From Chromatocurvus halotolerans (GTDB lineage: Bacteria > Pseudomonadota > Gammaproteobacteria > Pseudomonadales > Halieaceae), in assembly GCF_004340525.1 (NCBI RefSeq), contig NZ_SLWX01000009.1, positions 1 through 64,000 on the forward strand: a stretch of 64,000 bases of DNA. The letters run 5' to 3'. How positions within the stretch are numbered: the stretch's first letter is position 1; each line of letters starts with the position of its first letter. Positions 1 to 64,000 of this stretch are shown one piece after another. Below the pieces are notes generated by a model, which was not told where the DNA came from, did not search any database, and worked only from the letters and a program-made list of their open reading frames with translations. The translations under genes were made by a program, and so were the position numbers.

Positions 1-165
1 GACCGTCTCACCCACCACTGCCACATTGTGGAAACCGGCAACGAGTCCTGGCGGTTCCGTCACAGCCTGGCAAGCGGCAACAGCAAGCGGAGAAAGCCGG
101 CAACGACCCAGCCCGATGAAGGAGAGAACGAACCCGAAAAAACAGACTTATCCACAGACGCCTAG
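1..165 (+). CDS. istB: IS21-family IstB helper ATPase, C-terminal end only
   Basis: The reading frame is open from the left edge of the window and ends at TAG 163-165, giving the last 54 residues of a protein. The stretch RLTHHCHIVETGNESWRFRH is typical of the C-terminus of IstB, the AAA+ ATPase that helps the IS21 transposase IstA. The Walker motifs lie further upstream, outside the window. A lysine- and glutamate-rich tail follows. I cannot tell whether the complete element is intact. Confidence 0.75.
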   Translation, partial: DRLTHHCHIVETGNESWRFRHSLASGNSKRRKPATTQPDEGENEPEKTDLSTDA

Positions 166-230
166 ATATACTGGGCACCCGTAACCCGGGTCAGAATTGG
201 ATGGAAATCCTGGGTCAGTTTTAAACGGCA
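1..230. mobile_element. Right-hand end of an IS21-type insertion sequence
   Basis: The istB 3' end is followed by about 65 non-coding bases in which a GGGTCAG motif occurs twice (189-195 and 212-218); repeated subterminal motifs are usual at IS21 ends. The integrase reading frame on the minus strand loses family similarity at about base 231. A CA dinucleotide at 229-230 would fit a TG...CA terminus. The boundary is inferred from where integrase similarity stops; the other end and any target duplication are outside the window. Confidence 0.55.
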
Positions 231-689
231 ACCAACAATTGAGCGAATAATGCTCAGAATATCTCCTGCGTTTGCTCTATCTACGGCAAGCTCGCCGATC
301 TTAGGCTTAATATCTTTTCGGTAAACCCGCTCAGGGATTTGAGGATTCTCCAACCGGTTTTTGCAGTCTGCAAGCCAGTCAGCCGCCACGTCATTGATGG
401 TTTTGATTTTGGTGAGTTCTGATCGTTTCTTTTCAGCAATGGGGTCAATGCCCTTTTTGATCTCTGCCCTGGTTTGCGCTGCTGCTAATTTCGCCTCTGC
501 TAGGGGCATGCCTTCAGGGGGCTTGCCGTAGCGGCCGAGGGTGAATTCCCTGCGTTTGCCGTGAGTGGTGTAGCGGAGAATCCAGAAACCGCTGCCTTCT
601 ACCGTAACGCGAAAGTATAAGCCCCTATCAACGGTAAATTTACCTGGGGAGGCAGCTTTGAGTTTTGCTTTTATCTGAGCGTCATTCAT
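162..689 (-). pseudogene. P4-type tyrosine recombinase (integrase), truncated by the IS
   Basis: The 175-residue frame starts MNDAQIKAKLKAA and has the Arm DNA-binding (DUF4102) domain of P4/CP4-57-like integrases in about residues 5-90, with LYFRVTVEGSGFWILRY and TLGRYG. The start of the core-binding domain follows (INDVAADWLAD). Similarity ends near residue 151 (SIIRSIV); the last 20-odd residues are read from the insertion sequence end. The catalytic domain with the R-H-R-Y residues is absent, so the protein cannot recombine DNA. It marks an integrated island extending left of the window. The rest of the gene may survive beyond the IS. Confidence 0.8.
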
Positions 690-868
690 TGGATTGCTAA
701 TGTGGTGACAGGGAGGCTAAATATGGCATAAGAGCATGCTTTATGCCACCATTCCTGTCACCGTTATGGTGCAATCATACGAACACTTTTGAAAGCTTAT
801 GAAATGTTAATTCTACTTAAACCATTAATATTTATATATATTTTTATTTCATGAGCATTCATGGAATA
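690..868. other. AT-rich gap between integrase and yicC; probable island junction
   Basis: About 180 bases without a gene, markedly AT-rich from 780 to 870, with runs of TATATATTTTTATTTC unlike the GC-rich flanks. It holds the upstream region of the truncated integrase and abuts the yicC stop. The 3' end of yicC is a known attachment site for integrase-borne islands in other gammaproteobacteria, so one attachment half-site is expected here or in the last codons of yicC. The second repeat copy is outside the window. Confidence 0.45.
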
Positions 869-1747
869 TCATTCAATATTCTGCACCTGCTCGCGCATCT
901 GCTCTATCAGGACCTTCAGCTCGACCGCGCTGGCCGTCAAACCGGCATCTGTAGACTTTGACGACAGCGTATTTGCTTCGCGATTGAGCTCCTGCATCAG
1001 GAAATCGAGGCGGCGGCCGCAGGGGCCGCCGGCCTTCAGCGCCTGTCGCACGGCATCGACATGGGTCTCCAGGCGGTCCAGCTCCTCTTCCACATCGGAT
1101 TTCTGGGCCAGGTAGACCAGCTCCTGCTCAAGTCGCCCGCTGTCGACGTCGATGTCGAGCGCGTCGAGTCGCTGCTGCAGGCGCTCCCGCAGCCTCGCCT
1201 GCAGCAGCGGGAGCTGGTGGCGCAGGCTTTTCGTCTCGACGAGCATGGCATCCAGGCGTTGCTCCAGAAGTCTCGCGAGCTGTCTGCCCTCGACAGCGCG
1301 GGTTGTCACGAGTGCGGCAAGCGCGGCATCGAATGCCTGCAGCGCGCCTGTCTGCAAGGCGTCGTTGTCTGTCGGCGGTGTGCGCATCACGCCGGGAAAC
1401 TGCAGAACCGCGAAGGGGTCCATGGGCGCGCTGTGGCCCAGGCGGGCCGCGACGATGGCACCGGCGTCAAGCAGGCGGGTGAGCAGCGGCTCGTCCAGCA
1501 CGAGGGCCGCTGCCCCCGCGGATTCCTCCAGGACCTTAATCGAGCAATCCACCTTGCCGCGGTTCAGCTGTCTTGCGAGGCTCTCGCGCAGCCGCGGTTC
1601 CAGGGAACGCAGTTCCTCGGGAAGCCTGAAGTGGTTGTCGAGGTAGCGATGATTGACGCTGCGCACTTCAACAATGACGGTTCCCCCCGCGCCCGCGTTC
1701 TCGCCGCGGGCAAATGCCGTCATGCTGCTGATGCTGGACATTGCCAC
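869..1747 (-). CDS. yicC: YicC family endoribonuclease
   Basis: The 292-residue protein matches YicC along its whole length: N-terminal [28 protein letters not shown], and the conserved C-terminal end [16 protein letters not shown]. YicC proteins have N-terminal YicC-like and C-terminal DUF1732 domains and have been described as endoribonucleases acting on small RNAs. The start may be the first Met or the third residue (MSSISSMT); both lie just after a weak purine-rich site. The gene is intact up to its stop despite the island next to it. It is divergent from rph, as in Pseudomonas. Confidence 0.9.
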
Positions 1748-1876
1748 CTCCCCAAATCTGCAGCGCCGATAGTATCAGCAAGCGATTCCCTCCTGCAGCT
1801 GCGCGGTGACCTAGTGCGGACGCCGGCGGGGTGCTTCTGTATACTGCCGCGTTTTCGTCAACGGAGAGACCCCGGC

Positions 1877-2599
1877 ATGCAACGACCCAGTGGACGACAG
1901 CCCGACGCCCTGCGCACCGTGACGCTGGAGCGCGGCTACACCCGGCACGCCGAGGGTTCCGTGCTGGTTTCTTTTGGTGGTACCCGCGTTATCTGTACCG
2001 CTTCCGTCGAGCCCGGCGTGCCTCGTTTCCTTCGCGGCACCGGCCAGGGCTGGGTGACGGCAGAGTATGGCATGCTGCCGCGATCCACAGGCAGTCGCAT
2101 GGCGCGCGAGGCCAGCCGTGGACGTCAGGGTGGGCGCACGCTCGAAATCCAGAGGCTTATCGGCCGTTCGCTGCGCGCGGCGCTGGATATGAAGAAGCTC
2201 GGTGAGAACACCATCACCGTTGATTGCGACGTCATTCAGGCCGATGGCGGCACGCGCACGGCCTCTGTCACCGGTGCCTGCGTGGCGCTGGTGGACGCAC
2301 TGAATGGCCTGCAGCGCAGCAAGGCGCTGTTGTCCGACCCCCTGAAGAACATGGTGGCTGCGGTCTCCGTAGGCGTCTACCAAGGCGTGCCGGTGCTCGA
2401 TCTCGACTATGACGAGGATTCGCGCGCAGAGACTGACATGAATGTCGTCATGTCCGATGCAGGGGGCTTTATCGAGGTACAGGGCACGGCAGAAGGCGCG
2501 CTGTTCGGGCGCGAAGCCCTCAACGCCATGATCGACCTCGCCACCGATGGCATACAGGAACTGTTCGCGCTGCAGCGGGCGGCGCTGGCGGGAGGTTAG
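1877..2599 (+). CDS. rph: Ribonuclease PH
   Basis: A 240-residue phosphorolytic 3'-5' exoribonuclease that trims tRNA precursors. It begins [13 protein letters not shown] after the purine-rich ACGGAGAGA at 1861-1869. It carries the family stretches [34 protein letters not shown] and [19 protein letters not shown], and the acidic pair in [13 protein letters not shown]. Length equals the usual 238-240 residues. The frame stays open far upstream opposite yicC; this ATG is chosen by family length and the ribosome binding site. Confidence 0.96.
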
Positions 2600-2626
2600 C
2601 CGCCGGGCGCACCGCCGCGTGTGGCG

Positions 2627-3394
2627 TCAGGGTTCGATATCGTAATCCATGATGACCGGCGCGTGGCTGGAGAACGCCTGTACCTTGTAGATGGCGCCGT
2701 ATTCAATCTGGTATTTCAGGCTCTGTGAAACCACCTGCATGTCCGTGCGCCAGCCGTTGTTCTCGCGGCTGTCATCGTCGGGCCACCAGGTGAATTCATC
2801 ACGATCGGTGTTTACCTCGCGAAAAGCGTCCACATAGCCGCTGCTGAACAGCTCGTCCATCCACTGGCGTTCTTCCCCGAGGAATCCGGGCTTGTTGCCA
2901 TTTTCAACGGCATTCTGCAGATCGGCGGCGGTATGTGCGATGTGCCAGTTGCCGCAGATAATGAATTCGCGGCGCTTGTTGCGCACTTTCTGCAGGTGGT
3001 TGCCTAGCAGCTCGAAGAACTCGGATTTGCGTGCCAGTGCGTCGGCATCGTCAGCGCTGGCGCTGGGCGCAAGCAGGCAGCCGACGCTGAGCCGCTCGTA
3101 GTCCGCCTGTATGTAGCGCCCCTGCATATCAAAATCGGCGAAACCGAGTCCGGTCATGATGGCTTTCGGCAGCTTGCGGCAGTACAGCGCCACGCCATTC
3201 TTCTTGCCATCAATGTCGTCAAAAAAATAGGCGTTATACTCGGGCGGGAAGTATTTCTGGCTGCGCAGGTCGTATTCCGAACAGCGGATATCCTGAATGC
3301 AGATGAAGTCCGCATCCTGCTCCGCTATCCAGTCGTAAAGACCTCGTTTCGCCGCCTGCTTCAAGCCATCGGCACTGAAACTGATGATTCTCAT
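2627..3394 (-). CDS. crc: Crc-like protein, exonuclease III fold with lost catalytic residues
   Basis: The 255-residue protein has the exonuclease III/endonuclease-exonuclease-phosphatase fold, but several nuclease residues are replaced. Asn7 is Ser7, the LQE glutamate is Asp35, and the GDxN pair is GNWH (Asn149, His151). The aspartate before the last histidine is Ser243; Asp218 and His244 remain. The pattern and many stretches ([36 protein letters not shown]) match Pseudomonas Crc, which works with Hfq in translational repression of catabolic mRNAs. The gene lies between rph and divergent pyrE, exactly as crc does in Pseudomonas. Function here is inferred. Confidence 0.85.
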
Positions 3395-3531
3395 TGGTAA
3401 TCCCCCGCCTCGCGGTGACTATGATACCGAATCCCGGCGTGTCAGAATACTCGCTTCGCTCATTTGGCCGCAGTTGCCACCATCGCCTGCTGCAGGCCTG
3501 GCGCCTGCCAGACACCCCGGGGACGTTCCCA

Positions 3532-4191
3532 ATGAAACGCTATCAGGAAGATTTCATTGCGCTGGCGCGCGAGCACAATGTGCTCAAATTCGGTGAGTTC
3601 ACCCTGAAGTCAGGGCGCACAAGCCCCTACTTCTTCAATGCGGGCGCTTTTGCCACCGGCGCCGCTCTCGCCGCACTGGGCCGATATTACGCGCAGTGTA
3701 TCGTTGAGGCGGGTGTCGAATTCGATGTGCTGTTGGGTCCGGCCTACAAGGGAATCCCCCTGGCGACGGCAACGGCGATCGCGCTGTCTGATCATCATGG
3801 TCGCGATGTGCCTTTTGCCTACAACCGCAAGGAAGCCAAGGCGCACGGTGAGGGCGGCGTACTGGTGGGTGCGCCGCTGGACGGGCGCGTGCTGGTGATC
3901 GACGATGTGATGACCGCCGGTACGGCCGTGACGGAAGTCATCGGCCTGATTGAGCAGTCGGGAGCGCGCTTTGCGGGCGTCGTGATAGGCCTGGACCGGC
4001 AGGAGCGCGGTCAGGGAGTCCTTTCGGCAGTGCAGGAGATTGAGTTGACACACGGCGCGCCGGTCATCAGCCTCATAGGCATGTCGGATATCATCGAATA
4101 CGTGGAGCAGGACGGTGATCTCGCCCAGGATGGTGTTCTTGCAGCAATGCGGAACTACCGCACGAAATACGGTGTCCAGTGTACCAACTAA
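3532..4191 (+). CDS. pyrE: Orotate phosphoribosyltransferase
   Basis: A 219-residue enzyme joining orotate and PRPP to make orotidine 5'-phosphate in pyrimidine synthesis. The PRPP-binding loop [13 protein letters not shown] is at about residues 120-132, and [16 protein letters not shown] near the N-terminus is typical of PyrE. The start MKRYQEDF agrees with family length. The frame is open upstream to 3394, but that part overlaps the divergent crc promoter region. The ribosome binding site is poor (GGGGAC about 10 bases upstream). Confidence 0.96.
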
Positions 4192-4241
4192 TGGGCCGCT
4201 GGCTTGTGTAGAGGGTCGCGTTGCCCCTATATTGGACAGGT

Positions 4242-4886
4242 ATGAAGACAGCGATTCCGCTTCTTGTTCTGTGCGCGCTTCTTGTGCTGCCGCTTCCGGC
4301 AGAATCCCGCGAGATGTATCGCTATGTCAACCAGGACGGTAACCATGTCATTGGCTATCAGGTACCCCCTGAGCAGGTTGCGCTGGGTTATGAGGTCCTC
4401 AACGAGAAAGGCGTTCTGATTGACGTTGTACCGCCCATCCTCGATGACGAAGCCCGCGCCGACATGGACGCGCAGCAGCGCAGGGACAGCGAGGCAGAAG
4501 CCGAGCGCAAGCGACTGCAAAAGTGGGATGAGTCACTGCTTCTGCGCTACAGCACGATAGAGGACATCGAAGCGGCGCGTGACCGTGCGCTGCGGGATCT
4601 GCGAATCCGGGTCAGCATCCTCAAGGGCAAACAGCGCTCGTTAAAGCAGCAGGTCGAAAACTACCAGGCCGAGGCTGCCGATCAGGAACGCCGCGGCGGC
4701 ACCGTCGATGAGTCGCATCTGAAGGCAATCGACGACGTGCAGGCAGAAATCAGTGCCACCGAACGCAGTATTGCCGACCGTCAGCGGGAAATCGCGGCGG
4801 TCGAGGCAGATTACCAGCGCGATATCGATCGCTTCGCAACGCTGCTCGAACTGGTTGAAATACGCCGCGCAATGAACGCGCAGTGA
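4242..4886 (+). CDS. Secreted coiled-coil protein with DUF4124-like start
   Basis: 214 residues with a clear signal peptide (MKTAIPLLVLCALLVLPLPAES). Then comes the motif MYRYVNQDGNHVIGYQVPPE, typical of the DUF4124 family of periplasmic proteins. From about residue 70 to the end the protein is rich in charged residues and should form long coiled coils (KRLQKWDESLLLRYSTIEDIEAARDRAL, and later KGKQRSLKQQVE). No enzyme motif is seen. The start at 4242 is preferred over 4221 because it begins the signal peptide directly. Role unknown. Confidence 0.75.
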   Translation: MKTAIPLLVLCALLVLPLPAESREMYRYVNQDGNHVIGYQVPPEQVALGYEVLNEKGVLIDVVPPILDDEARADMDAQQRRDSEAEAERKRLQKWDESLLLRYSTIEDIEAARDRALRDLRIRVSILKGKQRSLKQQVENYQAEAADQERRGGTVDESHLKAIDDVQAEISATERSIADRQREIAAVEADYQRDIDRFATLLELVEIRRAMNAQ

Positions 4887-4925
4887 CGCAGCGTCTGCAA
4901 TCCCGTCGAGAAGGGAGCGCACCTT

Positions 4926-4967
4926 GCCGGCCGCACCTCGCCGGCCGCACCTCGCCGGCCGCAGCAC
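4926..4967. repeat. Short tandem repeat, 14-base unit, three copies
   Basis: The unit GCCGGCCGCACCTC occurs at 4926-4939 and 4940-4953, and with a changed end at 4954-4967. It fills the gap between the convergent DUF4124-like gene and slmA. Each unit holds the GGCC/GCCGGC self-complementary sequence. It probably arose by slippage; I see no coding role. Confidence 0.8.
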
Positions 4968-5615
4968 CTATCCGGTGGATTCCTTTAGTGCTGACGTTGC
5001 GCCAGGGCCCGGCGCGGCCGCCACGGCCTCGCGGAAAAAATTCTGCATCAGATACTGATACTGCAGCGACCAGTCTTCCGTCGGTGATCGTCGGAAATTG
5101 CTGCGTACAAACTGGGTGATGCGGCCCTCGGCTGCCGCCACCAGCAGGTTTGCCGCCGCCGGGAGGGGCAGCACCGGACGCAGTCCCTCGCGCAGTTCGG
5201 CCTCGCGCAGCACCTGCTTTATCTGGGTCTCAAAACGCTCGTAAAGCTGCAGCACTCTTTGATGCAGGCGCTCGGTTTCTCCGGCCAGGGCATCCCCGTT
5301 CATGATGCGTGACATTCCGGGATTGCGCTCGGCAAAGCTGAGAAGCAGTATCAGCATGTTGCCGCAGCGTTCCGCCGCCGTGTTTTCCTCGCGCAGGATA
5401 AGGGCGACGCGCTGGAACAGGCTGTCCTCGATGAACTCGATCAGCCCTTCGAACATCTTGGCCTTGCTGGGAAAGTGCCGGTACAGCGCAGCTTCCGAGA
5501 CGCCCACCCGCGCCGCCAGCTTCGCCGTGGTGATTTTTTCACCGGGGCTGGACTCCAGCATCTCTGCCAGCGCCTCAAGGATGTCCTGGCGACGCTGGGA
5601 TTTTTTCTGCACCAT
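4968..5615 (-). CDS. slmA: Nucleoid occlusion factor SlmA, TetR family
   Basis: The 215-residue protein has a TetR-type helix-turn-helix at about residues 27-50 (ITTAKLAARVGVSEAALYRHFPSKAKMFEGLIEFIE). The downstream region (GNMLILLLSFAERNPGMSRIMNGDAL) matches SlmA, which binds sites around the chromosome and blocks FtsZ ring assembly over the nucleoid. Proximity to argB and the algC-like gene is the usual Pseudomonas-type order. The C-terminal end (AAPGPGATSALKESTG) is a longer, variable tail. Confidence 0.93.
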   Translation of the reverse strand: MVQKKSQRRQDILEALAEMLESSPGEKITTAKLAARVGVSEAALYRHFPSKAKMFEGLIEFIEDSLFQRVALILREENTAAERCGNMLILLLSFAERNPGMSRIMNGDALAGETERLHQRVLQLYERFETQIKQVLREAELREGLRPVLPLPAAANLLVAAAEGRITQFVRSNFRRSPTEDWSLQYQYLMQNFFREAVAAAPGPGATSALKESTG

Positions 5616-5696
5616 GAAAAAGGCTCGCTTTGCTGAAGCTACATCGTAGCCACGGAGTGATGCCGCCGCAACTCGGCAGCCATATGTCAGCGGCGC

Positions 5697-6632
<936 letters not shown>

Positions 6633-9128
6633 CTAGAAGTTGATCTCGAGGTCCGGGTGGACAATGCCGAGCTGCTCCCGGAAGACGCTCATGACATCTT
6701 CCAGCGCGCTGTCATCGTTGCCCTCGAAGCGGGCGGTCAGCGCGGCGGATGTATTGGAGGCGCGCAGCAGTCCCCAGCCGTGGCTAAAGTCAACGCGAAC
6801 CCCGTCCAGATCGTTCACCCGACCATGGGGGAAGCGCGCCTGCTCCCGGAAGTGATCGACCAGGGCAAATTTTTTCTCCTCATCCACCGGCAGTATGAAT
6901 TCCGGAGTGCTGGAGGCAGACGGTAAAGCGCTGACCAGCTCGTCCAGCGTGCCGTCGCCGCCGCTGAGAATCTCTGCCAGCCGCCCGGCTGCGTACATGC
7001 CATCGTCAAACCCGAACCAGCGGTCTGCAAAAAACAGATGGCCCGAGAATTCGCCGCCGAGAATCGCATTGGTTTCGACCATCTTCTGCTTCATCAGCGC
7101 GTGTCCGGTTTTCCACAGAACACCGCGGCCACCAAGGCGGGTGATGAGCTGGCCCAGATGGTTGCTGCACTTGACGTCGTACACGACGTCGGCCCCCGGA
7201 TTGCGCGCTACTACATCCTGCGCAAACAGCATCAGCAGTGAATCGGCGCGCACGATGCGACCCGTGCCGGTCACGGCGGCCACGCGATCGCCATCGCCAT
7301 CAAAGGCAATGCCGAAATCGGCGGATTCGCGGGTGACCGCGGCGGCGAGGTCGCGCAGGTTCTCTTCGTTGCCGGTGTCCGGCGGATGATTGGGAAAGCG
7401 ACCATCCACCTCGCAATAGAGCGGCACCACTTCGCAGCCCAGTTCCTCGAACAGCATCGGTGCGATGTGGCCGGTTGCTCCATTGCCGGCGTCGATAACG
7501 ACCTTCAGCGGCATGGCGATGGCGATGTCGCCAATCACCTCATCAAGGTAATCGGGGATGATGTCCTGCTGGATCATGTGGCCATTGCCGCGGCTGAATT
7601 TGCCTGACAGGGCCAGGCTGCGGATTTTTTCGATGCTGCCTTCTGCCAGCGTCTGCTTCTGCAGGACGATTTTCAGGCCGTTGTAGTCTGCCGGGTTGTG
7701 GCTGCCGGTAACCATGACGCCGGATGGGGTGTTCGTGTGGTGCGTGGCGAAATACATCAACGGGGTTGGCACCAGGCCAATGTCGATGACATCCCGGCCG
7801 GATTGCAGCAGCGCTTTTTCCAGCGCCGCCTTGATGCGTCCGCTGCTTGCCCGGCCATCGTAGCCAAGCACCAGCGTCTGCTCGTCCATGCTGCCGGCGA
7901 GGGTTCCTATCGCGGCACCGATCCGGTAGACGGTTTCGTCATCCAGCTCCTGCTCGGCCAGTCCGCGGATGTCATAGGCCCTGAAAATGTGCCCGGGAAG
8001 CGATGTCGCCGGGCCGCTGACGCTGGTGACCGGGGCACTGCGTGGGGTATCGCCGCTGGTGATGGCGGGCGCAACACGGGGGACGCTGCCAGCGGCGTCC
8101 AGCCGTGCCCGCCGCAGCGTGAGCTTGCGCAGCTCGCGCGCCAGCGGCAGTAGCTCCGGCGCGCGCAGCGTAAAGGGCGTGCGGTGCTCGGCGGCGGATA
8201 CGGTGCGTGCGACCTCTGCTCTCAGGAGGGTGGGATAGCGCAGCATGACCAGCAGCAGCGCCGCAATACCGGCGAGTCCCAACAGTCCGAGGCTGGCGAG
8301 AGGAGCGCTGACGCCGCTGCGCAGATCCTCCAGCAGTGATGTGGAGGGCGTGAAAAGTAGCGTCCAGGAGGTGCCCGCGATCGGCCCGCGCGCCGTATCC
8401 TGCCCCGTCGGCTGGCTTCCGGCAATGACGGTGCTGTTATTGCTCCGCGCGCCGACGTAGCGCTGTTCAATCGCCAGCTCGCCCTGTCTGCCGTCTCCGA
8501 TAGCGAGCGCGGCGTCGAAAAACGACTGTGACAGGGTCAGCAACAGCACGGCCTGACGGTCGGCTTCCGCAGCGCGGGACTGTGCTCCGGAAACGGCGAT
8601 GGAAATCAACCACTGATCGTCGACCTGATAAGCCTCGGGCCCCGCTTGCTCACCGTTGCTTGCGCGCCGCACCAGGTCGATTTCGATATGATTGCGCAGC
8701 CCCAGCCCGCTACTTGACTGCTCGGCGGTACCCATTTCAGAGAGCGGCAGCAGCCGCAGGCTGACAGCCTCCGGGAAAGCTTCCCGCAGGTACGCTTCGG
8801 CATCGGTGATGGCCGCTATGGAACCCTCCGCCAGTGCCTGACTCACCAGGGCACCCCGCGATGCGCGGATCGCCCGCTCGCGCAATGATGCAAGAGTGCC
8901 CGCGATGGCCTGCGCCCGCTGCTCCGCGAAGCCGCCGGTGACACGGCTCACGATCTCGCGTTCCATCATTGGCTGGCGCACCATCAGCAGGAACGCCACG
9001 ACGCCAGCCAGGGTAACGGCCACCAGCGCAAGACTGTGCAGCGTAATTGTGTGCAGGCCATTGCCCTGCGCGGTAATACCGTGGGCATCACGCGCTGCCT
9101 GGTGTTTTTTGGCTTCTTTTTTCAGCAT
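6633..9128 (-). CDS. algC: Phosphomannomutase/phosphoglucomutase with membrane-anchored N-terminal extension
   Basis: An 831-residue protein. Residues from about 378 to the end form an AlgC-type alpha-D-phosphohexomutase: FRAYDIRGLAEQEL, the phosphoserine loop TGSHNP (Ser476), the metal site DGDGDR (610-615) and the sugar-binding GGEFSGH. Such enzymes interconvert mannose- or glucose-6-phosphate and the 1-phosphates for polysaccharide and LPS synthesis. The first 370 residues hold two predicted membrane helices (about 27-50 and 278-297) around an extracytoplasmic region, then a linker. A similar long form is known at the Pseudomonas algC locus. It lies upstream of argB. The function of the extension is not evident. 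Confidence 0.9.
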   Translation of the reverse strand: MLKKEAKKHQAARDAHGITAQGNGLHTITLHSLALVAVTLAGVVAFLLMVRQPMMEREIVSRVTGGFAEQRAQAIAGTLASLRERAIRASRGALVSQALAEGSIAAITDAEAYLREAFPEAVSLRLLPLSEMGTAEQSSSGLGLRNHIEIDLVRRASNGEQAGPEAYQVDDQWLISIAVSGAQSRAAEADRQAVLLLTLSQSFFDAALAIGDGRQGELAIEQRYVGARSNNSTVIAGSQPTGQDTARGPIAGTSWTLLFTPSTSLLEDLRSGVSAPLASLGLLGLAGIAALLLVMLRYPTLLRAEVARTVSAAEHRTPFTLRAPELLPLARELRKLTLRRARLDAAGSVPRVAPAITSGDTPRSAPVTSVSGPATSLPGHIFRAYDIRGLAEQELDDETVYRIGAAIGTLAGSMDEQTLVLGYDGRASSGRIKAALEKALLQSGRDVIDIGLVPTPLMYFATHHTNTPSGVMVTGSHNPADYNGLKIVLQKQTLAEGSIEKIRSLALSGKFSRGNGHMIQQDIIPDYLDEVIGDIAIAMPLKVVIDAGNGATGHIAPMLFEELGCEVVPLYCEVDGRFPNHPPDTGNEENLRDLAAAVTRESADFGIAFDGDGDRVAAVTGTGRIVRADSLLMLFAQDVVARNPGADVVYDVKCSNHLGQLITRLGGRGVLWKTGHALMKQKMVETNAILGGEFSGHLFFADRWFGFDDGMYAAGRLAEILSGGDGTLDELVSALPSASSTPEFILPVDEEKKFALVDHFREQARFPHGRVNDLDGVRVDFSHGWGLLRASNTSAALTARFEGNDDSALEDVMSVFREQLGIVHPDLEINF

Positions 9129-9171
9129 AGTGCCCTGGTTTCCGGCGCTGGTGGCCTGGTCCGCCAGTGTA

Positions 9172-10410
9172 TTACGGTGGCGGGCTTTGTGGAACGGCCC
9201 CTTCCTGGCCCCGGTGGGTATACAGGTCAGCGATGGCGGTAATGATCCCGCGGGCGATGGTGTTCTTCGACGCCATGTCGAGGACCCTGCTGCCGGCGGG
9301 CCAGACCAGGGTCACGGCATTGCTGTCACTGTTGAAGCCAATGTCGCTGCGTGAGACATCGTTGGCGACGATCAGATCGAGATTCTTGCGCTGCAGCTTG
9401 TCCCGCGCGTAATCCACGGGGTCGCCGGTTTCCGCGGCAAAGCCCACGGTGAAAGGCCGCGGATGAAGGGCAGCAATAGTGGCCACGATGTCCGGGTTGC
9501 GCACCAGCGCCAGTTCCATGCTGTCTGCATGGATCTTCTTTATTTTCGTGGCCGCCGCCTGAAGCGGCCGGTAATCCGCCACCGCCGCACAGGCGATAAA
9601 GATGTCGCAGTGTGGGGCCAGCTCCTCGCTGGCAGCCAGCATGTCCCGGGCGCTCACGACGTTGCGGCGACTGACGTGGGCCGGTGTATCCAGAGTGACC
9701 GGGCCGCTGATCAGCTGCGTGACAGCACCGGCGTCGACCGCGGCCTCAGCCAGTGCGAATCCCATCTTGCCGGAGCTGTGATTGCTCAGGTAGCGAACCG
9801 GGTCGAGTGCCTCCCGGGTCGGACCGGCGGTAATGACCACGCGCAGGCCGGCGAGCGCACCGGAGGTGAATAGCGCAGCAGCACGGCCGGCGATGGCCGA
9901 CGGCTCGCTCATGCGTCCGGGGCCAATATCGCCACAGGCCTGATCGCCGGCATCGGGCCCTACCAGCAAAATGCCGCGGGCGGCCAGGGTTTCGGTGTTG
10001 GCAGCCGTGGCAGGGTCCCGCCACATCTGCTGGTTCATCGCCGGTGCCAGCATCTTCGGTGCAGGCGTTGCCAGCGCCACGGTGCTCAGTAGGTCATCGG
10101 CGCGACCACCTGCCAGGCGCGCCATCAGATCGGCGGTGGCCGGCGCAATCAGCAGAAGGTCAGCCCAGCGCGCGAGCTCGATGTGCCCCATGCCGCGCTC
10201 GGCCTGCTCATCCAGCAGTTCCCGGTGCACCGGGTTGCCGGACAGCGCCTGCAGCGTCAGCGGGGTAATAAAGGCTTCTGCCCCGCGCGTCATGATCACA
10301 CGGACGTTGGCGCCCAGCGCCTGCAGCTCACGGACCAGCTGGGCAGATTTGTAGGCGGCGATGCCACCACACACGCCCAACAGGACATTGCGATTGAAAA
10401 GATGTGCCAT
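9172..10410 (-). CDS. coaBC: Bifunctional phosphopantothenoylcysteine decarboxylase / phosphopantothenate-cysteine ligase
   Basis: A 412-residue enzyme for two steps of coenzyme A synthesis. The N-terminal flavoprotein half (CoaC) has VLLGVCGGIAAYKSAQLVREL, the catalytic-region ARWADLLLIAPATAD, and APAMNQQMW. The C-terminal half (CoaB) begins near GLRVVITAGPTREALDPVRYLSNHSSGKMGFALAEAA, with the lysine-containing AAVADYRP and VGFAAET loops. It is divergent from radC, as in E. coli and Pseudomonas, with about 100 bases between the two starts. Confidence 0.96.
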   Translation of the reverse strand: MAHLFNRNVLLGVCGGIAAYKSAQLVRELQALGANVRVIMTRGAEAFITPLTLQALSGNPVHRELLDEQAERGMGHIELARWADLLLIAPATADLMARLAGGRADDLLSTVALATPAPKMLAPAMNQQMWRDPATAANTETLAARGILLVGPDAGDQACGDIGPGRMSEPSAIAGRAAALFTSGALAGLRVVITAGPTREALDPVRYLSNHSSGKMGFALAEAAVDAGAVTQLISGPVTLDTPAHVSRRNVVSARDMLAASEELAPHCDIFIACAAVADYRPLQAAATKIKKIHADSMELALVRNPDIVATIAALHPRPFTVGFAAETGDPVDYARDKLQRKNLDLIVANDVSRSDIGFNSDSNAVTLVWPAGSRVLDMASKNTIARGIITAIADLYTHRGQEGAVPQSPPP

Positions 10411-10514
10411 TTGCGCCTTCGGGCTGGGACAATGGGGCGGTACCAGAAAGCGAAGATAGCATTCTGAACCCGGTTTTCACACTGTCCCCGGAGAGGCTCA
10501 GGGAGGAGCTCATC

Positions 10515-11189
10515 ATGGCGATCTGTGACTGGCCGCGCGGCGAAGGTCCGCGGGACAAGCTCCTGCAGCGCGGCGCGGCCGCCCTGTCTGACGCTGAGTT
10601 GCTGGCCGTTCTGCTGCGCACCGGTCGTGCCGGCTGCTCTGCCCTGGATCTTGCGATGGCCCTGCTGCATCGCGCCGGTGACCTGGCCACGCTGCTGGCG
10701 ATGGATGCCAATGCACTGGCCGATGAACCCGGCGTTGGCCCGGGCAAGTACGCCATGTTGCAGGCCGCCATGGAGTTGGCGCGACGCTCGGTGGAGCAGC
10801 ACCTCAAACAGGCGGACGTCATGTCCAGCCCCCGGCGCACGCGACAGTTCCTGCAGCATCACCTGGCCGCGAGGGAGCGGGAAATCTTTTCCTGCCTGTT
10901 CCTCGACAGTCAGCACCGCCTGCTGCGTTGCGAAGACCTGTTTTTCGGTACGCTGGACGGTGCCGCGGTCTATCCGCGGGAGGTGGCGGTTCGCGCCCTG
11001 CAGTATCGCGCCGCCGCGGTGATTTTCGCGCACAATCATCCCTCGGGAATCGCCGAGCCCAGCGCCGCGGATCGCCGCATTACCGAGCGGCTGCAGGCGG
11101 GACTGGGGCTGCTGGATATTCGCGTACTCGACCACATCATCATCGGTCGGGGGCAGGCCTATTCCTTCGCCGAGTCTGGCCTCCTCTGA
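10515..11189 (+). CDS. radC: RadC family JAMM/MPN+ domain protein
   Basis: 224 residues, the family's usual size. The N-terminal helix-hairpin-helix-like region has GPRDKLLQRGAAALSDAELLAVLLRTG. The C-terminal metal-binding motif is AAVIFAHNHPSGIAEPSAAD, with its upstream acidic residue in PREVAVRAL. The start at 10515 follows GGAGGAG at 10502-10508 and gives the canonical MAICDWPRGEGPRDK. RadC was once linked to DNA repair but its cellular role remains unclear. Divergent from coaBC. Confidence 0.95.
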   Translation: MAICDWPRGEGPRDKLLQRGAAALSDAELLAVLLRTGRAGCSALDLAMALLHRAGDLATLLAMDANALADEPGVGPGKYAMLQAAMELARRSVEQHLKQADVMSSPRRTRQFLQHHLAAREREIFSCLFLDSQHRLLRCEDLFFGTLDGAAVYPREVAVRALQYRAAAVIFAHNHPSGIAEPSAADRRITERLQAGLGLLDIRVLDHIIIGRGQAYSFAESGLL

Positions 11190-11273
11190 GCTGCGTGGCC
11201 CTGGCTGCCCGGTCGGTCGCTGTTCACCGCAACAACCATTGTTTGCAGGCTGCGGCTGGCCTAGAGTAACCGC

Positions 11274-12422
11274 ATGGCGGCAGCCACCCTGGCTGCACGC
11301 GCCCCTGCAGAGAGCCGCATGATGGCAGCGTTATCCGGCGCCGACCGCCTGCCGGTGGATATCCGCCTGTTTGCCGACGATTATCCGGGGGCACGCGAGC
11401 GCTTTTATACCGCCTGTGAGGGCCTTCCGGATATTGCGCTGCGCGCGGTCAGCTGTCCGGCTTCGGGGCCCCGTGGCGAGGCTCTGCAGACAGACGTTGC
11501 CTGGCTGGGGGATGCCACCGCCGGTAACGTGCTGCTCGTGATATCCGGGACCCACGGCGTCGAGGGATTCGCCGGTAGCGCCGTGCAGTCGGCGTTTCTG
11601 CAGGCGTTGCCGCCGCTGCCGGAGAACACGGCCATTCTCATGGTGCATCTGCTGAATCCCTGGGGTGCAGCCTGGCTGCGCCGCTGTGACCATGAGGGTG
11701 TCGACCTCAATCGCAACGTGGTGGACTTCACCGCCCCGCTGCCACAGAACGGGGGGTATACCGAGCTTCGCGATGCGCTGTTTGCGGGCCCGACGGAATG
11801 CCGCATGGCGCTGGCGGCGTACGCACAGAGACACGGCCAATCGGCCCTCGAGTTCGCGGTCAGTGGTGGGCAATACGCCGATCCCGCGGGCCCTTTCTAT
11901 GGTGGCACCCAACCGAGCCACGCCCGCAGGCTGCTCGAGCACCTGATTGCGGAGCGCGGTCTCGCCGGCAGGCGTCTGGCGGTGATCGACATCCACACGG
12001 GACTCGGACCCTTCGGCCACGGTGAACTGATCTGTGATCATGAACCCGACAGTCCCGGTACCGTTGCCGCCCGGCGCTGGTACGGTGGCGGTGTGGCCTT
12101 GCCGCTGGCGGGAACCTCGTTCTCCGTACCCAAGCTGGGCTTGATCGACTTCGCTTTCCATCCTTTCATGCGGGAGGATGGTTGCTTTATCACCCTCGAG
12201 TTTGGCAGCTACGCGATGCAGGAACTGCTCGCCGTGATCATTGACGATCATCGTCGCTGGATGGCGGGTGATCGCGGCGTGTCAGGGCGCGCGCCGATTC
12301 GCCAGCATTTCTGCCCCGATGACCGGAGCTGGCGGGAGATGGTGCTGTGGCGTGGACAGCAGGTCCTGCGACAGGCGCTGGCCGGGCTGGGCGCTGACGC
12401 ACAGGCGGGGCGGCCAGGATAG
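11274..12422 (+). CDS. M14-type metallopeptidase-like protein (DUF2817)
   Basis: A 382-residue protein with the zinc-binding HxxE signature in GTHGVEGFAGS at about residue 98, a third ligand candidate in AVIDIHTGLGP at about residue 240, and a late conserved acid in TLEFGSY. DLNRNVVDF is also typical of DUF2817 proteins, relatives of carboxypeptidases. No signal peptide is visible, so it should be cytoplasmic. The substrate is unknown. It stands between radC and the rpmB promoter. Confidence 0.8.
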   Translation: MAAATLAARAPAESRMMAALSGADRLPVDIRLFADDYPGARERFYTACEGLPDIALRAVSCPASGPRGEALQTDVAWLGDATAGNVLLVISGTHGVEGFAGSAVQSAFLQALPPLPENTAILMVHLLNPWGAAWLRRCDHEGVDLNRNVVDFTAPLPQNGGYTELRDALFAGPTECRMALAAYAQRHGQSALEFAVSGGQYADPAGPFYGGTQPSHARRLLEHLIAERGLAGRRLAVIDIHTGLGPFGHGELICDHEPDSPGTVAARRWYGGGVALPLAGTSFSVPKLGLIDFAFHPFMREDGCFITLEFGSYAMQELLAVIIDDHRRWMAGDRGVSGRAPIRQHFCPDDRSWREMVLWRGQQVLRQALAGLGADAQAGRPG

Positions 12423-12467
12423 ACCGCAGGCGACGGCGGTCAGACCGTGTTCGCGGCGAAAAGTGGC

Positions 12468-12496
12468 TTGCGCAGCCCCGGGTGTTCTGGTATAAA
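12468..12496 (+). promoter_or_regulatory. Probable sigma-70 promoter for rpmB-rpmG
   Basis: A -35-like TTGCGC at 12468-12473 and a -10-like TATAAA at 12491-12496 are separated by exactly 17 bases. They lie in the 240-base gap before rpmB, leaving a leader of about 160 bases. Identified by eye from hexamers and spacing only. Confidence 0.55.
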
Positions 12497-12662
12497 GTCG
12501 CGCTCCGCGCGGCGGGCACTCCCTTTTCGGACTGCCTGGCGTCCTTAGAAAGGCGCAAACCGCCCAGAACAAACAGTGTCTTCCCGAATCACCCGCTGCA
12601 GTGGGGCACGGGGAGCCAGGGCACGGCCACAACCGGTGCGTCGTCCCTCCAAGGAGAGAGCA

Positions 12663-12899
12663 ATGGCAAGAGTCTGTCAGGTCACCGGCAAGCGTCCGGT
12701 CACCGGTAACAATGTATCGCACGCGAAGAACCGCACGCGCCGTCGGTTTCTGCCCAATCTGCACCACCACCGTTTCTGGGTGGAGACCGAGAAGCGCTTC
12801 GTTACCCTGCGCGTATCGGGCAAGGGCATGCGCATCATCGACAAGAAGGGTATTGATCAGGTCCTGGGCGAACTGCGTGCCCGTGGCGAGAAATTCTAG
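12663..12899 (+). CDS. rpmB: 50S ribosomal protein L28
   Basis: 78 residues, the usual L28 length. It starts [33 protein letters not shown]; the conserved [17 protein letters not shown] follows. A strong site AAGGAGAG lies at 12649-12656. It is followed 26 bases later by rpmG, the standard L28-L33 pair. A sigma-70-like promoter is upstream at 12468-12496. Confidence 0.98.
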
Positions 12900-12925
12900 C
12901 GCTAGCAGCGCCTGGGAGCATTAGC

Positions 12926-13081
12926 ATGAGAGAAAAGATTCGCATGATTTCGTCCGCTGGAACAGGGCATTTCTATACCACGGACAAGAACAAGCGCACC
13001 ACGCCGGACAAGCTGGAAATGAAAAAATACGATCCGAAGGCGCGCAAGCACGTCATGTACAAGGAAGGCAAGATCAAGTAA
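12926..13081 (+). CDS. rpmG: 50S ribosomal protein L33
   Basis: A 51-residue protein beginning [51 protein letters not shown], which is L33 in full. It lacks the CxxC zinc-ribbon pairs of zinc-binding L33, so it is the zinc-free type. It is co-transcribed with rpmB and followed by a clear terminator at 13107. Confidence 0.97.
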
Positions 13082-13106
13082 GCCGTCGTGTACTGGCGTC
13101 GAGAAG

Positions 13107-13132
13107 CCCTGGCCTGCGCCGGGGTTTTTTTT
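13107..13132 (+). terminator. Rho-independent terminator after rpmG
   Basis: A 7-bp stem (CCCTGGC at 13107-13113 with GCCGGGG at 13118-13124, one T-G pair) and a CTGC loop are followed by eight T residues at 13125-13132. It is 26 bases past the rpmG stop and separates the ribosomal pair from mutM. Confidence 0.85.
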
Positions 13133-13184
13133 GCCTGCCTGCCGCGTCGATGGCCGGGGCGCGTCACTGCGACAGGCGCGGGCA

Positions 13185-14000
13185 ATGCCTGAGCTGCCTG
13201 AAGTGGAGACGACGCGTCGCGGCCTTTCGCCACATGTCGCTGGCCGTCGCATAGACTCGGTGGTGGTGCGCGAGTCGCGGTTGCGCTGGCCTGTGCCGTC
13301 GAATCTGGCGACCTGCCTGGTGGGCAGCACCATCAACGATGTCCGGCGTCGGGCCAAGTATCTTCTTTTCCAGACCGCGCGCGGTGAGCTCATGGTGCAC
13401 CTGGGCATGTCCGGTTCGCTGCGCATGGTGCACCCGTCCACGCCACTGCTGCTGCATGACCATATCGACCTCAGGCTGGAGAACGATCTCTGGCTGCGCT
13501 ACAACGATCCTCGCCGCTTCGGCAGCTTTCACTGGCTGCCCGCCGGCGAGACGCCCCATCCGCTGCTGACTCACCTTGGCCCCGAGCCCCTGGGTGACGC
13601 CTTTGACGGGCGTTATCTGTACCGCCTTTCGCGCGGGCGTCGCGCGGGGGTGAAGCCCTTCATTATGGATGGCCGCGTTGTGGTGGGAGTCGGCAACATC
13701 TATGCTTCCGAAGCCCTTTTCCTCGCCGGTATCTCGCCATCGCGCCCCGCCGGCCGCGTCTCGCTGGCGCGCTACGAGCGATTGGCCAGCTGCATCAGGC
13801 AGGTGCTTGGCGCCGCGATCGCGCAGGGTGGCACGACACTGCGCGATTTTGTCGGTGGCGACGGCAAGCCGGGCTACTTCGCCCAGCAGCTCTGGGTCTA
13901 TGGGCGGGACGGACAGCCCTGCAAGCGCTGTGGTGCGCTGTTGCGTGAGAAGCGCCTGGGGCAGCGCAGCACTGTCTACTGCGTAGCCTGCCAGCGTTGA
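13185..14000 (+). CDS. mutM: Formamidopyrimidine-DNA glycosylase
   Basis: A 271-residue base-excision repair enzyme that removes 8-oxoguanine and cleaves the abasic site. After Met removal the N-terminus is the catalytic [13 protein letters not shown]. The intercalation-loop region [28 protein letters not shown] and the final zinc finger [24 protein letters not shown] are all present. The ATG at 13185 is set by the need for Pro as residue 2; the frame is open 54 bases further upstream, overlapping the terminator. Confidence 0.97.
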
Positions 14001-14025
14001 AGGGGCTACACTAACCCGATAAATA
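13997..14025 (+). promoter_or_regulatory. Candidate promoter for the small membrane protein gene
   Basis: TTGAAG at 13997-14002 and TAAATA at 14020-14025 are 17 bases apart. The -35-like box overlaps the mutM stop codon. Position and spacing suit transcription of the gene at 14058. Seen by eye only. Confidence 0.4.
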
Positions 14026-14057
14026 ACACAGGTGGATCGGTTCCACAGGAGACTGGC

Positions 14058-14417
14058 ATGCAACACCGGCGATTGCGAAACGTTCTGGGCGCCGCTGCCC
14101 TGGGTGCGCTCATGGTCACGTCATTGGCAGTGCCCCGCGCGTTTGCGCAGGCGGTTGATGAAACCCCCGACCCCTTTGCCATGGTCGGAGATCTTGTTGT
14201 CGCGCGACCGATAGGTCTGGTAATGACGGCGGTAGGTGCGGCGGCTTTTGTCGTCAGTCTGCCGTTTACCGCAATGGCGGGTCATGTCAGCGAGTCGGCG
14301 GAAACCCTCGTTCTCGGCCCCGCGGAAACCACCTTCGTGCGCTGCCTCGGTTGCCGCAACACCGGCTACAGCTACAAGGACAAAGAGCTCAGGGACGCGC
14401 GCAAGAACCGGGAGTGA
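14058..14417 (+). CDS. Small exported or membrane protein, function unknown
   Basis: 119 residues. A signal-like N-terminus (RLRNVLGAAALGALMVTSLAVPRAFAQA) is followed by a hydrophobic segment at about residues 53-75 (PIGLVMTAVGAAAFVVSLPFTAMAGHV). The polar tail has two cysteines in CLGCRNTGY. AGGAGA lies 8 bases before the ATG. It ends 3 bases from the convergent coaD. I do not recognise a named function; the two-cysteine tail could bind metal or form a disulfide. Confidence 0.7.
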   Translation: MQHRRLRNVLGAAALGALMVTSLAVPRAFAQAVDETPDPFAMVGDLVVARPIGLVMTAVGAAAFVVSLPFTAMAGHVSESAETLVLGPAETTFVRCLGCRNTGYSYKDKELRDARKNRE

Positions 14418-14420
14418 GGC

Positions 14421-14948
<528 letters not shown>

Positions 14949-14982
14949 TCACCGCCGTCCCACAATTCGGCGCCGGGACCGA

Positions 14983-15585
14983 TCAGTGCCGAGGCGCGCA
15001 GCGGTACAGCCCGTAATGGACCGCCCCGGCACGTTTCTGTCGCAATGCCTCCCACTGTCCGCCGGGGAACCACGCTTCAGGCGCCTGCCCGCTTTCGATG
15101 TAGATCAGGCTGTCTTTGCCCGGCACAGCACTGGCCTGAAGCTGCTGGCAGATACCCGGCAGCAGATTCTGTGCGAAGGGTGGATCGAGAAAAATCACGT
15201 CGTAGTGACGTTGACAGCTGGCGACGAAGTCCGAGGCCTGCATCGCATGGCAGTCGGCCTTACCGCCGGCTTCCAGTGTTGCCAGGGCTGTTGCCACAGC
15301 GCGCAGCACATCCGTGTTGCTGTCGACAAAGGTGCAGTGAGCGGCGCCGCGCGAGAGCGCTTCGATTCCCAGGGCACCGCTGCCCGCAAACAGGTCGAGG
15401 CAGCGGGCACCCGCAATATCGGGCTGTAGCCAGTTGAACAGGGTTTCACGAATGCGGTCGGCGGTGGGACGCAGGCCCTGTGCATCGGCCACCGGCAGTC
15501 GGCGGCCGCGCCAGCGACCCCCAATAATCCGGATCTGTCCGCCTGCCGGATGCCGTGCTGCGGGCTGCCTGCGACCTGTCGCCAT
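14983..15585 (-). CDS. rsmD: 16S rRNA (guanine-966-N2)-methyltransferase
   Basis: A 200-residue methyltransferase. The SAM-binding motif I is CLDLFAGSGALGIEALSRGA and the catalytic motif is VIFLDPPFAQ. IRIIGGRWRGRRLPV and RPTADRIRETLFNWL are the RsmD signature. The frame runs upstream to 16530 opposite ftsY, but only the start at 15585 fits the family length. It is divergent from ftsY with 72 bases between the starts, a standard arrangement. Confidence 0.95.
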   Translation of the reverse strand: MATGRRQPAARHPAGGQIRIIGGRWRGRRLPVADAQGLRPTADRIRETLFNWLQPDIAGARCLDLFAGSGALGIEALSRGAAHCTFVDSNTDVLRAVATALATLEAGGKADCHAMQASDFVASCQRHYDVIFLDPPFAQNLLPGICQQLQASAVPGKDSLIYIESGQAPEAWFPGGQWEALRQKRAGAVHYGLYRCAPRH

Positions 15586-15657
15586 TTCTTCACTCTTTGC
15601 CGCGATGGTAGGATAGACGCTGTCCCGGGCGCCAGCCTTTACTTTATCACGGTCATT

Positions 15658-16722
15658 ATGAAGTTCTTCAAACGCAAGAAACCCGAATCCGCGCCCGATG
15701 ATGCCGCCGTCGTAACTCCACCCGAGGGGTCTGATGAGGCTGTATCGAGCCCTGCGCCCCAGCCCGTGCCGGCGGAGCGGCCGAAGCCACAGGAGGCGGA
15801 TGGCGACGGGTTCTTCGCCCGTCTTCGGCGCGGGCTGGGGCGCACCAGCGATAACCTGGTCGCCGGCGTGGGCAACCTGTTCCTTGGCCGCAAGGAAATC
15901 GACGCCGAACTGCTCGAGGAACTGGAATCGCGGCTGCTGATGGCCGACCTGGGCGTCGAGGCGACGATGCAGACCATCGAACGCCTGACCCAGCGCGTGT
16001 CCCGCAAGGAGCTGACGCAGCCCGAAGCACTGGGTGATGCCCTGCGCGATGAACTGTTTGCCATTCTCGAGCCCTGTGAAAAGCCGCTGGAGGTCACCGG
16101 GCACAAGCCCTATGTCATTCTGATGGTCGGCGTGAACGGTGTCGGCAAGACCACGACTATCGGCAAGCTGGCGAACCGCTATCGCGACCAGGGTCTGTCG
16201 GTCATGCTGGCGGCGGGCGATACCTTTCGCGCCGCCGCCGTCGAACAGCTTCAGGTGTGGGGTGAGCGCAACCAGGTCCCGGTGGTTGCCCAGCATACCG
16301 GCGCCGACAGCGCCTCTGTGCTGTTTGATGCTCTGGCGTCGGCAAAGGCGCGGGAGGTCGACGTGCTGATCGCGGATACCGCCGGACGTCTGCACAACAA
16401 GGACAACCTGATGGAGGAGCTGCGCAAGGTGGTGCGCGTGCTGCGCAAGCAGGACCCTCAGGCCCCGCACGAGGTGATGCTGGTTCTGGATGCGGGCACC
16501 GGGCAGAACGCGCTGGCGCAGGCGAGTCATTTCACCGATGCCGTGGGCGTGACCGGCATCACGCTGACCAAGCTCGACGGCACGGCCAAGGGCGGCATCA
16601 TCTTTGCCATCGCACAGAAGCTCGGACTGCCGATTCGCTATATCGGCGTCGGTGAAACGGCCGAGGACCTGCGGCCCTTTGCCGCCCGCGAGTTCATTGA
16701 CGCCCTGTTTGATCGCGAGTAG
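15658..16722 (+). CDS. ftsY: Signal recognition particle receptor FtsY
   Basis: A 354-residue SRP GTPase that docks ribosome-nascent chain complexes at the inner membrane. An acidic/proline-rich A domain occupies about residues 1-50. The N domain follows, then the G domain with the P-loop [10 protein letters not shown] (158-167), DTAGRLHNK and [10 protein letters not shown]. It begins [11 protein letters not shown]. First gene of the ftsY-ftsE-ftsX cluster; ftsE starts 5 bases after its stop. Confidence 0.97.
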
Positions 16723-16727
16723 CGCGG

Positions 16728-17387
16728 GTGATCTCCTTCGAGCGGGTCAGCAAGCGCTACGACAACGGTCACGACGCGCTGCGTGAAGTGTCCTTTGACG
16801 TCAATCGCGACGAGCTGGTGTTTCTCACCGGACACTCCGGTGCCGGCAAGAGCACGCTGCTGCGCCTCATCATGCTTATGGAGCAGCCGACGCGGGGTCG
16901 GGTCGTGGTCAACGGCAACGATCTGTCGCGCATTGGCCGCCGCGGTGTGCCGGCACACCGGCGCGGTATCGGTGTGGTGTTCCAGAATCACCGGCTGCTG
17001 TTTGATCGCCCGGTGTTCGATAATGTCGCGCTGCCGCTCACGATTGCCGGCTACGACGATCGCGAGGTCGGGCGCCGGGTGCGTGCGGCGCTGGACAAGG
17101 TCGGCCTGCTGGATCACGAGCGCGCCATGCCGGTCACGCTGTCCGGCGGCGAGCAACAGCGGGTGGGCATCGCCCGGGCGGTCGTCGGCCGGCCACCGGT
17201 ATTGCTGGCGGACGAACCCACCGGCAACCTGGACCCGGCGCTGTCGGCGGAAATCATGCAGTTGTTCGCCGACTTTGCCCGCGTCGGTCTCACGGTGCTG
17301 ATTGCCAGCCACGACCTGTCCCTGATCTCCCGCCTGCGGCATCGCATTGTCACCTTGCGCGAGGGCAGGCTTGTGGGTACTCACTAA
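16728..17387 (+). CDS. ftsE: Cell division ATP-binding protein FtsE
   Basis: A 219-residue ABC ATPase that works with FtsX at the division site to control septal peptidoglycan hydrolases. Walker A is GHSGAGKST (35-43), the signature LSGGEQQR is near residue 137, and Walker B is LLADEPTGNLD. The start is GTG (VISFERVSKRYDNG) 5 bases after ftsY. ftsX follows immediately. Confidence 0.96.
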   Translation: MISFERVSKRYDNGHDALREVSFDVNRDELVFLTGHSGAGKSTLLRLIMLMEQPTRGRVVVNGNDLSRIGRRGVPAHRRGIGVVFQNHRLLFDRPVFDNVALPLTIAGYDDREVGRRVRAALDKVGLLDHERAMPVTLSGGEQQRVGIARAVVGRPPVLLADEPTGNLDPALSAEIMQLFADFARVGLTVLIASHDLSLISRLRHRIVTLREGRLVGTH

Positions 17388-17388
17388 C

Positions 17389-18366
17389 GTGCCTCGTGCG
17401 AAAAAACGGCCTCCCGAAGGTGCGCGTGTTGCGCGCCGCGGTGTCGTTACCCGCTATCGGGCCTGGGTGCGGCATCACCGTGCATCCGCCGCAGACTCCC
17501 TGCTGAAGATACTCGATCATCCCGTGTCCAGCATGCTGACCTGGCTGGTCGTCGGCATCGCCATGGCCCTCCCGGTCAGCCTGATGCTGACCCTGGATAA
17601 TCTTCGTGGCCTCGAGGGTAGTGTGGCGGATGAGGCGAGCCTCTCGCTGTTTCTCGCGGAGTCGGTCGATACTGCCGCCGCCCGCGCGCTGGCGCAGACC
17701 ATCAGCGAGCGGGATGACGTGGCCGGCGTGCGCTACCATTCGCGTGACAAGGCGCTGGAAGAATTTCGGGAACAGTCGGGTTTTGCCGACATTATCGACG
17801 GTCTTGGGAGCAATCCCCTGCCGCACCTGCTTCTGGTTACCCCCCGGGACCGGACGTCCGTGGCGGCGAGCGAAGATCTCGCTGCAGCGCTGTCGGGACT
17901 GCCAGCGGTGGCGGAGGTGGTCGTGGATAGTGCGTGGCTGCGGCGACTGCAGGGGCTGCTCGCCGTGGGCGAACGTATTGTGTTGACGCTGGCGCTGCTG
18001 CTGAGCATGGGGGTGGTGCTGATCCTCGGCAATACCATTCGCCTCGCGATAGAAAATCGCCGTGAGGAGATCCGGGTGGTCCGGCTGGTTGGCGGCAGCA
18101 ACGCCTTCGTGCGCCGACCTTTTCTTTATACCGGGTTGTGGTACGGCGTTGGCGGCGGTGTCGCCGCCGCGATGCTCACTGCACTGGGGCTCTGGTCGCT
18201 GGGCGGGCCGGTATCGGCACTGGCCGCCGCCTATGATGCCGAGTGGAGCCTCAGCGGGCTCGGAATTGTCGGCAGCTGCCAGCTGGTGCTTGCAGGTGGC
18301 GTGCTGGGGCTTGTCGGCGCCTGGGTCGCTGTGTCCCGACACCTGCGGGCGGTCGAGCCGGCATGA
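17389..18366 (+). CDS. ftsX: Cell division protein FtsX
   Basis: About 325 residues from the GTG at 17389, which follows the ftsE stop by one base. An alternative start at 17347 would overlap ftsE. There are four predicted membrane helices (one after a basic cytoplasmic N-terminus, three near the C-terminus) and a large periplasmic loop (about residues 65-205) that engages hydrolase activators in homologues. NRREEIRVVRLVGGSNAFVRRPFLYTG is the conserved FtsX cytoplasmic loop. Confidence 0.93.
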   Translation: MPRAKKRPPEGARVARRGVVTRYRAWVRHHRASAADSLLKILDHPVSSMLTWLVVGIAMALPVSLMLTLDNLRGLEGSVADEASLSLFLAESVDTAAARALAQTISERDDVAGVRYHSRDKALEEFREQSGFADIIDGLGSNPLPHLLLVTPRDRTSVAASEDLAAALSGLPAVAEVVVDSAWLRRLQGLLAVGERIVLTLALLLSMGVVLILGNTIRLAIENRREEIRVVRLVGGSNAFVRRPFLYTGLWYGVGGGVAAAMLTALGLWSLGGPVSALAAAYDAEWSLSGLGIVGSCQLVLAGGVLGLVGAWVAVSRHLRAVEPA

Positions 18367-18420
18367 TGGCCCAGGTTGATGTCGCTCCTGTGAAAACGCG
18401 CTCGCTGGGGCCGGTGGGCG

Positions 18421-18447
18421 GGAACTTTCCGGGTGTTAGCACTCTAA
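18421..18447 (+). promoter_or_regulatory. Sigma-E-like promoter of rpoH
   Basis: GGAACTT at 18421-18427 matches the -35 box of RpoE promoters. TCTAA at 18443-18447, after a 15-base spacer, resembles the -10 box. E. coli rpoH also has a sigma-E promoter, so the assignment is biologically sensible. The -10 box lies inside the CIRCE operator. Identified by eye. Confidence 0.6.
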
Positions 18448-18462
18448 TGGCTGGAGTGCTAA
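18436..18462. promoter_or_regulatory. CIRCE operator (HrcA-binding inverted repeat) in front of rpoH
   Basis: TTAGCACTC (18436-18444), a 9-base spacer and GAGTGCTAA (18454-18462) form a perfect copy of the CIRCE consensus bound by the heat-shock repressor HrcA. It covers the -10 box and likely start point of the sigma-E-like promoter and ends 28 bases before the rpoH start codon. hrcA itself is not in the window. Confidence 0.9.
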
Positions 18463-18490
18463 ACTTGGCTCCGCTGTGGAGGGGACAACC

Positions 18491-19345
18491 ATGACAATGA
18501 CCATTCAGCCGATAGATCAGCTGGTACCGGGAGCCAACCTGGCGGCCTACGTGCAGGCCATCGGGCGTATACCCATACTCACCGTCGATCGTGAGCAGGA
18601 GCTGGCACGGCAGCTGTACTTTGACAACGACGTGCAGGCCGCCCGCGAACTCGTGATGTCGCACCTGCGTTTCGTTGTGCACATCGCCCGCAGCTACCGC
18701 GGTTATGGCCTGGCCGAGGCCGACCTCATTCAGGAGGGCAATGTCGGCCTGATGAAGGCGGTGAAGCGCTTCAACCCGGACAAGGGTGTGCGGCTGGTGT
18801 CCTTCGCGGTGCACTGGATAAAGGCAGAGATTCACGAATTCATCCTGCGCAACTGGCGCATCGTCAAGGTGGCAACCACCAAGGCACAGCGCAAGCTGTT
18901 CTTCAACCTGCGCAGCGCCAAAAAGGGTCTGGCGTGGCTGAGTGCCGACGAGGCGCAGGCGGTCGCCGCGGATCTCGGTGTCAACGTACAGGAAGTGCAG
19001 CGCATGGAGGGTCGCCTGAGCAACCGCGATCTGGCGTTTGATGCGCCTGCGGACAGCGACGATGATAATGTCTGGCAGTCGCCGCAGTACTACCTGGAAG
19101 ATCATTCCGGTGATCCGGCGCAGGCGGTCGAGTCCGAGAACTGGCAGCAAAGCAGTGAAGACGGCCTGTATCTCGCGCTGGAAGAGCTCGACGCGCGTAG
19201 TCGTGACATTCTGGCCCGCCGCTGGCTCGCGGAAAACAAGGCCACGCTGCATGAGCTGGCAGCCGAGTATGGCGTATCTGCAGAGCGGATTCGCCAGCTT
19301 GAACAGGCAGCGATGAAAAAGCTGCGCGCCACTATCGCCGCCTGA
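18491..19345 (+). CDS. rpoH: Heat-shock RNA polymerase sigma factor RpoH (sigma-32)
   Basis: 284 residues, identical in length to E. coli RpoH. Region 2 contains SHLRFVVHIARSYRGYGLAEADLIQEGNVGLMKAV. The RpoH box QRKLFFNLR, specific to this sigma group, is at about 133-141. Region 4 ends YGVSAERIRQLEQAAMKKLRATI. The ATG at 18491 is placed by GGAGGGG at 18478-18484; a GTG at 18476 falls before that site. It is preceded by a sigma-E-like promoter overlapped by a CIRCE operator. It follows ftsX, the conserved order. Confidence 0.97.
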   Translation: MTMTIQPIDQLVPGANLAAYVQAIGRIPILTVDREQELARQLYFDNDVQAARELVMSHLRFVVHIARSYRGYGLAEADLIQEGNVGLMKAVKRFNPDKGVRLVSFAVHWIKAEIHEFILRNWRIVKVATTKAQRKLFFNLRSAKKGLAWLSADEAQAVAADLGVNVQEVQRMEGRLSNRDLAFDAPADSDDDNVWQSPQYYLEDHSGDPAQAVESENWQQSSEDGLYLALEELDARSRDILARRWLAENKATLHELAAEYGVSAERIRQLEQAAMKKLRATIAA

Positions 19346-19362
19346 CGGAGTCCACCAGCGCC

Positions 19363-19740
19363 ATGGCAAGGTTGTTCATTACCCTCGGCGCGTTCGCCGG
19401 TCTGCTCGCCGTGACGGTTGGCGCTTTCGGCGCCCACGCCCTGCGTGGGCGACTCGATGACTATGCCCGCGATATCTTCGAGACGGCCGTGCAATACCAC
19501 TTCTATCATAGCCTGGCCCTGCTGGCAGTGGGACTTCTCGCGGTCAGTGCGCCCGATTCCAGTCTCCTCAGGTCGAGCGGCTGGCTGTTTGTTATCGGGC
19601 TGTTCCTGTTTTCCGGCAGCCTCTATGCACTCAGTCTCACCGGGGTGAAGTGGCTCGGTGCCATCACCCCGCTGGGTGGCCTCGCCTTTATTGCCGGCTG
19701 GGGCTGCCTGGCGGCCGTCGGCTGGAAGCTACTGCCCTGA
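19363..19740 (+). CDS. DUF423 membrane protein (YgdD family)
   Basis: A 125-residue protein with four predicted membrane helices. The N-terminal VTVGAFGAHALRGRLDD and TAVQYHFYHSLALLAVGLL stretches are the DUF423 signature, as is GSLYALSLTGVKWLGAITPLGGLAFIAGW. Location is the inner membrane; no biochemical function is established for the family. It starts 17 bases after rpoH and may be read through from it. Confidence 0.9.
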   Translation: MARLFITLGAFAGLLAVTVGAFGAHALRGRLDDYARDIFETAVQYHFYHSLALLAVGLLAVSAPDSSLLRSSGWLFVIGLFLFSGSLYALSLTGVKWLGAITPLGGLAFIAGWGCLAAVGWKLLP

Positions 19741-19762
19741 TACCGGTTGTTCCTGACCCTCT

Positions 19763-20464
19763 ATGAGCGATACGCGCCCGCGGCGGCCCATACGCAGTTT
19801 CGTGCTGCGAGCCGGCCGCATGACCGACGCCCAGCAGCGTGCCTTTGATCGTGAGTGGCGTCGCTGGGGGCTGGATTACGCTGCGGAAGCACTCGATCTC
19901 GACGCCACCTTTGGCGCGGACACGCCACGCGTGCTGGAAATCGGATTTGGCATGGGGCAGTCACTTGCCGACATGGCTGCTGCGAGTCCGGAAACGGGCT
20001 TTATCGGTATCGAGGTACACCGCCCCGGCGTTGGCCGACTGCTGCATCTGCTGGCAGAGCAGGGTCTCGGCAATGTCCGGGTGTTCTGCCACGATGCGGT
20101 AGAGGTTCTGCGCGACTGTATTGCCGCAGAAGCGCTGGATGCGGTGCAGATATTCTTCCCGGACCCCTGGCATAAAAAGCGCCATCACAAGCGCCGACTG
20201 ATTCAGCCGGATTTTGTCGATCTGGTAGCGAGTCGACTGCGGCCGGGCGGTCGTCTGCACCTGGCAACGGATTGGGAGCCATATGCAGAGCAGATGCTCG
20301 AGGTGCTATCGGACAATCCCCTGCTACAGAACACCGCAGAAAACGGAGGCTTCGTGCCTCGCCCGGAGAGTCGACCCCTGACCCGCTTCGAGCAGCGCGG
20401 GACGCGACTGGGTCACGGCGTTCGCGATCTGGTATTCACCCGTCGCCAGGGCATGGCCAGTTAG
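19763..20464 (+). CDS. trmB: tRNA (guanine-46-N7)-methyltransferase
   Basis: A 233-residue SAM-dependent enzyme. [19 protein letters not shown] is the family N-terminus, [16 protein letters not shown] is motif I, and [22 protein letters not shown] is the TrmB catalytic signature. The C-terminal [27 protein letters not shown] is also typical. It lies 22 bases after the DUF423 gene. Confidence 0.97.
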
Positions 20465-20496
20465 CGCCCGGTGTATTTCCGGCACCGGCGCGTGGG

Positions 20497-21639
20497 TCAA
20501 TCGGCAAAGAAACGCGCTACAACGTTGTCCAGAAAACGCCGCCCCAGGCGCGTCGTGCAAAGGACATCGGGGGAAGTCTCAAGAAGATCCTCCTCGACAA
20601 GGCTCGCCACCGTCGCCTGTATGGCGTCGAATGGCAGTCCCGTCGCTTCGCTGAACCGCTGCACGGGCACGCCCGCATCCAGCCGCAGTGCATTGAGCAT
20701 GAATTCTCCGACAAGGTCCTGGGCGCTCAGCAGGCGCTGCTGGCTGGTGTGCTGTCCGGGCGTCGCGGTCAGATAGGCGTCCGGCTGCCGGGTTTTTGCA
20801 TAGCGCCAGACACTGCCGTCCGGCCGCGTGATCTTGCCATGCGCGCCGGCGCCGAGCGCCAGGTAGTCCCCGAACTGCCAGTAGGTGAGGTTGTGCCGAC
20901 AGCGGGCGCCGCGGGCGTAGGCAGAGACTTCGTAGCGCATGAAGCCCCCGGCCGCGAGTGCCGCGCCGCCCTCCTCCTCCAGCCTGGCGAGGCTGTCCTC
21001 CACGGGCAGCAGTGGTGGCGCGCTGTAGAAACGCGTATTGGGTTCGATGGTGAGCTGATACCAGGACAGGTGCTCCGGGGCGAGCCGCATGGCCTGCTGC
21101 AGGTCGGCCATACCCGCCTTCACACTCTGGTCCGGCAGGCCGTGCATCAGGTCCAGGTTCAGGTTGTCAAAGCCGGCCGCGCGGGCCGCGTCGACGGCCC
21201 GCAGCGCCTGCGTCGCACTGTGAACCCGTCCCAGAGCCTGCAGCGAGGCATCGTGAAAGCTCTGTATGCCCAGTGACAGGCGGTTGACGCCGGCGGCACG
21301 GAAACCGGCGAATTTGCCCGCTTCGGCGCTGCCGGGATTGCTTTCCAGCGTTATCTCGATATCCCCGGCCAGCTGCAGACGCGCGTTCACGCCCTGCAGA
21401 AGCCGGTCGATGGCGCCGGCGGAAAACAGGCTGGGCGTGCCGCCGCCGATGAAAATGCTGGTGACCTGTCGCTTGCCGGCCAGCGCGATATCGTGATCCA
21501 GGTCCTGCAGCAGCGCGGTCACATAGCGATCTTCGGGCAGGTGCCGGCGCTCGTGGGAGTTGAAATCACAATAGGGGCACTTTTTCTCGCACCAGGGAAG
21601 GTGGATATACAGCCCCAGGGCATCCGCTGCGGGGTTCAC
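20497..21639 (-). CDS. hemW: Heme chaperone HemW (radical SAM)
   Basis: About 380 residues. The radical SAM cluster motif is PWCEKKCPYCDF (Cys 17, 21, 24). IFIGGGTPSLFSAGAIDRLL, ESNPG and GIQSFHDASLQALGRVHS follow the HemW pattern. HemW-type proteins resemble coproporphyrinogen dehydrogenase HemN but deliver heme. The start is a GTG at 21639 whose last two bases begin the rdgB stop (GTGA overlap), giving the family length. A longer frame to 21738 overlaps rdgB and is not preferred. Confidence 0.92.
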   Translation of the reverse strand: MNPAADALGLYIHLPWCEKKCPYCDFNSHERRHLPEDRYVTALLQDLDHDIALAGKRQVTSIFIGGGTPSLFSAGAIDRLLQGVNARLQLAGDIEITLESNPGSAEAGKFAGFRAAGVNRLSLGIQSFHDASLQALGRVHSATQALRAVDAARAAGFDNLNLDLMHGLPDQSVKAGMADLQQAMRLAPEHLSWYQLTIEPNTRFYSAPPLLPVEDSLARLEEEGGAALAAGGFMRYEVSAYARGARCRHNLTYWQFGDYLALGAGAHGKITRPDGSVWRYAKTRQPDAYLTATPGQHTSQQRLLSAQDLVGEFMLNALRLDAGVPVQRFSEATGLPFDAIQATVASLVEEDLLETSPDVLCTTRLGRRFLDNVVARFFAD

Positions 21640-22241
21640 CCGTCTTCGTAACGCAGCGCGTCGAGCAGCGCGATGCTGGCCCTGCCGCGATGACTGATAC
21701 GGTTTTTCTCGTCCCGCGGCAGCTCCGCGGCACTGCACTGATGGGAGTCGACCCAGAACAGGGGGTCGTAGCCGAAGCCGCCCTCGCCGCGGGCCACGTG
21801 CAGGATGCGGCCGCGCCAGCTGCCCAGCGCAATCACGGGCGTGGGATCCTCCGCGTGGCGCAGCAGTACCAGGGCACAGTAAAAGCGCGCATGGCGTTCC
21901 GTCTGCTTGACAGTTGCGAGGGCGCGCAGCAGCTTGGCGTTGTTGCCGGCGTCGCCCTCCCCGGAATAGCGCGCCGAGTGAACACCGGGGGCGCCGGACA
22001 GCGCCGCGACTTCAAGGCCCGAATCGTCGGCGATTGCCGGCAGGCCGGTATGGCGAGCCGCGTTCCGTGCCTTGATCAGCGCGTTCTCCACAAAGGTGGC
22101 GCCGGTTTCGGCGACCTCCGCTACGCCCAGGCTGTCCTGCGTGACCAGTTCCAGCGACAGGGGTGCGAGCGTGCGCGACAGCTCGGCCACCTTGCCCGCA
22201 TTGCCGCTGGCGACAACCACCCTTCCCGCGAGCGCTGCCAT
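21636..22241 (-). CDS. rdgB: RdgB/HAM1 non-canonical purine NTP pyrophosphatase
   Basis: A 201-residue house-cleaning enzyme that hydrolyses dITP and XTP. It has VVVASGNAGKVAELSRTL at the N-terminus, FVENALIKARNAARHTGLPAIADDSGLEV, and the active-site SARYSGEGD. FGYDPLFWV and ELPRDEKNRISHRGRA are also conserved. Its stop overlaps the hemW start by four bases, so the two are translationally coupled. Confidence 0.97.
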   Translation of the reverse strand: MAALAGRVVVASGNAGKVAELSRTLAPLSLELVTQDSLGVAEVAETGATFVENALIKARNAARHTGLPAIADDSGLEVAALSGAPGVHSARYSGEGDAGNNAKLLRALATVKQTERHARFYCALVLLRHAEDPTPVIALGSWRGRILHVARGEGGFGYDPLFWVDSHQCSAAELPRDEKNRISHRGRASIALLDALRYEDG

Positions 22242-22242
22242 A

Positions 22243-22701
22243 TCAGTGGATGTAGAGCTGGTGCTTGAATTTGTGGGTATAGGTGCGGTCGGCGCCCTGT
22301 GGGCGGAAGGTCAGCTCGAACCAGCGCCACTCGCGATTGATGAACTTGAACTCGCCGATGTAATACACCGCGGAGTCTTCATTGATCTCGATAAAGTCCA
22401 TCGGCTGCTCGGCAATCAGGTCCCAGGACCGGCCTTTCAGCGCCATGGGCACCGTGGTGGCCTCCGCATCCCCCTTGCCCTCCAGGTGCTCGCGCACGGC
22501 GATATTGACGATACCGCGCCGCTTGCCGCGGACAATGCCGTACTGCGCCGCCACCTCGGGATCGAGGAAGGTCGTGTTGACCACGCTGAAGTGCAGCTCG
22601 TAGTTGTCGAAGCGCTTGGACTGCTGGGCCTGCGCAGTGACGGCCACCAGCGGCAGCAGCAGGCAGGCGAGGACGGTGGTGTTTTTGAATAAACGATACA
22701 T
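22243..22701 (-). CDS. DUF4426 exported protein
   Basis: 152 residues with a signal peptide (LFKNTTVLACLLLPLVAVTAQA). A single domain resembles DUF4426 proteins found next to metW-metX in Pseudomonas relatives (NYELHFSVVNTTFLDPEVAAQYGIVRGKRRGIVNIAV). Predicted periplasmic, beta-rich. It sits one base from rdgB and one base after metW. Function unknown. Confidence 0.85.
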   Translation of the reverse strand: MYRLFKNTTVLACLLLPLVAVTAQAQQSKRFDNYELHFSVVNTTFLDPEVAAQYGIVRGKRRGIVNIAVREHLEGKGDAEATTVPMALKGRSWDLIAEQPMDFIEINEDSAVYYIGEFKFINREWRWFELTFRPQGADRTYTHKFKHQLYIH

Positions 22702-22702
22702 A

Positions 22703-23293
22703 TCAGCGCGTTATGTGGTAGATCGCCGTCAGCGCGAACAGATTCGGCCAGCTGTTGGCAAGCAGTGCATGGGATGCCGAATTGCCCACCATGTCCCGCG
22801 CCAGAATGCGTATGCCCTTTTGCGCACAGAGGGTCTCGAAGTCGCGCACGGTACAGAAGTGGATATTCGGCGTGTCGTACCAAGTATAGGGCATGAAGCG
22901 CGATACTGGCATACGGCCCCGGGAGGCCAGGTGCAGACGGCACTGCCAGTGGCCGAAATTGGGAAAGGTGACGATGCCCTCGCGGCCGATGCGCAGCATC
23001 TCGTCGAGTACCCGGTCCGGGTAGTGCACGGCCTGCAGGGCGTGGGCCATGACCACGGTATCGAAGCTCTGGTCCGGGAAGTTGTCCAGACCGGCGTCGA
23101 GATCCTGCTGCAGGATGCTGAGGCCACGCGCCACTGCCGCGGTGATGTTGTCGCTGTCGATCTCGATGCCGGTGCCCGACACCTGCCGGCGGTCGCGCAG
23201 CAGCTCCAGAAACTCGCCGTTGCCGCACCCCAGGTCGAGCACGCGGGCGCCGGGCCTGATCCAGCGCAGGATGTGGGCCAGGTCCTGACGCAT
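22703..23293 (-). CDS. metW: Methionine biosynthesis protein MetW
   Basis: 196 residues with a class I methyltransferase fold. VLDLGCGNGEFLELL is motif I. QQDLDAGLDNFPDQSFDTVVMAHALQAVHYPDRVLDEMLRIG and GIVTFPNFGHWQCRLHLASRGRMPVSRFMPYTWYDTPNIHFCTVRDFE are the MetW signature. MetW is required with MetX for homoserine acylation in several proteobacteria. The start codon overlaps the metX stop by one base (TGATG). Confidence 0.96.
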   Translation of the reverse strand: MRQDLAHILRWIRPGARVLDLGCGNGEFLELLRDRRQVSGTGIEIDSDNITAAVARGLSILQQDLDAGLDNFPDQSFDTVVMAHALQAVHYPDRVLDEMLRIGREGIVTFPNFGHWQCRLHLASRGRMPVSRFMPYTWYDTPNIHFCTVRDFETLCAQKGIRILARDMVGNSASHALLANSWPNLFALTAIYHITR

Positions 23294-24441
23294 CAGCGGT
23301 CTGCCTCCACGCGCTGCATATAGGCGCTGAACACGTCGAGGTAGCGCGGTATCGGCATCAGGAAAGCGTCGTGGCCCTCGCTGGCATCAATATTCACGTA
23401 GGTGACATCCCGCCTGGCGGCAATCAGTGCGTCCACGATCTCCCGCGAGCGCGCCGGCGAGAAGCGCCAGTCCGTGCTGAAAGACACCACCAGGAAGCGA
23501 CAGCGGCTGTTTTCCAGCGCGGCAACCGGGTCATCGCCGTATTCCCGCGCCAGGTCGAAGTAGTCCAGCGCCCGCGTCATGAGAATGTAGGTGTTGGCGT
23601 CAAAGCTCTCGGAGAACTGACTGCCCTGGTAACGCAGGTAGCTCTGCACCTGGAATTCCGCGGCCTCCGTCGCGCCCTGTTCGAGGCTGCCCGAGCGCAG
23701 TTCGCGCCCGAACTTGTCCGCCATGGCGTCGTCCGACAGATAGGTGATATGCCCGATCATGCGCGCCAGGCTGAGTCCACGTACCGGGACCTTGCCGTTG
23801 CGCAGGTAGTGGCCATTATCGAAGTCCGGGTCGGCTTCGATGGCGTGGCGGGCGATTTCGTTGAAGGCGAGATTCTGTGCGCTGAGACGCAGGGCGGCGG
23901 CAATCACCACGCAGTGGCGCAGCCGGTCGGGGTACAGCAGCGCCCAGCGCATTGCCTGCATGCCGCCCAGGCTGCCGCCGATGACCGCGGCCCAGCAGTC
24001 GATGCCGAGGCGGTCGGCGAGGCGTGCCTGGCTGTGCACCCAGTCGCGCACGCGCAGGTCCGGAAAATCCGGCCCCCAGGGCTGGCCCGTTCCCGGGTTG
24101 ATGCTCGCCGGTCCGGTGGAGCCGTGGCAGCCACCGATGTTGTTCAGGCTGACGACAAAAAAGCGGCGGGTGTCGATGGGCTTGCCTGGGCCGATGCATT
24201 CTTCCCACCATCCCGGCTTGCGGTCATCGGTGCGATAGCGACCGGCGGCGTGGTGATGGCCGCTGAGCGCATGACAGATCAGTACCGCATTGCTGCGGTC
24301 TGCGTTCAGTTCGCCATAGGTTTCATAGACGATGTCGTAGCTGTCGAGGCTGCGGCCACAGGCCAGCGCCAGCGGCTCGTCGAAATGCAGCGTCTGAGCG
24401 GTGACTAGCCCGACCGAGCCCGCTGTTGCCGTGGTGGTCAT
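23293..24441 (-). CDS. metX: Homoserine O-acyltransferase MetX
   Basis: A 382-residue alpha/beta hydrolase-fold enzyme of methionine synthesis. The nucleophile is Ser157 in [10 protein letters not shown]; the Asp/His partners are in the C-terminal [21 protein letters not shown] and EGHDAFL stretches. In Pseudomonas-type MetX proteins coupled to MetW the acyl donor is often succinyl-CoA; I cannot decide donor specificity from sequence alone. First gene of the metX-metW-DUF4426-rdgB-hemW run. Confidence 0.95.
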
Positions 24442-24451
24442 GCGGCTCCGG

Positions 24452-25039
24452 TCAGAGACCCATCACCAGCGCCGGGTGCAGGCCAATTCCAGCGGCGACG
24501 TGTCGCAGCGCAATCTGCAGGACGTTGATCAGAATAAATACCAGGATGGGTGAAAAGTCGATGCCGCCCATCGGCGGCAGCAGGCGACGCACCGGCGCCA
24601 TGACCGGCTCGGTAATCTGATAGATAAGCAGGATTGCCGGATGACGGCTGCCTCCCGCCACCCAGCTCAGGATGATCATGGCCAGCAGCGCAAAGAAATA
24701 GATATTCACCAGCAGTGCGATGACGCCCACCGCCGACCAGGCGATGATGAGCGTGATGTTGGGCAGTCCGACGCCATTCAGAAGCAGCAGCAACACAATG
24801 CCCAGGGCCTGCAGCAGGACCGACTCGACCAGCGCGGCGAGATCGAAGCGCCCCACGGGAGGCAGCAGACGCCGCAATGGCGCCAGCGCAGGATTGGTGA
24901 CCTTGACCACGAACTGGCTGACCGGGTTGTAGAAGTCGGCCTGCGATGCGTGCAGCAGGAAGCGCAGCAGCATCACCAGCAGGTACAGGCTCAGCGCGGT
25001 CTGGATCAGATAGCCGAGTATTTCGTTCAGTGCACTCAT
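24452..25039 (-). CDS. yggT: YggT family integral membrane protein
   Basis: 195 residues with two copies of the YGGT domain. Each has hydrophobic helices and an amphipathic segment ([26 protein letters not shown] and [30 protein letters not shown]). It resides in the inner membrane; homologues are linked to osmotic tolerance and cell division-associated loci. It lies 30 bases downstream of proC on the same strand. Confidence 0.94.
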
Positions 25040-25069
25040 GCCGTCGGGGGTCTCTTGTGTAGTGAATAA

Positions 25070-25891
25070 TCAGCCCAGTTCATTGCTCAGCTCCTCTGAC
25101 CGCGCGCTGCAGGCAGTCAGTGCGTTGTGCACGAGCTCGCGCAGTCCCTGTGCCTCGAAACTGGCGATGGCGCGCTCGGTGGTGCCCTTCGGGCTGGTCA
25201 CCCGCTGGCGCAGCTCGTCCAGTGGCACACCACTCTCGAGCGCCATGCGTGCGGCGCCGAGGCAGGTCTGCTGAACCAGCGCCGTCGCGGTGTCGCGATC
25301 CAGCCCGAGCCGCTCACCGGCATTCACCATGCTTTCCATGAACAGGAAAAAGTACGCCGGTCCGCTGCCGGAGACCGCCGTCACCGCGTGCAGCTGCTGC
25401 TCCTCTTCGACCCACACGCTGGTGCCGACCGCGTCCATGATGGCCTGGGCGCGCTCGCGCTGCAGGCTGGAAACCTCGGGGCTGGCGAACAGCCCGCTGG
25501 CGCCACTGCCGAGCAGCGATGGTGTGTTGGGCATGCAACGCACAACAGGCGCCGCCGTATGTAGCCATCGTTGATAGCTGGCGATAGGTACGCCTGCCGC
25601 GATTGTCAGGATCAGCGCGTCGCTTTCGGCAACAACCGGCGCGATGCTGGCGCAGACTTCCGCCATTACCTGCGGCTTGACCGCGAGGATGATGACATCG
25701 GCTCCCGACGCGGCCGCGGCATTGTCGGTACCTGTTGTTACCGGCGCCACGCGGGTCAGATGTTCAAGACTCTCTGTGGAGACGTCGGCGGCGTGAATCG
25801 ACGCCGCCCGGTGGCCGCTGGCGGTGAGCCCGCCAATAATGCTCGATGCCATGTTGCCGGCACCGATGAAGGCAATGCTGAAATCGGACAC
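25070..25891 (-). CDS. proC: Pyrroline-5-carboxylate reductase
   Basis: A 273-residue enzyme for the last step of proline synthesis. It has the N-terminal dinucleotide-binding GAGNMASSIIGGL and VILAVKPQ. VVRCMPNTPSLLGSGASGLFA and VTAVSGSGPAYFFLFMESM are also present, as is the C-terminal SPKGTTERAIASFE. Second gene of the yggS-proC-yggT cluster, normal for gammaproteobacteria. Confidence 0.97.
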   Translation of the reverse strand: MSDFSIAFIGAGNMASSIIGGLTASGHRAASIHAADVSTESLEHLTRVAPVTTGTDNAAAASGADVIILAVKPQVMAEVCASIAPVVAESDALILTIAAGVPIASYQRWLHTAAPVVRCMPNTPSLLGSGASGLFASPEVSSLQRERAQAIMDAVGTSVWVEEEQQLHAVTAVSGSGPAYFFLFMESMVNAGERLGLDRDTATALVQQTCLGAARMALESGVPLDELRQRVTSPKGTTERAIASFEAQGLRELVHNALTACSARSEELSNELG

Positions 25892-25948
25892 GAGGTGCTC
25901 CCAAAGGCCGGGAAAGCCCGCGAGTATACACGGGCGTTGCCGGTTAAA

Positions 25949-26641
25949 TCATCCGCTGCGCGGGCCGAAGATATCGGTGCCGATGCGCACCAGTGTGGCG
26001 CCTTCGGCAATGGCGCTTTCGAGGTCGGCCGACATGCCCATGGACAGAGTGTCCATTGTGGGCACCGTTTCCTGCAGGTCCCGGAACAGCTCCGCGACGC
26101 GCGCGAAGGCCGCGCGCTGGGCAGCCACGTCGTCAGTCGGTGCCGGAATGGCCATCAGTCCGCGCAGGCGAAGGCGCGGCAGCTGGAGTATCGCGCGAGC
26201 CAGCGGCGCGAGGTCTTCGGGGGCGACGCCGGATTTGCTGTCCTCGAGGGAGACATTGACCTGCAGGCAGATATCCAGCGGCGGCAGGCTGTCGGGGCGC
26301 TGCTCATTCAGCCGGCGGGCGATCTTTTCCCGGTCGACGCTGTGCACCCAGTCGAAATGTTCGGCGATGGCGCGGGTCTTGTTGGACTGGATCGGGCCGA
26401 TGAAGTGCCAGCGGGCGTCGAGGTCGGCGGTGGCCTGTCGTTTTTCCAGCGCTTCCTGAAGGTAGTTTTCGCCGAGGTCACGCAGACCCGCGGCAACGGC
26501 GGTGCGCACCTCATCGCTGCTGCGGGTCTTGCTCACGGCCATCACGGTGACGTCATCGGCGCGGCGACCAACTTTTTCCGCGGCGGTGCTTACCCTTTGG
26601 TGCACGTTTGCTATATTGAGGCGAATGCGTTCTGCGTCCAT
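25949..26641 (-). CDS. yggS: PLP homeostasis protein YggS/PLPBP
   Basis: 230 residues from the ATG at 26641 (MDAERIRLNIANVHQRV). The PLP-binding lysine is in VTVMAVSKTR. GENYLQEALEK, WHFIGPIQSNK, LSMGMSADLESAIAEGATLVRIGTDIFG are all family motifs. A longer frame to 26917 overlaps the divergent pilT leader and is rejected. Divergence from pilT is the Pseudomonas arrangement. Confidence 0.96.
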   Translation of the reverse strand: MDAERIRLNIANVHQRVSTAAEKVGRRADDVTVMAVSKTRSSDEVRTAVAAGLRDLGENYLQEALEKRQATADLDARWHFIGPIQSNKTRAIAEHFDWVHSVDREKIARRLNEQRPDSLPPLDICLQVNVSLEDSKSGVAPEDLAPLARAILQLPRLRLRGLMAIPAPTDDVAAQRAAFARVAELFRDLQETVPTMDTLSMGMSADLESAIAEGATLVRIGTDIFGPRSG

Positions 26642-26765
26642 GCCGGAATAATAGCGGATAGCGGCACAGGGGGCGACGCCTCCCGCCCATTGAGCGTGTC
26701 GTTTTGCGCTGTCTTCGCAGCCACCGCGTCGCCTGACCTTGTCTGAAAAGGGGAAAACAACGGAA

Positions 26766-27800
26766 ATGGATATCACCGAACTGCTTGCCTTCAGCGCGAA
26801 ACAGGGCGCATCAGACCTGCACCTTTCCGCCGGCCTGCCACCCATGATCCGCGTCGATGGCGACGTGCGCCGTATCAACCTGCCGCCGCTCGAGCACAAG
26901 CAGGTGCACGACCTCATTTACGACATCATGAACGACAAGCAGCGCAAGGATTTTGAGGAGTTCCTCGAGACCGACTTTTCCTTCGAAGTTCCTGGTGTGG
27001 CCCGCTTCCGGGTCAATGTCTTCAACCAGAACCGCGGCGCCGGCGGCGTTTTCCGCACCATTCCCTCCAAGGTGCTGTCCATGGAGGACCTCGGCATGGG
27101 TCAGGTGTTCCGCGATATCTGCATGATGCCGCGGGGGCTGGTGCTGGTCACCGGGCCCACCGGTTCGGGCAAGTCGACCACGCTGGCGGCGATGATAGAC
27201 TACATCAACGACAACAAGTACGAACACATCCTCACCATCGAGGACCCGATCGAATTCGTGCATGAGAGCCGCAAGTGCCTGATGAACCAGCGTGAGGTGC
27301 ACCGCGATACCCTCGGCTTCGCCGAAGCGCTGCGCTCGGCGCTGCGCGAGGACCCGGACATCATCCTGGTGGGCGAGATGCGCGACCTCGAGACTATCCG
27401 TCTGGCGCTGACAGCCGCAGAGACCGGCCACCTGGTGTTCGGCACGCTGCACACCACCTCGGCGGCAAAAACCATTGACCGGGTTATCGATGTCTTTCCT
27501 GCCGCGGAGAAATCCATGGTGCGCTCGATGCTGTCGGAATCGCTGCAGGCGGTGGTATCCCAGACACTGCTCAAGCGGGCGACCGGCGGTCGCGTGGCCG
27601 CGCACGAAATCATGCGGGCAACGTCGGCTATCCGCAATCTTATCCGCGAGGACAAGGTGGCGCAGATGTACTCGGCCATCCAGACCGGCCAGGCGGTGGG
27701 CATGCAGACCATGGACCAGTGTCTCAGGGAGCTGGTCAACAAGCGGGTGATCAGTCGCGATATCGCCAAAGAGAAGGCGCGTATCCCTGAGGATTTCTGA
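26766..27800 (+). CDS. pilT: Type IV pilus retraction ATPase PilT
   Basis: 344 residues, the exact usual PilT size. Walker A is GPTGSGKSTT (130-139). The Asp box, Walker B (DPDIILVGEMRDLETI) and His box (ETGHLVFGTLHTTSA) are intact, and AIRNLIREDK near the C-terminus is the PilT-specific motif region. A hexameric motor that drives pilus retraction and twitching. The ATG at 26766 is set by family length; pilU follows after 35 bases. Confidence 0.97.
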   Translation: MDITELLAFSAKQGASDLHLSAGLPPMIRVDGDVRRINLPPLEHKQVHDLIYDIMNDKQRKDFEEFLETDFSFEVPGVARFRVNVFNQNRGAGGVFRTIPSKVLSMEDLGMGQVFRDICMMPRGLVLVTGPTGSGKSTTLAAMIDYINDNKYEHILTIEDPIEFVHESRKCLMNQREVHRDTLGFAEALRSALREDPDIILVGEMRDLETIRLALTAAETGHLVFGTLHTTSAAKTIDRVIDVFPAAEKSMVRSMLSESLQAVVSQTLLKRATGGRVAAHEIMRATSAIRNLIREDKVAQMYSAIQTGQAVGMQTMDQCLRELVNKRVISRDIAKEKARIPEDF

Positions 27801-27835
27801 TCGCCCTGGGGATGTGATCGATATGAGGCACGGCC

Positions 27836-28954
27836 ATGACCTTCGATAACCTGCTGGCGGAAATGATAGAACGGCGTGCGTCGGACGGGTTCATTACCGC
27901 GCGCGCCGCGCCTTCCATCAAGGTAGATGGCGAGATTTTTGCGCTGCAGTCAGAGGCGCTGGACGAGCAGGCAGTTCGCGACCTCGTCCTTGCCACCATG
28001 ACCGACGCGCAGCGAACCGAGTTCCTCCGGCACAACGAGTGCAACTACGCGGTGCAGTCCGAGAAACACGGACGCTTTCGACTTAGCGCCTTCGTGCAGC
28101 GCGGCCGTGTCGGCCTTGTGGTGCGCCGTATCCAGACCCGTATCCCGCGAATCGAAGAGCTGGGCCTGCCGCCTATTGTTGAGGACCTGTCCATGCTCAA
28201 GCGCGGGCTGGTGATCTTTGTCGGCGGCACCGGTACCGGCAAGTCCACCTCGCTGGCGGCCATGGTGGGGCATCGCAACCGGCATTCCCGGGGGCACATT
28301 CTCAGCGTCGAGGATCCCATCGAGTTCCTGCACGACCACGCGGGTTGTCTGATCACCCAGCGCGAGGTCGGCCTGGATACCGAGTCCTTTGAGGTCGGCC
28401 TGCAGAACGCCCTGCGTCAGGCCCCCGACGTCATCATGATCGGCGAGGTGCGCTCCGCCAAAACCATGCAGCACGCGATCACGTTCGCCGAGACTGGCCA
28501 TCTCTGTCTGTGCACGCTGCACGCCAATAACGCCAACCAGGCGCTTGACCGGATCATGAGCTTTTTCCCCGCGCAGATGCACAGCCAGGTCTGGATGGAC
28601 CTGTCCCTCAACCTAAAAGCGATGGTGGCGCAGCAGCTCCTGCCGCGCAAAGTCGGTGAGGGTCGTGTGCCGGTGATGGAGGTCATGCTGAATTCGCCGC
28701 TGATCGCCGACCACATTCGCAACGGCAAGGTTCACCTGATCAAGGAAGTGATGACCAAGTCCACCGGGCAGGGTATGCAGACCCTGGATCAGTCGCTGCT
28801 CGCGGCCTACCGGGACGGGCTCATCACCGCCGAGGAGGCCGAGCGCTCGGCTGACTCCGCCAACGATGTACGCCTCGGCATCAAGATGCACGACAAGGGC
28901 AGTCGCAGCCTGGCCAGCGTGTCCAGTGTGGATCTTCGCGTCGACGACAGCTGA
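27836..28954 (+). CDS. pilU: PilT-dependent retraction ATPase PilU
   Basis: 372 residues. Walker A is GGTGTGKSTS (130-138), followed by SVEDPIEFLHDHAGCLITQREVG, Walker B (PDVIMIGEVRSAKTM) and the His box in AETGHLCLCTLHANNA. The N-terminal MTFDNLLAEMIERRASDGFITARAAPSIKVDGEI marks PilU rather than a second PilT. PilU supports PilT-powered retraction. Confidence 0.96.
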   Translation: MTFDNLLAEMIERRASDGFITARAAPSIKVDGEIFALQSEALDEQAVRDLVLATMTDAQRTEFLRHNECNYAVQSEKHGRFRLSAFVQRGRVGLVVRRIQTRIPRIEELGLPPIVEDLSMLKRGLVIFVGGTGTGKSTSLAAMVGHRNRHSRGHILSVEDPIEFLHDHAGCLITQREVGLDTESFEVGLQNALRQAPDVIMIGEVRSAKTMQHAITFAETGHLCLCTLHANNANQALDRIMSFFPAQMHSQVWMDLSLNLKAMVAQQLLPRKVGEGRVPVMEVMLNSPLIADHIRNGKVHLIKEVMTKSTGQGMQTLDQSLLAAYRDGLITAEEAERSADSANDVRLGIKMHDKGSRSLASVSSVDLRVDDS

Positions 28955-28988
28955 GGGTCGATCGGGGCCCGACGGTCGGCGCGCCCCG

Positions 28989-29396
28989 TCAGTCCTGTTG
29001 TCGGGCGGCCATCCAGCCCTGAAGTATGAGTTCGGCAGCCAGGCTGTCCACGGGCTGGCGATGGTAATCGCCGCGGTGGCCCAGCTCGCGCTGTTCCTGC
29101 TTGACCGCAAAGCTGGTCAGGCGCTCATCCACCATCTCTATCGGCAGGCCAAAGCGCCCGTGCAGTCTCCTCGCAAAGCGTCCGGCACGCTCGGCCATGT
29201 CGCTGCTGCTGCCGTCCATGTTCAGCGGTTCGCCTACCAGCAGCAGGTCTGGCCGCCATTCGCCGAGCAGGCCGGCGACGCTGTCCCACTGGGGCTGCCC
29301 TTCCCTGGCGCGCAGGACCATGAGCGGCTGCGTCGTGAACAGGAGACAGTTACCCACCGCGACGCCGATCTGGCGCAGCCCGAAGTCAAAGGCCAT
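28989..29396 (-). CDS. ruvX: Holliday junction resolvase-like / pre-16S rRNA nuclease RuvX
   Basis: 135 residues from the ATG at 29396 (MAFDFGLRQIGVAVG), including the first catalytic Asp. LLVGEPLNMDGSSSDMAERAGRFARRLHGRFGLPIEMVDERLTS and PVDSLAAELILQGWM are the YqgF/RuvX pattern. Family proteins trim the 5' end of 16S rRNA. The start is uncertain: homologous sequence may extend a few residues further (VIKPLKAPRSV), but only non-standard codons are available between this Met and the yqgE stop. Confidence 0.92.
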   Translation of the reverse strand: MAFDFGLRQIGVAVGNCLLFTTQPLMVLRAREGQPQWDSVAGLLGEWRPDLLLVGEPLNMDGSSSDMAERAGRFARRLHGRFGLPIEMVDERLTSFAVKQEQRELGHRGDYHRQPVDSLAAELILQGWMAARQQD

Positions 29397-29431
29397 GACG
29401 CTGCGGGGGGCTTTCAGGGGTTTGATGACCG

Positions 29432-30016
29432 TCAGGCGTGCCCGGCCTGGGCGCTGATCAGGTTCATGTCGATGCCAAGCGCGGCCGCCGCGGCCTGCAG
29501 GCGCTGCTCCGGCGGTGTGTGAAACAGGATACCGTGGTCCGCGGGCAGGGTCAGCCAGCTGTTGCGGCTGATCTCCTCCTCCAGCTGCCCCGCGGACCAG
29601 CCGGCGTAACCGAGGGCAATCAGGTACTCGCCCGGTCCCTCGCCGACGGCGATGGCGCGCAGGATATCCTGGGAGGTGGTCAGCAGCATTTCCGGGGTGA
29701 CTCGAAGCGTGGCATCCCATTCGTTGGCAGAGGGCCGGTGAAGAATGAAGCCGTGGTCTGTTTGTACCGGCCCGCCAGCCATTATGGGCACGTCGCGGAA
29801 GCGCGCGTCCGCGTCGATATCAAGATGCTCGAGGATTTCCGCCAGGTTCAGATCCAGTTCGTGATTGATCACAATACCCATGGCGCCCGCTTCGCCGTGC
29901 TCGCAGATGTAGGTGACACTGTGCGCGAAAATACCTTCATCCAGACCCGGCATGGCCAGGAGAAAGTGGTCGCGCAGGCAGTGGCTGCTGTGATTCATGA
30001 CGTGTCTTGCAGGCAT
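29432..30016 (-). CDS. yqgE: YqgE family protein (UPF0301/DUF179)
   Basis: 194 residues. FLLAMPGLDEGIFAHSVTYICEHGEAGAMGIVINHELDL and the later GYAGWSAGQLEEEISRNSWLTLPAD define the family. A Met at residue 7 (MNHSSHCLRDHFLLAMP) is an alternative start. It is paired with ruvX downstream, as in most gammaproteobacteria. No biochemical role is established. Confidence 0.95.
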   Translation of the reverse strand: MPARHVMNHSSHCLRDHFLLAMPGLDEGIFAHSVTYICEHGEAGAMGIVINHELDLNLAEILEHLDIDADARFRDVPIMAGGPVQTDHGFILHRPSANEWDATLRVTPEMLLTTSQDILRAIAVGEGPGEYLIALGYAGWSAGQLEEEISRNSWLTLPADHGILFHTPPEQRLQAAAAALGIDMNLISAQAGHA

Positions 30017-30035
30017 TGTTACCGTCTTTGAGGGC

Positions 30036-30896
30036 TTAACCTGAGCTTAGCGCGTTTCGCTCGAATTTCCACGTCCGCAGGATCTCCAGCTTGTCTGCCG
30101 TGGCCGCAAGCTCGGGCGGAAACGGTGCGTAGGGCGCCGCCATACGGACGATGCGGATCGCGGCCTCGTCGAGGACGGCGTAGCCGGAGGACGCGAGCAG
30201 CTTCACATCCTCAAGGCTGCCATCACTGCGAATCACCACCAGCAGACGCAGACTTCCGTACATGCCGTAACGCACGGAGGCTTCCGGATAATAGGTGTTT
30301 CCCACCGCCTCCAGGCGACGGCGCCAGTCCTGGAGGTAGGCCGCATCGGCGGCGCTCTGCGCGGCAACCGAGGTCAAGCGGCGCACCCGCGGCGCCCGGG
30401 ATGAGGCCTCATCGCGATTATGCAGGGAGGCTTCAAGGGCTGCCAGCCGTTCCTGCAGTTGCTGCAGGCGATCCTCGGATGGCGAGGGTGCTGCCTCGCC
30501 CCGCGCATTGTCTGACTGTTCTGCGCGATAGCGGCTGTTACGCGATGCGCTCAGCATCTGCGGCGCCGTCGCCTGCTGCGCGGAGCCCGCCGATGCCGCC
30601 TGCTGGTCCTGTGGCGCGGGAAGGTCTGGCGCCAGCGACGGGGCGGCTCGCGGCGCCTGTTCGCGTTCGCCCTGGTTGCCTGAGGCCTGCTGATCCTCCT
30701 GCGCGATGTGAGTTGCCTCGATGGGCCGGCTCGACACCGCCTGCACCAGCGTGACTTCCATCACCGTGCCCGCCTCGCTTGTGGCCAGCGACTGGAAGGT
30801 GATGCCGAAGATGATCAGTGCGTGCAGTGCGGCCGCGGCCAGCAGTGCCAGCCCGAGGCGGTCGCGGGTGGCGTCCGCTGCAGACGGTGCGGGCAT
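30036..30896 (-). CDS. TonB-like energy transducer
   Basis: 286 residues from the Met at 30896, three bases after the gshB stop. One N-terminal membrane helix (LGLALLAAAALHALIIFGITF) is followed by a long Q/A/P-rich periplasmic spacer with a coiled-coil part (EDRLQQLQERLAALEASL). The C-terminal TonB domain includes GMYGSLRLLVVIRSDGSLEDVKLLASSGYAVLDEAAIRIVRMA. The gene next to gshB in Pseudomonas is also TonB-like and has been tied to twitching motility there. No exbB/exbD lie nearby. Confidence 0.88.
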   Translation of the reverse strand: MPAPSAADATRDRLGLALLAAAALHALIIFGITFQSLATSEAGTVMEVTLVQAVSSRPIEATHIAQEDQQASGNQGEREQAPRAAPSLAPDLPAPQDQQAASAGSAQQATAPQMLSASRNSRYRAEQSDNARGEAAPSPSEDRLQQLQERLAALEASLHNRDEASSRAPRVRRLTSVAAQSAADAAYLQDWRRRLEAVGNTYYPEASVRYGMYGSLRLLVVIRSDGSLEDVKLLASSGYAVLDEAAIRIVRMAAPYAPFPPELAATADKLEILRTWKFERNALSSG

Positions 30897-30898
30897 CC

Positions 30899-31861
30899 TC
30901 AGCAGCGGCCTCTCTCCCGCAGCTCCTCTTCCAGGCAATCCATGAGCTGGCTGCCGATGTTGAGGTCCTGGGCGCTGTCGAGCTCGCGAATGCAGGTGGG
31001 GCTGGTCACGTTGATCTCGGTGAGGTAGTCACCGATGACGTCCAGGCCCACGAAGAGCAGCCCCTTTTCTACCAGCGTCGGGGCTACCTGTGCGGCAATC
31101 CAGCGGTCGCGGTCGGTCAGCGGCTGTGCCCGACCGGTGCCCCCCGCGGCGAGATTGCCGCGGGTCTCGCCCTGGGATGGCAGCCGGGCCAGGCACCAGG
31201 GCACGGGCTCGCCCTTGATCATGAGGATGCGCTTGTCGCCCTCACTGATCTCGGGGATATAGCGCTGGGCCATGATAGTGCGCGACCCGTGCTCGGTGAG
31301 CGTTTCCAGAATCACCGAGAGGTTGGGATCACCCGGCCTGACACGGAAGATCGAGGCGCCGCCCATGCCGTCCAGGGGTTTGTAGATGACGTCGTCGTGC
31401 TCGTGGTAGAAGGTCCGCAGCCGCGCCATGTCGCCGCTTACCAGCACAGGGGGGCAGCACTGGGGGAACTGGTTGGCGAACATCTTCTCGTTGCAGTCGC
31501 GCAGGGACTGACAGCGGTTCACCACCAGTGTGCCAAGGCGCTCCGCGGCTTCGAGGATGTAGGTATTGTAGACATACTCGTTGTCGAAGGGCGGGTCCCG
31601 GCGCATGAGGATCACGTCCAGGTCGGCGAGATTGCGGTCCTCGCCCGTGCCGAGGTCGAACCAGTGATGCGAGTCCCGGTGCACCTCCAGTGGCGTCATG
31701 AAGGCCCGTGGAACGCCCTGCACCAGCGACAGGTGCCGAGGCTCCATATACCAGAGCTCCCAGTCCCGATCCTGGACCGCCCAGAGCATAGCCAGGGTGC
31801 TGTCTTTTTTGTAGGTGATATCGGCGATAGGGTCCATCACCACGCCTATGCGGATTGTCAT
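30899..31861 (-). CDS. gshB: Glutathione synthetase
   Basis: A 320-residue ATP-grasp ligase that adds glycine to gamma-glutamylcysteine. It has MTIRIGVVMDPIADITYKKDSTLAMLWAVQDR, MRRDPPFDNEYVYNTYILE and YKPLDGMGGASIFRV. The metal-binding end is LFVGLDVIGDYLTEINVTSPTCIRELD. The frame is open upstream to 32320 across rsmE, but the Met at 31861 fits family length. The TonB-like gene follows after 2 bases. Confidence 0.97.
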   Translation of the reverse strand: MTIRIGVVMDPIADITYKKDSTLAMLWAVQDRDWELWYMEPRHLSLVQGVPRAFMTPLEVHRDSHHWFDLGTGEDRNLADLDVILMRRDPPFDNEYVYNTYILEAAERLGTLVVNRCQSLRDCNEKMFANQFPQCCPPVLVSGDMARLRTFYHEHDDVIYKPLDGMGGASIFRVRPGDPNLSVILETLTEHGSRTIMAQRYIPEISEGDKRILMIKGEPVPWCLARLPSQGETRGNLAAGGTGRAQPLTDRDRWIAAQVAPTLVEKGLLFVGLDVIGDYLTEINVTSPTCIRELDSAQDLNIGSQLMDCLEEELRERGRC

Positions 31862-31934
31862 GCGGGGGCCTGCCGTTGTGAGTTGTCGATAAGCTACGTG
31901 CTGCAGCGTTCGGGCGCAAGAGACGCAGGGCGCA

Positions 31935-32660
31935 TTAGAACCGCAGATCTCCCCACCTTGCCTGCAGAACCGCCAGCGCCGCCAGCGGTGCCGTTTCCGT
32001 GCGCAGAATGCGCGGCCCCAGCTGCAGAGTGCCGAAGCCCGCGGCCCGGGCGCGCTTGACTTCCTCGTCTTCCAGCCCACCTTCCGGTCCGCAGAGAAGG
32101 GCGATGGTGCCCACCTGGGCCGGCAGGTCGCCTGGCTTTGCGCGGGGGTCGAGAATGAGGCGCAGCGGGGCGTCGACGGTGTCCAGCCAGCTGTCCAGCG
32201 GCTGTGGAAAGCCGATCTCCGGGACGCAATTGCGTCCGCACTGCTCGCAGGCGCTCTCGGCAATGCGCTGCCAGTGCCCGCGCTTTTTCTCGCGCCGGTC
32301 CGCAGGCAGGTTGAGGCCACGGGTCGTCAGCAGGGGGGCGATGCGCGCGACGCCGAGTTCCGTGGCCTTCTGCACCACCCAGTCCACCCGGTCGCCACGG
32401 GAGATGGCGATGCCGAGCTCCACGGCGAGGGGGGATTCGCGATCAATGGTCCTGGCCGGTCCACAGCGCAGGGTGACGTGACGCTTGTCGGCTGTCACCA
32501 GCTCGCCGGGGTACTCGTCGCCGCTGCCGTCGAAGAGCACCAGCCTGTCGCCGGGCTGCATGCGCAGGGTGCGGGCAATGTGCCGGGCAGGCTCGGCCTC
32601 CAGCTCAATCTCGCTGCCCTCGGCCAGGACCTGGCGGGTGAAGAAACGGGGACGCTCCAT
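31935..32660 (-). CDS. rsmE: 16S rRNA (uracil-1498-N3)-methyltransferase
   Basis: A 241-residue SPOUT-class enzyme. The N-terminal PUA-like region (HIARTLRMQPGDRLVLFDGSGDEYPGEL) is followed by the knotted domain with DWVVQKATELGVARIAPLLTTR, ALLCGPEGGLEDEEV and LGPRILRTETAPLAALAVLQARWG. It lies between metF and gshB on the same strand. Confidence 0.96.
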   Translation of the reverse strand: MERPRFFTRQVLAEGSEIELEAEPARHIARTLRMQPGDRLVLFDGSGDEYPGELVTADKRHVTLRCGPARTIDRESPLAVELGIAISRGDRVDWVVQKATELGVARIAPLLTTRGLNLPADRREKKRGHWQRIAESACEQCGRNCVPEIGFPQPLDSWLDTVDAPLRLILDPRAKPGDLPAQVGTIALLCGPEGGLEDEEVKRARAAGFGTLQLGPRILRTETAPLAALAVLQARWGDLRF

Positions 32661-32680
32661 GGCGTGTGCCGGCGCCTCGC

Positions 32681-33514
32681 CTAGAGGCCCAGGTTTCTGC
32701 AGATCTGTCGGGTCGGCTCGACCTGGTTCATGCTGTAGAAATGGATGCCCGGCGCACCGTTATCGAGCAGGGTCTGGCAAAGCTGTGTTACCACCTCGAT
32801 ACCGAAGCTGGTGACGCTTTCCTTACAGCCGGCAAAGCCTTCGAGACGCTTGCTGATCCAGCGCGGAATGTCAGCGCCACAGTTGCGTGAGAAACGCGCG
32901 AGGTTTTCATAATTCGTGATCGGCATGATGCCGGCGACGATCGGCTTGTCAATACCGATGGCGGCGCAGCGGTCGAGAAAGTAGAAATACGACTCCACGT
33001 TGTAGAAGTACTGGGTGATGGCGCTGTCGGCGCCCGCATCCAGCTTGTGCTTGAGGTGTTCTATATCCTTGTCGTAGCTCTCTGCCTGAGGGTGGATCTC
33101 GGGATAGGCGGCCACCTCGATGTGGAAGTGGTCACCGCTGTGCTTGCGGATGAATGACACCAGTTCGCTGGCGTACACCAGCCGTCCACCACCGACGCCT
33201 GAAGGCATGTCACCGCGCAGGGCGACAACCCGCTTCACGCCGAGATCGCGATAGTGGTCCAGCAGGGCCGTGATGGCGTCGTTGTCATCCGTACCAAAAC
33301 TGAGGTGCGGCGCCACGCTGTAGCCGCCTTTGGTCAGCGCCGTGACGACATCCAGCGTGTTGTCACGGGTCGAGCCGCCGGCACCATAGGTGACAGAGAA
33401 ATATTCCGGCTGCAGCGCCTGCAGCCGGGGTGTGGTTTTCTCAAGCAGCCGCTCGCGACCCTCCTCGGTTTTCGGCGGAAAGAACTCAAAGCTGATCGGG
33501 CTGCTGCTTGCCAT
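32681..33514 (-). CDS. metF: 5,10-methylenetetrahydrofolate reductase
   Basis: A 277-residue flavoenzyme that makes 5-methyltetrahydrofolate for methionine synthesis. ISFEFFPPKTEEGRERL contains the catalytic Glu, YFSVTYGAGGSTRDNT and HLSFG follow, and VVALRGDMPSG is conserved. AVTQYFYN is replaced by AITQYFYN, a normal variant. It is 9 bases downstream of ahcY, so the methyl cycle genes are probably co-transcribed. Confidence 0.97.
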   Translation of the reverse strand: MASSSPISFEFFPPKTEEGRERLLEKTTPRLQALQPEYFSVTYGAGGSTRDNTLDVVTALTKGGYSVAPHLSFGTDDNDAITALLDHYRDLGVKRVVALRGDMPSGVGGGRLVYASELVSFIRKHSGDHFHIEVAAYPEIHPQAESYDKDIEHLKHKLDAGADSAITQYFYNVESYFYFLDRCAAIGIDKPIVAGIMPITNYENLARFSRNCGADIPRWISKRLEGFAGCKESVTSFGIEVVTQLCQTLLDNGAPGIHFYSMNQVEPTRQICRNLGL

Positions 33515-33523
33515 GAGGCGCTC

Positions 33524-34915
<1,392 letters not shown>

Positions 34916-34985
34916 GTCTGTTCTCCAGTCTGTCGTTGGTGTTCGGTTCGTTACTAGTGTCTGTTTTCGTTGGAGCGCTGGCACC

Positions 34986-35101
34986 GGCCGCTGGGGCGGC
35001 GGTGAGGCTGGCGCGACACGCCGTGAACCCATCCGTGGGGGCTCAGGCTCGCCATCCATGGCTCGCATGGTCGCGCCAGCCCCACCGCCACCCCAGCGGC
35101 C
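34986..35101 (+). repeat. Palindromic element A: two-hairpin core in a 32-bp outer stem
   Basis: The arms 34986-35017 and 35070-35101 pair at 30 of 32 positions. The 52-base interior holds two small hairpins, CCCA-TCCG-TGGG and GCCA-TCCA-TGGC. Its core is of the same subtype as the element at 61956 (shared ACGCCGT and GGGGGCTC-like start). Unlike the other copies it is not downstream of a gene on its own strand; it lies 70 bases before the ahcY start codon. Confidence 0.88.
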
Positions 35102-35287
35102 TCGATCCTGTGCCACTCCTTGGCTGCTGCTCCCTATCCGGTATCGCTTGTCCGGCGAATCGCGAGCTTACGTCCGTGCATGGTGCTGAATTCCTCATGC
35201 CCATTTTCTGACGCTGCACATGCTTCGACGTCTGGCTGCCACAACTTTCTACTGCCGCCTCTGCGCCGGCCGCTTGAACCCCCGTCA

Positions 35288-35403
35288 GGCCCGGCTGTCG
35301 CTGTCGCCCTTCCCGGACCGTGCGCGGCCATGGATGGCCGCGCCCGAGCCGCCATGGATGGCGAACTGGCGTGTCCGGGAAGGGCGACAGCGACAGCCGG
35401 GCC
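35288..35403 (-). repeat. Palindromic element B: 54-base core in a perfect 31-bp outer stem
   Basis: Arms 35288-35318 and 35373-35403 are perfect inverted repeats (31 of 31). The 54-base core (35319-35372) differs from the core at 52618-52671 at only 3 positions and, reversed, from that at 51710-51763 at 3 positions. On the metK sense strand it reads ACGCCAGTTCGCC onwards and begins 35 bases past the metK stop codon. Both inner hairpins have TCCA loops. Confidence 0.93.
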
Positions 35404-35438
35404 GGATCGATGGCACCAACCGACAATGGCATCAAACG

Positions 35439-36590
35439 TCAGCCAGCCCTGAGCAAGTCAGCCTTGTCTGTGCGCTCCCAGGTAAAGTCAGCATCCTCCC
35501 GCCCAAAGTGCCCATATGCGGCCGTCTTCCGATAGATCGGCCGCTTCAGGTCCAGCATCTCGATCAGCCCCTTGGGCCGAAGGTCGAAATGCTCGCGCAC
35601 CAGCGCGGCAATTTCCGCGTCGCTGCGCTTGCCCGTGCCGAAGGTATTGATCGAGATCGACGTCGGCTCGGCCACGCCGATGGCATAGGACACCTGGATC
35701 TCGCAGCGGTCGGCAAGGCCGGCTGCGACGATGTTTTTGGCCACATAGCGGCCGGCATAGGCCGCGGAGCGGTCCACCTTGGACGGGTCCTTGCCGGAGA
35801 AGGCGCCGCCGCCGTGGCGGGCCATGCCGCCATAGGTGTCGACGATGATCTTGCGGCCGGTGAGGCCGCAGTCACCCACCGGGCCGCCGATGATGAACTG
35901 GCCGGTAGGGTTGATGTGGTAGCGGGTATCCGCGTGCAGCCACTCGGCCGGCAACACGTCGCGAATGACCTGCTCCATCACGGCCTCGCGAATATCTGCC
36001 TGGGAGATGTCCGCATCGTGCTGGGTGGACAGCACCACGGCATCAATGGCCACGGGTCGGCCGTTGTCGTAACGCAGCGTCACCTGGCTTTTCGCGTCCG
36101 GGCGCAGCCACGGCAGATCGCCGTTCTTGCGCAAGGCGGCCTGTCGCTCCACCAGCCGGTGGGCGTAATAGATGGGTGCCGGCATCAACACGTCTGTCTC
36201 GTTGGTGGCATAGCCGAACATCAGACCCTGGTCACCGGCACCCTGCTCCTTGTTCTCGCCCTCGTCGACGCCCTGGGCAATGTCGCGGGACTGCTTGCCG
36301 ATGGCGTTGAGAACGGCACATGAGGCACCGTCGAAGCCCACGTCGGAGCTGGTATAGCCGATATCCTTCACCACTTCACGCACTACGTCCTCGAGGTCGA
36401 CGTAGGTGTTGGTAGTCACTTCTCCCGCAATGATGACCATGCCGGTCTTGACCAGGGTCTCCACGGCGACCCGGGCGTCCCTGTCATCCTTGAGAATGGC
36501 GTCGAGGACGGCATCGGAAATCTGGTCGGCCATCTTGTCCGGGTGTCCCTCGGACACGGATTCGGAGGTGAAGATACTGTAATCGCTCAT
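35439..36590 (-). CDS. metK: S-adenosylmethionine synthetase
   Basis: A 383-residue enzyme making S-adenosylmethionine from methionine and ATP. It has [36 protein letters not shown], and the P-loop-like [34 protein letters not shown]. The ATG at 36590 gives the usual start [11 protein letters not shown]. It follows the ArsR/methyltransferase gene by 10 bases, so both are likely controlled by the palindrome at 37635. Confidence 0.98.
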
Positions 36591-36600
36591 GGATAGTTTC

Positions 36601-37608
36601 CTAGGTGTGTCGGTGGCCGAACAGGCGCACCTGGATCTGAAAGCCATTTCGCTGGGCGAGAAAGGTGCTGGTCAGGTCTGCGAGACCGGCGTCTTCCGCC
36701 CAGGCGGTCAGTTGTTCCGGCTCAAAGCCAAGCCACAGGTCGCCGCAGTTTTCCCGTGCCCAGCCCTGGTCATGCCGGCAGAGGTCTGTAACCACCAGGA
36801 CGCCATCCCGGGCCAGGCAGTCTGCCGCTTCCGCCAGGGTGTCCGCAGGTCTGGGTGTGTGGTGCAGCACCATGTTGATGACAACGCAGTCGGCCCGCAG
36901 GCCGGCGATGGCGGAGCTGGCGGTGTCGCCGAGAACGAATTCGATGTTGTCCAGTGCGTGCTGCTCTGCGAAGCGTCGGCTCGTGTCCAGCATCTCGCGG
37001 GCATTGTCCAGCGCAATCACGCGATCGAAGCGGGCGCCGAGCACGCCGAGAAAGCGTCCATCTCCCGGACCGACCTCTAGCGCTACCGCCTGGTTTGGCA
37101 GCGGTGCCTGCGTCAGCAGACCCGCGACGGTGTCGGCGTACTGCTCATAGCTGGCGATCAGATCCTGCTGCTCGCGGAATTTGTGCGCATTGTTGCGGAA
37201 AAAGTGCCGTGAATTTTCTTCACGCACCCGCTGCAATGTTTCCAGGCCGCTTCGCATGGCGGGTGGTACCGGTTCATTGTCCAGTTCTGTGAGCAGGGCG
37301 TGAACGAGCGATGCCCCGGCCTGAGCGACCAGTGGCTCGCTGCGGCGGTAGAAAATGGTTGTGCCTTCGCGTCGCGTAGCAACGAGGCCCGCGTTTGCAA
37401 GCACTTTCAGGTGGTGACTCAGCGCCGGCTGGCGCATATCGAACAGGGCGCAGAGTTCGGAAACACCGAGCGAATCGTTGTGCAGGGCGCGCAGAATATT
37501 CAGCCTTAGCGGATCGGCGCAGGCCTTGCACAGGCCGGCGAGTGCGTGGCTGATGTCCGCTGGAGCCGCGTCGTGCAAGGGGGGCTGAATGGCCTGCAGT
37601 AAAGTCAT
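36601..37608 (-). CDS. sahR: ArsR-family regulator fused to a SAM-dependent methyltransferase domain (SahR-like)
   Basis: 335 residues. The N-terminal ArsR winged helix spans about 25-95 ([61 protein letters not shown] region). The C-terminal class I methyltransferase has [14 protein letters not shown] (about 176-188) and [14 protein letters not shown]. SahR regulators of the SAM cycle in proteobacteria are ArsR proteins that respond to S-adenosylhomocysteine; forms with this added domain occur in gammaproteobacteria. Position directly upstream of metK and near ahcY-metF supports that role, which remains an inference. Confidence 0.85.
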
Positions 37609-37634
37609 GGCGCGCAGTCTAGCAGCGTTCTGAG

Positions 37635-37658
37635 ATATATCAAAATAATTTGATATAT
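37635..37658. promoter_or_regulatory. Perfect 24-base palindrome, probable SahR operator
   Basis: ATATATCAAA (37635-37644), four bases, then TTTGATATAT (37649-37658) is a perfect inverted repeat of 10-bp arms. It stands 27 bases upstream of the regulator start codon, in the gap between the divergent regulator-metK genes and tkt. AT-rich symmetric sites are typical of ArsR-family operators. It may also affect tkt, whose start is 93 bases away. Confidence 0.75.
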
Positions 37659-37750
37659 AAAACCCTGTTTGCCGTGAGGCTTCCCTTACGCGAGAATACG
37701 CGCCTCTCAAAAAGAGGTGGATGCCCCCGCCTCAGCATCAGGAGTTATGC

Positions 37751-39754
37751 ATGTCGTCCCGAACCGAGCTCGCCAACGCCATACGTGCACTGAGTATGGA
37801 TGCTGTTCAGCAGGCCAAGAGCGGCCACCCCGGCGCACCCATGGGGATGGCGGACATTGCCGAGGTCCTCTGGAATGATTACCTCGTGCACAACCCCGCC
37901 AATCCCGCGTGGCCCAATCGCGATCGCTTCGTCATGTCGAATGGCCATGGTTCCATGCTTGTGTACTCCTTGCTTCATCTGACCGGCTACGATCTGCCCA
38001 TGGGCGAACTGCGCAATTTCCGCCAATTGCACAGCCTGACCCCGGGCCATCCGGAGTACGGCTACGCCCCGGGCGTGGAAACGACCACCGGCCCTCTCGG
38101 GCAGGGTCTGACCAACGCGGTGGGGATGGCGATTGCGGAGAAGGTGCTCGCGGCGCAGTTCAACCGCGACGGCCATGACGTGATCGACCATCATACCTAC
38201 GTATTCCTCGGCGATGGCTGTCTGATGGAGGGCATTTCCCATGAGGCGTCCTCGCTGGCCGGCACGCTGGGCCTCGGCAAGCTGATCGCGTTCTATGACG
38301 ATAACGGCATTTCCATCGATGGCGAGGTAGACGGCTGGTTCACGGATGACACGCCGGCGCGCTTTGCCGCCTACAACTGGCATGTGGTTGCCGATGTCGA
38401 CGGACATGACCCGGAAGCGGTGCGTGCGGCCATTGACGCTGCGCGTGCAGAGACCGGTCGGCCCAGCCTGCTGTGCTGCAAAACGGTGATCGGCAAGGGC
38501 GCGCCGAACAAGCAGGGCAGCGAGTCCTGCCATGGGGCGCCGCTGGGTGACGATGAGATTGCAGCGACCCGGGAGGCGCTGGGCTGGTCGCATGCCCCGT
38601 TCACCATTCCGGATGACATCTATGCCGGATGGGATGCCCGCGAGGCCGGCGCCCGACGCGAACAGGCCTGGAAAAGTGCCATGGAGGCCTATGCCGGCGA
38701 GCATCCCGGCCTGGCGGCAGAGCTGAGGCGCCGCCTCGCCGGTGATCTGCCGGTGGATTTTTCGGTGCAGGCGGCAGACTATATCGCCCGCTGCCAGCGC
38801 GAGGGCAGCAGCATTGCTTCGCGCAAGGCATCCCAGAACTGCCTGAATGCCTACGGCGAACTGCTGCCAGAGCTCCTCGGTGGGTCGGCGGATCTTGCCG
38901 GTTCCAACCTGACGCTGTGGGGAGGCAGCAAGGCGATCACCGCTGACGATGCGGCGGGCAACTATCTGTACTACGGCGTGCGCGAGTTCGGCATGTCCGC
39001 CATGATGAACGGCATTGCCCTGCACGGCGGTTTCGTGCCCTACGGTGCGACCTTCCTGATCTTCATGGAGTATGCCCGCAATGCGGTGCGCATGGCGGCC
39101 CTGATGAAGCAGCGCAGCATATTTGTTTATACCCACGATTCGATCGGCCTGGGCGAGGATGGACCCACGCATCAGCCGGTAGAGCAGCTGACCACCCTGC
39201 GCGCAACGCCGGGCCTGGATACCTGGCGTCCCTGTGACGCCGTGGAATCCGCGATTGCCTGGAAGGCGGCCATTGAGCGCCGCGACGGCCCCAGTGCCCT
39301 GGTGTTTTCGCGCCAGTCCCTGGCGCACCAGCAGCGCACAGAGTCGCAGGTGACTGCGGCAGCGCGCGGTGCCTATGTTCTGCACGACGCTGAGGGCGAG
39401 CCCGATGCCATCCTGATTGCCACCGGGTCGGAGGTGCAGCTGGCCATGGAGGCGGCGCAGCAGCTGGCGCAGAGTGGTCGCGCGGTGCGCGTGGTCTCCA
39501 TGCCCAGTGCCGAGGTGTTTGCGCGGCAGGACGCGGCCTATCGCGAGACCGTACTGCCGAGCAACGTGCTTGCCCGTGTTGCCGTGGAAGCGGCGCATGC
39601 CGATTACTGGTACAAGTTTGTCGGCCTGGATGGCCGGGTCGTCGGCATGACCACCTTCGGTGAATCCGCGCCCGCTGGCGAGTTGATGAAGGCCTTCGGC
39701 TTCACCGTGGACAACGTGGTGGCCGCCGTCGATGAGGTGTGTCAGCAGATCTGA
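37751..39754 (+). CDS. tkt: Transketolase
   Basis: A 667-residue thiamine diphosphate enzyme of the pentose phosphate pathway. It has [41 protein letters not shown] and the ThDP motif [32 protein letters not shown]. The pyrimidine domain ([26 protein letters not shown]) and the C-terminal domain are both complete. AGGAG precedes the ATG at 37751. First gene of tkt-epd-pgk-fba; epd starts 3 bases after its stop. Confidence 0.97.
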
Positions 39755-39757
39755 TCC

Positions 39758-40783
39758 GTGCGCCGACTCGCCATCAACGGTTACGGTCGCATCGGGCGCT
39801 GCGTCCTGCGTGCGCTCATGGAAAGCCCGCTGCGCGACGCGCTGCGCGTGGTGGCGGTGAATGAGCTGGCAGATGCCGCGACGGCAATTCACCTGACGCG
39901 CTATGACTCCACGCACGGGCGGTTCCCGGCACCGGTGGAGTCTGCTCCGGACGGCTTCACGGTGGACGGCGAGCCGATCAGCCTGCTGCGCCGTGGCAAT
40001 ATCGACGATATCGACTGGTCCTCCCATGACATCGACGTGGTGCTGGAGTGCACGGGGTCCTTCACCGATCGCGCAACCGCGGAGAAACACCTGGCCCAGG
40101 GCGCGCGACGGGTGCTTTTCTCACAGCCCGCCCAGGCCGACGTTGACGCCACGGTGGTGTTCGGTATCAACCACGATGTGCTGCGCGGCGATCATCGCGT
40201 GGTATCCAACGCGTCCTGTACCACCAACGCCATCGTCCCGGTCATTCGCGCGCTGGATGACGCCCTGGGCGTCGAGGCGGGGACCATCACCACCATTCAC
40301 TCCGCCATGAATGATCAGCCGGTGCTGGACGCCTATCACCACACCGACCTGCGCAAGACACGCGCGTCTTCCCAGTCCATCATTCCCGTGGATACGGGCC
40401 TGGCCCGCGGTATTGAACGTATTCTGCCGGCCCTGGCCGGGCGCTTCACGGCGCAGGCGCTGCGTGTGCCTACCCTCAACGTCTCGGCGCTGGACCTGAC
40501 CGTGCAGGTGCGCAGCGCTACGGACGAGCGCGCGGTCAATCGCCTGCTGCACAGCGCGGCGGCATCGGGTTTCTCCGGCGTGCTGGGCTATACCGAGGAG
40601 CCGCTGGCGTCCTGTGACTTCAACCACGATCCGCGCTCGAGTATTGTCGATGCCAGCCAGACCCGCGTCAGCGGTGGTCATCTGGTAAAGGTGCTGACCT
40701 GGTTCGATAATGAGTGGGGCTACGCCAACCGCATGCTGGATGTTGCGCATTACTGGTGCGCGTTAGAGGAGAACGGGCAATGA
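39758..40783 (+). CDS. epd: D-erythrose-4-phosphate dehydrogenase
   Basis: A 341-residue GAPDH-family enzyme. The NAD site [15 protein letters not shown] and the active Cys154 in SNASCTTNA are shared with GAPDH. However, the segment [41 protein letters not shown] is the Epd form (GAPDH has a HAYTxTQ segment there). Epd makes 4-phosphoerythronate for pyridoxal phosphate synthesis. The start is GTG at 39758. Its stop overlaps the pgk start (ATGA). The tkt-epd-pgk order supports the call over gapA. Confidence 0.9.
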
Positions 40784-41970
40784 GCGAAACTGTCATCCTG
40801 ATGCAGGATCTCGACCTCGACGGCAAGACCCTGCTGATTCGCGAAGATCTGAATGTCCCGGTGAAGGAGGGGCGGGTCACGAGCGATGCGCGCATTCGTG
40901 CCGCGCTGCCAACGATACGCGCCGCCTTGGATGCCGGGGCCAGCGTGCTGCTGATGTCGCATCTGGGGCGTCCCGTGGAAGGCGAGTTCGACCCGGCGGC
41001 GTCACTGCGGCCGGTGGCCGAGCATCTGTCGACGCTGCTGGAGCGCGACGTGCCGCTGATCGACGATTGGCGCAGCGGCGTGACGCTCGCACGCGGCGCC
41101 GTGGCGCTGCTGGAGAACGTGCGTTTCAACCCCGGTGAAAAAGCCAACGATGATGCATTGGCAAAAGCCTATGCCGGGCTCTGCGATATCTTTGTCATGG
41201 ATGCCTTCGGCACGGCGCATCGCGCCCAGGCGTCGACCCACGGTGTCGCCCGCCATGCGAAGACCGCCTGCGCCGGCCCGCTGCTGGCCGGCGAGCTCGG
41301 GGCGCTGGCCCGTGCACTGAAAGAGCCGCGGCGACCCATGCTGGCGATCGTCGGCGGCTCGAAGGTTTCCACCAAGCTGTCCGTACTCGAGGCGCTGTCG
41401 GAAAAATGTGATCAGCTGGTAGTCGGTGGCGGCATTGCCAATACCTTTCTGGCGGCGGCGGGTCATCCGGTGGGCAAGTCCCTGTGTGAGCATGACCTGC
41501 TGGATGCCGCGAAGGCACTGTCGCAGCGCACGCATGTTCCCCTGCCGGTGGACGTGGTCACTGCCACGGTTTTTGACGAGAACGCCGAGGCCCGGCTGAA
41601 GGGCATCGATGAGGTCACCGCGGAGGACATGATCCTGGACATTGGTCCGCAGTCGGCCGACGCTATCGCCCGCCTGATCGCGGAAGCCGGCACCATCCTC
41701 TGGAATGGGCCCGTGGGCGTTTTCGAATTCGAGGCATTTTCCGCCGGCACCGGAACGCTGGCCCGCGCCATTGCCGACAGCGAGGCCTTCTCACTCGCAG
41801 GCGGGGGTGACACACTGGCGGCGATTGACAAATTCGGCATCGCCGATAAGGTCTCCTACATATCCACCGGCGGCGGTGCCTTCCTCGAGTATGTCGAGGG
41901 CAAGACACTGCCGGCAGTCGCCATTCTCGAGCAGCGTGCCCGGGAAGGCGGATCCGCAATTGCACCTTAA
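40780..41970 (+). CDS. pgk: Phosphoglycerate kinase
   Basis: A 396-residue glycolytic and gluconeogenic kinase. It has [35 protein letters not shown] and the nucleotide-binding [13 protein letters not shown]. The C-terminal [40 protein letters not shown] is intact. The usual RxDFNVP is here REDLNVP, as in Pseudomonas. The ATG overlaps the epd stop, indicating coupling. Confidence 0.97.
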
Positions 41971-41991
41971 CAGCCCGCAGAGGAATCCAGC

Positions 41992-43056
41992 ATGGCCCTG
42001 ATCAGTTTGCGCCAGTTACTCGATCACGCCGCCGAACATGGCTACGGTGTGCCCGCCTTCAACGTCAACAATCTCGAGCAGACCCGCGCCATCATGGAGG
42101 CGGCGGATGAGACGGGTTCCCCGGTGATCATGCAGGCCAGCGCCGGCGCGAGGAAATACGCCGGCGCGCCCTTTCTGCGTGCCCTGATGGAGGCCGCAAT
42201 GCGGGAGTTTCCGCATATCCCGGTGGTGGTCCACCAGGACCACGGTGTCTCCCCGGCCGTGTGTCAGCGCTCCATCCAGCTCGGCTTCAGCTCGGTGATG
42301 ATGGATGGCTCTCTGGGCGACGACGGCAAGACCCCCATGGACTACGACTACAATGTCCGCGTAACGCGAACCGCGGTAGAGATGGCGCATGCCTGCGGCG
42401 TATCCGTGGAGGGCGAGCTGGGTTGTCTCGGATCACTGGAAAGCGGCCAGGCCGGCGAGGAAGATGGTATCGGTGCCTCGGGAACGCTGACGCATGACCA
42501 GATGCTCACGGATCCCGAGGAAGCGGCTGCCTTCGTCAAGGCCACCGGCGTGGATGCCCTGGCCATTGCCTGCGGTACCAGCCACGGCGCGTACAAGTTC
42601 ACCCGGCCGCCCACGGGTGACATCCTCGCCATGGACCGTATCCGCGAGATCCACGCGCGCATTCCCGATACCCACCTGGTGATGCATGGCTCGTCTTCGG
42701 TGCCCCAGGAGTGGCTGGAAATCATCAATGAGTTTGGCGGTGACATTCCGGAAACCTACGGTGTGCCGGTGGAGCAGATACAGGAAGGCATCCGTCACGG
42801 TGTGCGCAAGATCAACGTGGATACCGACCTCCGTCTCGCCTCAACCGGCGCCGTGCGACGCTTCCTCGCCCAGAACCCGTCAGAGTTCGATCCCCGCAAG
42901 TGGCTCGCGGAGAGTACCCGGGCGATGAAGGCCATCTGTGTGGCGCGCTACGAGGCCTTTGGCAGCGCCGGCAATGCTCACAGGATCAAGGTGCGCAGTC
43001 TGGAAGCCATGCAGCTTGCCTACGACGCCGGCGAACTGGATCCGAAGGTCAACTGA
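41992..43056 (+). CDS. fba: Class II fructose-1,6-bisphosphate aldolase
   Basis: A 354-residue zinc-dependent aldolase of the longer class II (Calvin-cycle) subtype. Zinc ligands lie in VVVHQDHG and in the conserved GTSHGAYKF and HGSSSVP histidines. SSVMMDGS is the phosphate/substrate loop. It lies 21 bases after pgk and ends the tkt-epd-pgk-fba run; no pyruvate kinase gene follows. Confidence 0.96.
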
Positions 43057-43086
43057 CGGACAGCATGGCGCCTGCCGCCGGTAGCA

Positions 43087-43689
43087 TCAGCCGCCGGCCT
43101 GCAGGTGCAGCACAATACTGACGCCGTCGAAAAACATCTGTACGGCAATGATCACCAGGATCATGCCCATCAGTCTCTCCACGGCAATCAGTCCGCGGTG
43201 ACCGAGCGCTTTCAGTAGCAAAGGTGAGGCCATCAGCAGCGCGGCGGATACGGCCCAGGCACCCACCAGCGCCACCGTCCATTCGAACATGCGTCCGGGG
43301 TTGGTGTTGACCAGCAGCATGGCGATCGCCAGTGACGAGGGGCCGGCGACCAGCGGAATTGCCAGGGGTACAATGAAGGGTTCGCCGTCCGGCGTGTCGC
43401 CCATCAGTCCGTAGGGCGACGGGAAAATCATGCGCAGCGCGATAAGAAAGAGGATGATCGCCCCGGCGATGCTGATGGACTCCTGACGCAGGCCCATCAT
43501 CTCCAGCGCGGTGCTGCCCGCAAACAGGAAAATTAGCAGCACCACGAGGGCGATCAGCAGTTCCCGCGCCAGCACCCATTGCCGGCGCTTCGGGTCCACG
43601 TCCTTGAGCACGGAAATAAACACCGGCACGTTGCCCAGCGGGTCCATGACCAGCAGCAGGGTAATAAAGGCGCTGAAAAGGGTTTCCAT
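43087..43689 (-). CDS. MarC family integral membrane protein
   Basis: A 200-residue protein with six predicted membrane helices. METLFSAFITLLLVMDPLGNVPVFISVLKDVDPKRR and the PLAIPLVAGPSSLAIAMLL segment are the MarC/UPF0056 signature. Inner-membrane; the family's transport role is not established. The Met at 43689 is chosen over 43821 because it starts the first helix. Confidence 0.9.
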   Translation of the reverse strand: METLFSAFITLLLVMDPLGNVPVFISVLKDVDPKRRQWVLARELLIALVVLLIFLFAGSTALEMMGLRQESISIAGAIILFLIALRMIFPSPYGLMGDTPDGEPFIVPLAIPLVAGPSSLAIAMLLVNTNPGRMFEWTVALVGAWAVSAALLMASPLLLKALGHRGLIAVERLMGMILVIIAVQMFFDGVSIVLHLQAGG

Positions 43690-43830
43690 GACGGCTGTCC
43701 CGAAAGTGTCGATGTTGCGGGGGCTGCCCCGGGGGCCGCGGAGTATAGCGACCAGACCACGTGTCGGCCAGCGGTCAGAGCTGGCAATCCTGCTAGAATA
43801 ACGGCCATCATGAGGCGCCAAGGGAGAGCG

Positions 43831-44976
43831 ATGCCGCTGACAGTAAGAGGTATTCAGCCGTTATTGCTGGCCGTGCTACTGGCGGTCCTGCAGGGGTGTG
43901 CGTCCCAGCCCGAGCCGGCTTTCTCCGGGGGAATGTCAACGCGGGCACTGCTCGACGGTTCTGTGTTCGATATCGCGGATGGCGAGCAGCCACCGGTACC
44001 GGAGCTGCTGGAAGTCGATGGCGAGATGCACGATTTTCTGGCATCGCGCGTTGACCCCGAGGCCACACCACTCGAGAAAATCCAGCTCATCCTGCGCGGC
44101 ATCCTCGACGATGGCCTGCGCATGGAGTACGAGAACCTGCAGACCCTGTCGGCCCCCGAGGCCTTTGCGGCCCGCGCCGGCAACTGCATGAGCTTCACCA
44201 ACCTGTTCATTGCCCTGGCGCGGGAAGCGGGCCTGCGGGTGCGTTATCAGGAAGTCATGCTGCCGCCGAGCTGGACCGACGAAGAGACAACCTGGCTCTA
44301 CAACCTGCATGTAAATGCCTTGGTGGACCTGCCTGGCAATGCCAGCCAGGTCGTCGATTTCAACCTTGAGGATTACGACAACAACTACCCACGTCGCCTC
44401 CTTCCGGACATCGCCGCCGAGGCGCGCTACCACAGCAACATGGGCGTTTACTGGATGACACGGGAGGAGCCGCGCCGTTCTTTCCTGCATTTTCGTCGGG
44501 CTATTGAGCTGGCGCCGGATACGGGGCATTTCTGGACCAATCTCGGCACCCTCTTCCGACGCGAGGGGCACATTGCGCATGCCGAGGCGGCGCTGCGCAA
44601 TGGCGTGCGCCGCGATGGCGAAGCGGTGGCGATGAGCAATCTGGCGAAACTTTATGTGCGCTATGACCGCCCCGAGCTGGCGGCCTGGTATGAAGAGCAG
44701 GTGCGGACCTTCCGACGCAAGAATCCCTACTACCTGTATCATCTGGCCAGGGAGTCGTACGCTGCGGGCGATGTGCGTTCCGCAAAGGCGCATGTTACGG
44801 ACGCCATTCGCAGGCACGGCGGCGATCGTCGTTTTCATGATCTGCTGGCGATGGCGGAACTGGAGCTGGGTAATGCGTCCGCCGCGAGGCTCTCTCTGCA
44901 GCGCGCTCTGGCGCTTGCAGAGGCACCGCAGCGCGAGTCCTACAGGGACAAGCTTGAGCAGCTGACAGGTCGCTGA
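43831..44976 (+). CDS. Lipoprotein with transglutaminase-like domain and TPR repeats
   Basis: 381 residues. A lipoprotein signal (LLLAVLLAVLQGC, lipid-attachment Cys23) is followed by a transglutaminase-like domain: Cys119 in ARAGNCMSFTNLF, His160 in YNLHVNALV, and Asp176 in QVVDFN form a plausible Cys-His-Asp triad. From about residue 200 on are several TPR units (MGVYWMTREEPRRSFLHFRRAIELAPDTGHFWTNLGTLFRREGHIAHAEAALR region). AAGGGAG precedes the ATG at 43831. It should sit on a membrane in the periplasm; substrate unknown. Confidence 0.8.
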   Translation: MPLTVRGIQPLLLAVLLAVLQGCASQPEPAFSGGMSTRALLDGSVFDIADGEQPPVPELLEVDGEMHDFLASRVDPEATPLEKIQLILRGILDDGLRMEYENLQTLSAPEAFAARAGNCMSFTNLFIALAREAGLRVRYQEVMLPPSWTDEETTWLYNLHVNALVDLPGNASQVVDFNLEDYDNNYPRRLLPDIAAEARYHSNMGVYWMTREEPRRSFLHFRRAIELAPDTGHFWTNLGTLFRREGHIAHAEAALRNGVRRDGEAVAMSNLAKLYVRYDRPELAAWYEEQVRTFRRKNPYYLYHLARESYAAGDVRSAKAHVTDAIRRHGGDRRFHDLLAMAELELGNASAARLSLQRALALAEAPQRESYRDKLEQLTGR

Positions 44977-45020
44977 ACGCTATCGGGTCGGTTTTCACAT
45001 CGGCAAGTGAGGAGAAGGTC

Positions 45021-45524
45021 ATGCAGGAACGCTGTCGGGAAAGGGAAGGCAGGCGATCAGCCAGAGCGCTTGTGATGCGGGTCGGAGCGCTGCTTCTGGG
45101 AGGCGTGGCCGGTATGGCCGCCGCCGAGGGTGACTTCCCCGGCGTGGAACAATTGATGAACGACACGGAACTGCGCGAGAGCGGCGTTCACCGTCTGACG
45201 GACGAGGAGCGCGCCGCGCTGAATGCTTGGCTGCTGCGCTACACTGCGGGTGAGGCCGATGTCCTGAAGCGCACCAGCGATACCGTGCGCGAAGCCATGC
45301 AGAATTCGCGCGTCGAGGCTGCCGTGACCGGAGACTTCGAAGGCTGGAGTGGCAAGACCCTGTTCTATCTGGACAACGGCCAGGTCTGGCGTCAGCGCCT
45401 GTCGGGACGCTTTCGCTACCGGGGTGACGAGCGCGATGTGGTCATCGAGAGTAATTCCCTGGGCTTTCATCGCCTCACGCATGTCGCGAGCGGTCGGAAT
45501 GTCGGCGTATCGCGAGTCCGATAG
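45021..45524 (+). CDS. Exported protein of unknown function
   Basis: 167 residues with a basic N-terminus and signal peptide (ARALVMRVGALLLGGVAGMAAAEG). A helical region (LMNDTELRESGVHRLTDEERAALNAWLLRYTAG) is followed by a beta-rich end, GWSGKTLFYLDNGQVWRQRLSGRFRYRGDERDVVIES. The latter resembles small periplasmic proteins seen in Xanthomonadales and marine gammaproteobacteria, without a known role. GAGGAGAAGG precedes the start. It is 44 bases after the TPR lipoprotein gene. Confidence 0.75.
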   Translation: MQERCREREGRRSARALVMRVGALLLGGVAGMAAAEGDFPGVEQLMNDTELRESGVHRLTDEERAALNAWLLRYTAGEADVLKRTSDTVREAMQNSRVEAAVTGDFEGWSGKTLFYLDNGQVWRQRLSGRFRYRGDERDVVIESNSLGFHRLTHVASGRNVGVSRVR

Positions 45525-45874
45525 TGAGCGAATGCTGCGACTGAGCGGTACTTAACGTGCAGTGAGTCCCGCTGGCGCCTGGCTCCAGGGCGTCAGCACT
45601 GACCACCGCAAGGCGTGACTCCCGGCTTCCCCCGTCGCTGCAAAGTGTGCAGCACTGCACAGCGGACATGTGAAAAATGCCGCTTGACCTGATGCAGTTC
45701 CCTCAATAACCCCCTGATATTCAGTAAAAATGTCACAAAGATGTGCTAGGCGCCGGGCACTGGCAGGCCTTTGGTGTAGCGTTTGCCCCACACAGCAAAG
45801 ACTGCAGCAGTAGACATTGCCTGGGAAGGGTCTCGAACTCTTACCGACAACACGAAAGAAACAAGGGGTTTATC
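45525..45874. other. 350-base upstream region of the TonB-dependent receptor gene
   Basis: No gene is supported here; short open frames in the stretch lack family likeness and a good start site. Bases 45700-45750 are relatively AT-rich (ATATTCAGTAAAAATGTCAC) and could hold the receptor's promoter. I see no clear Fur box or TonB-box-linked riboswitch. The receptor start is marked by AAGGGG at 45862-45867. Confidence 0.5.
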
Positions 45875-48775
45875 ATGGTCAAGTTCAAGAAGCACCAGCT
45901 TACGCTGGCGGTATCGGCAGCGGTGGGGTTCGCAGCCGCCGCACCGAATCTCGCGCTCGCACAGCAATCACAGCAGATTATCGAGGAGGTATTCGTTACC
46001 GGTACTCGTATCAGCGATCCCAACCTTACCCAGTCCAGCCCGGTCGCCTCGATTTCCTCGGAAACCGTAGAACTGCGCCAGGCCAACTTCGCCGAGGAGT
46101 TCCTGCGGGAGATTCCCGGTGTGGTTCCCAGCATTGGCGCACAGGTAAACAACGGTAACGGCGGCTCCACCTTCGTCAACCTGCGCGGTCTGGGTTCCAA
46201 CCGGAACATCACCCTGCTGAACGGTACCCGCGTGGTTCCTGCGGATCTGCTGGGTCGCACCAACCTCGACATCATCCCGATTGCCCTGGTTGAGCGCACT
46301 GACGTTCTGACCGGCGGTGCTGGCTCCACTTACGGTGCCGACGCCATCGCGGGGGTTATCAACTTCGTCACCCGTCAGGATTTCGAAGGCGTCGATATCC
46401 GTGTTACCGGCAACCAGACGGCGGAAGGTGACGGCGAGACGCTGCGCTGGGATTTCACTACCGGTGCCAACTTCGATAACGGTCGAGGTAATGCGGTGCT
46501 GAGCGTCGGCTACACCGACCGTGCTGTTGTCACACAGGGCGACCGCAGTTTCAGTTAGGAAAACCTGTCGTCGATAACCGGCAACGCTGGCGGTTCGTCG
46601 ACAACCATTCCAAGCGTTATTACGGTTCCCGGCAGCAACAGCGGCACACTGCAGGTTGCACCCGATGGCAACTCACTGGTGCCCTTTTACGATCCGTTCA
46701 ACTTCAACCCTTTCAACATCTTCCAGCTGCCGCTTGAGCAGTATCGGACTTTCGGTTCCGCGCGCTATGAGCTGAACGACAAGGTTGAGGTTTACTCTGA
46801 GGCATTCTTCACGCAGAGCACCAACACGACACGGATTGCGCCTTCTGGCACCTTCCGCAACGTGCTGGAGACGCCGCTGTCCAACCCCTTCCTGCCTGCT
46901 GGCATTCGTGACCAGATCTGTGGTTTCGCTGGTATCGACGCTGGCGCCTGTGGTGCGGCGGCACTTGCCACCGACCCCAACGATCCCGCCTTCCAGACGG
47001 TGGATATCGATTACGGTCGGCGCTTTGTCGAATTCGGTACCCGTGACAACCAGCGTCAGACCCGCGTATGGCAGTTCAAGATCGGCGCCCGTGGCGACCT
47101 GACTGACAGCATCTCCTACGATGCCTTCTACGCCTGTGGCGAGAGCGATCTGCGGGGTCGCCAGTCCGGCAACGGCACGCGTACGCGCCTGCGCCAGTCA
47201 CTGATGGCTACGGACCCGAATGCCTGTCTGGACCCCACGGGCGGCTGTGTGCCGATCGACCTGTTCGGTCCCGAGGGCTCGCTGACGCCGCAGGTGCAGG
47301 AGTTCCTGGACGTGGGTAACACGTCAAATACCTTCACCTCGCTGGAGCAGTTCCAGGCCTTTATCAACGGCGACACCGGCCTGTCCCTGCCAACGGTCGA
47401 TGCCCCCGTCAGCTTCGTGCTGGGTGGCGAGTATCGTGATTACGGCGCTGGTTTCTCCAATGACCTCCTGACGCAGACGCCAGGCGAGGTATTGGGTAAT
47501 GGCGCGGCAGCACCGAACGTTACCGGTGACTACGACGTGTCAGAGGTGTTTGTTGAGCTCAACGTCCCCGTCCTGCAGGATCAGCCCTTCGCTGAAGAGC
47601 TGACGGTTCAGCTGGGTGGCCGTCTGTCGGATTATTCCACCACCGGGCAGGAATCCACCTGGAAAATCGGTGGTACCTGGACACCGGTCAGCGGCGTGCA
47701 GTTCCGCGGTAACGCCCAGCGTGTCACCCGTGCACCGAACATCGATGAGCTGTTCTCACCTACGGTGACCGGTCTGGATAACTTCTCCACGGATCCCTGC
47801 GCGGGTAACACGCCGGTTGGCAATGCGGCCCTGACAGCAGTCTGCGTGGCCCAGGGCGCTCCGGCACCGACCATCGGCAATATTATTGTCGACCCGGCCG
47901 GTCAGGTGAACGTGACCGAAGGCGGCAACCTGGATCTCAACGCCGAGACCGCGGATACCTACACGATCGGTGCGATCATCCAGCCGCAGGCGCTGCCCCA
48001 GCTGTCCATGACCATCGACTACTACAGCATCAAGGTAGAAGACGCGATCACCACGCCGACCGCGGGCGATGTGTTCGCCGGCTGTTTCGGACCCGCTTTC
48101 GAGTCAGGCAATCTGGCTATCGATGGAAGCTCCGCGTCCGATCCGGCCTGTACGTCGATCCGCCGGAACCCGGCTACCGGCAACCTGTTCGGCGATGTCT
48201 CCACGACGCCGGGCCTGCCGCTGGTGCTCAGCAACCAGGGTATCCTGGAGACGGACGGTATCGACCTGACGGTGAATTACTCGCACGAGCTCGGCATCGG
48301 TTCCCTGGTCTACAACCTGAACGGTAACTGGACCAACTCCAGCACCTTCCAGGCCAGCCCGACATCGGTAAATCGCGAGTGCGTCGGCTTCTACAGCATC
48401 AACTGCGGCTCTCCGCAGCCGGAATACATGATCAGCCAGCGCGCGACCCTGTCGACGTCCATGGCGGGTCGTCCGGTGGATGTGTCCCTGCTGTGGCGCT
48501 ACATTGATGAAATGGAAGTGGAGCCCGAGGTTGCCTCAGCGTTCCTGCCGCAGTTCCGTGAAATCAGCCCTGAGCACTACTTTGATCTCTCGGTGCGCGC
48601 AAGCGTGACGGATCAGCTGCAGTTCACTGCCGCGGTCATCAACATGATGAACGAGGAGCCGAAGGTCGTGGGATCGAACATCGGTTCGACGGCCTTCAAC
48701 TCGGGTAACGTCTTCCCGTCATCCTACGATCCGCTGGGCCGTCGCTTCTCAGTGACGCTCAACTATCGTATGTAA
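45875..48775 (+). pseudogene. TonB-dependent outer-membrane receptor interrupted by an in-frame TAG
   Basis: One frame of 967 codons with a single internal TAG at 46556-46558 (codon 228). The first part has a signal peptide (LTLAVSAAVGFAAAAPNLALA) and the plug domain (EEVFVTGTRISDPNL, STFVNLRGLGSNRNITLLNGTRVVPA, GAGSTYGADAIAGVINFVTR). After the TAG the same frame continues through the beta-barrel to the usual terminal aromatic strand (RRFSVTLNYRM). No frameshift is needed. A single C-to-T change of CAG would explain it. Recent nonsense mutation, base-call error or suppression are all possible. Substrate unknown. Confidence 0.85.
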
Positions 48776-48797
48776 CGGATCGTCGGGTCTTTCGACG

Positions 48798-48833
48798 AGC
48801 CCGGGCCGGAGTGATCCTGCCCGGGCTTTTTTT
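48798..48833 (+). terminator. Rho-independent terminator after the receptor gene
   Basis: AGCCCGGG (48798-48805) and CCCGGGCT (48820-48827) form a perfect 8-bp stem around a 14-base loop, followed by a run of T residues to 48833. It lies 22 bases past the receptor stop. Confidence 0.88.
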
Positions 48834-48916
48834 GTGTTCAGTCGGGAGGTCAGGGCGTCACGATTTCACGCTGGCGAAGACCTGCGGCGTCAGCTCTGCG
48901 CCCGATGCGGCTGCAG

Positions 48917-50146
<1,230 letters not shown>

Positions 50147-50252
50147 ACGTCTCGATGAACCTCGTCGCCCGGCCGGGCGTATGCAGCGGTAATTCCGTGA
50201 CGGCATGGTAGCATACGAGCCGCTGTGAATTGGACAGAGACAGGAGGTGCCC

Positions 50253-51653
50253 TTGGACCGGCTGGACAATGCATTACAGCAGTCACTGGAGGACATTGTC
50301 GGTCCGGCGCACGTCCACCGGGATGCAGAAACCCTTGCGCATTACGGACGCGACTGGACGCGTGCCATCGAGCCTGCACCGGTGGCTGCTGTCCTGCCCG
50401 GCAGCATCGGGGAAGTGCAGGCGATTGTCCGACTTGCCGTCGATACAGGCCTGGCTATTGTTCCCTCCGGCGGGCGCACCGGCCTGTCTGCAGGCGCGGT
50501 GGCGGCACAGGGTGAGCTGGTGGTGGCCCTTGATCGCCTGGACCATATCGGCGATTTTTCAGCCGTGGATCGAACAGTACGCTGCGGTGCTGGCGTCGTG
50601 ACCGCTCGGCTGCAGGCCTTCGCCGAGGAGCAGGGCCTGTTTTATCCCGTCGATTTCGCCTCCAGCGGGTCCAGCCAGATTGGCGGCAATATCGCCACCA
50701 ACGCGGGCGGCATCAAGGTCATCCGCCACGGCATGACCCGCGACTGGGTGGCCGGTCTGAAGGTGGTTACCGGCACCGGCGAACTGCTGGATCTCAACCG
50801 TGGCCTGATCAAGAATAACGCCGGCTACGATCTGCGCCATCTGATGATTGGCTCGGAAGGTACGCTCGGCCTGATCGTCGAGGCAACCATCAGCCTGCGC
50901 GAGCCGCCGGGAGATTTGGCGGTGATGGTGCTGGGTGCACCGGACATGCCATCGATCATGAGGGTGCTCGACGCCTTTCGCGGGGAGCTGCAGCTGCACG
51001 CTTTCGAGTTCTTTTCGGAGGACGCCCTTGCCCGCGTCATTGAACACCAGGGCCTGCAGCGTCCTTTCGAGACATCCTGCCCCTATTATGCGCTGCTGGA
51101 ATTCGCTGGCGGCGACGATGCAACCCTCGAGCGTGCCATGGCGCTGTTCGAGTCCGGCGTCGAGGGCGGCTGGGTGCTGGATGGCAGTATCAGCCAGAGC
51201 GTGGCGCAGGCCCGGGCGCTGTGGCGCCTGCGCGAGGATATCTCCGAAACCATTTCACGCTGGACGCCCTACAAGAACGATATCTCGACGCGGGTATCCG
51301 ACGTACCCGCTTTTCTCCAGGAGGTTGAGTCGGTAGTGAACGCCAACTATCCGGATTTCGAAATCATCTGGTTCGGTCACATCGGCGACGGCAACGTGCA
51401 TCTGAATATCCTCAAGCCCGATGCTCTGCCCATGGCGGAGTTCCAGGCACGCTGCGGCGAGGTCAGCCGCTGGGTGTTCGAGATCGTGCAGCGCTATGGC
51501 GGCAGCGTATCGGCGGAACACGGCGTGGGGCTGCTCAAGAAGGACTACCTGTTGTATACCCGGTCGGCGGCGGAGATAGAGATCATGCGGCAGATCAAGC
51601 GGGTGTTTGACCCGGCGGGGATTCTGAATCCGGGGAAGATTTTTGATCTTTAG
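50253..51653 (+). CDS. FAD-linked D-2-hydroxyglutarate dehydrogenase
   Basis: About 466 residues of the D-lactate/glycolate oxidase-like flavoprotein family. The FAD (PCMH) domain has PSGGRTGLSAGA, ASSGSSQIGGNIATNAGGIKVIRHG and HLMIGSEGTLGLI. The C-terminal domain has FGHIGDGNVHLNIL and VSAEHGVGLLKK, with conserved metal-binding histidines. SerA reduces 2-oxoglutarate to D-2-hydroxyglutarate as it makes 3-phosphohydroxypyruvate, and this enzyme reoxidises it; the gene pair is conserved in Pseudomonas. AGGAGG at 50242-50247 points to TTG 50253 as the start rather than GTG 50247, which overlaps the site. Confidence 0.88.
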   Translation: MDRLDNALQQSLEDIVGPAHVHRDAETLAHYGRDWTRAIEPAPVAAVLPGSIGEVQAIVRLAVDTGLAIVPSGGRTGLSAGAVAAQGELVVALDRLDHIGDFSAVDRTVRCGAGVVTARLQAFAEEQGLFYPVDFASSGSSQIGGNIATNAGGIKVIRHGMTRDWVAGLKVVTGTGELLDLNRGLIKNNAGYDLRHLMIGSEGTLGLIVEATISLREPPGDLAVMVLGAPDMPSIMRVLDAFRGELQLHAFEFFSEDALARVIEHQGLQRPFETSCPYYALLEFAGGDDATLERAMALFESGVEGGWVLDGSISQSVAQARALWRLREDISETISRWTPYKNDISTRVSDVPAFLQEVESVVNANYPDFEIIWFGHIGDGNVHLNILKPDALPMAEFQARCGEVSRWVFEIVQRYGGSVSAEHGVGLLKKDYLLYTRSAAEIEIMRQIKRVFDPAGILNPGKIFDL

Positions 51654-51678
51654 GGGCTCTTGTTCGGAGCACTGTTCC

Positions 51679-51794
51679 GGCCCGGGAGTCGGGCGCGGTG
51701 CGGCTGGACACGCCAGTTCGCCATCCATGGCGGCTCGGGTGCGGCCATCCGTGGCCGCACACGGTCCAGCCGCACCGCGCCCGACTCCCGGGCC
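51679..51794 (+). repeat. Palindromic element C: 54-base core in a perfect 31-bp outer stem
   Basis: Arms 51679-51709 and 51764-51794 are perfect inverted repeats. The core (51710-51763) is the reverse complement of the core at 35319-35372 with 3 differences. The arms share only the innermost GGAC/GTCC and outermost GGCCCGG-like bases with element B. It begins 25 bases past the stop of the dehydrogenase gene, in the sense orientation. Inner hairpins have TCCA and TCCG loops. Confidence 0.93.
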
Positions 51795-51857
51795 TGACAT
51801 CGGTGCGCACAGAGAACCCTGAAGATCTTCAGGGTTTGCAGGTGGTGCAATACGACG

Positions 51858-52241
51858 CTATTTGGCTTTCTTTCTTGACAGGTAGCGCACGTTCGGGAGT
51901 CCCTTGAAGTCTTTGTCCATGGTCCAGACGACGGCGGCATATTTCTGCGCCGTGGCGAATACGATGCTGTCTGCAAGCGGGAGTTTGTGAAGCGCGCCAA
52001 GCCGGGCCGCGTCGCTTGCCAGGTCGGAATCCAGGGAAACCACCTTTCCCTGCTTCATGTGGGCTGTGACGACGAGGGCAGTCTCTTCTCCCAGCTGGTG
52101 CAGGACGGCCCTGAAGACTTCGGCGAGGGTGATGCTGGGCACCAGCAGCTCGGGCACGTTTTCGATTGGCTCGGCGAATGCCCCCGCATGCTGATCGCCG
52201 GCAAAGTAGGATAGCCACGCTGACGAATCGACGACGTTCAC
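51858..52241 (-). CDS. PIN-domain toxin (VapC-like ribonuclease)
   Basis: 127 residues from a GTG at 52241 (VNVVDSSAWLSYFAGD). The acidic residues expected of a PIN nuclease are present: Asp5, Glu41 in LAEVFRA, Asp91 in LADSIVFATA, and Asp109 in TMDKDF. Its start overlaps the antitoxin stop by four bases (GTGA). Predicted to cleave RNA when free of its antitoxin. The pair is bracketed by palindromic elements C and D. Confidence 0.88.
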   Translation of the reverse strand: MNVVDSSAWLSYFAGDQHAGAFAEPIENVPELLVPSITLAEVFRAVLHQLGEETALVVTAHMKQGKVVSLDSDLASDAARLGALHKLPLADSIVFATAQKYAAVVWTMDKDFKGLPNVRYLSRKKAK

Positions 52242-52441
52242 ACGCGATCGTCGTCTCTCGCGACGCCGGTATCGATATTCCTTAGCAGGCCTCGCAGCTC
52301 TTGCATGGGTCTCAGGGGAATCACTTCGATGCGGCCACAATAGGCCATGATCTGGACTTTCTGCCCTGACACAATGCCCATGGAGTCGCGAATTTCCTTG
52401 GGAATGACAATCTGAAACTTGGGAGAGACAGTAACTTCCAT
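52238..52441 (-). CDS. AbrB/MazE-type antitoxin (VapB-like)
   Basis: 67 residues. The swapped-hairpin AbrB DNA-binding domain occupies about residues 1-45 (MEVTVSPKFQIVIPKEIRDSMGIVSGQKVQIMAYCGRIEVIPL). The short acidic C-terminal tail would bind the toxin. It precedes the PIN gene in the usual antitoxin-first order and should repress its own operon. Confidence 0.9.
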   Translation of the reverse strand: MEVTVSPKFQIVIPKEIRDSMGIVSGQKVQIMAYCGRIEVIPLRPMQELRGLLRNIDTGVARDDDRV

Positions 52442-52594
52442 CCCGTAGCGCCTATCGATAGCCTGTTGGTATTACGGTAGAGCCATCGATCCGGGAGGTC
52501 AAGGCTCACGATGCTGTCTCCAGGCGTGAAATGCCCCTCGGCCTCCGTGGTGGGAGCCGCCAATCCTGCAGCATACACCACGGCCAGGTCTGCC

Positions 52595-52694
52595 GGACGG
52601 TCAGGGCTTTCCCGGACCGTGCGCGGCCACGGATGGTCGCGCCCGAGCCGCCACGGATGGCGAACTGGCGTGTCCGGGAAAGCCCTGACCGTCC
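52595..52694 (-). repeat. Palindromic element D: 54-base core in a perfect 23-bp outer stem
   Basis: Arms 52595-52617 and 52672-52694 pair perfectly; imperfect pairing continues some 12 bases further out. The core (52618-52671) differs from that of element B at 3 of 54 positions, two of which convert the hairpin loops from TCCA to TCCG. It ends 24 bases past the ilvA stop and is in the sense orientation for ilvA. Confidence 0.93.
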
Positions 52695-52718
52695 TGCAGG
52701 CCGGATTCGGAGCCGCAG

Positions 52719-54248
<1,530 letters not shown>

Positions 54249-54410
54249 GGGATTACACTCGTTTCGAAGTCAACATGGTAAAGCAGCAGGTGCACGTTTG
54301 CAGCACCGTACCCTGTGCAGGCGCGGCGGGGGCTGGTTCCGGTTGGGGGGCGACGGCCTTGCGCGGTACACTCGGTGCTCACGCAAATCGCCAGTCGCGC
54401 AGGATTCAAC

Positions 54411-55085
54411 ATGAACAGTGATGCAAAGAAACAGGCGGTCGCCGCAGCCGCGCTGGACTATCTCAAGCCACATCTCGAGAACGATACCGTTATCGGCATC
54501 GGCACCGGGTCGACGGCCAACTGTTTTATCGACGCGCTGGCGCCGGTGCGGGGCCGTTTTGCGGTTACCGTGGCCAGTTCAGAGGCGTCGGCGGAGCGCC
54601 TGAAGTCGCACGGCATTCCCGTGCAGTCGCTGACCAGCGTCGATCGTGTCGATTTCTACGTGGATGGTGCCGACCAGGCCAACAGTGCGCTGCAGCTGAT
54701 CAAGGGCGGTGGCGGCGCCCTGACCCGGGAAAAGATTGTTGCCGCTGTCGCTCGGGAGTTTATCTGCATCGCGGATGACAGCAAGCTGGTACACACCCTG
54801 GGTGAATTTCCCTTGCCGGTAGAGGTGATTCCCATGGCGCGTAGTCATGTGGCCCGATGTCTGGTCAGCCTGGGCGGTGAGCCGGTATACCGGGACGGCT
54901 TCGTTACCGACAACGGCAACATCATTCTCGACGTACACCGCTTGAGCATCGCCCAGCCTCTCGCTCTTGAGGAAGCCATCAACAATATCACGGGCGTCGT
55001 GTGCCACGGCCTGTTTGCACATCGCCCGGCGGATGTTCTGCTGCTGGCAGGTGATGCCGGCGTCAGGGAACTGCGGGCGAGCTGA
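54411..55085 (+). CDS. rpiA: Ribose-5-phosphate isomerase A
   Basis: A 224-residue enzyme converting ribose-5-phosphate and ribulose-5-phosphate. It carries [48 protein letters not shown] (catalytic Asp/Glu/Lys region) and [11 protein letters not shown]. The ATG at 54411 ([18 protein letters not shown]) fits family length; the frame upstream to 54315 overlaps the divergent promoter region. Confidence 0.97.
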
Positions 55086-55375
55086 GATTCGCGGTGTGGG
55101 GCCGTGCCCCTTGAGGGGTATATCGGGCAAAATATCCGGTATGGACGGGTTGCATGGCAGAATATTCCGTGTAAGCTCTGTGACAAATTGACAAAAAAAG
55201 ACAGGGCCAAGAGCTGGACAAGAAAAGTTGTCAAGAAAACCGGCTCTCATGATTCACTCAAAATGACGGGCTTCTGTGTAGGGCGCATGTTGTGATAGGG
55301 CCAGGTGTCATTGCCGGTAAGTCACGATGCCCTGGCAGATCTTTTTTAGTTGCACATTGATGACGAGAGTGTTGC
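55086..55375. other. 290-base gap after rpiA, no convincing gene; possible weak terminator
   Basis: The stretch is more AT-rich than its flanks (GTGACAAATTGACAAAAAAAGAC region). A 63-codon frame at 55104-55295 has no family likeness or good start site and is not called. GCCAGG (55300-55305) and CCTGGC (55331-55336) could form a 6-bp stem ahead of six T residues at 55342-55347, a weak terminator candidate. Confidence 0.4.
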
Positions 55376-55519
55376 GTGAATAGACGACCCGATACCATGT
55401 TTGTGCTGATTGCCGTATTCGCTGTGGGGATGATTGCGACGCTGTTGCTGCCCATGACCTCGAGTCAGACCAACGCCGCTCCGGCGTCGCCTTTGCAGGC
55501 AGGCATTATTCTGGAGTGA
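55376..55519 (+). CDS. Very small single-pass membrane protein
   Basis: 47 residues from a GTG at 55376, or about 40 from the ATG at 55397. The sequence NRRPDTMFVLIAVFAVGMIATLLLP is one membrane helix with a basic N-terminus, followed by a short polar tail (MTSSQTNAAPASPLQAGIILE). The start follows GACGAGAG. It lies between rpiA and the convergent fau. Unknown family; called on topology, start context and coding-like composition. Confidence 0.5.
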   Translation: MNRRPDTMFVLIAVFAVGMIATLLLPMTSSQTNAAPASPLQAGIILE

Positions 55520-55547
55520 ATCCCGGGCGACGCCGGGCGCTGGCGCG

Positions 55548-56135
55548 TCAATTCCGCATGCACCTCACCAGGCGGCTACCCGTCACCACGTAGTCCAGCG
55601 GCACGTCCCAGCTGTCATAAGGTAGATTGTCATATTCCTGGCAGTCGTATCCGAGTCCCACCAGCAGTCCTGGCTTTTCCCGGCACAGCGCCCGGTCGTA
55701 GTAACCTGCGCCCATTCCCAACCTGACACCATGGGCATTCCAGGCAACCAGCGGCAGTAACATGATATCGAGGGCGCTCACGGGAACCGCAGCTGCAGTC
55801 TGCATGGGCTGGAAAATGCCGTAGCGGGCCTTCCGGAGGGAGTCGCCGGCGCTGTACCGGCGAAACTGCAGTGTGGTACCCGGTGCCATGTCCGGCAGAA
55901 ACGTCTGCTTGCCCGCGCGCTGCGCCGCCAGCAGCAGTGGGCCGCAGTCAAACTCTTCCCGTGTTGCCAGGTAGCCGGCCACATGCGTTGCCCGGCGCCA
56001 GCCGGGCAGTTCCAAGAGCTGTATGGCGGCGCGCTCGGCGATGACCTGTCGCTGATCCTCGGGAACACGCTGGCGGCGGGCGCGTAGCTGCCGGCGCAAT
56101 CTCTGCTTGTCTGTCGTGGGGGGCGGTTCTCGCAT
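55548..56135 (-). CDS. fau: 5-formyltetrahydrofolate cyclo-ligase
   Basis: 195 residues from the Met at 56135 (MREPPPTTDKQRLRRQLRARR). It has the ATP-binding basic N-terminus, the folate-site segment PLVAWNAHGVRLGMGAGYYDRAL, and VGLGYDCQEYDNLPYDSWDVPLDYVVT. The frame stays open to 56210 but that would run into 6S RNA. Lying directly downstream of ssrS, it forms the conserved ssrS-ygfA transcription unit of gammaproteobacteria. Confidence 0.94.
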   Translation of the reverse strand: MREPPPTTDKQRLRRQLRARRQRVPEDQRQVIAERAAIQLLELPGWRRATHVAGYLATREEFDCGPLLLAAQRAGKQTFLPDMAPGTTLQFRRYSAGDSLRKARYGIFQPMQTAAAVPVSALDIMLLPLVAWNAHGVRLGMGAGYYDRALCREKPGLLVGLGYDCQEYDNLPYDSWDVPLDYVVTGSRLVRCMRN

Positions 56136-56159
56136 GAGAGCCAGCTTCCAGAATCGGTA

Positions 56160-56340
56160 AAGGTTCCCGGTGTACCGCTGACAGGTCGGCCCTTGAACCG
56201 AAAGGTTCAAGGTGGTGGCTCCCGCGGTGTATCAGGCTTTCCGGTACAAGCCGGACCTGCACAACAACACCATTCGGTCACCGCCGGTTACAGCAGTATC
56301 GGCTCGAGGACTGAGTGTCTGGCGAATACACCAGGAACCG
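56160..56340 (-). ncRNA. ssrS: 6S RNA
   Basis: Read on the minus strand, the segment has the closing stem (GGTTCC-GGTGTA at the 5' end with TACACC-GGAACC at the 3' end). The 5' bubble edge TCGAGCCGATA and the 3' CACCTTGAACC...GGTTCAAGGG hairpin are characteristic of gammaproteobacterial 6S RNA. It is between zapA and fau, its standard place. It binds sigma-70 RNA polymerase in stationary phase. Ends are approximate. Confidence 0.9.
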
Positions 56341-56346
56341 GACACC

Positions 56347-56352
56347 AGTATA
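56347..56352 (-). promoter_or_regulatory. -10 box of the 6S RNA promoter
   Basis: On the minus strand TATACT ends 6-7 bases before the inferred 5' end of 6S RNA at about 56340. No strong -35 box is seen 17 bases upstream. Confidence 0.6.
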
Positions 56353-56403
56353 ACGCAAGCGGTGGCGCAGACCGAGGGCTGTGACCGCTGATGTGTCTGA
56401 GAG

Positions 56404-56742
56404 TCAGCTGATCTCAATCTGTCTGAGTTTGTGCAGCGCCTCTTCAAGCTTGTTGTTTAGACTGCGGAACGCGGCCTCGCTGTCGGCGTTCTCCGTGCTC
56501 GCAAGCGCTGTTTCGCCATCGGTGCGTGTAGCCCGCAGCAATTCATAGCTGATGTTCAGCGCTGCCATCACCGCGATGCGTTCAAGGCCGATAACCTTTC
56601 CGGTGTCACGAATGGAGCGCATCTGTGAATCGAGGTAATTGGCCGACGTGACCAGGTCTGCCTTCTGCTCAGGCGGACAGGCGACCTGGTAGCTCTTGTC
56701 GAGAATCGTGACGTTGACCGTGTTTGGCTGTGCCATTGCCAT
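56404..56742 (-). CDS. zapA: Cell division protein ZapA
   Basis: A 112-residue protein that stabilises and bundles FtsZ filaments. The N-terminal globular part (NTVNVTILDKSYQVACPPEQKADLVTSANYLDSQMRSIRDTGKVIGLERIAVMAALNIS) is the ZapA signature, followed by a C-terminal coiled coil. It follows the small coiled-coil gene by 5 bases and precedes 6S RNA. Confidence 0.95.
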   Translation of the reverse strand: MAMAQPNTVNVTILDKSYQVACPPEQKADLVTSANYLDSQMRSIRDTGKVIGLERIAVMAALNISYELLRATRTDGETALASTENADSEAAFRSLNNKLEEALHKLRQIEIS

Positions 56743-56747
56743 GCCTT

Positions 56748-56948
56748 TTACTCTGTCGAACGCAGACGGCTCAGCATGGATTCCACCCGCTGGCGCGCTG
56801 CCTCATTGTTGTCGATCAGTTCCTGTCGCTCTCGACGCCAGTTCAGGTTCTCCGCCTTCAAGCGCTGGTTTTCCTGATTCAGTTCACCGCAGAGGGCGAT
56901 CAACTGATCGATCCTGGATTCCAGCATTTTCAGCGCGTCATCTGCCAT
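56748..56948 (-). CDS. ZapB-like small coiled-coil protein (TIGR02449 type)
   Basis: 66 residues that are almost entirely one coiled coil (LKMLESRIDQLIALCGELNQENQRLKAENLNWRRERQELIDNNEAARQRVESMLSRLRS). It resembles the TIGR02449 proteins encoded immediately upstream of zapA in Pseudomonas and relatives. Position suggests a role near the division ring; that is inference. Confidence 0.88.
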   Translation of the reverse strand: MADDALKMLESRIDQLIALCGELNQENQRLKAENLNWRRERQELIDNNEAARQRVESMLSRLRSTE

Positions 56949-57099
56949 TGCCGTTATACTTGGGTTTTCGCGGAGTGTCCTGCACTATAGAGCCGCGCCG
57001 CAGAGAGGTCAACGACGTAAATGTTAATTAATTCAAGCATCTGCCAGCACTTTAGAGAGCGCATGTCACGTAGCTTGTTCGGGTGGCGGGACGCGTACC

Positions 57100-57699
57100 G
57101 TGTTTGACCTGCGCCCGGGCGACAACAGCGATTTGCCGGATTTCGATGAGCTAGCCAACCACCTCTTTGAGCAGGGCATACAGAGCTCGCCCTCGGAGCT
57201 GCACGGCTGTCTGGCCGGACTGCTCGGTGGCGGCGCAGGCCGTGAGCCCGGCGCCGGACTCGCGGGCCTGGGGAAGGCGCTTTCAATCGATGTCCACGGC
57301 GAACTCGCCGATGGACTACAGCAGATGTATGCGCGCACCGCGGCCTCCGCGGCAAGCGAAAATCTGCACTTCCATCCACTGCTGCCCGGCGATGAAACAG
57401 AGCTGGCGCAGCGCACCCTGGCCCTTGCCGACTGGTGTCGGGGGTTTCTGTCGGGCTTCGCCGAGGCCCGCGTCAGTGCGGGCCTGACAGAAGCCGGCGT
57501 CGCGGCCGACAGCGCTGAGGCCCTGCGTGACTTCGCCGCTATCGCCCAGGCTGATGCTGAAGAAGACGACCCCGATGAAGCTGAGCGCGCCTACGCCGAA
57601 CTGGTGGAGTATCTTCGCGTGGCAGCGATGAATGTCATTGCCGACAGCCAGCAGCTGTTTTCCGATGCGGGCGCTACCAAAGACCGTACCCTTCACTGA
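57100..57699 (+). CDS. YgfB/UPF0149 family protein
   Basis: 199 residues from a GTG at 57100. SSPSELHGCLAGLLGGGA, LPGDETELAQRTLALADWCRGFLSGFA and the acidic DAEEDDPDEAERAYAELVEYLRVAAMNV segment define the family. In Pseudomonas the homologue affects beta-lactamase induction; in E. coli its role is unclear. It overlaps nothing and is followed by pepP after 22 bases, the conserved ygfB-pepP-ubiH order. Confidence 0.92.
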   Translation: MFDLRPGDNSDLPDFDELANHLFEQGIQSSPSELHGCLAGLLGGGAGREPGAGLAGLGKALSIDVHGELADGLQQMYARTAASAASENLHFHPLLPGDETELAQRTLALADWCRGFLSGFAEARVSAGLTEAGVAADSAEALRDFAAIAQADAEEDDPDEAERAYAELVEYLRVAAMNVIADSQQLFSDAGATKDRTLH

Positions 57700-57721
57700 A
57701 CGAGGCCTGGATCCGACCCTC

Positions 57722-59035
57722 ATGACGATCAGCAAGACGGAATACGCCCGCCGCCGGCGCAATCTGATGGCGCTCATGGAGCCGAACAGCATTGCTATCA
57801 TTCCCTCCGCCAACGAGCAGACGCGCAGCCGCGACACCGAATTCCCCTTTCGCCAGGACAGTGATTTTCGCTACCTGTCCGGCTTTGACGAACCTGAATC
57901 GGTGCTGGCCCTGATACCGGGCCGACGCCATGGACAGTTTGTGCTGTTCTGCCGGGAGCGGGATGTCACCCGGGAGTTATGGCACGGCCGCCGCGCCGGT
58001 CCGGAGGGTGCGGTAGAGAATTTCGGTGCCGATGACGCCTTCCCGATCGGCGACATCGACGAGATTCTTCCCGGCCTTGTCGAAGGCCGCGAGCGCGTCT
58101 ACTACTCCATGGGGCGCAGCGCGGATTTCGACAGTCGTATCATGGGCTGGGTCAATCGCATTCGCAGCAAGGCCGCCACTGGCGCGGTTCCCCCCGGCGA
58201 GTTCACCGATCTCGATCACATGCTGCACGAGCTCCGGCTATACAAGAGCGCCGCGGAGCTCAGGCTGATGCGCAAGGCCGCCAGGATAACCGCAGCGGCG
58301 CACTGTCGCGCCATGCGCTTCTGCCGCCCCGGCGTGTATGAATACCAGCTCGAAGCCGAACTGCACCATGAGTTTGCGATGCGTGGTGCCCGTCATCCGG
58401 CTTATGCCTCCATCGTCGGTGGTGGCGACAATGCCTGCATCCTGCACTACGTGGACAACGCCGACCGACTGCGCGACGGTGACCTCGTGCTGATCGATGC
58501 CGGCTGCGAATACCGCGGCTATGCCGCCGACGTCACGCGAACATTCCCGGTTGGCGGGCGTTTTTCCCGCGAACAACGGGCCATTTACGATATCGTTCTG
58601 CGTGCACAGCATGCCGCTTTCGAGGCTACCCGCGCAGGGAACCACTGGAATCAGCCCCACGACGCCACTGTCCGCGTTATCACGGAAGGCCTGGTTGAGC
58701 TCGGCCTGCTCAAGGGAAAGGTGGACCGTCTGATCGACAAGGGCGCCTACCGCGACTTCTACATGCATCGCGCCGGCCACTGGCTCGGCATGGATGTGCA
58801 CGACGTCGGCGATTACCGGGTCGGCGCCGAGCCGCGCCTGCTGGAGCCGGGCATGGTGATGACCGTGGAGCCCGGAATCTACATTGCGCCGGACAATCGC
58901 AGCGTGGCAAAGAAGTGGCGCGGTATTGGCGTGCGTATCGAGGATGACGTGGCCATCACTGCAGACGGCATGGAAGTGCTCTCGGCGGCAGTGCCCACTG
59001 CGGCGGATGACATTGAAGCCCTGATGGTGAGCTGA
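57722..59035 (+). CDS. pepP: Xaa-Pro aminopeptidase PepP
   Basis: A 437-residue M24 metallopeptidase that removes N-terminal residues next to proline. The N-terminal domain (YARRRRNLMALMEPNSIAIIPSANEQTRSRDTEFPFRQDSDFRYLSGFDEPE) is followed by the pita-bread fold. Metal ligands lie in DAGCEYRGYAADVTRTFPV, HRAGHWLGMDVHDVG, MTVEPGIYI and VRIEDDVAI. The frame upstream of 57722 overlaps the preceding gene. It is 3 bases before ubiH. Confidence 0.96.
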   Translation: MTISKTEYARRRRNLMALMEPNSIAIIPSANEQTRSRDTEFPFRQDSDFRYLSGFDEPESVLALIPGRRHGQFVLFCRERDVTRELWHGRRAGPEGAVENFGADDAFPIGDIDEILPGLVEGRERVYYSMGRSADFDSRIMGWVNRIRSKAATGAVPPGEFTDLDHMLHELRLYKSAAELRLMRKAARITAAAHCRAMRFCRPGVYEYQLEAELHHEFAMRGARHPAYASIVGGGDNACILHYVDNADRLRDGDLVLIDAGCEYRGYAADVTRTFPVGGRFSREQRAIYDIVLRAQHAAFEATRAGNHWNQPHDATVRVITEGLVELGLLKGKVDRLIDKGAYRDFYMHRAGHWLGMDVHDVGDYRVGAEPRLLEPGMVMTVEPGIYIAPDNRSVAKKWRGIGVRIEDDVAITADGMEVLSAAVPTAADDIEALMVS

Positions 59036-59038
59036 CGG

Positions 59039-60274
59039 ATGAGCCTGACAGCGAATGTGGTGATTGCCGGTGGCGGAATGGTGGGAATCAGTCTTGCGCT
59101 GCACCTGGCTGCGTCTCTGCCTCGGTCGCAATCCATTACTCTGATAGAAAGCTATCCACTGCGCGGCGGCAATGGCGATTACCACCCCTCCTTCGACGCG
59201 CGCTCCACCGCCCTCAGCTACAGCTCGCGGCTGATTTATGAAGGTCTCGGGCTGTGGCAGGCACTGTCGGCCTGGGCCGAGCCGATACGCCATATACACG
59301 TATCCAGTCAGGGGCGCTTTGGCAGCAGCCTCATGGACGCCGACGACCAGGGATGGCCGGGGCTGGGTTACGTGGTCGAGAACGCCTGGCTGGGCCGCGT
59401 GCTGTTGGACGCCCTGCTTGCCTCGTCACGCATACAGCTTGTCAGCCCGGCCAGCGCAGTCGCCGCAAAGCCCCGGGACGGTCGCATGGAAATCAGTCTG
59501 GATACCGGCGAGCCTGGTGCACTGGCGGCCGATCTGCTGGTCATTGCCGATGGCGCGCAGTCCCGCCTGCGTGACGGTCTCGGTATCGGCGTCAACAGCC
59601 GCCGCTATGATCAGCATGCGCTAGTGGCCAATGTGGCGTTCGCCGCGCCCCACGCCGGTGTGGCTTACGAGCGTTTCACCGCAGCAGGCCCGCTGGCCCT
59701 GCTGCCGCTGCCGCCAACCGCAGATGCCCCGAACCGGGCGGCGCTGGTCTGGACACTCCCGGAGGCTCGCGCGCAGGAGCTGGCGGCAGCGGAGCCGGCG
59801 GCGTTTCTGCAGGAACTGCAGGAGACCTTTGGCTATCGACTGGGCCGTGCTGTTCAGGTTGGTGAGAGGTCCACTTATCCGCTGTCGCTCGTGGAGGCGC
59901 GGGAATGTGTGCGTCGGCACGTGGTGGTGGTCGGCAATGCGGCGCATGCCCTGCATCCCGTGGCCGGCCAGGGCTTCAATCTGGCGCTGCGGGATATTGC
60001 TGCGTTGTCTGCGGTGCTTGCGCAGGCCATTACAGGCGGCGATACCGCGGGAGATCCCGCAGTTCTGGCCCGTTACGCCGCACGCCAGCGCGTTGATCAG
60101 CAGCGTACCATTGCCGCGAGCGACCGGCTGCCCGGCCTGTTCATGAACGCGGATCCGGTTTTTGGCCTTGCCCGCGATCTGGCGCTATCGGGTCTGGATC
60201 TGGCACGCGGCGCAAAATCCGCGTTTGTCCGCCATGCCGCAGGGGTCGCGGCACTGGAGGCACGGAATGCCTGA
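59039..60274 (+). CDS. ubiH: 2-octaprenyl-6-methoxyphenyl hydroxylase
   Basis: A 411-residue FAD monooxygenase of ubiquinone synthesis. It has the dinucleotide site VVIAGGGMVGISLALHLA and DARSTALSYSSRLIYEGLGLW near the N-terminus. The second FAD motif is VVGNAAHALHPVAGQGFNLALRDIAAL. The UbiH assignment over UbiI/UbiF follows from the pepP-ubiH-ubiI order and the GDYHPSFDARSTAL-type start. Overlaps the next gene by 8 bases. Confidence 0.93.
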   Translation: MSLTANVVIAGGGMVGISLALHLAASLPRSQSITLIESYPLRGGNGDYHPSFDARSTALSYSSRLIYEGLGLWQALSAWAEPIRHIHVSSQGRFGSSLMDADDQGWPGLGYVVENAWLGRVLLDALLASSRIQLVSPASAVAAKPRDGRMEISLDTGEPGALAADLLVIADGAQSRLRDGLGIGVNSRRYDQHALVANVAFAAPHAGVAYERFTAAGPLALLPLPPTADAPNRAALVWTLPEARAQELAAAEPAAFLQELQETFGYRLGRAVQVGERSTYPLSLVEARECVRRHVVVVGNAAHALHPVAGQGFNLALRDIAALSAVLAQAITGGDTAGDPAVLARYAARQRVDQQRTIAASDRLPGLFMNADPVFGLARDLALSGLDLARGAKSAFVRHAAGVAALEARNA

Positions 60275-61493
60275 GGCAGTACCGCCCCTGGACCACGATG
60301 TGCTCGTTGTCGGTGCCGGCATTGCCGGCTCGGCACTCGCGGTAGCGCTCAGCGGTCAGGGCCTGCGGATAGCGCTGGTCGAGGCGCGGGGCCTGCCCGC
60401 CGATCCCGGCCCCGTGGATATGGGCCTCAATGGTTTCGACGTCCGGGTCAGCGCCCTCACCCCGGGCTCTGTTGACTTCCTGGCGCGCCTCGCTGTCTGG
60501 CCGGCGATCGAGGCCTATCGCGCCTGCCCTTACCGCCACATGACGGTCTGGGACGCCGAGGGCACTGGCCGTATTGATTTCGACAGTGCCGAAATGAACC
60601 TGCCTGCACTTGGCACGCTGGTTGAGAACAGCGCCATCACCGCGGCCCTCGCCAGCCGCGTCCGTCGGGCACCGGATATCGAGGTGCTGGCGCCGCGCCG
60701 GCTGGAGCAGGCGCAGCGCTCTGCGGATGGCGTTATTGTGACGCTTGACGACGGTACCCGCTGCGCCGCGGGCCTGACGGTAGGTGCAGATGGCGCGCTG
60801 TCTCCGTTGCGTGAGCGGCTGGGTTTCGCCACCCGCGAATGGAGCTACGGACAGCGCGCCATCGTGGCAACCGTCGAGACAGAGCGGCATCACGCCGACA
60901 CTGCCTGGCAGCGTTTCCTGCCCACCGGGCCCCTCGCGCTGCTGCCCCTGCCGGATTCTGCCGACCGTCATTACTGCTCGATTGTCTGGTCGCTGGACGA
61001 CGATGCGGTGGATGCCGTGGTGGCGCTGTCCGACGCAGATTTCTGCGCTGCGCTTGCTGATGCCGCGGAGCATTGTCTCGGCGATATCCTGGACAGCTCA
61101 CCCCGGGCCGCCTTTCCGCTGCGCCAGCGGCACGCCATCAACTACGTCGAGCCCGGTGTCGCGCTGATCGCTGATGCCGCGCACACCATTCATCCTCTCG
61201 CCGGCCAGGGCATCAATCTTGGCCTCGCCGACGTCGATGAGCTTGCCCGGGTGGTACTCGAGGCCAGACAGCGTGGATTGCCCCCGGGAGCGCTATCCGT
61301 TCTGCAGCGCTACCAGCGCCGTCGCAAGGGCAGCAATCTGGCCATGATGGCGGCGATGGACGGATTCCGGCACCTGTTCGGGTCGCGCCGTCTGCCGCTT
61401 CGCTGGCTGCGCAATGTCGGTCTCAGGCAGGTGGATGCCCTGCCGGCGGTGAAAAAACGCCTGATGCGCCAGGCCATGGGTCTGGCCGAATAG
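60267..61493 (+). CDS. ubiI: FAD-dependent ubiquinone hydroxylase (UbiI/VisC type)
   Basis: A 408-residue monooxygenase acting on the C5 position in ubiquinone synthesis in homologues. FAD sites are DVLVVGAGIAGSALAVALSGQGLRIALVEA and ALIADAAHTIHPLAGQGINLGLADVDELARV. DVRVSALTPGSVDFL is the family N-terminal signature. The ATG at 60267 lies inside the ubiH end, showing translational coupling. UbiI and UbiF cannot be fully separated by sequence alone. Confidence 0.9.
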   Translation: MPEAVPPLDHDVLVVGAGIAGSALAVALSGQGLRIALVEARGLPADPGPVDMGLNGFDVRVSALTPGSVDFLARLAVWPAIEAYRACPYRHMTVWDAEGTGRIDFDSAEMNLPALGTLVENSAITAALASRVRRAPDIEVLAPRRLEQAQRSADGVIVTLDDGTRCAAGLTVGADGALSPLRERLGFATREWSYGQRAIVATVETERHHADTAWQRFLPTGPLALLPLPDSADRHYCSIVWSLDDDAVDAVVALSDADFCAALADAAEHCLGDILDSSPRAAFPLRQRHAINYVEPGVALIADAAHTIHPLAGQGINLGLADVDELARVVLEARQRGLPPGALSVLQRYQRRRKGSNLAMMAAMDGFRHLFGSRRLPLRWLRNVGLRQVDALPAVKKRLMRQAMGLAE

Positions 61494-61538
61494 CCTGGCA
61501 AGGCCTACAATCGCCGCAGATTCTATGGAGGAACCCGT

Positions 61539-61931
61539 ATGAGCCAGGCACCGGAAGGTCTGAAATTCGCCAAAAGCCACGAGTGGGTGCGCGTTGAGGA
61601 CGACGGCAGCGTGACCGTCGGCATCAGCGATCATGCGCAGGAAGCCCTGGGCGATGTCGTCTTTGTGGAGCTCCCGGAAGCAGGCAGCGACCTCGCCGCC
61701 GGGGACGAAGTAGCCGTGGTGGAATCCGTCAAGGCGGCCTCCGATGTTTACGCGCCGATCAGCGGCACCGTACTGGCCGTGAACGAGGCGCTTGTCGATG
61801 CCCCTGAAACCGTCAACGGCAGCCCCTATGCCGACGGCTGGTTCTTCCGGCTCAAGCCGTCAGACACCGCGGAGCTGGACGAGCTCATGGATAGCGAGGC
61901 CTACCAGGAGCACCTCAGCGACGCGGACTGA
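61539..61931 (+). CDS. gcvH: Glycine cleavage system H protein
   Basis: A 130-residue carrier of the aminomethyl group. The lipoyl lysine is Lys65 in [55 protein letters not shown] is the family start. It stands alone: gcvT and gcvP, often neighbours in this part of gammaproteobacterial genomes, are not in the window. A TGGAGGA site precedes the ATG. Confidence 0.97.
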
Positions 61932-61955
61932 TCTGCCCCAACTTTTACCGTAGGA

Positions 61956-62067
61956 GGCCTCTCCGCCGGAGAAGGCTTTCGAGACCGTCGGCGGCATGGA
62001 AGCCGCCGTCGAGCCGCCAGGGACGGCTTTACGGCGAGTCTCGAAAGCCTTCTGCGGTGGAGAGGCC
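61956..62067 (-). repeat. Palindromic element E: 52-base core in a near-perfect 30-bp outer stem
   Basis: Arms 61956-61985 and 62038-62067 pair at 28 of 30 positions. The core on the minus strand (CGCCGTAAAGCCGTCC onwards) is of the same subtype as element A. It lies between convergent gcvH (24 bases past its stop) and the HAD phosphatase gene (37 bases past its stop); by core orientation it is in the sense direction of the HAD gene. Inner hairpins have TCC-containing loops. Confidence 0.88.
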
Positions 62068-62104
62068 GTTCGACGCAGTGCGATAACTGGTGGTCGGGAC
62101 CGGC

Positions 62105-62764
62105 TCAGGCGCCGCGCAGGCTGATGATTCGCCAGCCATTGTCCCGGGCATGCGCCGCGAGCGTGGGGTCGGGATCCACGGCGACCGGGTTGTCGACCAG
62201 CTGCAGCAGCGGCAGATCGTTGTGCGAGTCGCTGTAGAACGTTGCACCGGTCAATGATTCCCCCTTGTCCGCCAGCCAGTCCTGCAGGCGCACCACCTTG
62301 CCCTCGCGATAGCTTGGGGTTCCCGTCGGCGCCCCCGTGTAGCGCCCCTCAGCCACTTCCACGCCGCAGGCGATCAGGTTGTCGATGCCCAGTTGCCTGA
62401 CGATGGGCCCGGCCACCACTTCGTTGGTGGCGGTGATGACAAGCAGCGTATCGCCCCGCTGACGGTGACTGTCAATCAGCGCGCGCGCTTGCGGCAGCAT
62501 GATGTGCGCGATCTTGTCCTGCAGGAAGGCGGCCTGCCAGCTGGCGATCTCCCCGGTGCTGCGGCCCGCTATCGGCCGCAGCGCGAAGCGCAGATAGGCC
62601 GCGATATCCAGTGATCCCGCCTTGTAGTCGGCGTAGAACTGCTCGTTCGCCGAGGCGTGCGCGGCCGCGTTTACCCGTCCCTGCTCGCACAGCCAGGCTC
62701 CCCAGAGGTGATCGCTATCGCCGGCGAGCAGCGTATCGTCAAGATCGAAAATGGCCAGTGGCAT
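62105..62764 (-). CDS. HAD-family phosphatase, SerB/CicA-like
   Basis: 219 residues from the Met at 62764. The nucleophile motif is FDLDDTLL (Asp7, Asp9, Thr11), motif II lies in LLVITATNEVV, and the metal site is FYSDSHNDLPLL. The family (HAD subfamily IB, PSPase-like) hydrolyses small phosphomonoesters; the homologue beside rppH in Pseudomonas is similar. It is not the standard serB. Substrate unknown. Confidence 0.88.
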   Translation of the reverse strand: MPLAIFDLDDTLLAGDSDHLWGAWLCEQGRVNAAAHASANEQFYADYKAGSLDIAAYLRFALRPIAGRSTGEIASWQAAFLQDKIAHIMLPQARALIDSHRQRGDTLLVITATNEVVAGPIVRQLGIDNLIACGVEVAEGRYTGAPTGTPSYREGKVVRLQDWLADKGESLTGATFYSDSHNDLPLLQLVDNPVAVDPDPTLAAHARDNGWRIISLRGA

Positions 62765-62877
62765 GCTGTTCTCCTCAAGTGCGGCGCGGGAGAATATAAC
62801 GGTCGGGTGCGCGAGACAATTTCTCTGGCTGCGCAAAGTATGGAACAATGACTGGCTGATATGTGGATACAGTGGCA

Positions 62878-63378
62878 ATGATTGACGCACAGGGTTTCCG
62901 GCCAAACGTCGGCATCGTGATCGCCAACGACAGCGGCCAGTTGCTCTGGGCGCGTCGCATTGGCGGGCGCGACGCCTGGCAGTTTCCCCAGGGCGGCATC
63001 AACCCCGGTGAAAAGCCCGAACACGCGCTGTATCGCGAGCTCGAGGAAGAGGTTGGCCTGCCACCATCCGCCGTGGATGTCATTGCCTGCACCCGGGGCT
63101 GGCTGCGCTACCGACTGCCAAAGCGCTACATCCGCAAGGGGCAGGAGCCGGTGTGCATTGGCCAGAAGCAGAAATGGTATCTGCTCAGGCTGATTGCCGA
63201 CGAATCCAGCATCAGCCTCACCGACAACCCGAAGCCCGAGTTCGATCACTGGCAGTGGGTGAGCTACTGGTATCCCCTGAATCAGGTCGTGTATTTCAAG
63301 CGTGAAGTGTACCGGCGTGCGCTGCGCGAGCTCGCGCAGCCTCTGGGCGGCCTGGTCGCCGCCAGCGAGCAGGCCTGA
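62878..63378 (+). CDS. rppH: RNA pyrophosphohydrolase RppH
   Basis: A 166-residue Nudix enzyme that converts 5'-triphosphate RNA ends to monophosphate and so starts RNase E decay. The Nudix box [22 protein letters not shown] is at about 39-60. [32 protein letters not shown] and [11 protein letters not shown] match RppH. The Met at 62878 matches homologues; a frame 15 bases upstream (62863) is possible. ptsP follows after 4 bases. Confidence 0.95.
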
Positions 63379-63382
63379 CGCC

Positions 63383-64000
63383 GTGCTGGAAGTCCTGCGG
63401 GCCATAGTCCAGGAGGTAAACGCCGCCGAGAGCCTCGATCAGGCGCTGGGCATTATTGTATCCCGCGTCAAGAACGCGATGGGCACGCAGGTCTGCAGTG
63501 TCTACATGCGCGATCGCGGCGGCGAGCGCTTTGTCTTTCGCGCCACCGAGGGACTCAATGCGGCGCAGATCGGTTTCGCCAGCCTGGCTCCGGGGGAGGG
63601 TCTGGTCGGCCTCGTGGCAGAGCGCGAGGAGCCGGTAAATCTCGAGGACGCCGAAAGTCACCCCAATTTCCAGTTCCTGCCGGATATCGGCGAGGAGCCC
63701 TTTCACGCCTTCCTCGGCGTGCCGATTATCCACCAGCGCCAGGTGCTGGGAGTACTGGTTGTCCAGCAATCGGAGCGTCGGCGCTTTGATGAAAGCGAGG
63801 AGGCCTTCCTGGTGACGATGTCGGCGCAGCTTGCCGGCGTCATTGCCCATGCCCAGGTTACCGGCGAGGTACCGGATGCGCTGGTGGCGGGAGCCGTGCA
63901 GATGTCAACCCGGATAGCCGGGCTGCCCGGTGCGCCCGGCATTGGCATCGGCGTCGCGGTGGTGAAGTCACCCGTGGCGGATCTGTACACGGTGCCCCGG
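63383..64000 (+). CDS. ptsP: Phosphoenolpyruvate-protein phosphotransferase PtsP (EI-Ntr), N-terminal part
   Basis: 206 codons from a GTG at 63383, continuing past the window end. The N-terminal GAF domain is complete (LRAIVQEVNAAESLDQALGIIVSRVKNAMGTQVCSVYMRD, APGEGLVGLVAEREEPVNLEDAESHPNF, EEAFLVTMSAQLAGVIAHAQ). The enzyme I part begins at about residue 180 (GLPGAPGIGIGVAVV). First enzyme of the nitrogen phosphotransfer chain. The rppH-ptsP pair is conserved in gammaproteobacteria. The catalytic histidine lies outside the window. Confidence 0.95.
   Translation, partial: MLEVLRAIVQEVNAAESLDQALGIIVSRVKNAMGTQVCSVYMRDRGGERFVFRATEGLNAAQIGFASLAPGEGLVGLVAEREEPVNLEDAESHPNFQFLPDIGEEPFHAFLGVPIIHQRQVLGVLVVQQSERRRFDESEEAFLVTMSAQLAGVIAHAQVTGEVPDALVAGAVQMSTRIAGLPGAPGIGIGVAVVKSPVADLYTVPR

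Follow-up and report, generated by a model that had tools for sequence, protein, structure and literature searches.

Introduction

The inverted repeat CIRCE and its repressor HrcA are best known from the groESL and hrcA-grpE-dnaK operons of Bacillus subtilis and many other bacteria, and the operator described here is identical to theirs in sequence and spacing. In E. coli, the level of the heat-shock sigma factor sigma-32 is set mainly after transcription, and its gene, rpoH, has a sigma-E promoter, P3, and a sigma-70 promoter, P4. The parts of the literature covered by our search contained no report of CIRCE at rpoH in Gammaproteobacteria; the 2003 study of Permina and Gelfand, with CIRCE regulons in beta-, gamma- and epsilon-proteobacteria in its title, may include one.

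A precedent from elsewhere is Geobacter sulfurreducens, for which a perfect CIRCE has been predicted at position -51 of rpoH (PMC545781, Table 8), along with CIRCE sites at hrcA-grpE-dnaK-dnaJ and groESL. It is the sole rpoH entry among the rows of that table that were covered. The locus analysed here combines such an operator with a sigma-E-type promoter in front of rpoH.

Results

CIRCE and promoter elements upstream of rpoH

The window, that is, the whole 64-kb stretch of DNA under analysis, holds a single CIRCE match when up to three mismatches are allowed. This match, TTAGCACTC-N9-GAGTGCTAA at 18436-18462, has 0 mismatches, so that the exact CIRCE upstream of rpoH reported by the initial annotation is confirmed. 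Dinucleotide shuffles of the sequence gave CIRCE matches in 0 of 100 cases, and a chance origin of the repeat was accordingly rejected. The features of the region are as follows:

17380..18366, + strand: ftsX, the neighbour 5' of rpoH (TIGR00439, 320.4 bits)
18421..18427, + strand: sigma-E-type -35 box GGAACTT of the predicted rpoH promoter, equivalent of rpoH P3 (from sequence and the register of GAAC)
18436..18462, no strand: CIRCE, predicted HrcA operator, TTAGCACTC-TAATGGCTG-GAGTGCTAA (from the exact match and conservation)
18443..18447, + strand: sigma-E-type -10 box TCTAA (from sequence; third spacer base A conserved)
18457..18465, + strand: extended -10 TGC-TAAACT of a putative second promoter; the right arm and the next three bases supply it (AT/CT conserved)
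18479..18484, + strand: likely rpoH ribosome-binding site GAGGGG (from sequence)
18491..19345, + strand: rpoH, heat-shock sigma factor sigma-32 (TIGR02392, 398.8 bits, cut-off 323.1)

Sigma-E promoters have the consensus GGAACTT at -35 and TCNNA at -10, about 15-17 bases apart, and GGAACTT-N15-TCTAA agrees with it in both boxes and in its 15-base gap. The -10 box lies within the repeat, its TC being the last bases of the CIRCE left arm and its TAA the first of the spacer. From CIRCE to the rpoH ATG at 18491 there are 28 bases (18463-18490), so the arrangement originally annotated, with CIRCE over the -10 box and 28 bases before the start codon, agrees in its coordinates. The genes before rpoH are, in order, ftsY, ftsE and ftsX, and in E. 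coli ftsX likewise lies upstream of rpoH. The predicted sigma-E-type promoter under CIRCE corresponds to P3 of the E. coli and Pseudomonas rpoH genes.

Two further candidates were considered for the region and rejected. The RNA from 18453 to 18560 folds no better than its shuffles (z -0.30), which argues against a structured leader, and a terminator scan shows no terminator-like site.

Genome context and proposed circuit

The assembly measures 3.91 Mb and is 99.99% complete. A search for hrcA and for further CIRCE sites, as proposed with the original annotation, succeeded on both counts. The genome carries a single copy of hrcA (TIGR00331, 327.3 bits; PF01628, E 2.1e-62), followed by ORFs assigned by eye to grpE and dnaK, and it has two CIRCE sites with up to three mismatches, one at rpoH and a second on another contig, 93 bases before groES. 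It also encodes sigma-E (TIGR02939, 314.5 bits, cut-off 236.15), next to which come ORFs that, by eye, look like rseA and rseB, and has one RpoH match above the TIGR02392 cut-off. CIRCE autoregulation of hrcA was rejected, as hrcA has no CIRCE of its own within three mismatches; the loose sigma-32 expression, applied to 250 bases of its upstream sequence, matched nothing.

Our reading of this arrangement, held with considerable confidence, is that the element would unite an HrcA operator with the promoters of rpoH, providing HrcA repression and a feed-forward connection with groESL; HrcA binding, repression and the start sites are predictions from the sequence. HrcA is supported by GroE (PMC6032397). 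With GroEL in surplus, HrcA would be folded, active and bound to CIRCE, and both rpoH promoters would be shut. Once GroEL is occupied by misfolded protein, HrcA would be released, and rpoH could be transcribed by sigma-E (under envelope stress) or by sigma-70. As groES in this genome has a CIRCE with a sigma-32-like site behind it, HrcA would act on groESL by two routes, blocking it directly and blocking, via rpoH, its activator sigma-32. This would amount to a coherent feed-forward loop in which GroEL provides the feedback signal.

In each of the nine groES regions read (L002, L235-L242) from the 12 genomes that sample the host family, the sigma-32-like site (CTTGAA...CCCCA type) starts six bases beyond CIRCE; outside the family, the loose sigma-32 expression matched at 4 of 28 groES sites. 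For the link between the two heat-shock systems, which the initial annotation worded as 'in series', a feed-forward loop is the better description because groES has its own CIRCE and sigma-32-like site.

Conservation of the element and its register

By RpoH, the nearest named relatives belong to Halioglobus, Haliea and Parahaliea, so that the DNA probably comes from a member of the Halieaceae. A CIRCE-like repeat with at most five mismatches lies no more than 300 bases before the match in 13 of 80 named loci, and 12 of these 13 have at most one mismatch. All ten loci from Haliea, Parahaliea, Halioglobus, Luminiphilus and Halieaceae are among those with at most one mismatch, and GAAC is in place, by eye, in eight of the ten. 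At two loci, L049 and L067 (Luminiphilus and Halieaceae CPC75), CIRCE is kept and the -35 GAAC is absent.

The wider survey covered 293 genomes of the host order. CIRCE with at most two mismatches occurs somewhere in 90 of them, and the rpoH upstream regions were read in these 90 only. An rpoH match was present in 89 of the 90, giving 91 regions, since G220 and G240 carry two copies. CIRCE (at most three mismatches, within 400 bases) was found upstream of rpoH in 82 genomes from 20 families, which bears out the conservation in related species that had been proposed as a check. With hrcA present and the repeat conserved, two of the grounds for refutation named in the initial annotation fall away. 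CIRCE sites at groES served as the control: 37 were read, and 36 have groES nearby (L234 has none).

The two sets of sites differ strongly in what surrounds the repeat. GAAC starts 13-16 bases before CIRCE at 76/82 rpoH sites and at 0/36 groES sites; the third spacer base is A at 73/82 against 5/36; and the second and third bases after CIRCE are AT or CT at 81/82 against 2/36. These positions are thus frequent at the rpoH CIRCE and rare at the groES CIRCE, and we take the predicted sigma-E -35 and -10 boxes to be coupled in register with the former and not with the latter. Both halves of the original claim, a CIRCE at rpoH and a sigma-E-like promoter overlapping it, are supported in register by these comparisons.

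Two RpoH matches per genome were seen in G220, G240, G003 and G103; in G240, one rpoH copy has a CIRCE-like repeat (two mismatches) and the other copy has none.

The conserved bases after the repeat draw attention to the right arm. Together with the next three bases it takes the general form TGCTAA, any base, A or C, T, which in the window is TGC-TAAACT, and the TTAGCA of the CIRCE left arm lies 18 bases upstream of it. The extended -10 consensus of sigma-70 is TGN-TAnnnT, accompanied by a fair -35 match. A strict sigma-70 scan of the region did not call TGC-TAAACT; the conserved AT or CT nevertheless suggests a second, housekeeping promoter at rpoH, absent from the initial annotation and perhaps the counterpart of P4. 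In Pseudomonas aeruginosa, AlgU drives rpoH P3, and RpoD drives P1 and P4 (PMC13104619).

One could go further and suppose that CIRCE/HrcA control is real but that the promoter is the housekeeping extended -10 only, the sigma-E match being due to chance or of minor importance. The AT or CT after the right arm is indeed better conserved than GAAC (81/82 against 76/82), and GAAC is missing from six of the 82 rpoH sites, of which four belong to a single family; in family f40, G039, G179 and G200 have a perfect CIRCE without GAAC in place. Against this reading, GAAC lies 14 bases from CIRCE at 37 rpoH sites and 15 bases at another 37, no other distance occurring more than twice. The conserved A at the third spacer base, which a -10 box of the form TCNNA needs, also speaks against it, and E. 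coli too has GAACTT-N16-TCTGA upstream of rpoH. We consider the housekeeping-only promoter unlikely and retain the fusion of an HrcA operator with both promoters.

In the locus readings from family f40 (L159, L160, L167), CIRCE is near rpoH and GAAC is absent from its usual place.

The composite in the class and phylum

A search with the composite pattern GAAC-N9..13-CIRCE was positive in 138 of 369 Gammaproteobacteria genomes, the columns for the reversed control pattern being 0; as this pattern requires GAAC, the frequency of GAAC with CIRCE is measured by the order set only. In the 80 of the 138 positive genomes that were checked, 76 of 82 sites, representing 70 families, lie 61-230 bases before an RpoH match. 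The other six, which were not assigned to rpoH, are the second in G600, the first in G621, and those in G377, G384, G363 and G627; G384 has no rpoH match at the cut-off, and in G363 rpoH is on another contig. AT or CT occupies the second and third bases after the right arm at 45 of 50 class composite sites read, at least one of which (L274) is not at rpoH.

In a sample of the phylum, the composite occurs in 6 of 249 genomes, with only G737 lying outside the class and showing an unusual lead of 17 bases. The predicted rpoH-CIRCE composite is thus common in Gammaproteobacteria. The initial annotation had called HrcA control of rpoH far less common than CIRCE at groESL and dnaK; CIRCE at rpoH is not rare, however, given the 138 genomes, and had been predicted before in Geobacter sulfurreducens (PMC545781).

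Composites away from rpoH were seen at L274 (G621:C4:83733) and at G600:C1:2501284; each of these two genomes has a further composite at rpoH.

Co-occurrence with hrcA and loci without CIRCE

Across the order, CIRCE is present at rpoH in 69 of 75 hrcA-positive genomes against 13 of 218 hrcA-negative ones (no match at E <= 1e-15), a comparison uncorrected for kinship; Fisher values for this comparison, and those for the rpoH and groES sites, likewise take no account of it. Six hrcA-positive genomes lack it; three of them (G022, G062, G186) have no rpoH match at the cut-off, which leaves G105, G157 and G220 as exceptions. The 13 genomes with CIRCE at rpoH and no hrcA at E <= 1e-15 are G002, G016, G087, G091, G141, G145, G195, G215, G235, G240, G247, G249 and G286. 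With the HrcA protein of the window's genome as query (E <= 0.001), nothing was found in 12 of the 13, the positive control G040 being found; in G286 the query hit a fragment of HrcA at the edge of a contig. Assembly gaps may account for some of the 13; completeness is 99% for G249, 97% for G141 and 96% for G016, G215 and G240. CIRCE carries on average 0.54 mismatches in the 13, as against 0.41 in the remaining 69 genomes.

AGTGCT lies no more than 120 bases before the match in 27 of the 67 named loci that lack CIRCE, most of the 27 being Pseudomonas and hence not independent; in control windows of 120 bases it occurs in 40 of 1178. At 19 of the 67 loci it stands 33 bases from GAAC. These AGTGCT motifs resemble either a right arm retained in a promoter role once the left arm had been lost, or a promoter that predates CIRCE.

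At Pseudomonas-type loci such as L047, L096 and L104, AGTGCT lies at about the offset of the CIRCE right arm from GAAC, at most about 45 bases before the match, and CIRCE is absent.

Such loci, in Pseudomonas and other named lineages, raise the question of whether the repeat is retained mainly as promoter elements, with HrcA control weak, lost or exerted by another repressor. The 13 genomes that keep CIRCE without a detected intact hrcA point the same way, the repeat being perfect in eight of them. However, the presence of CIRCE at rpoH follows that of hrcA, groES carries this motif as well, both in the window's genome and in the control genomes, and the left-arm TTAGCA is kept though it lies outside the sigma-E boxes, even if a role as a weak -35 for the putative second promoter is conceivable. 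Promoter use as the main reason for retention is accordingly judged quite improbable. That the inverted repeat works as RNA, as a stem-loop in ftsX transcripts or a terminator, would suit its place between ftsX and rpoH, all in the same direction, but is scarcely credible, since arm sequence and spacer length equal CIRCE exactly and a transcript from the sigma-E promoter would presumably lack the left arm.

For the HrcA operator fused to rpoH promoters, an ancestral role can be considered. Control of rpoH in the ancestor of Gammaproteobacteria might have been an interlocked sigma-E/sigma-70/HrcA promoter, P3 and P4 of E. coli and Pseudomonas being remnants after loss of hrcA and the left arm; we are evenly divided on this proposal. 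If it is true, the textbook heat-shock circuit would be a derived state without its chaperonin-sensing repressor.

Discussion

The element is real and conserved, with a function predicted from its sequence, and represents a variation on known operator use for which we claim no priority. From the elements at rpoH, here and in many relatives, it appears that two heat-shock systems generally regarded as separate are wired together. If HrcA gates rpoH across much of Gammaproteobacteria, repressor-based and sigma-based heat-shock control would be one circuit with GroEL as its signal, and models based on E. coli would miss a transcriptional arm. A single operator would then hold, in its two arms, promoter elements for two sigma factors.

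The E. coli rpoH region shows no CIRCE by eye, and the control genomes with an hrcA match do not include E. coli; its P3, also downstream of ftsX, has a spacer of 16 bases as against 15 here. Geobacter sulfurreducens is a delta-proteobacterium, and the part of the source covered mentions no sigma-E promoter under its rpoH CIRCE (PMC545781). In the window's genome, hrcA lacks the CIRCE that is found at the classical hrcA-grpE-dnaK operon. Of the 36 groES sites read, many have their CIRCE after a TTGACT...TATGA-like promoter. Here, in contrast to these classical operons, the same operator stands at a sigma factor gene and covers the -10 box of a sigma-E-type promoter.
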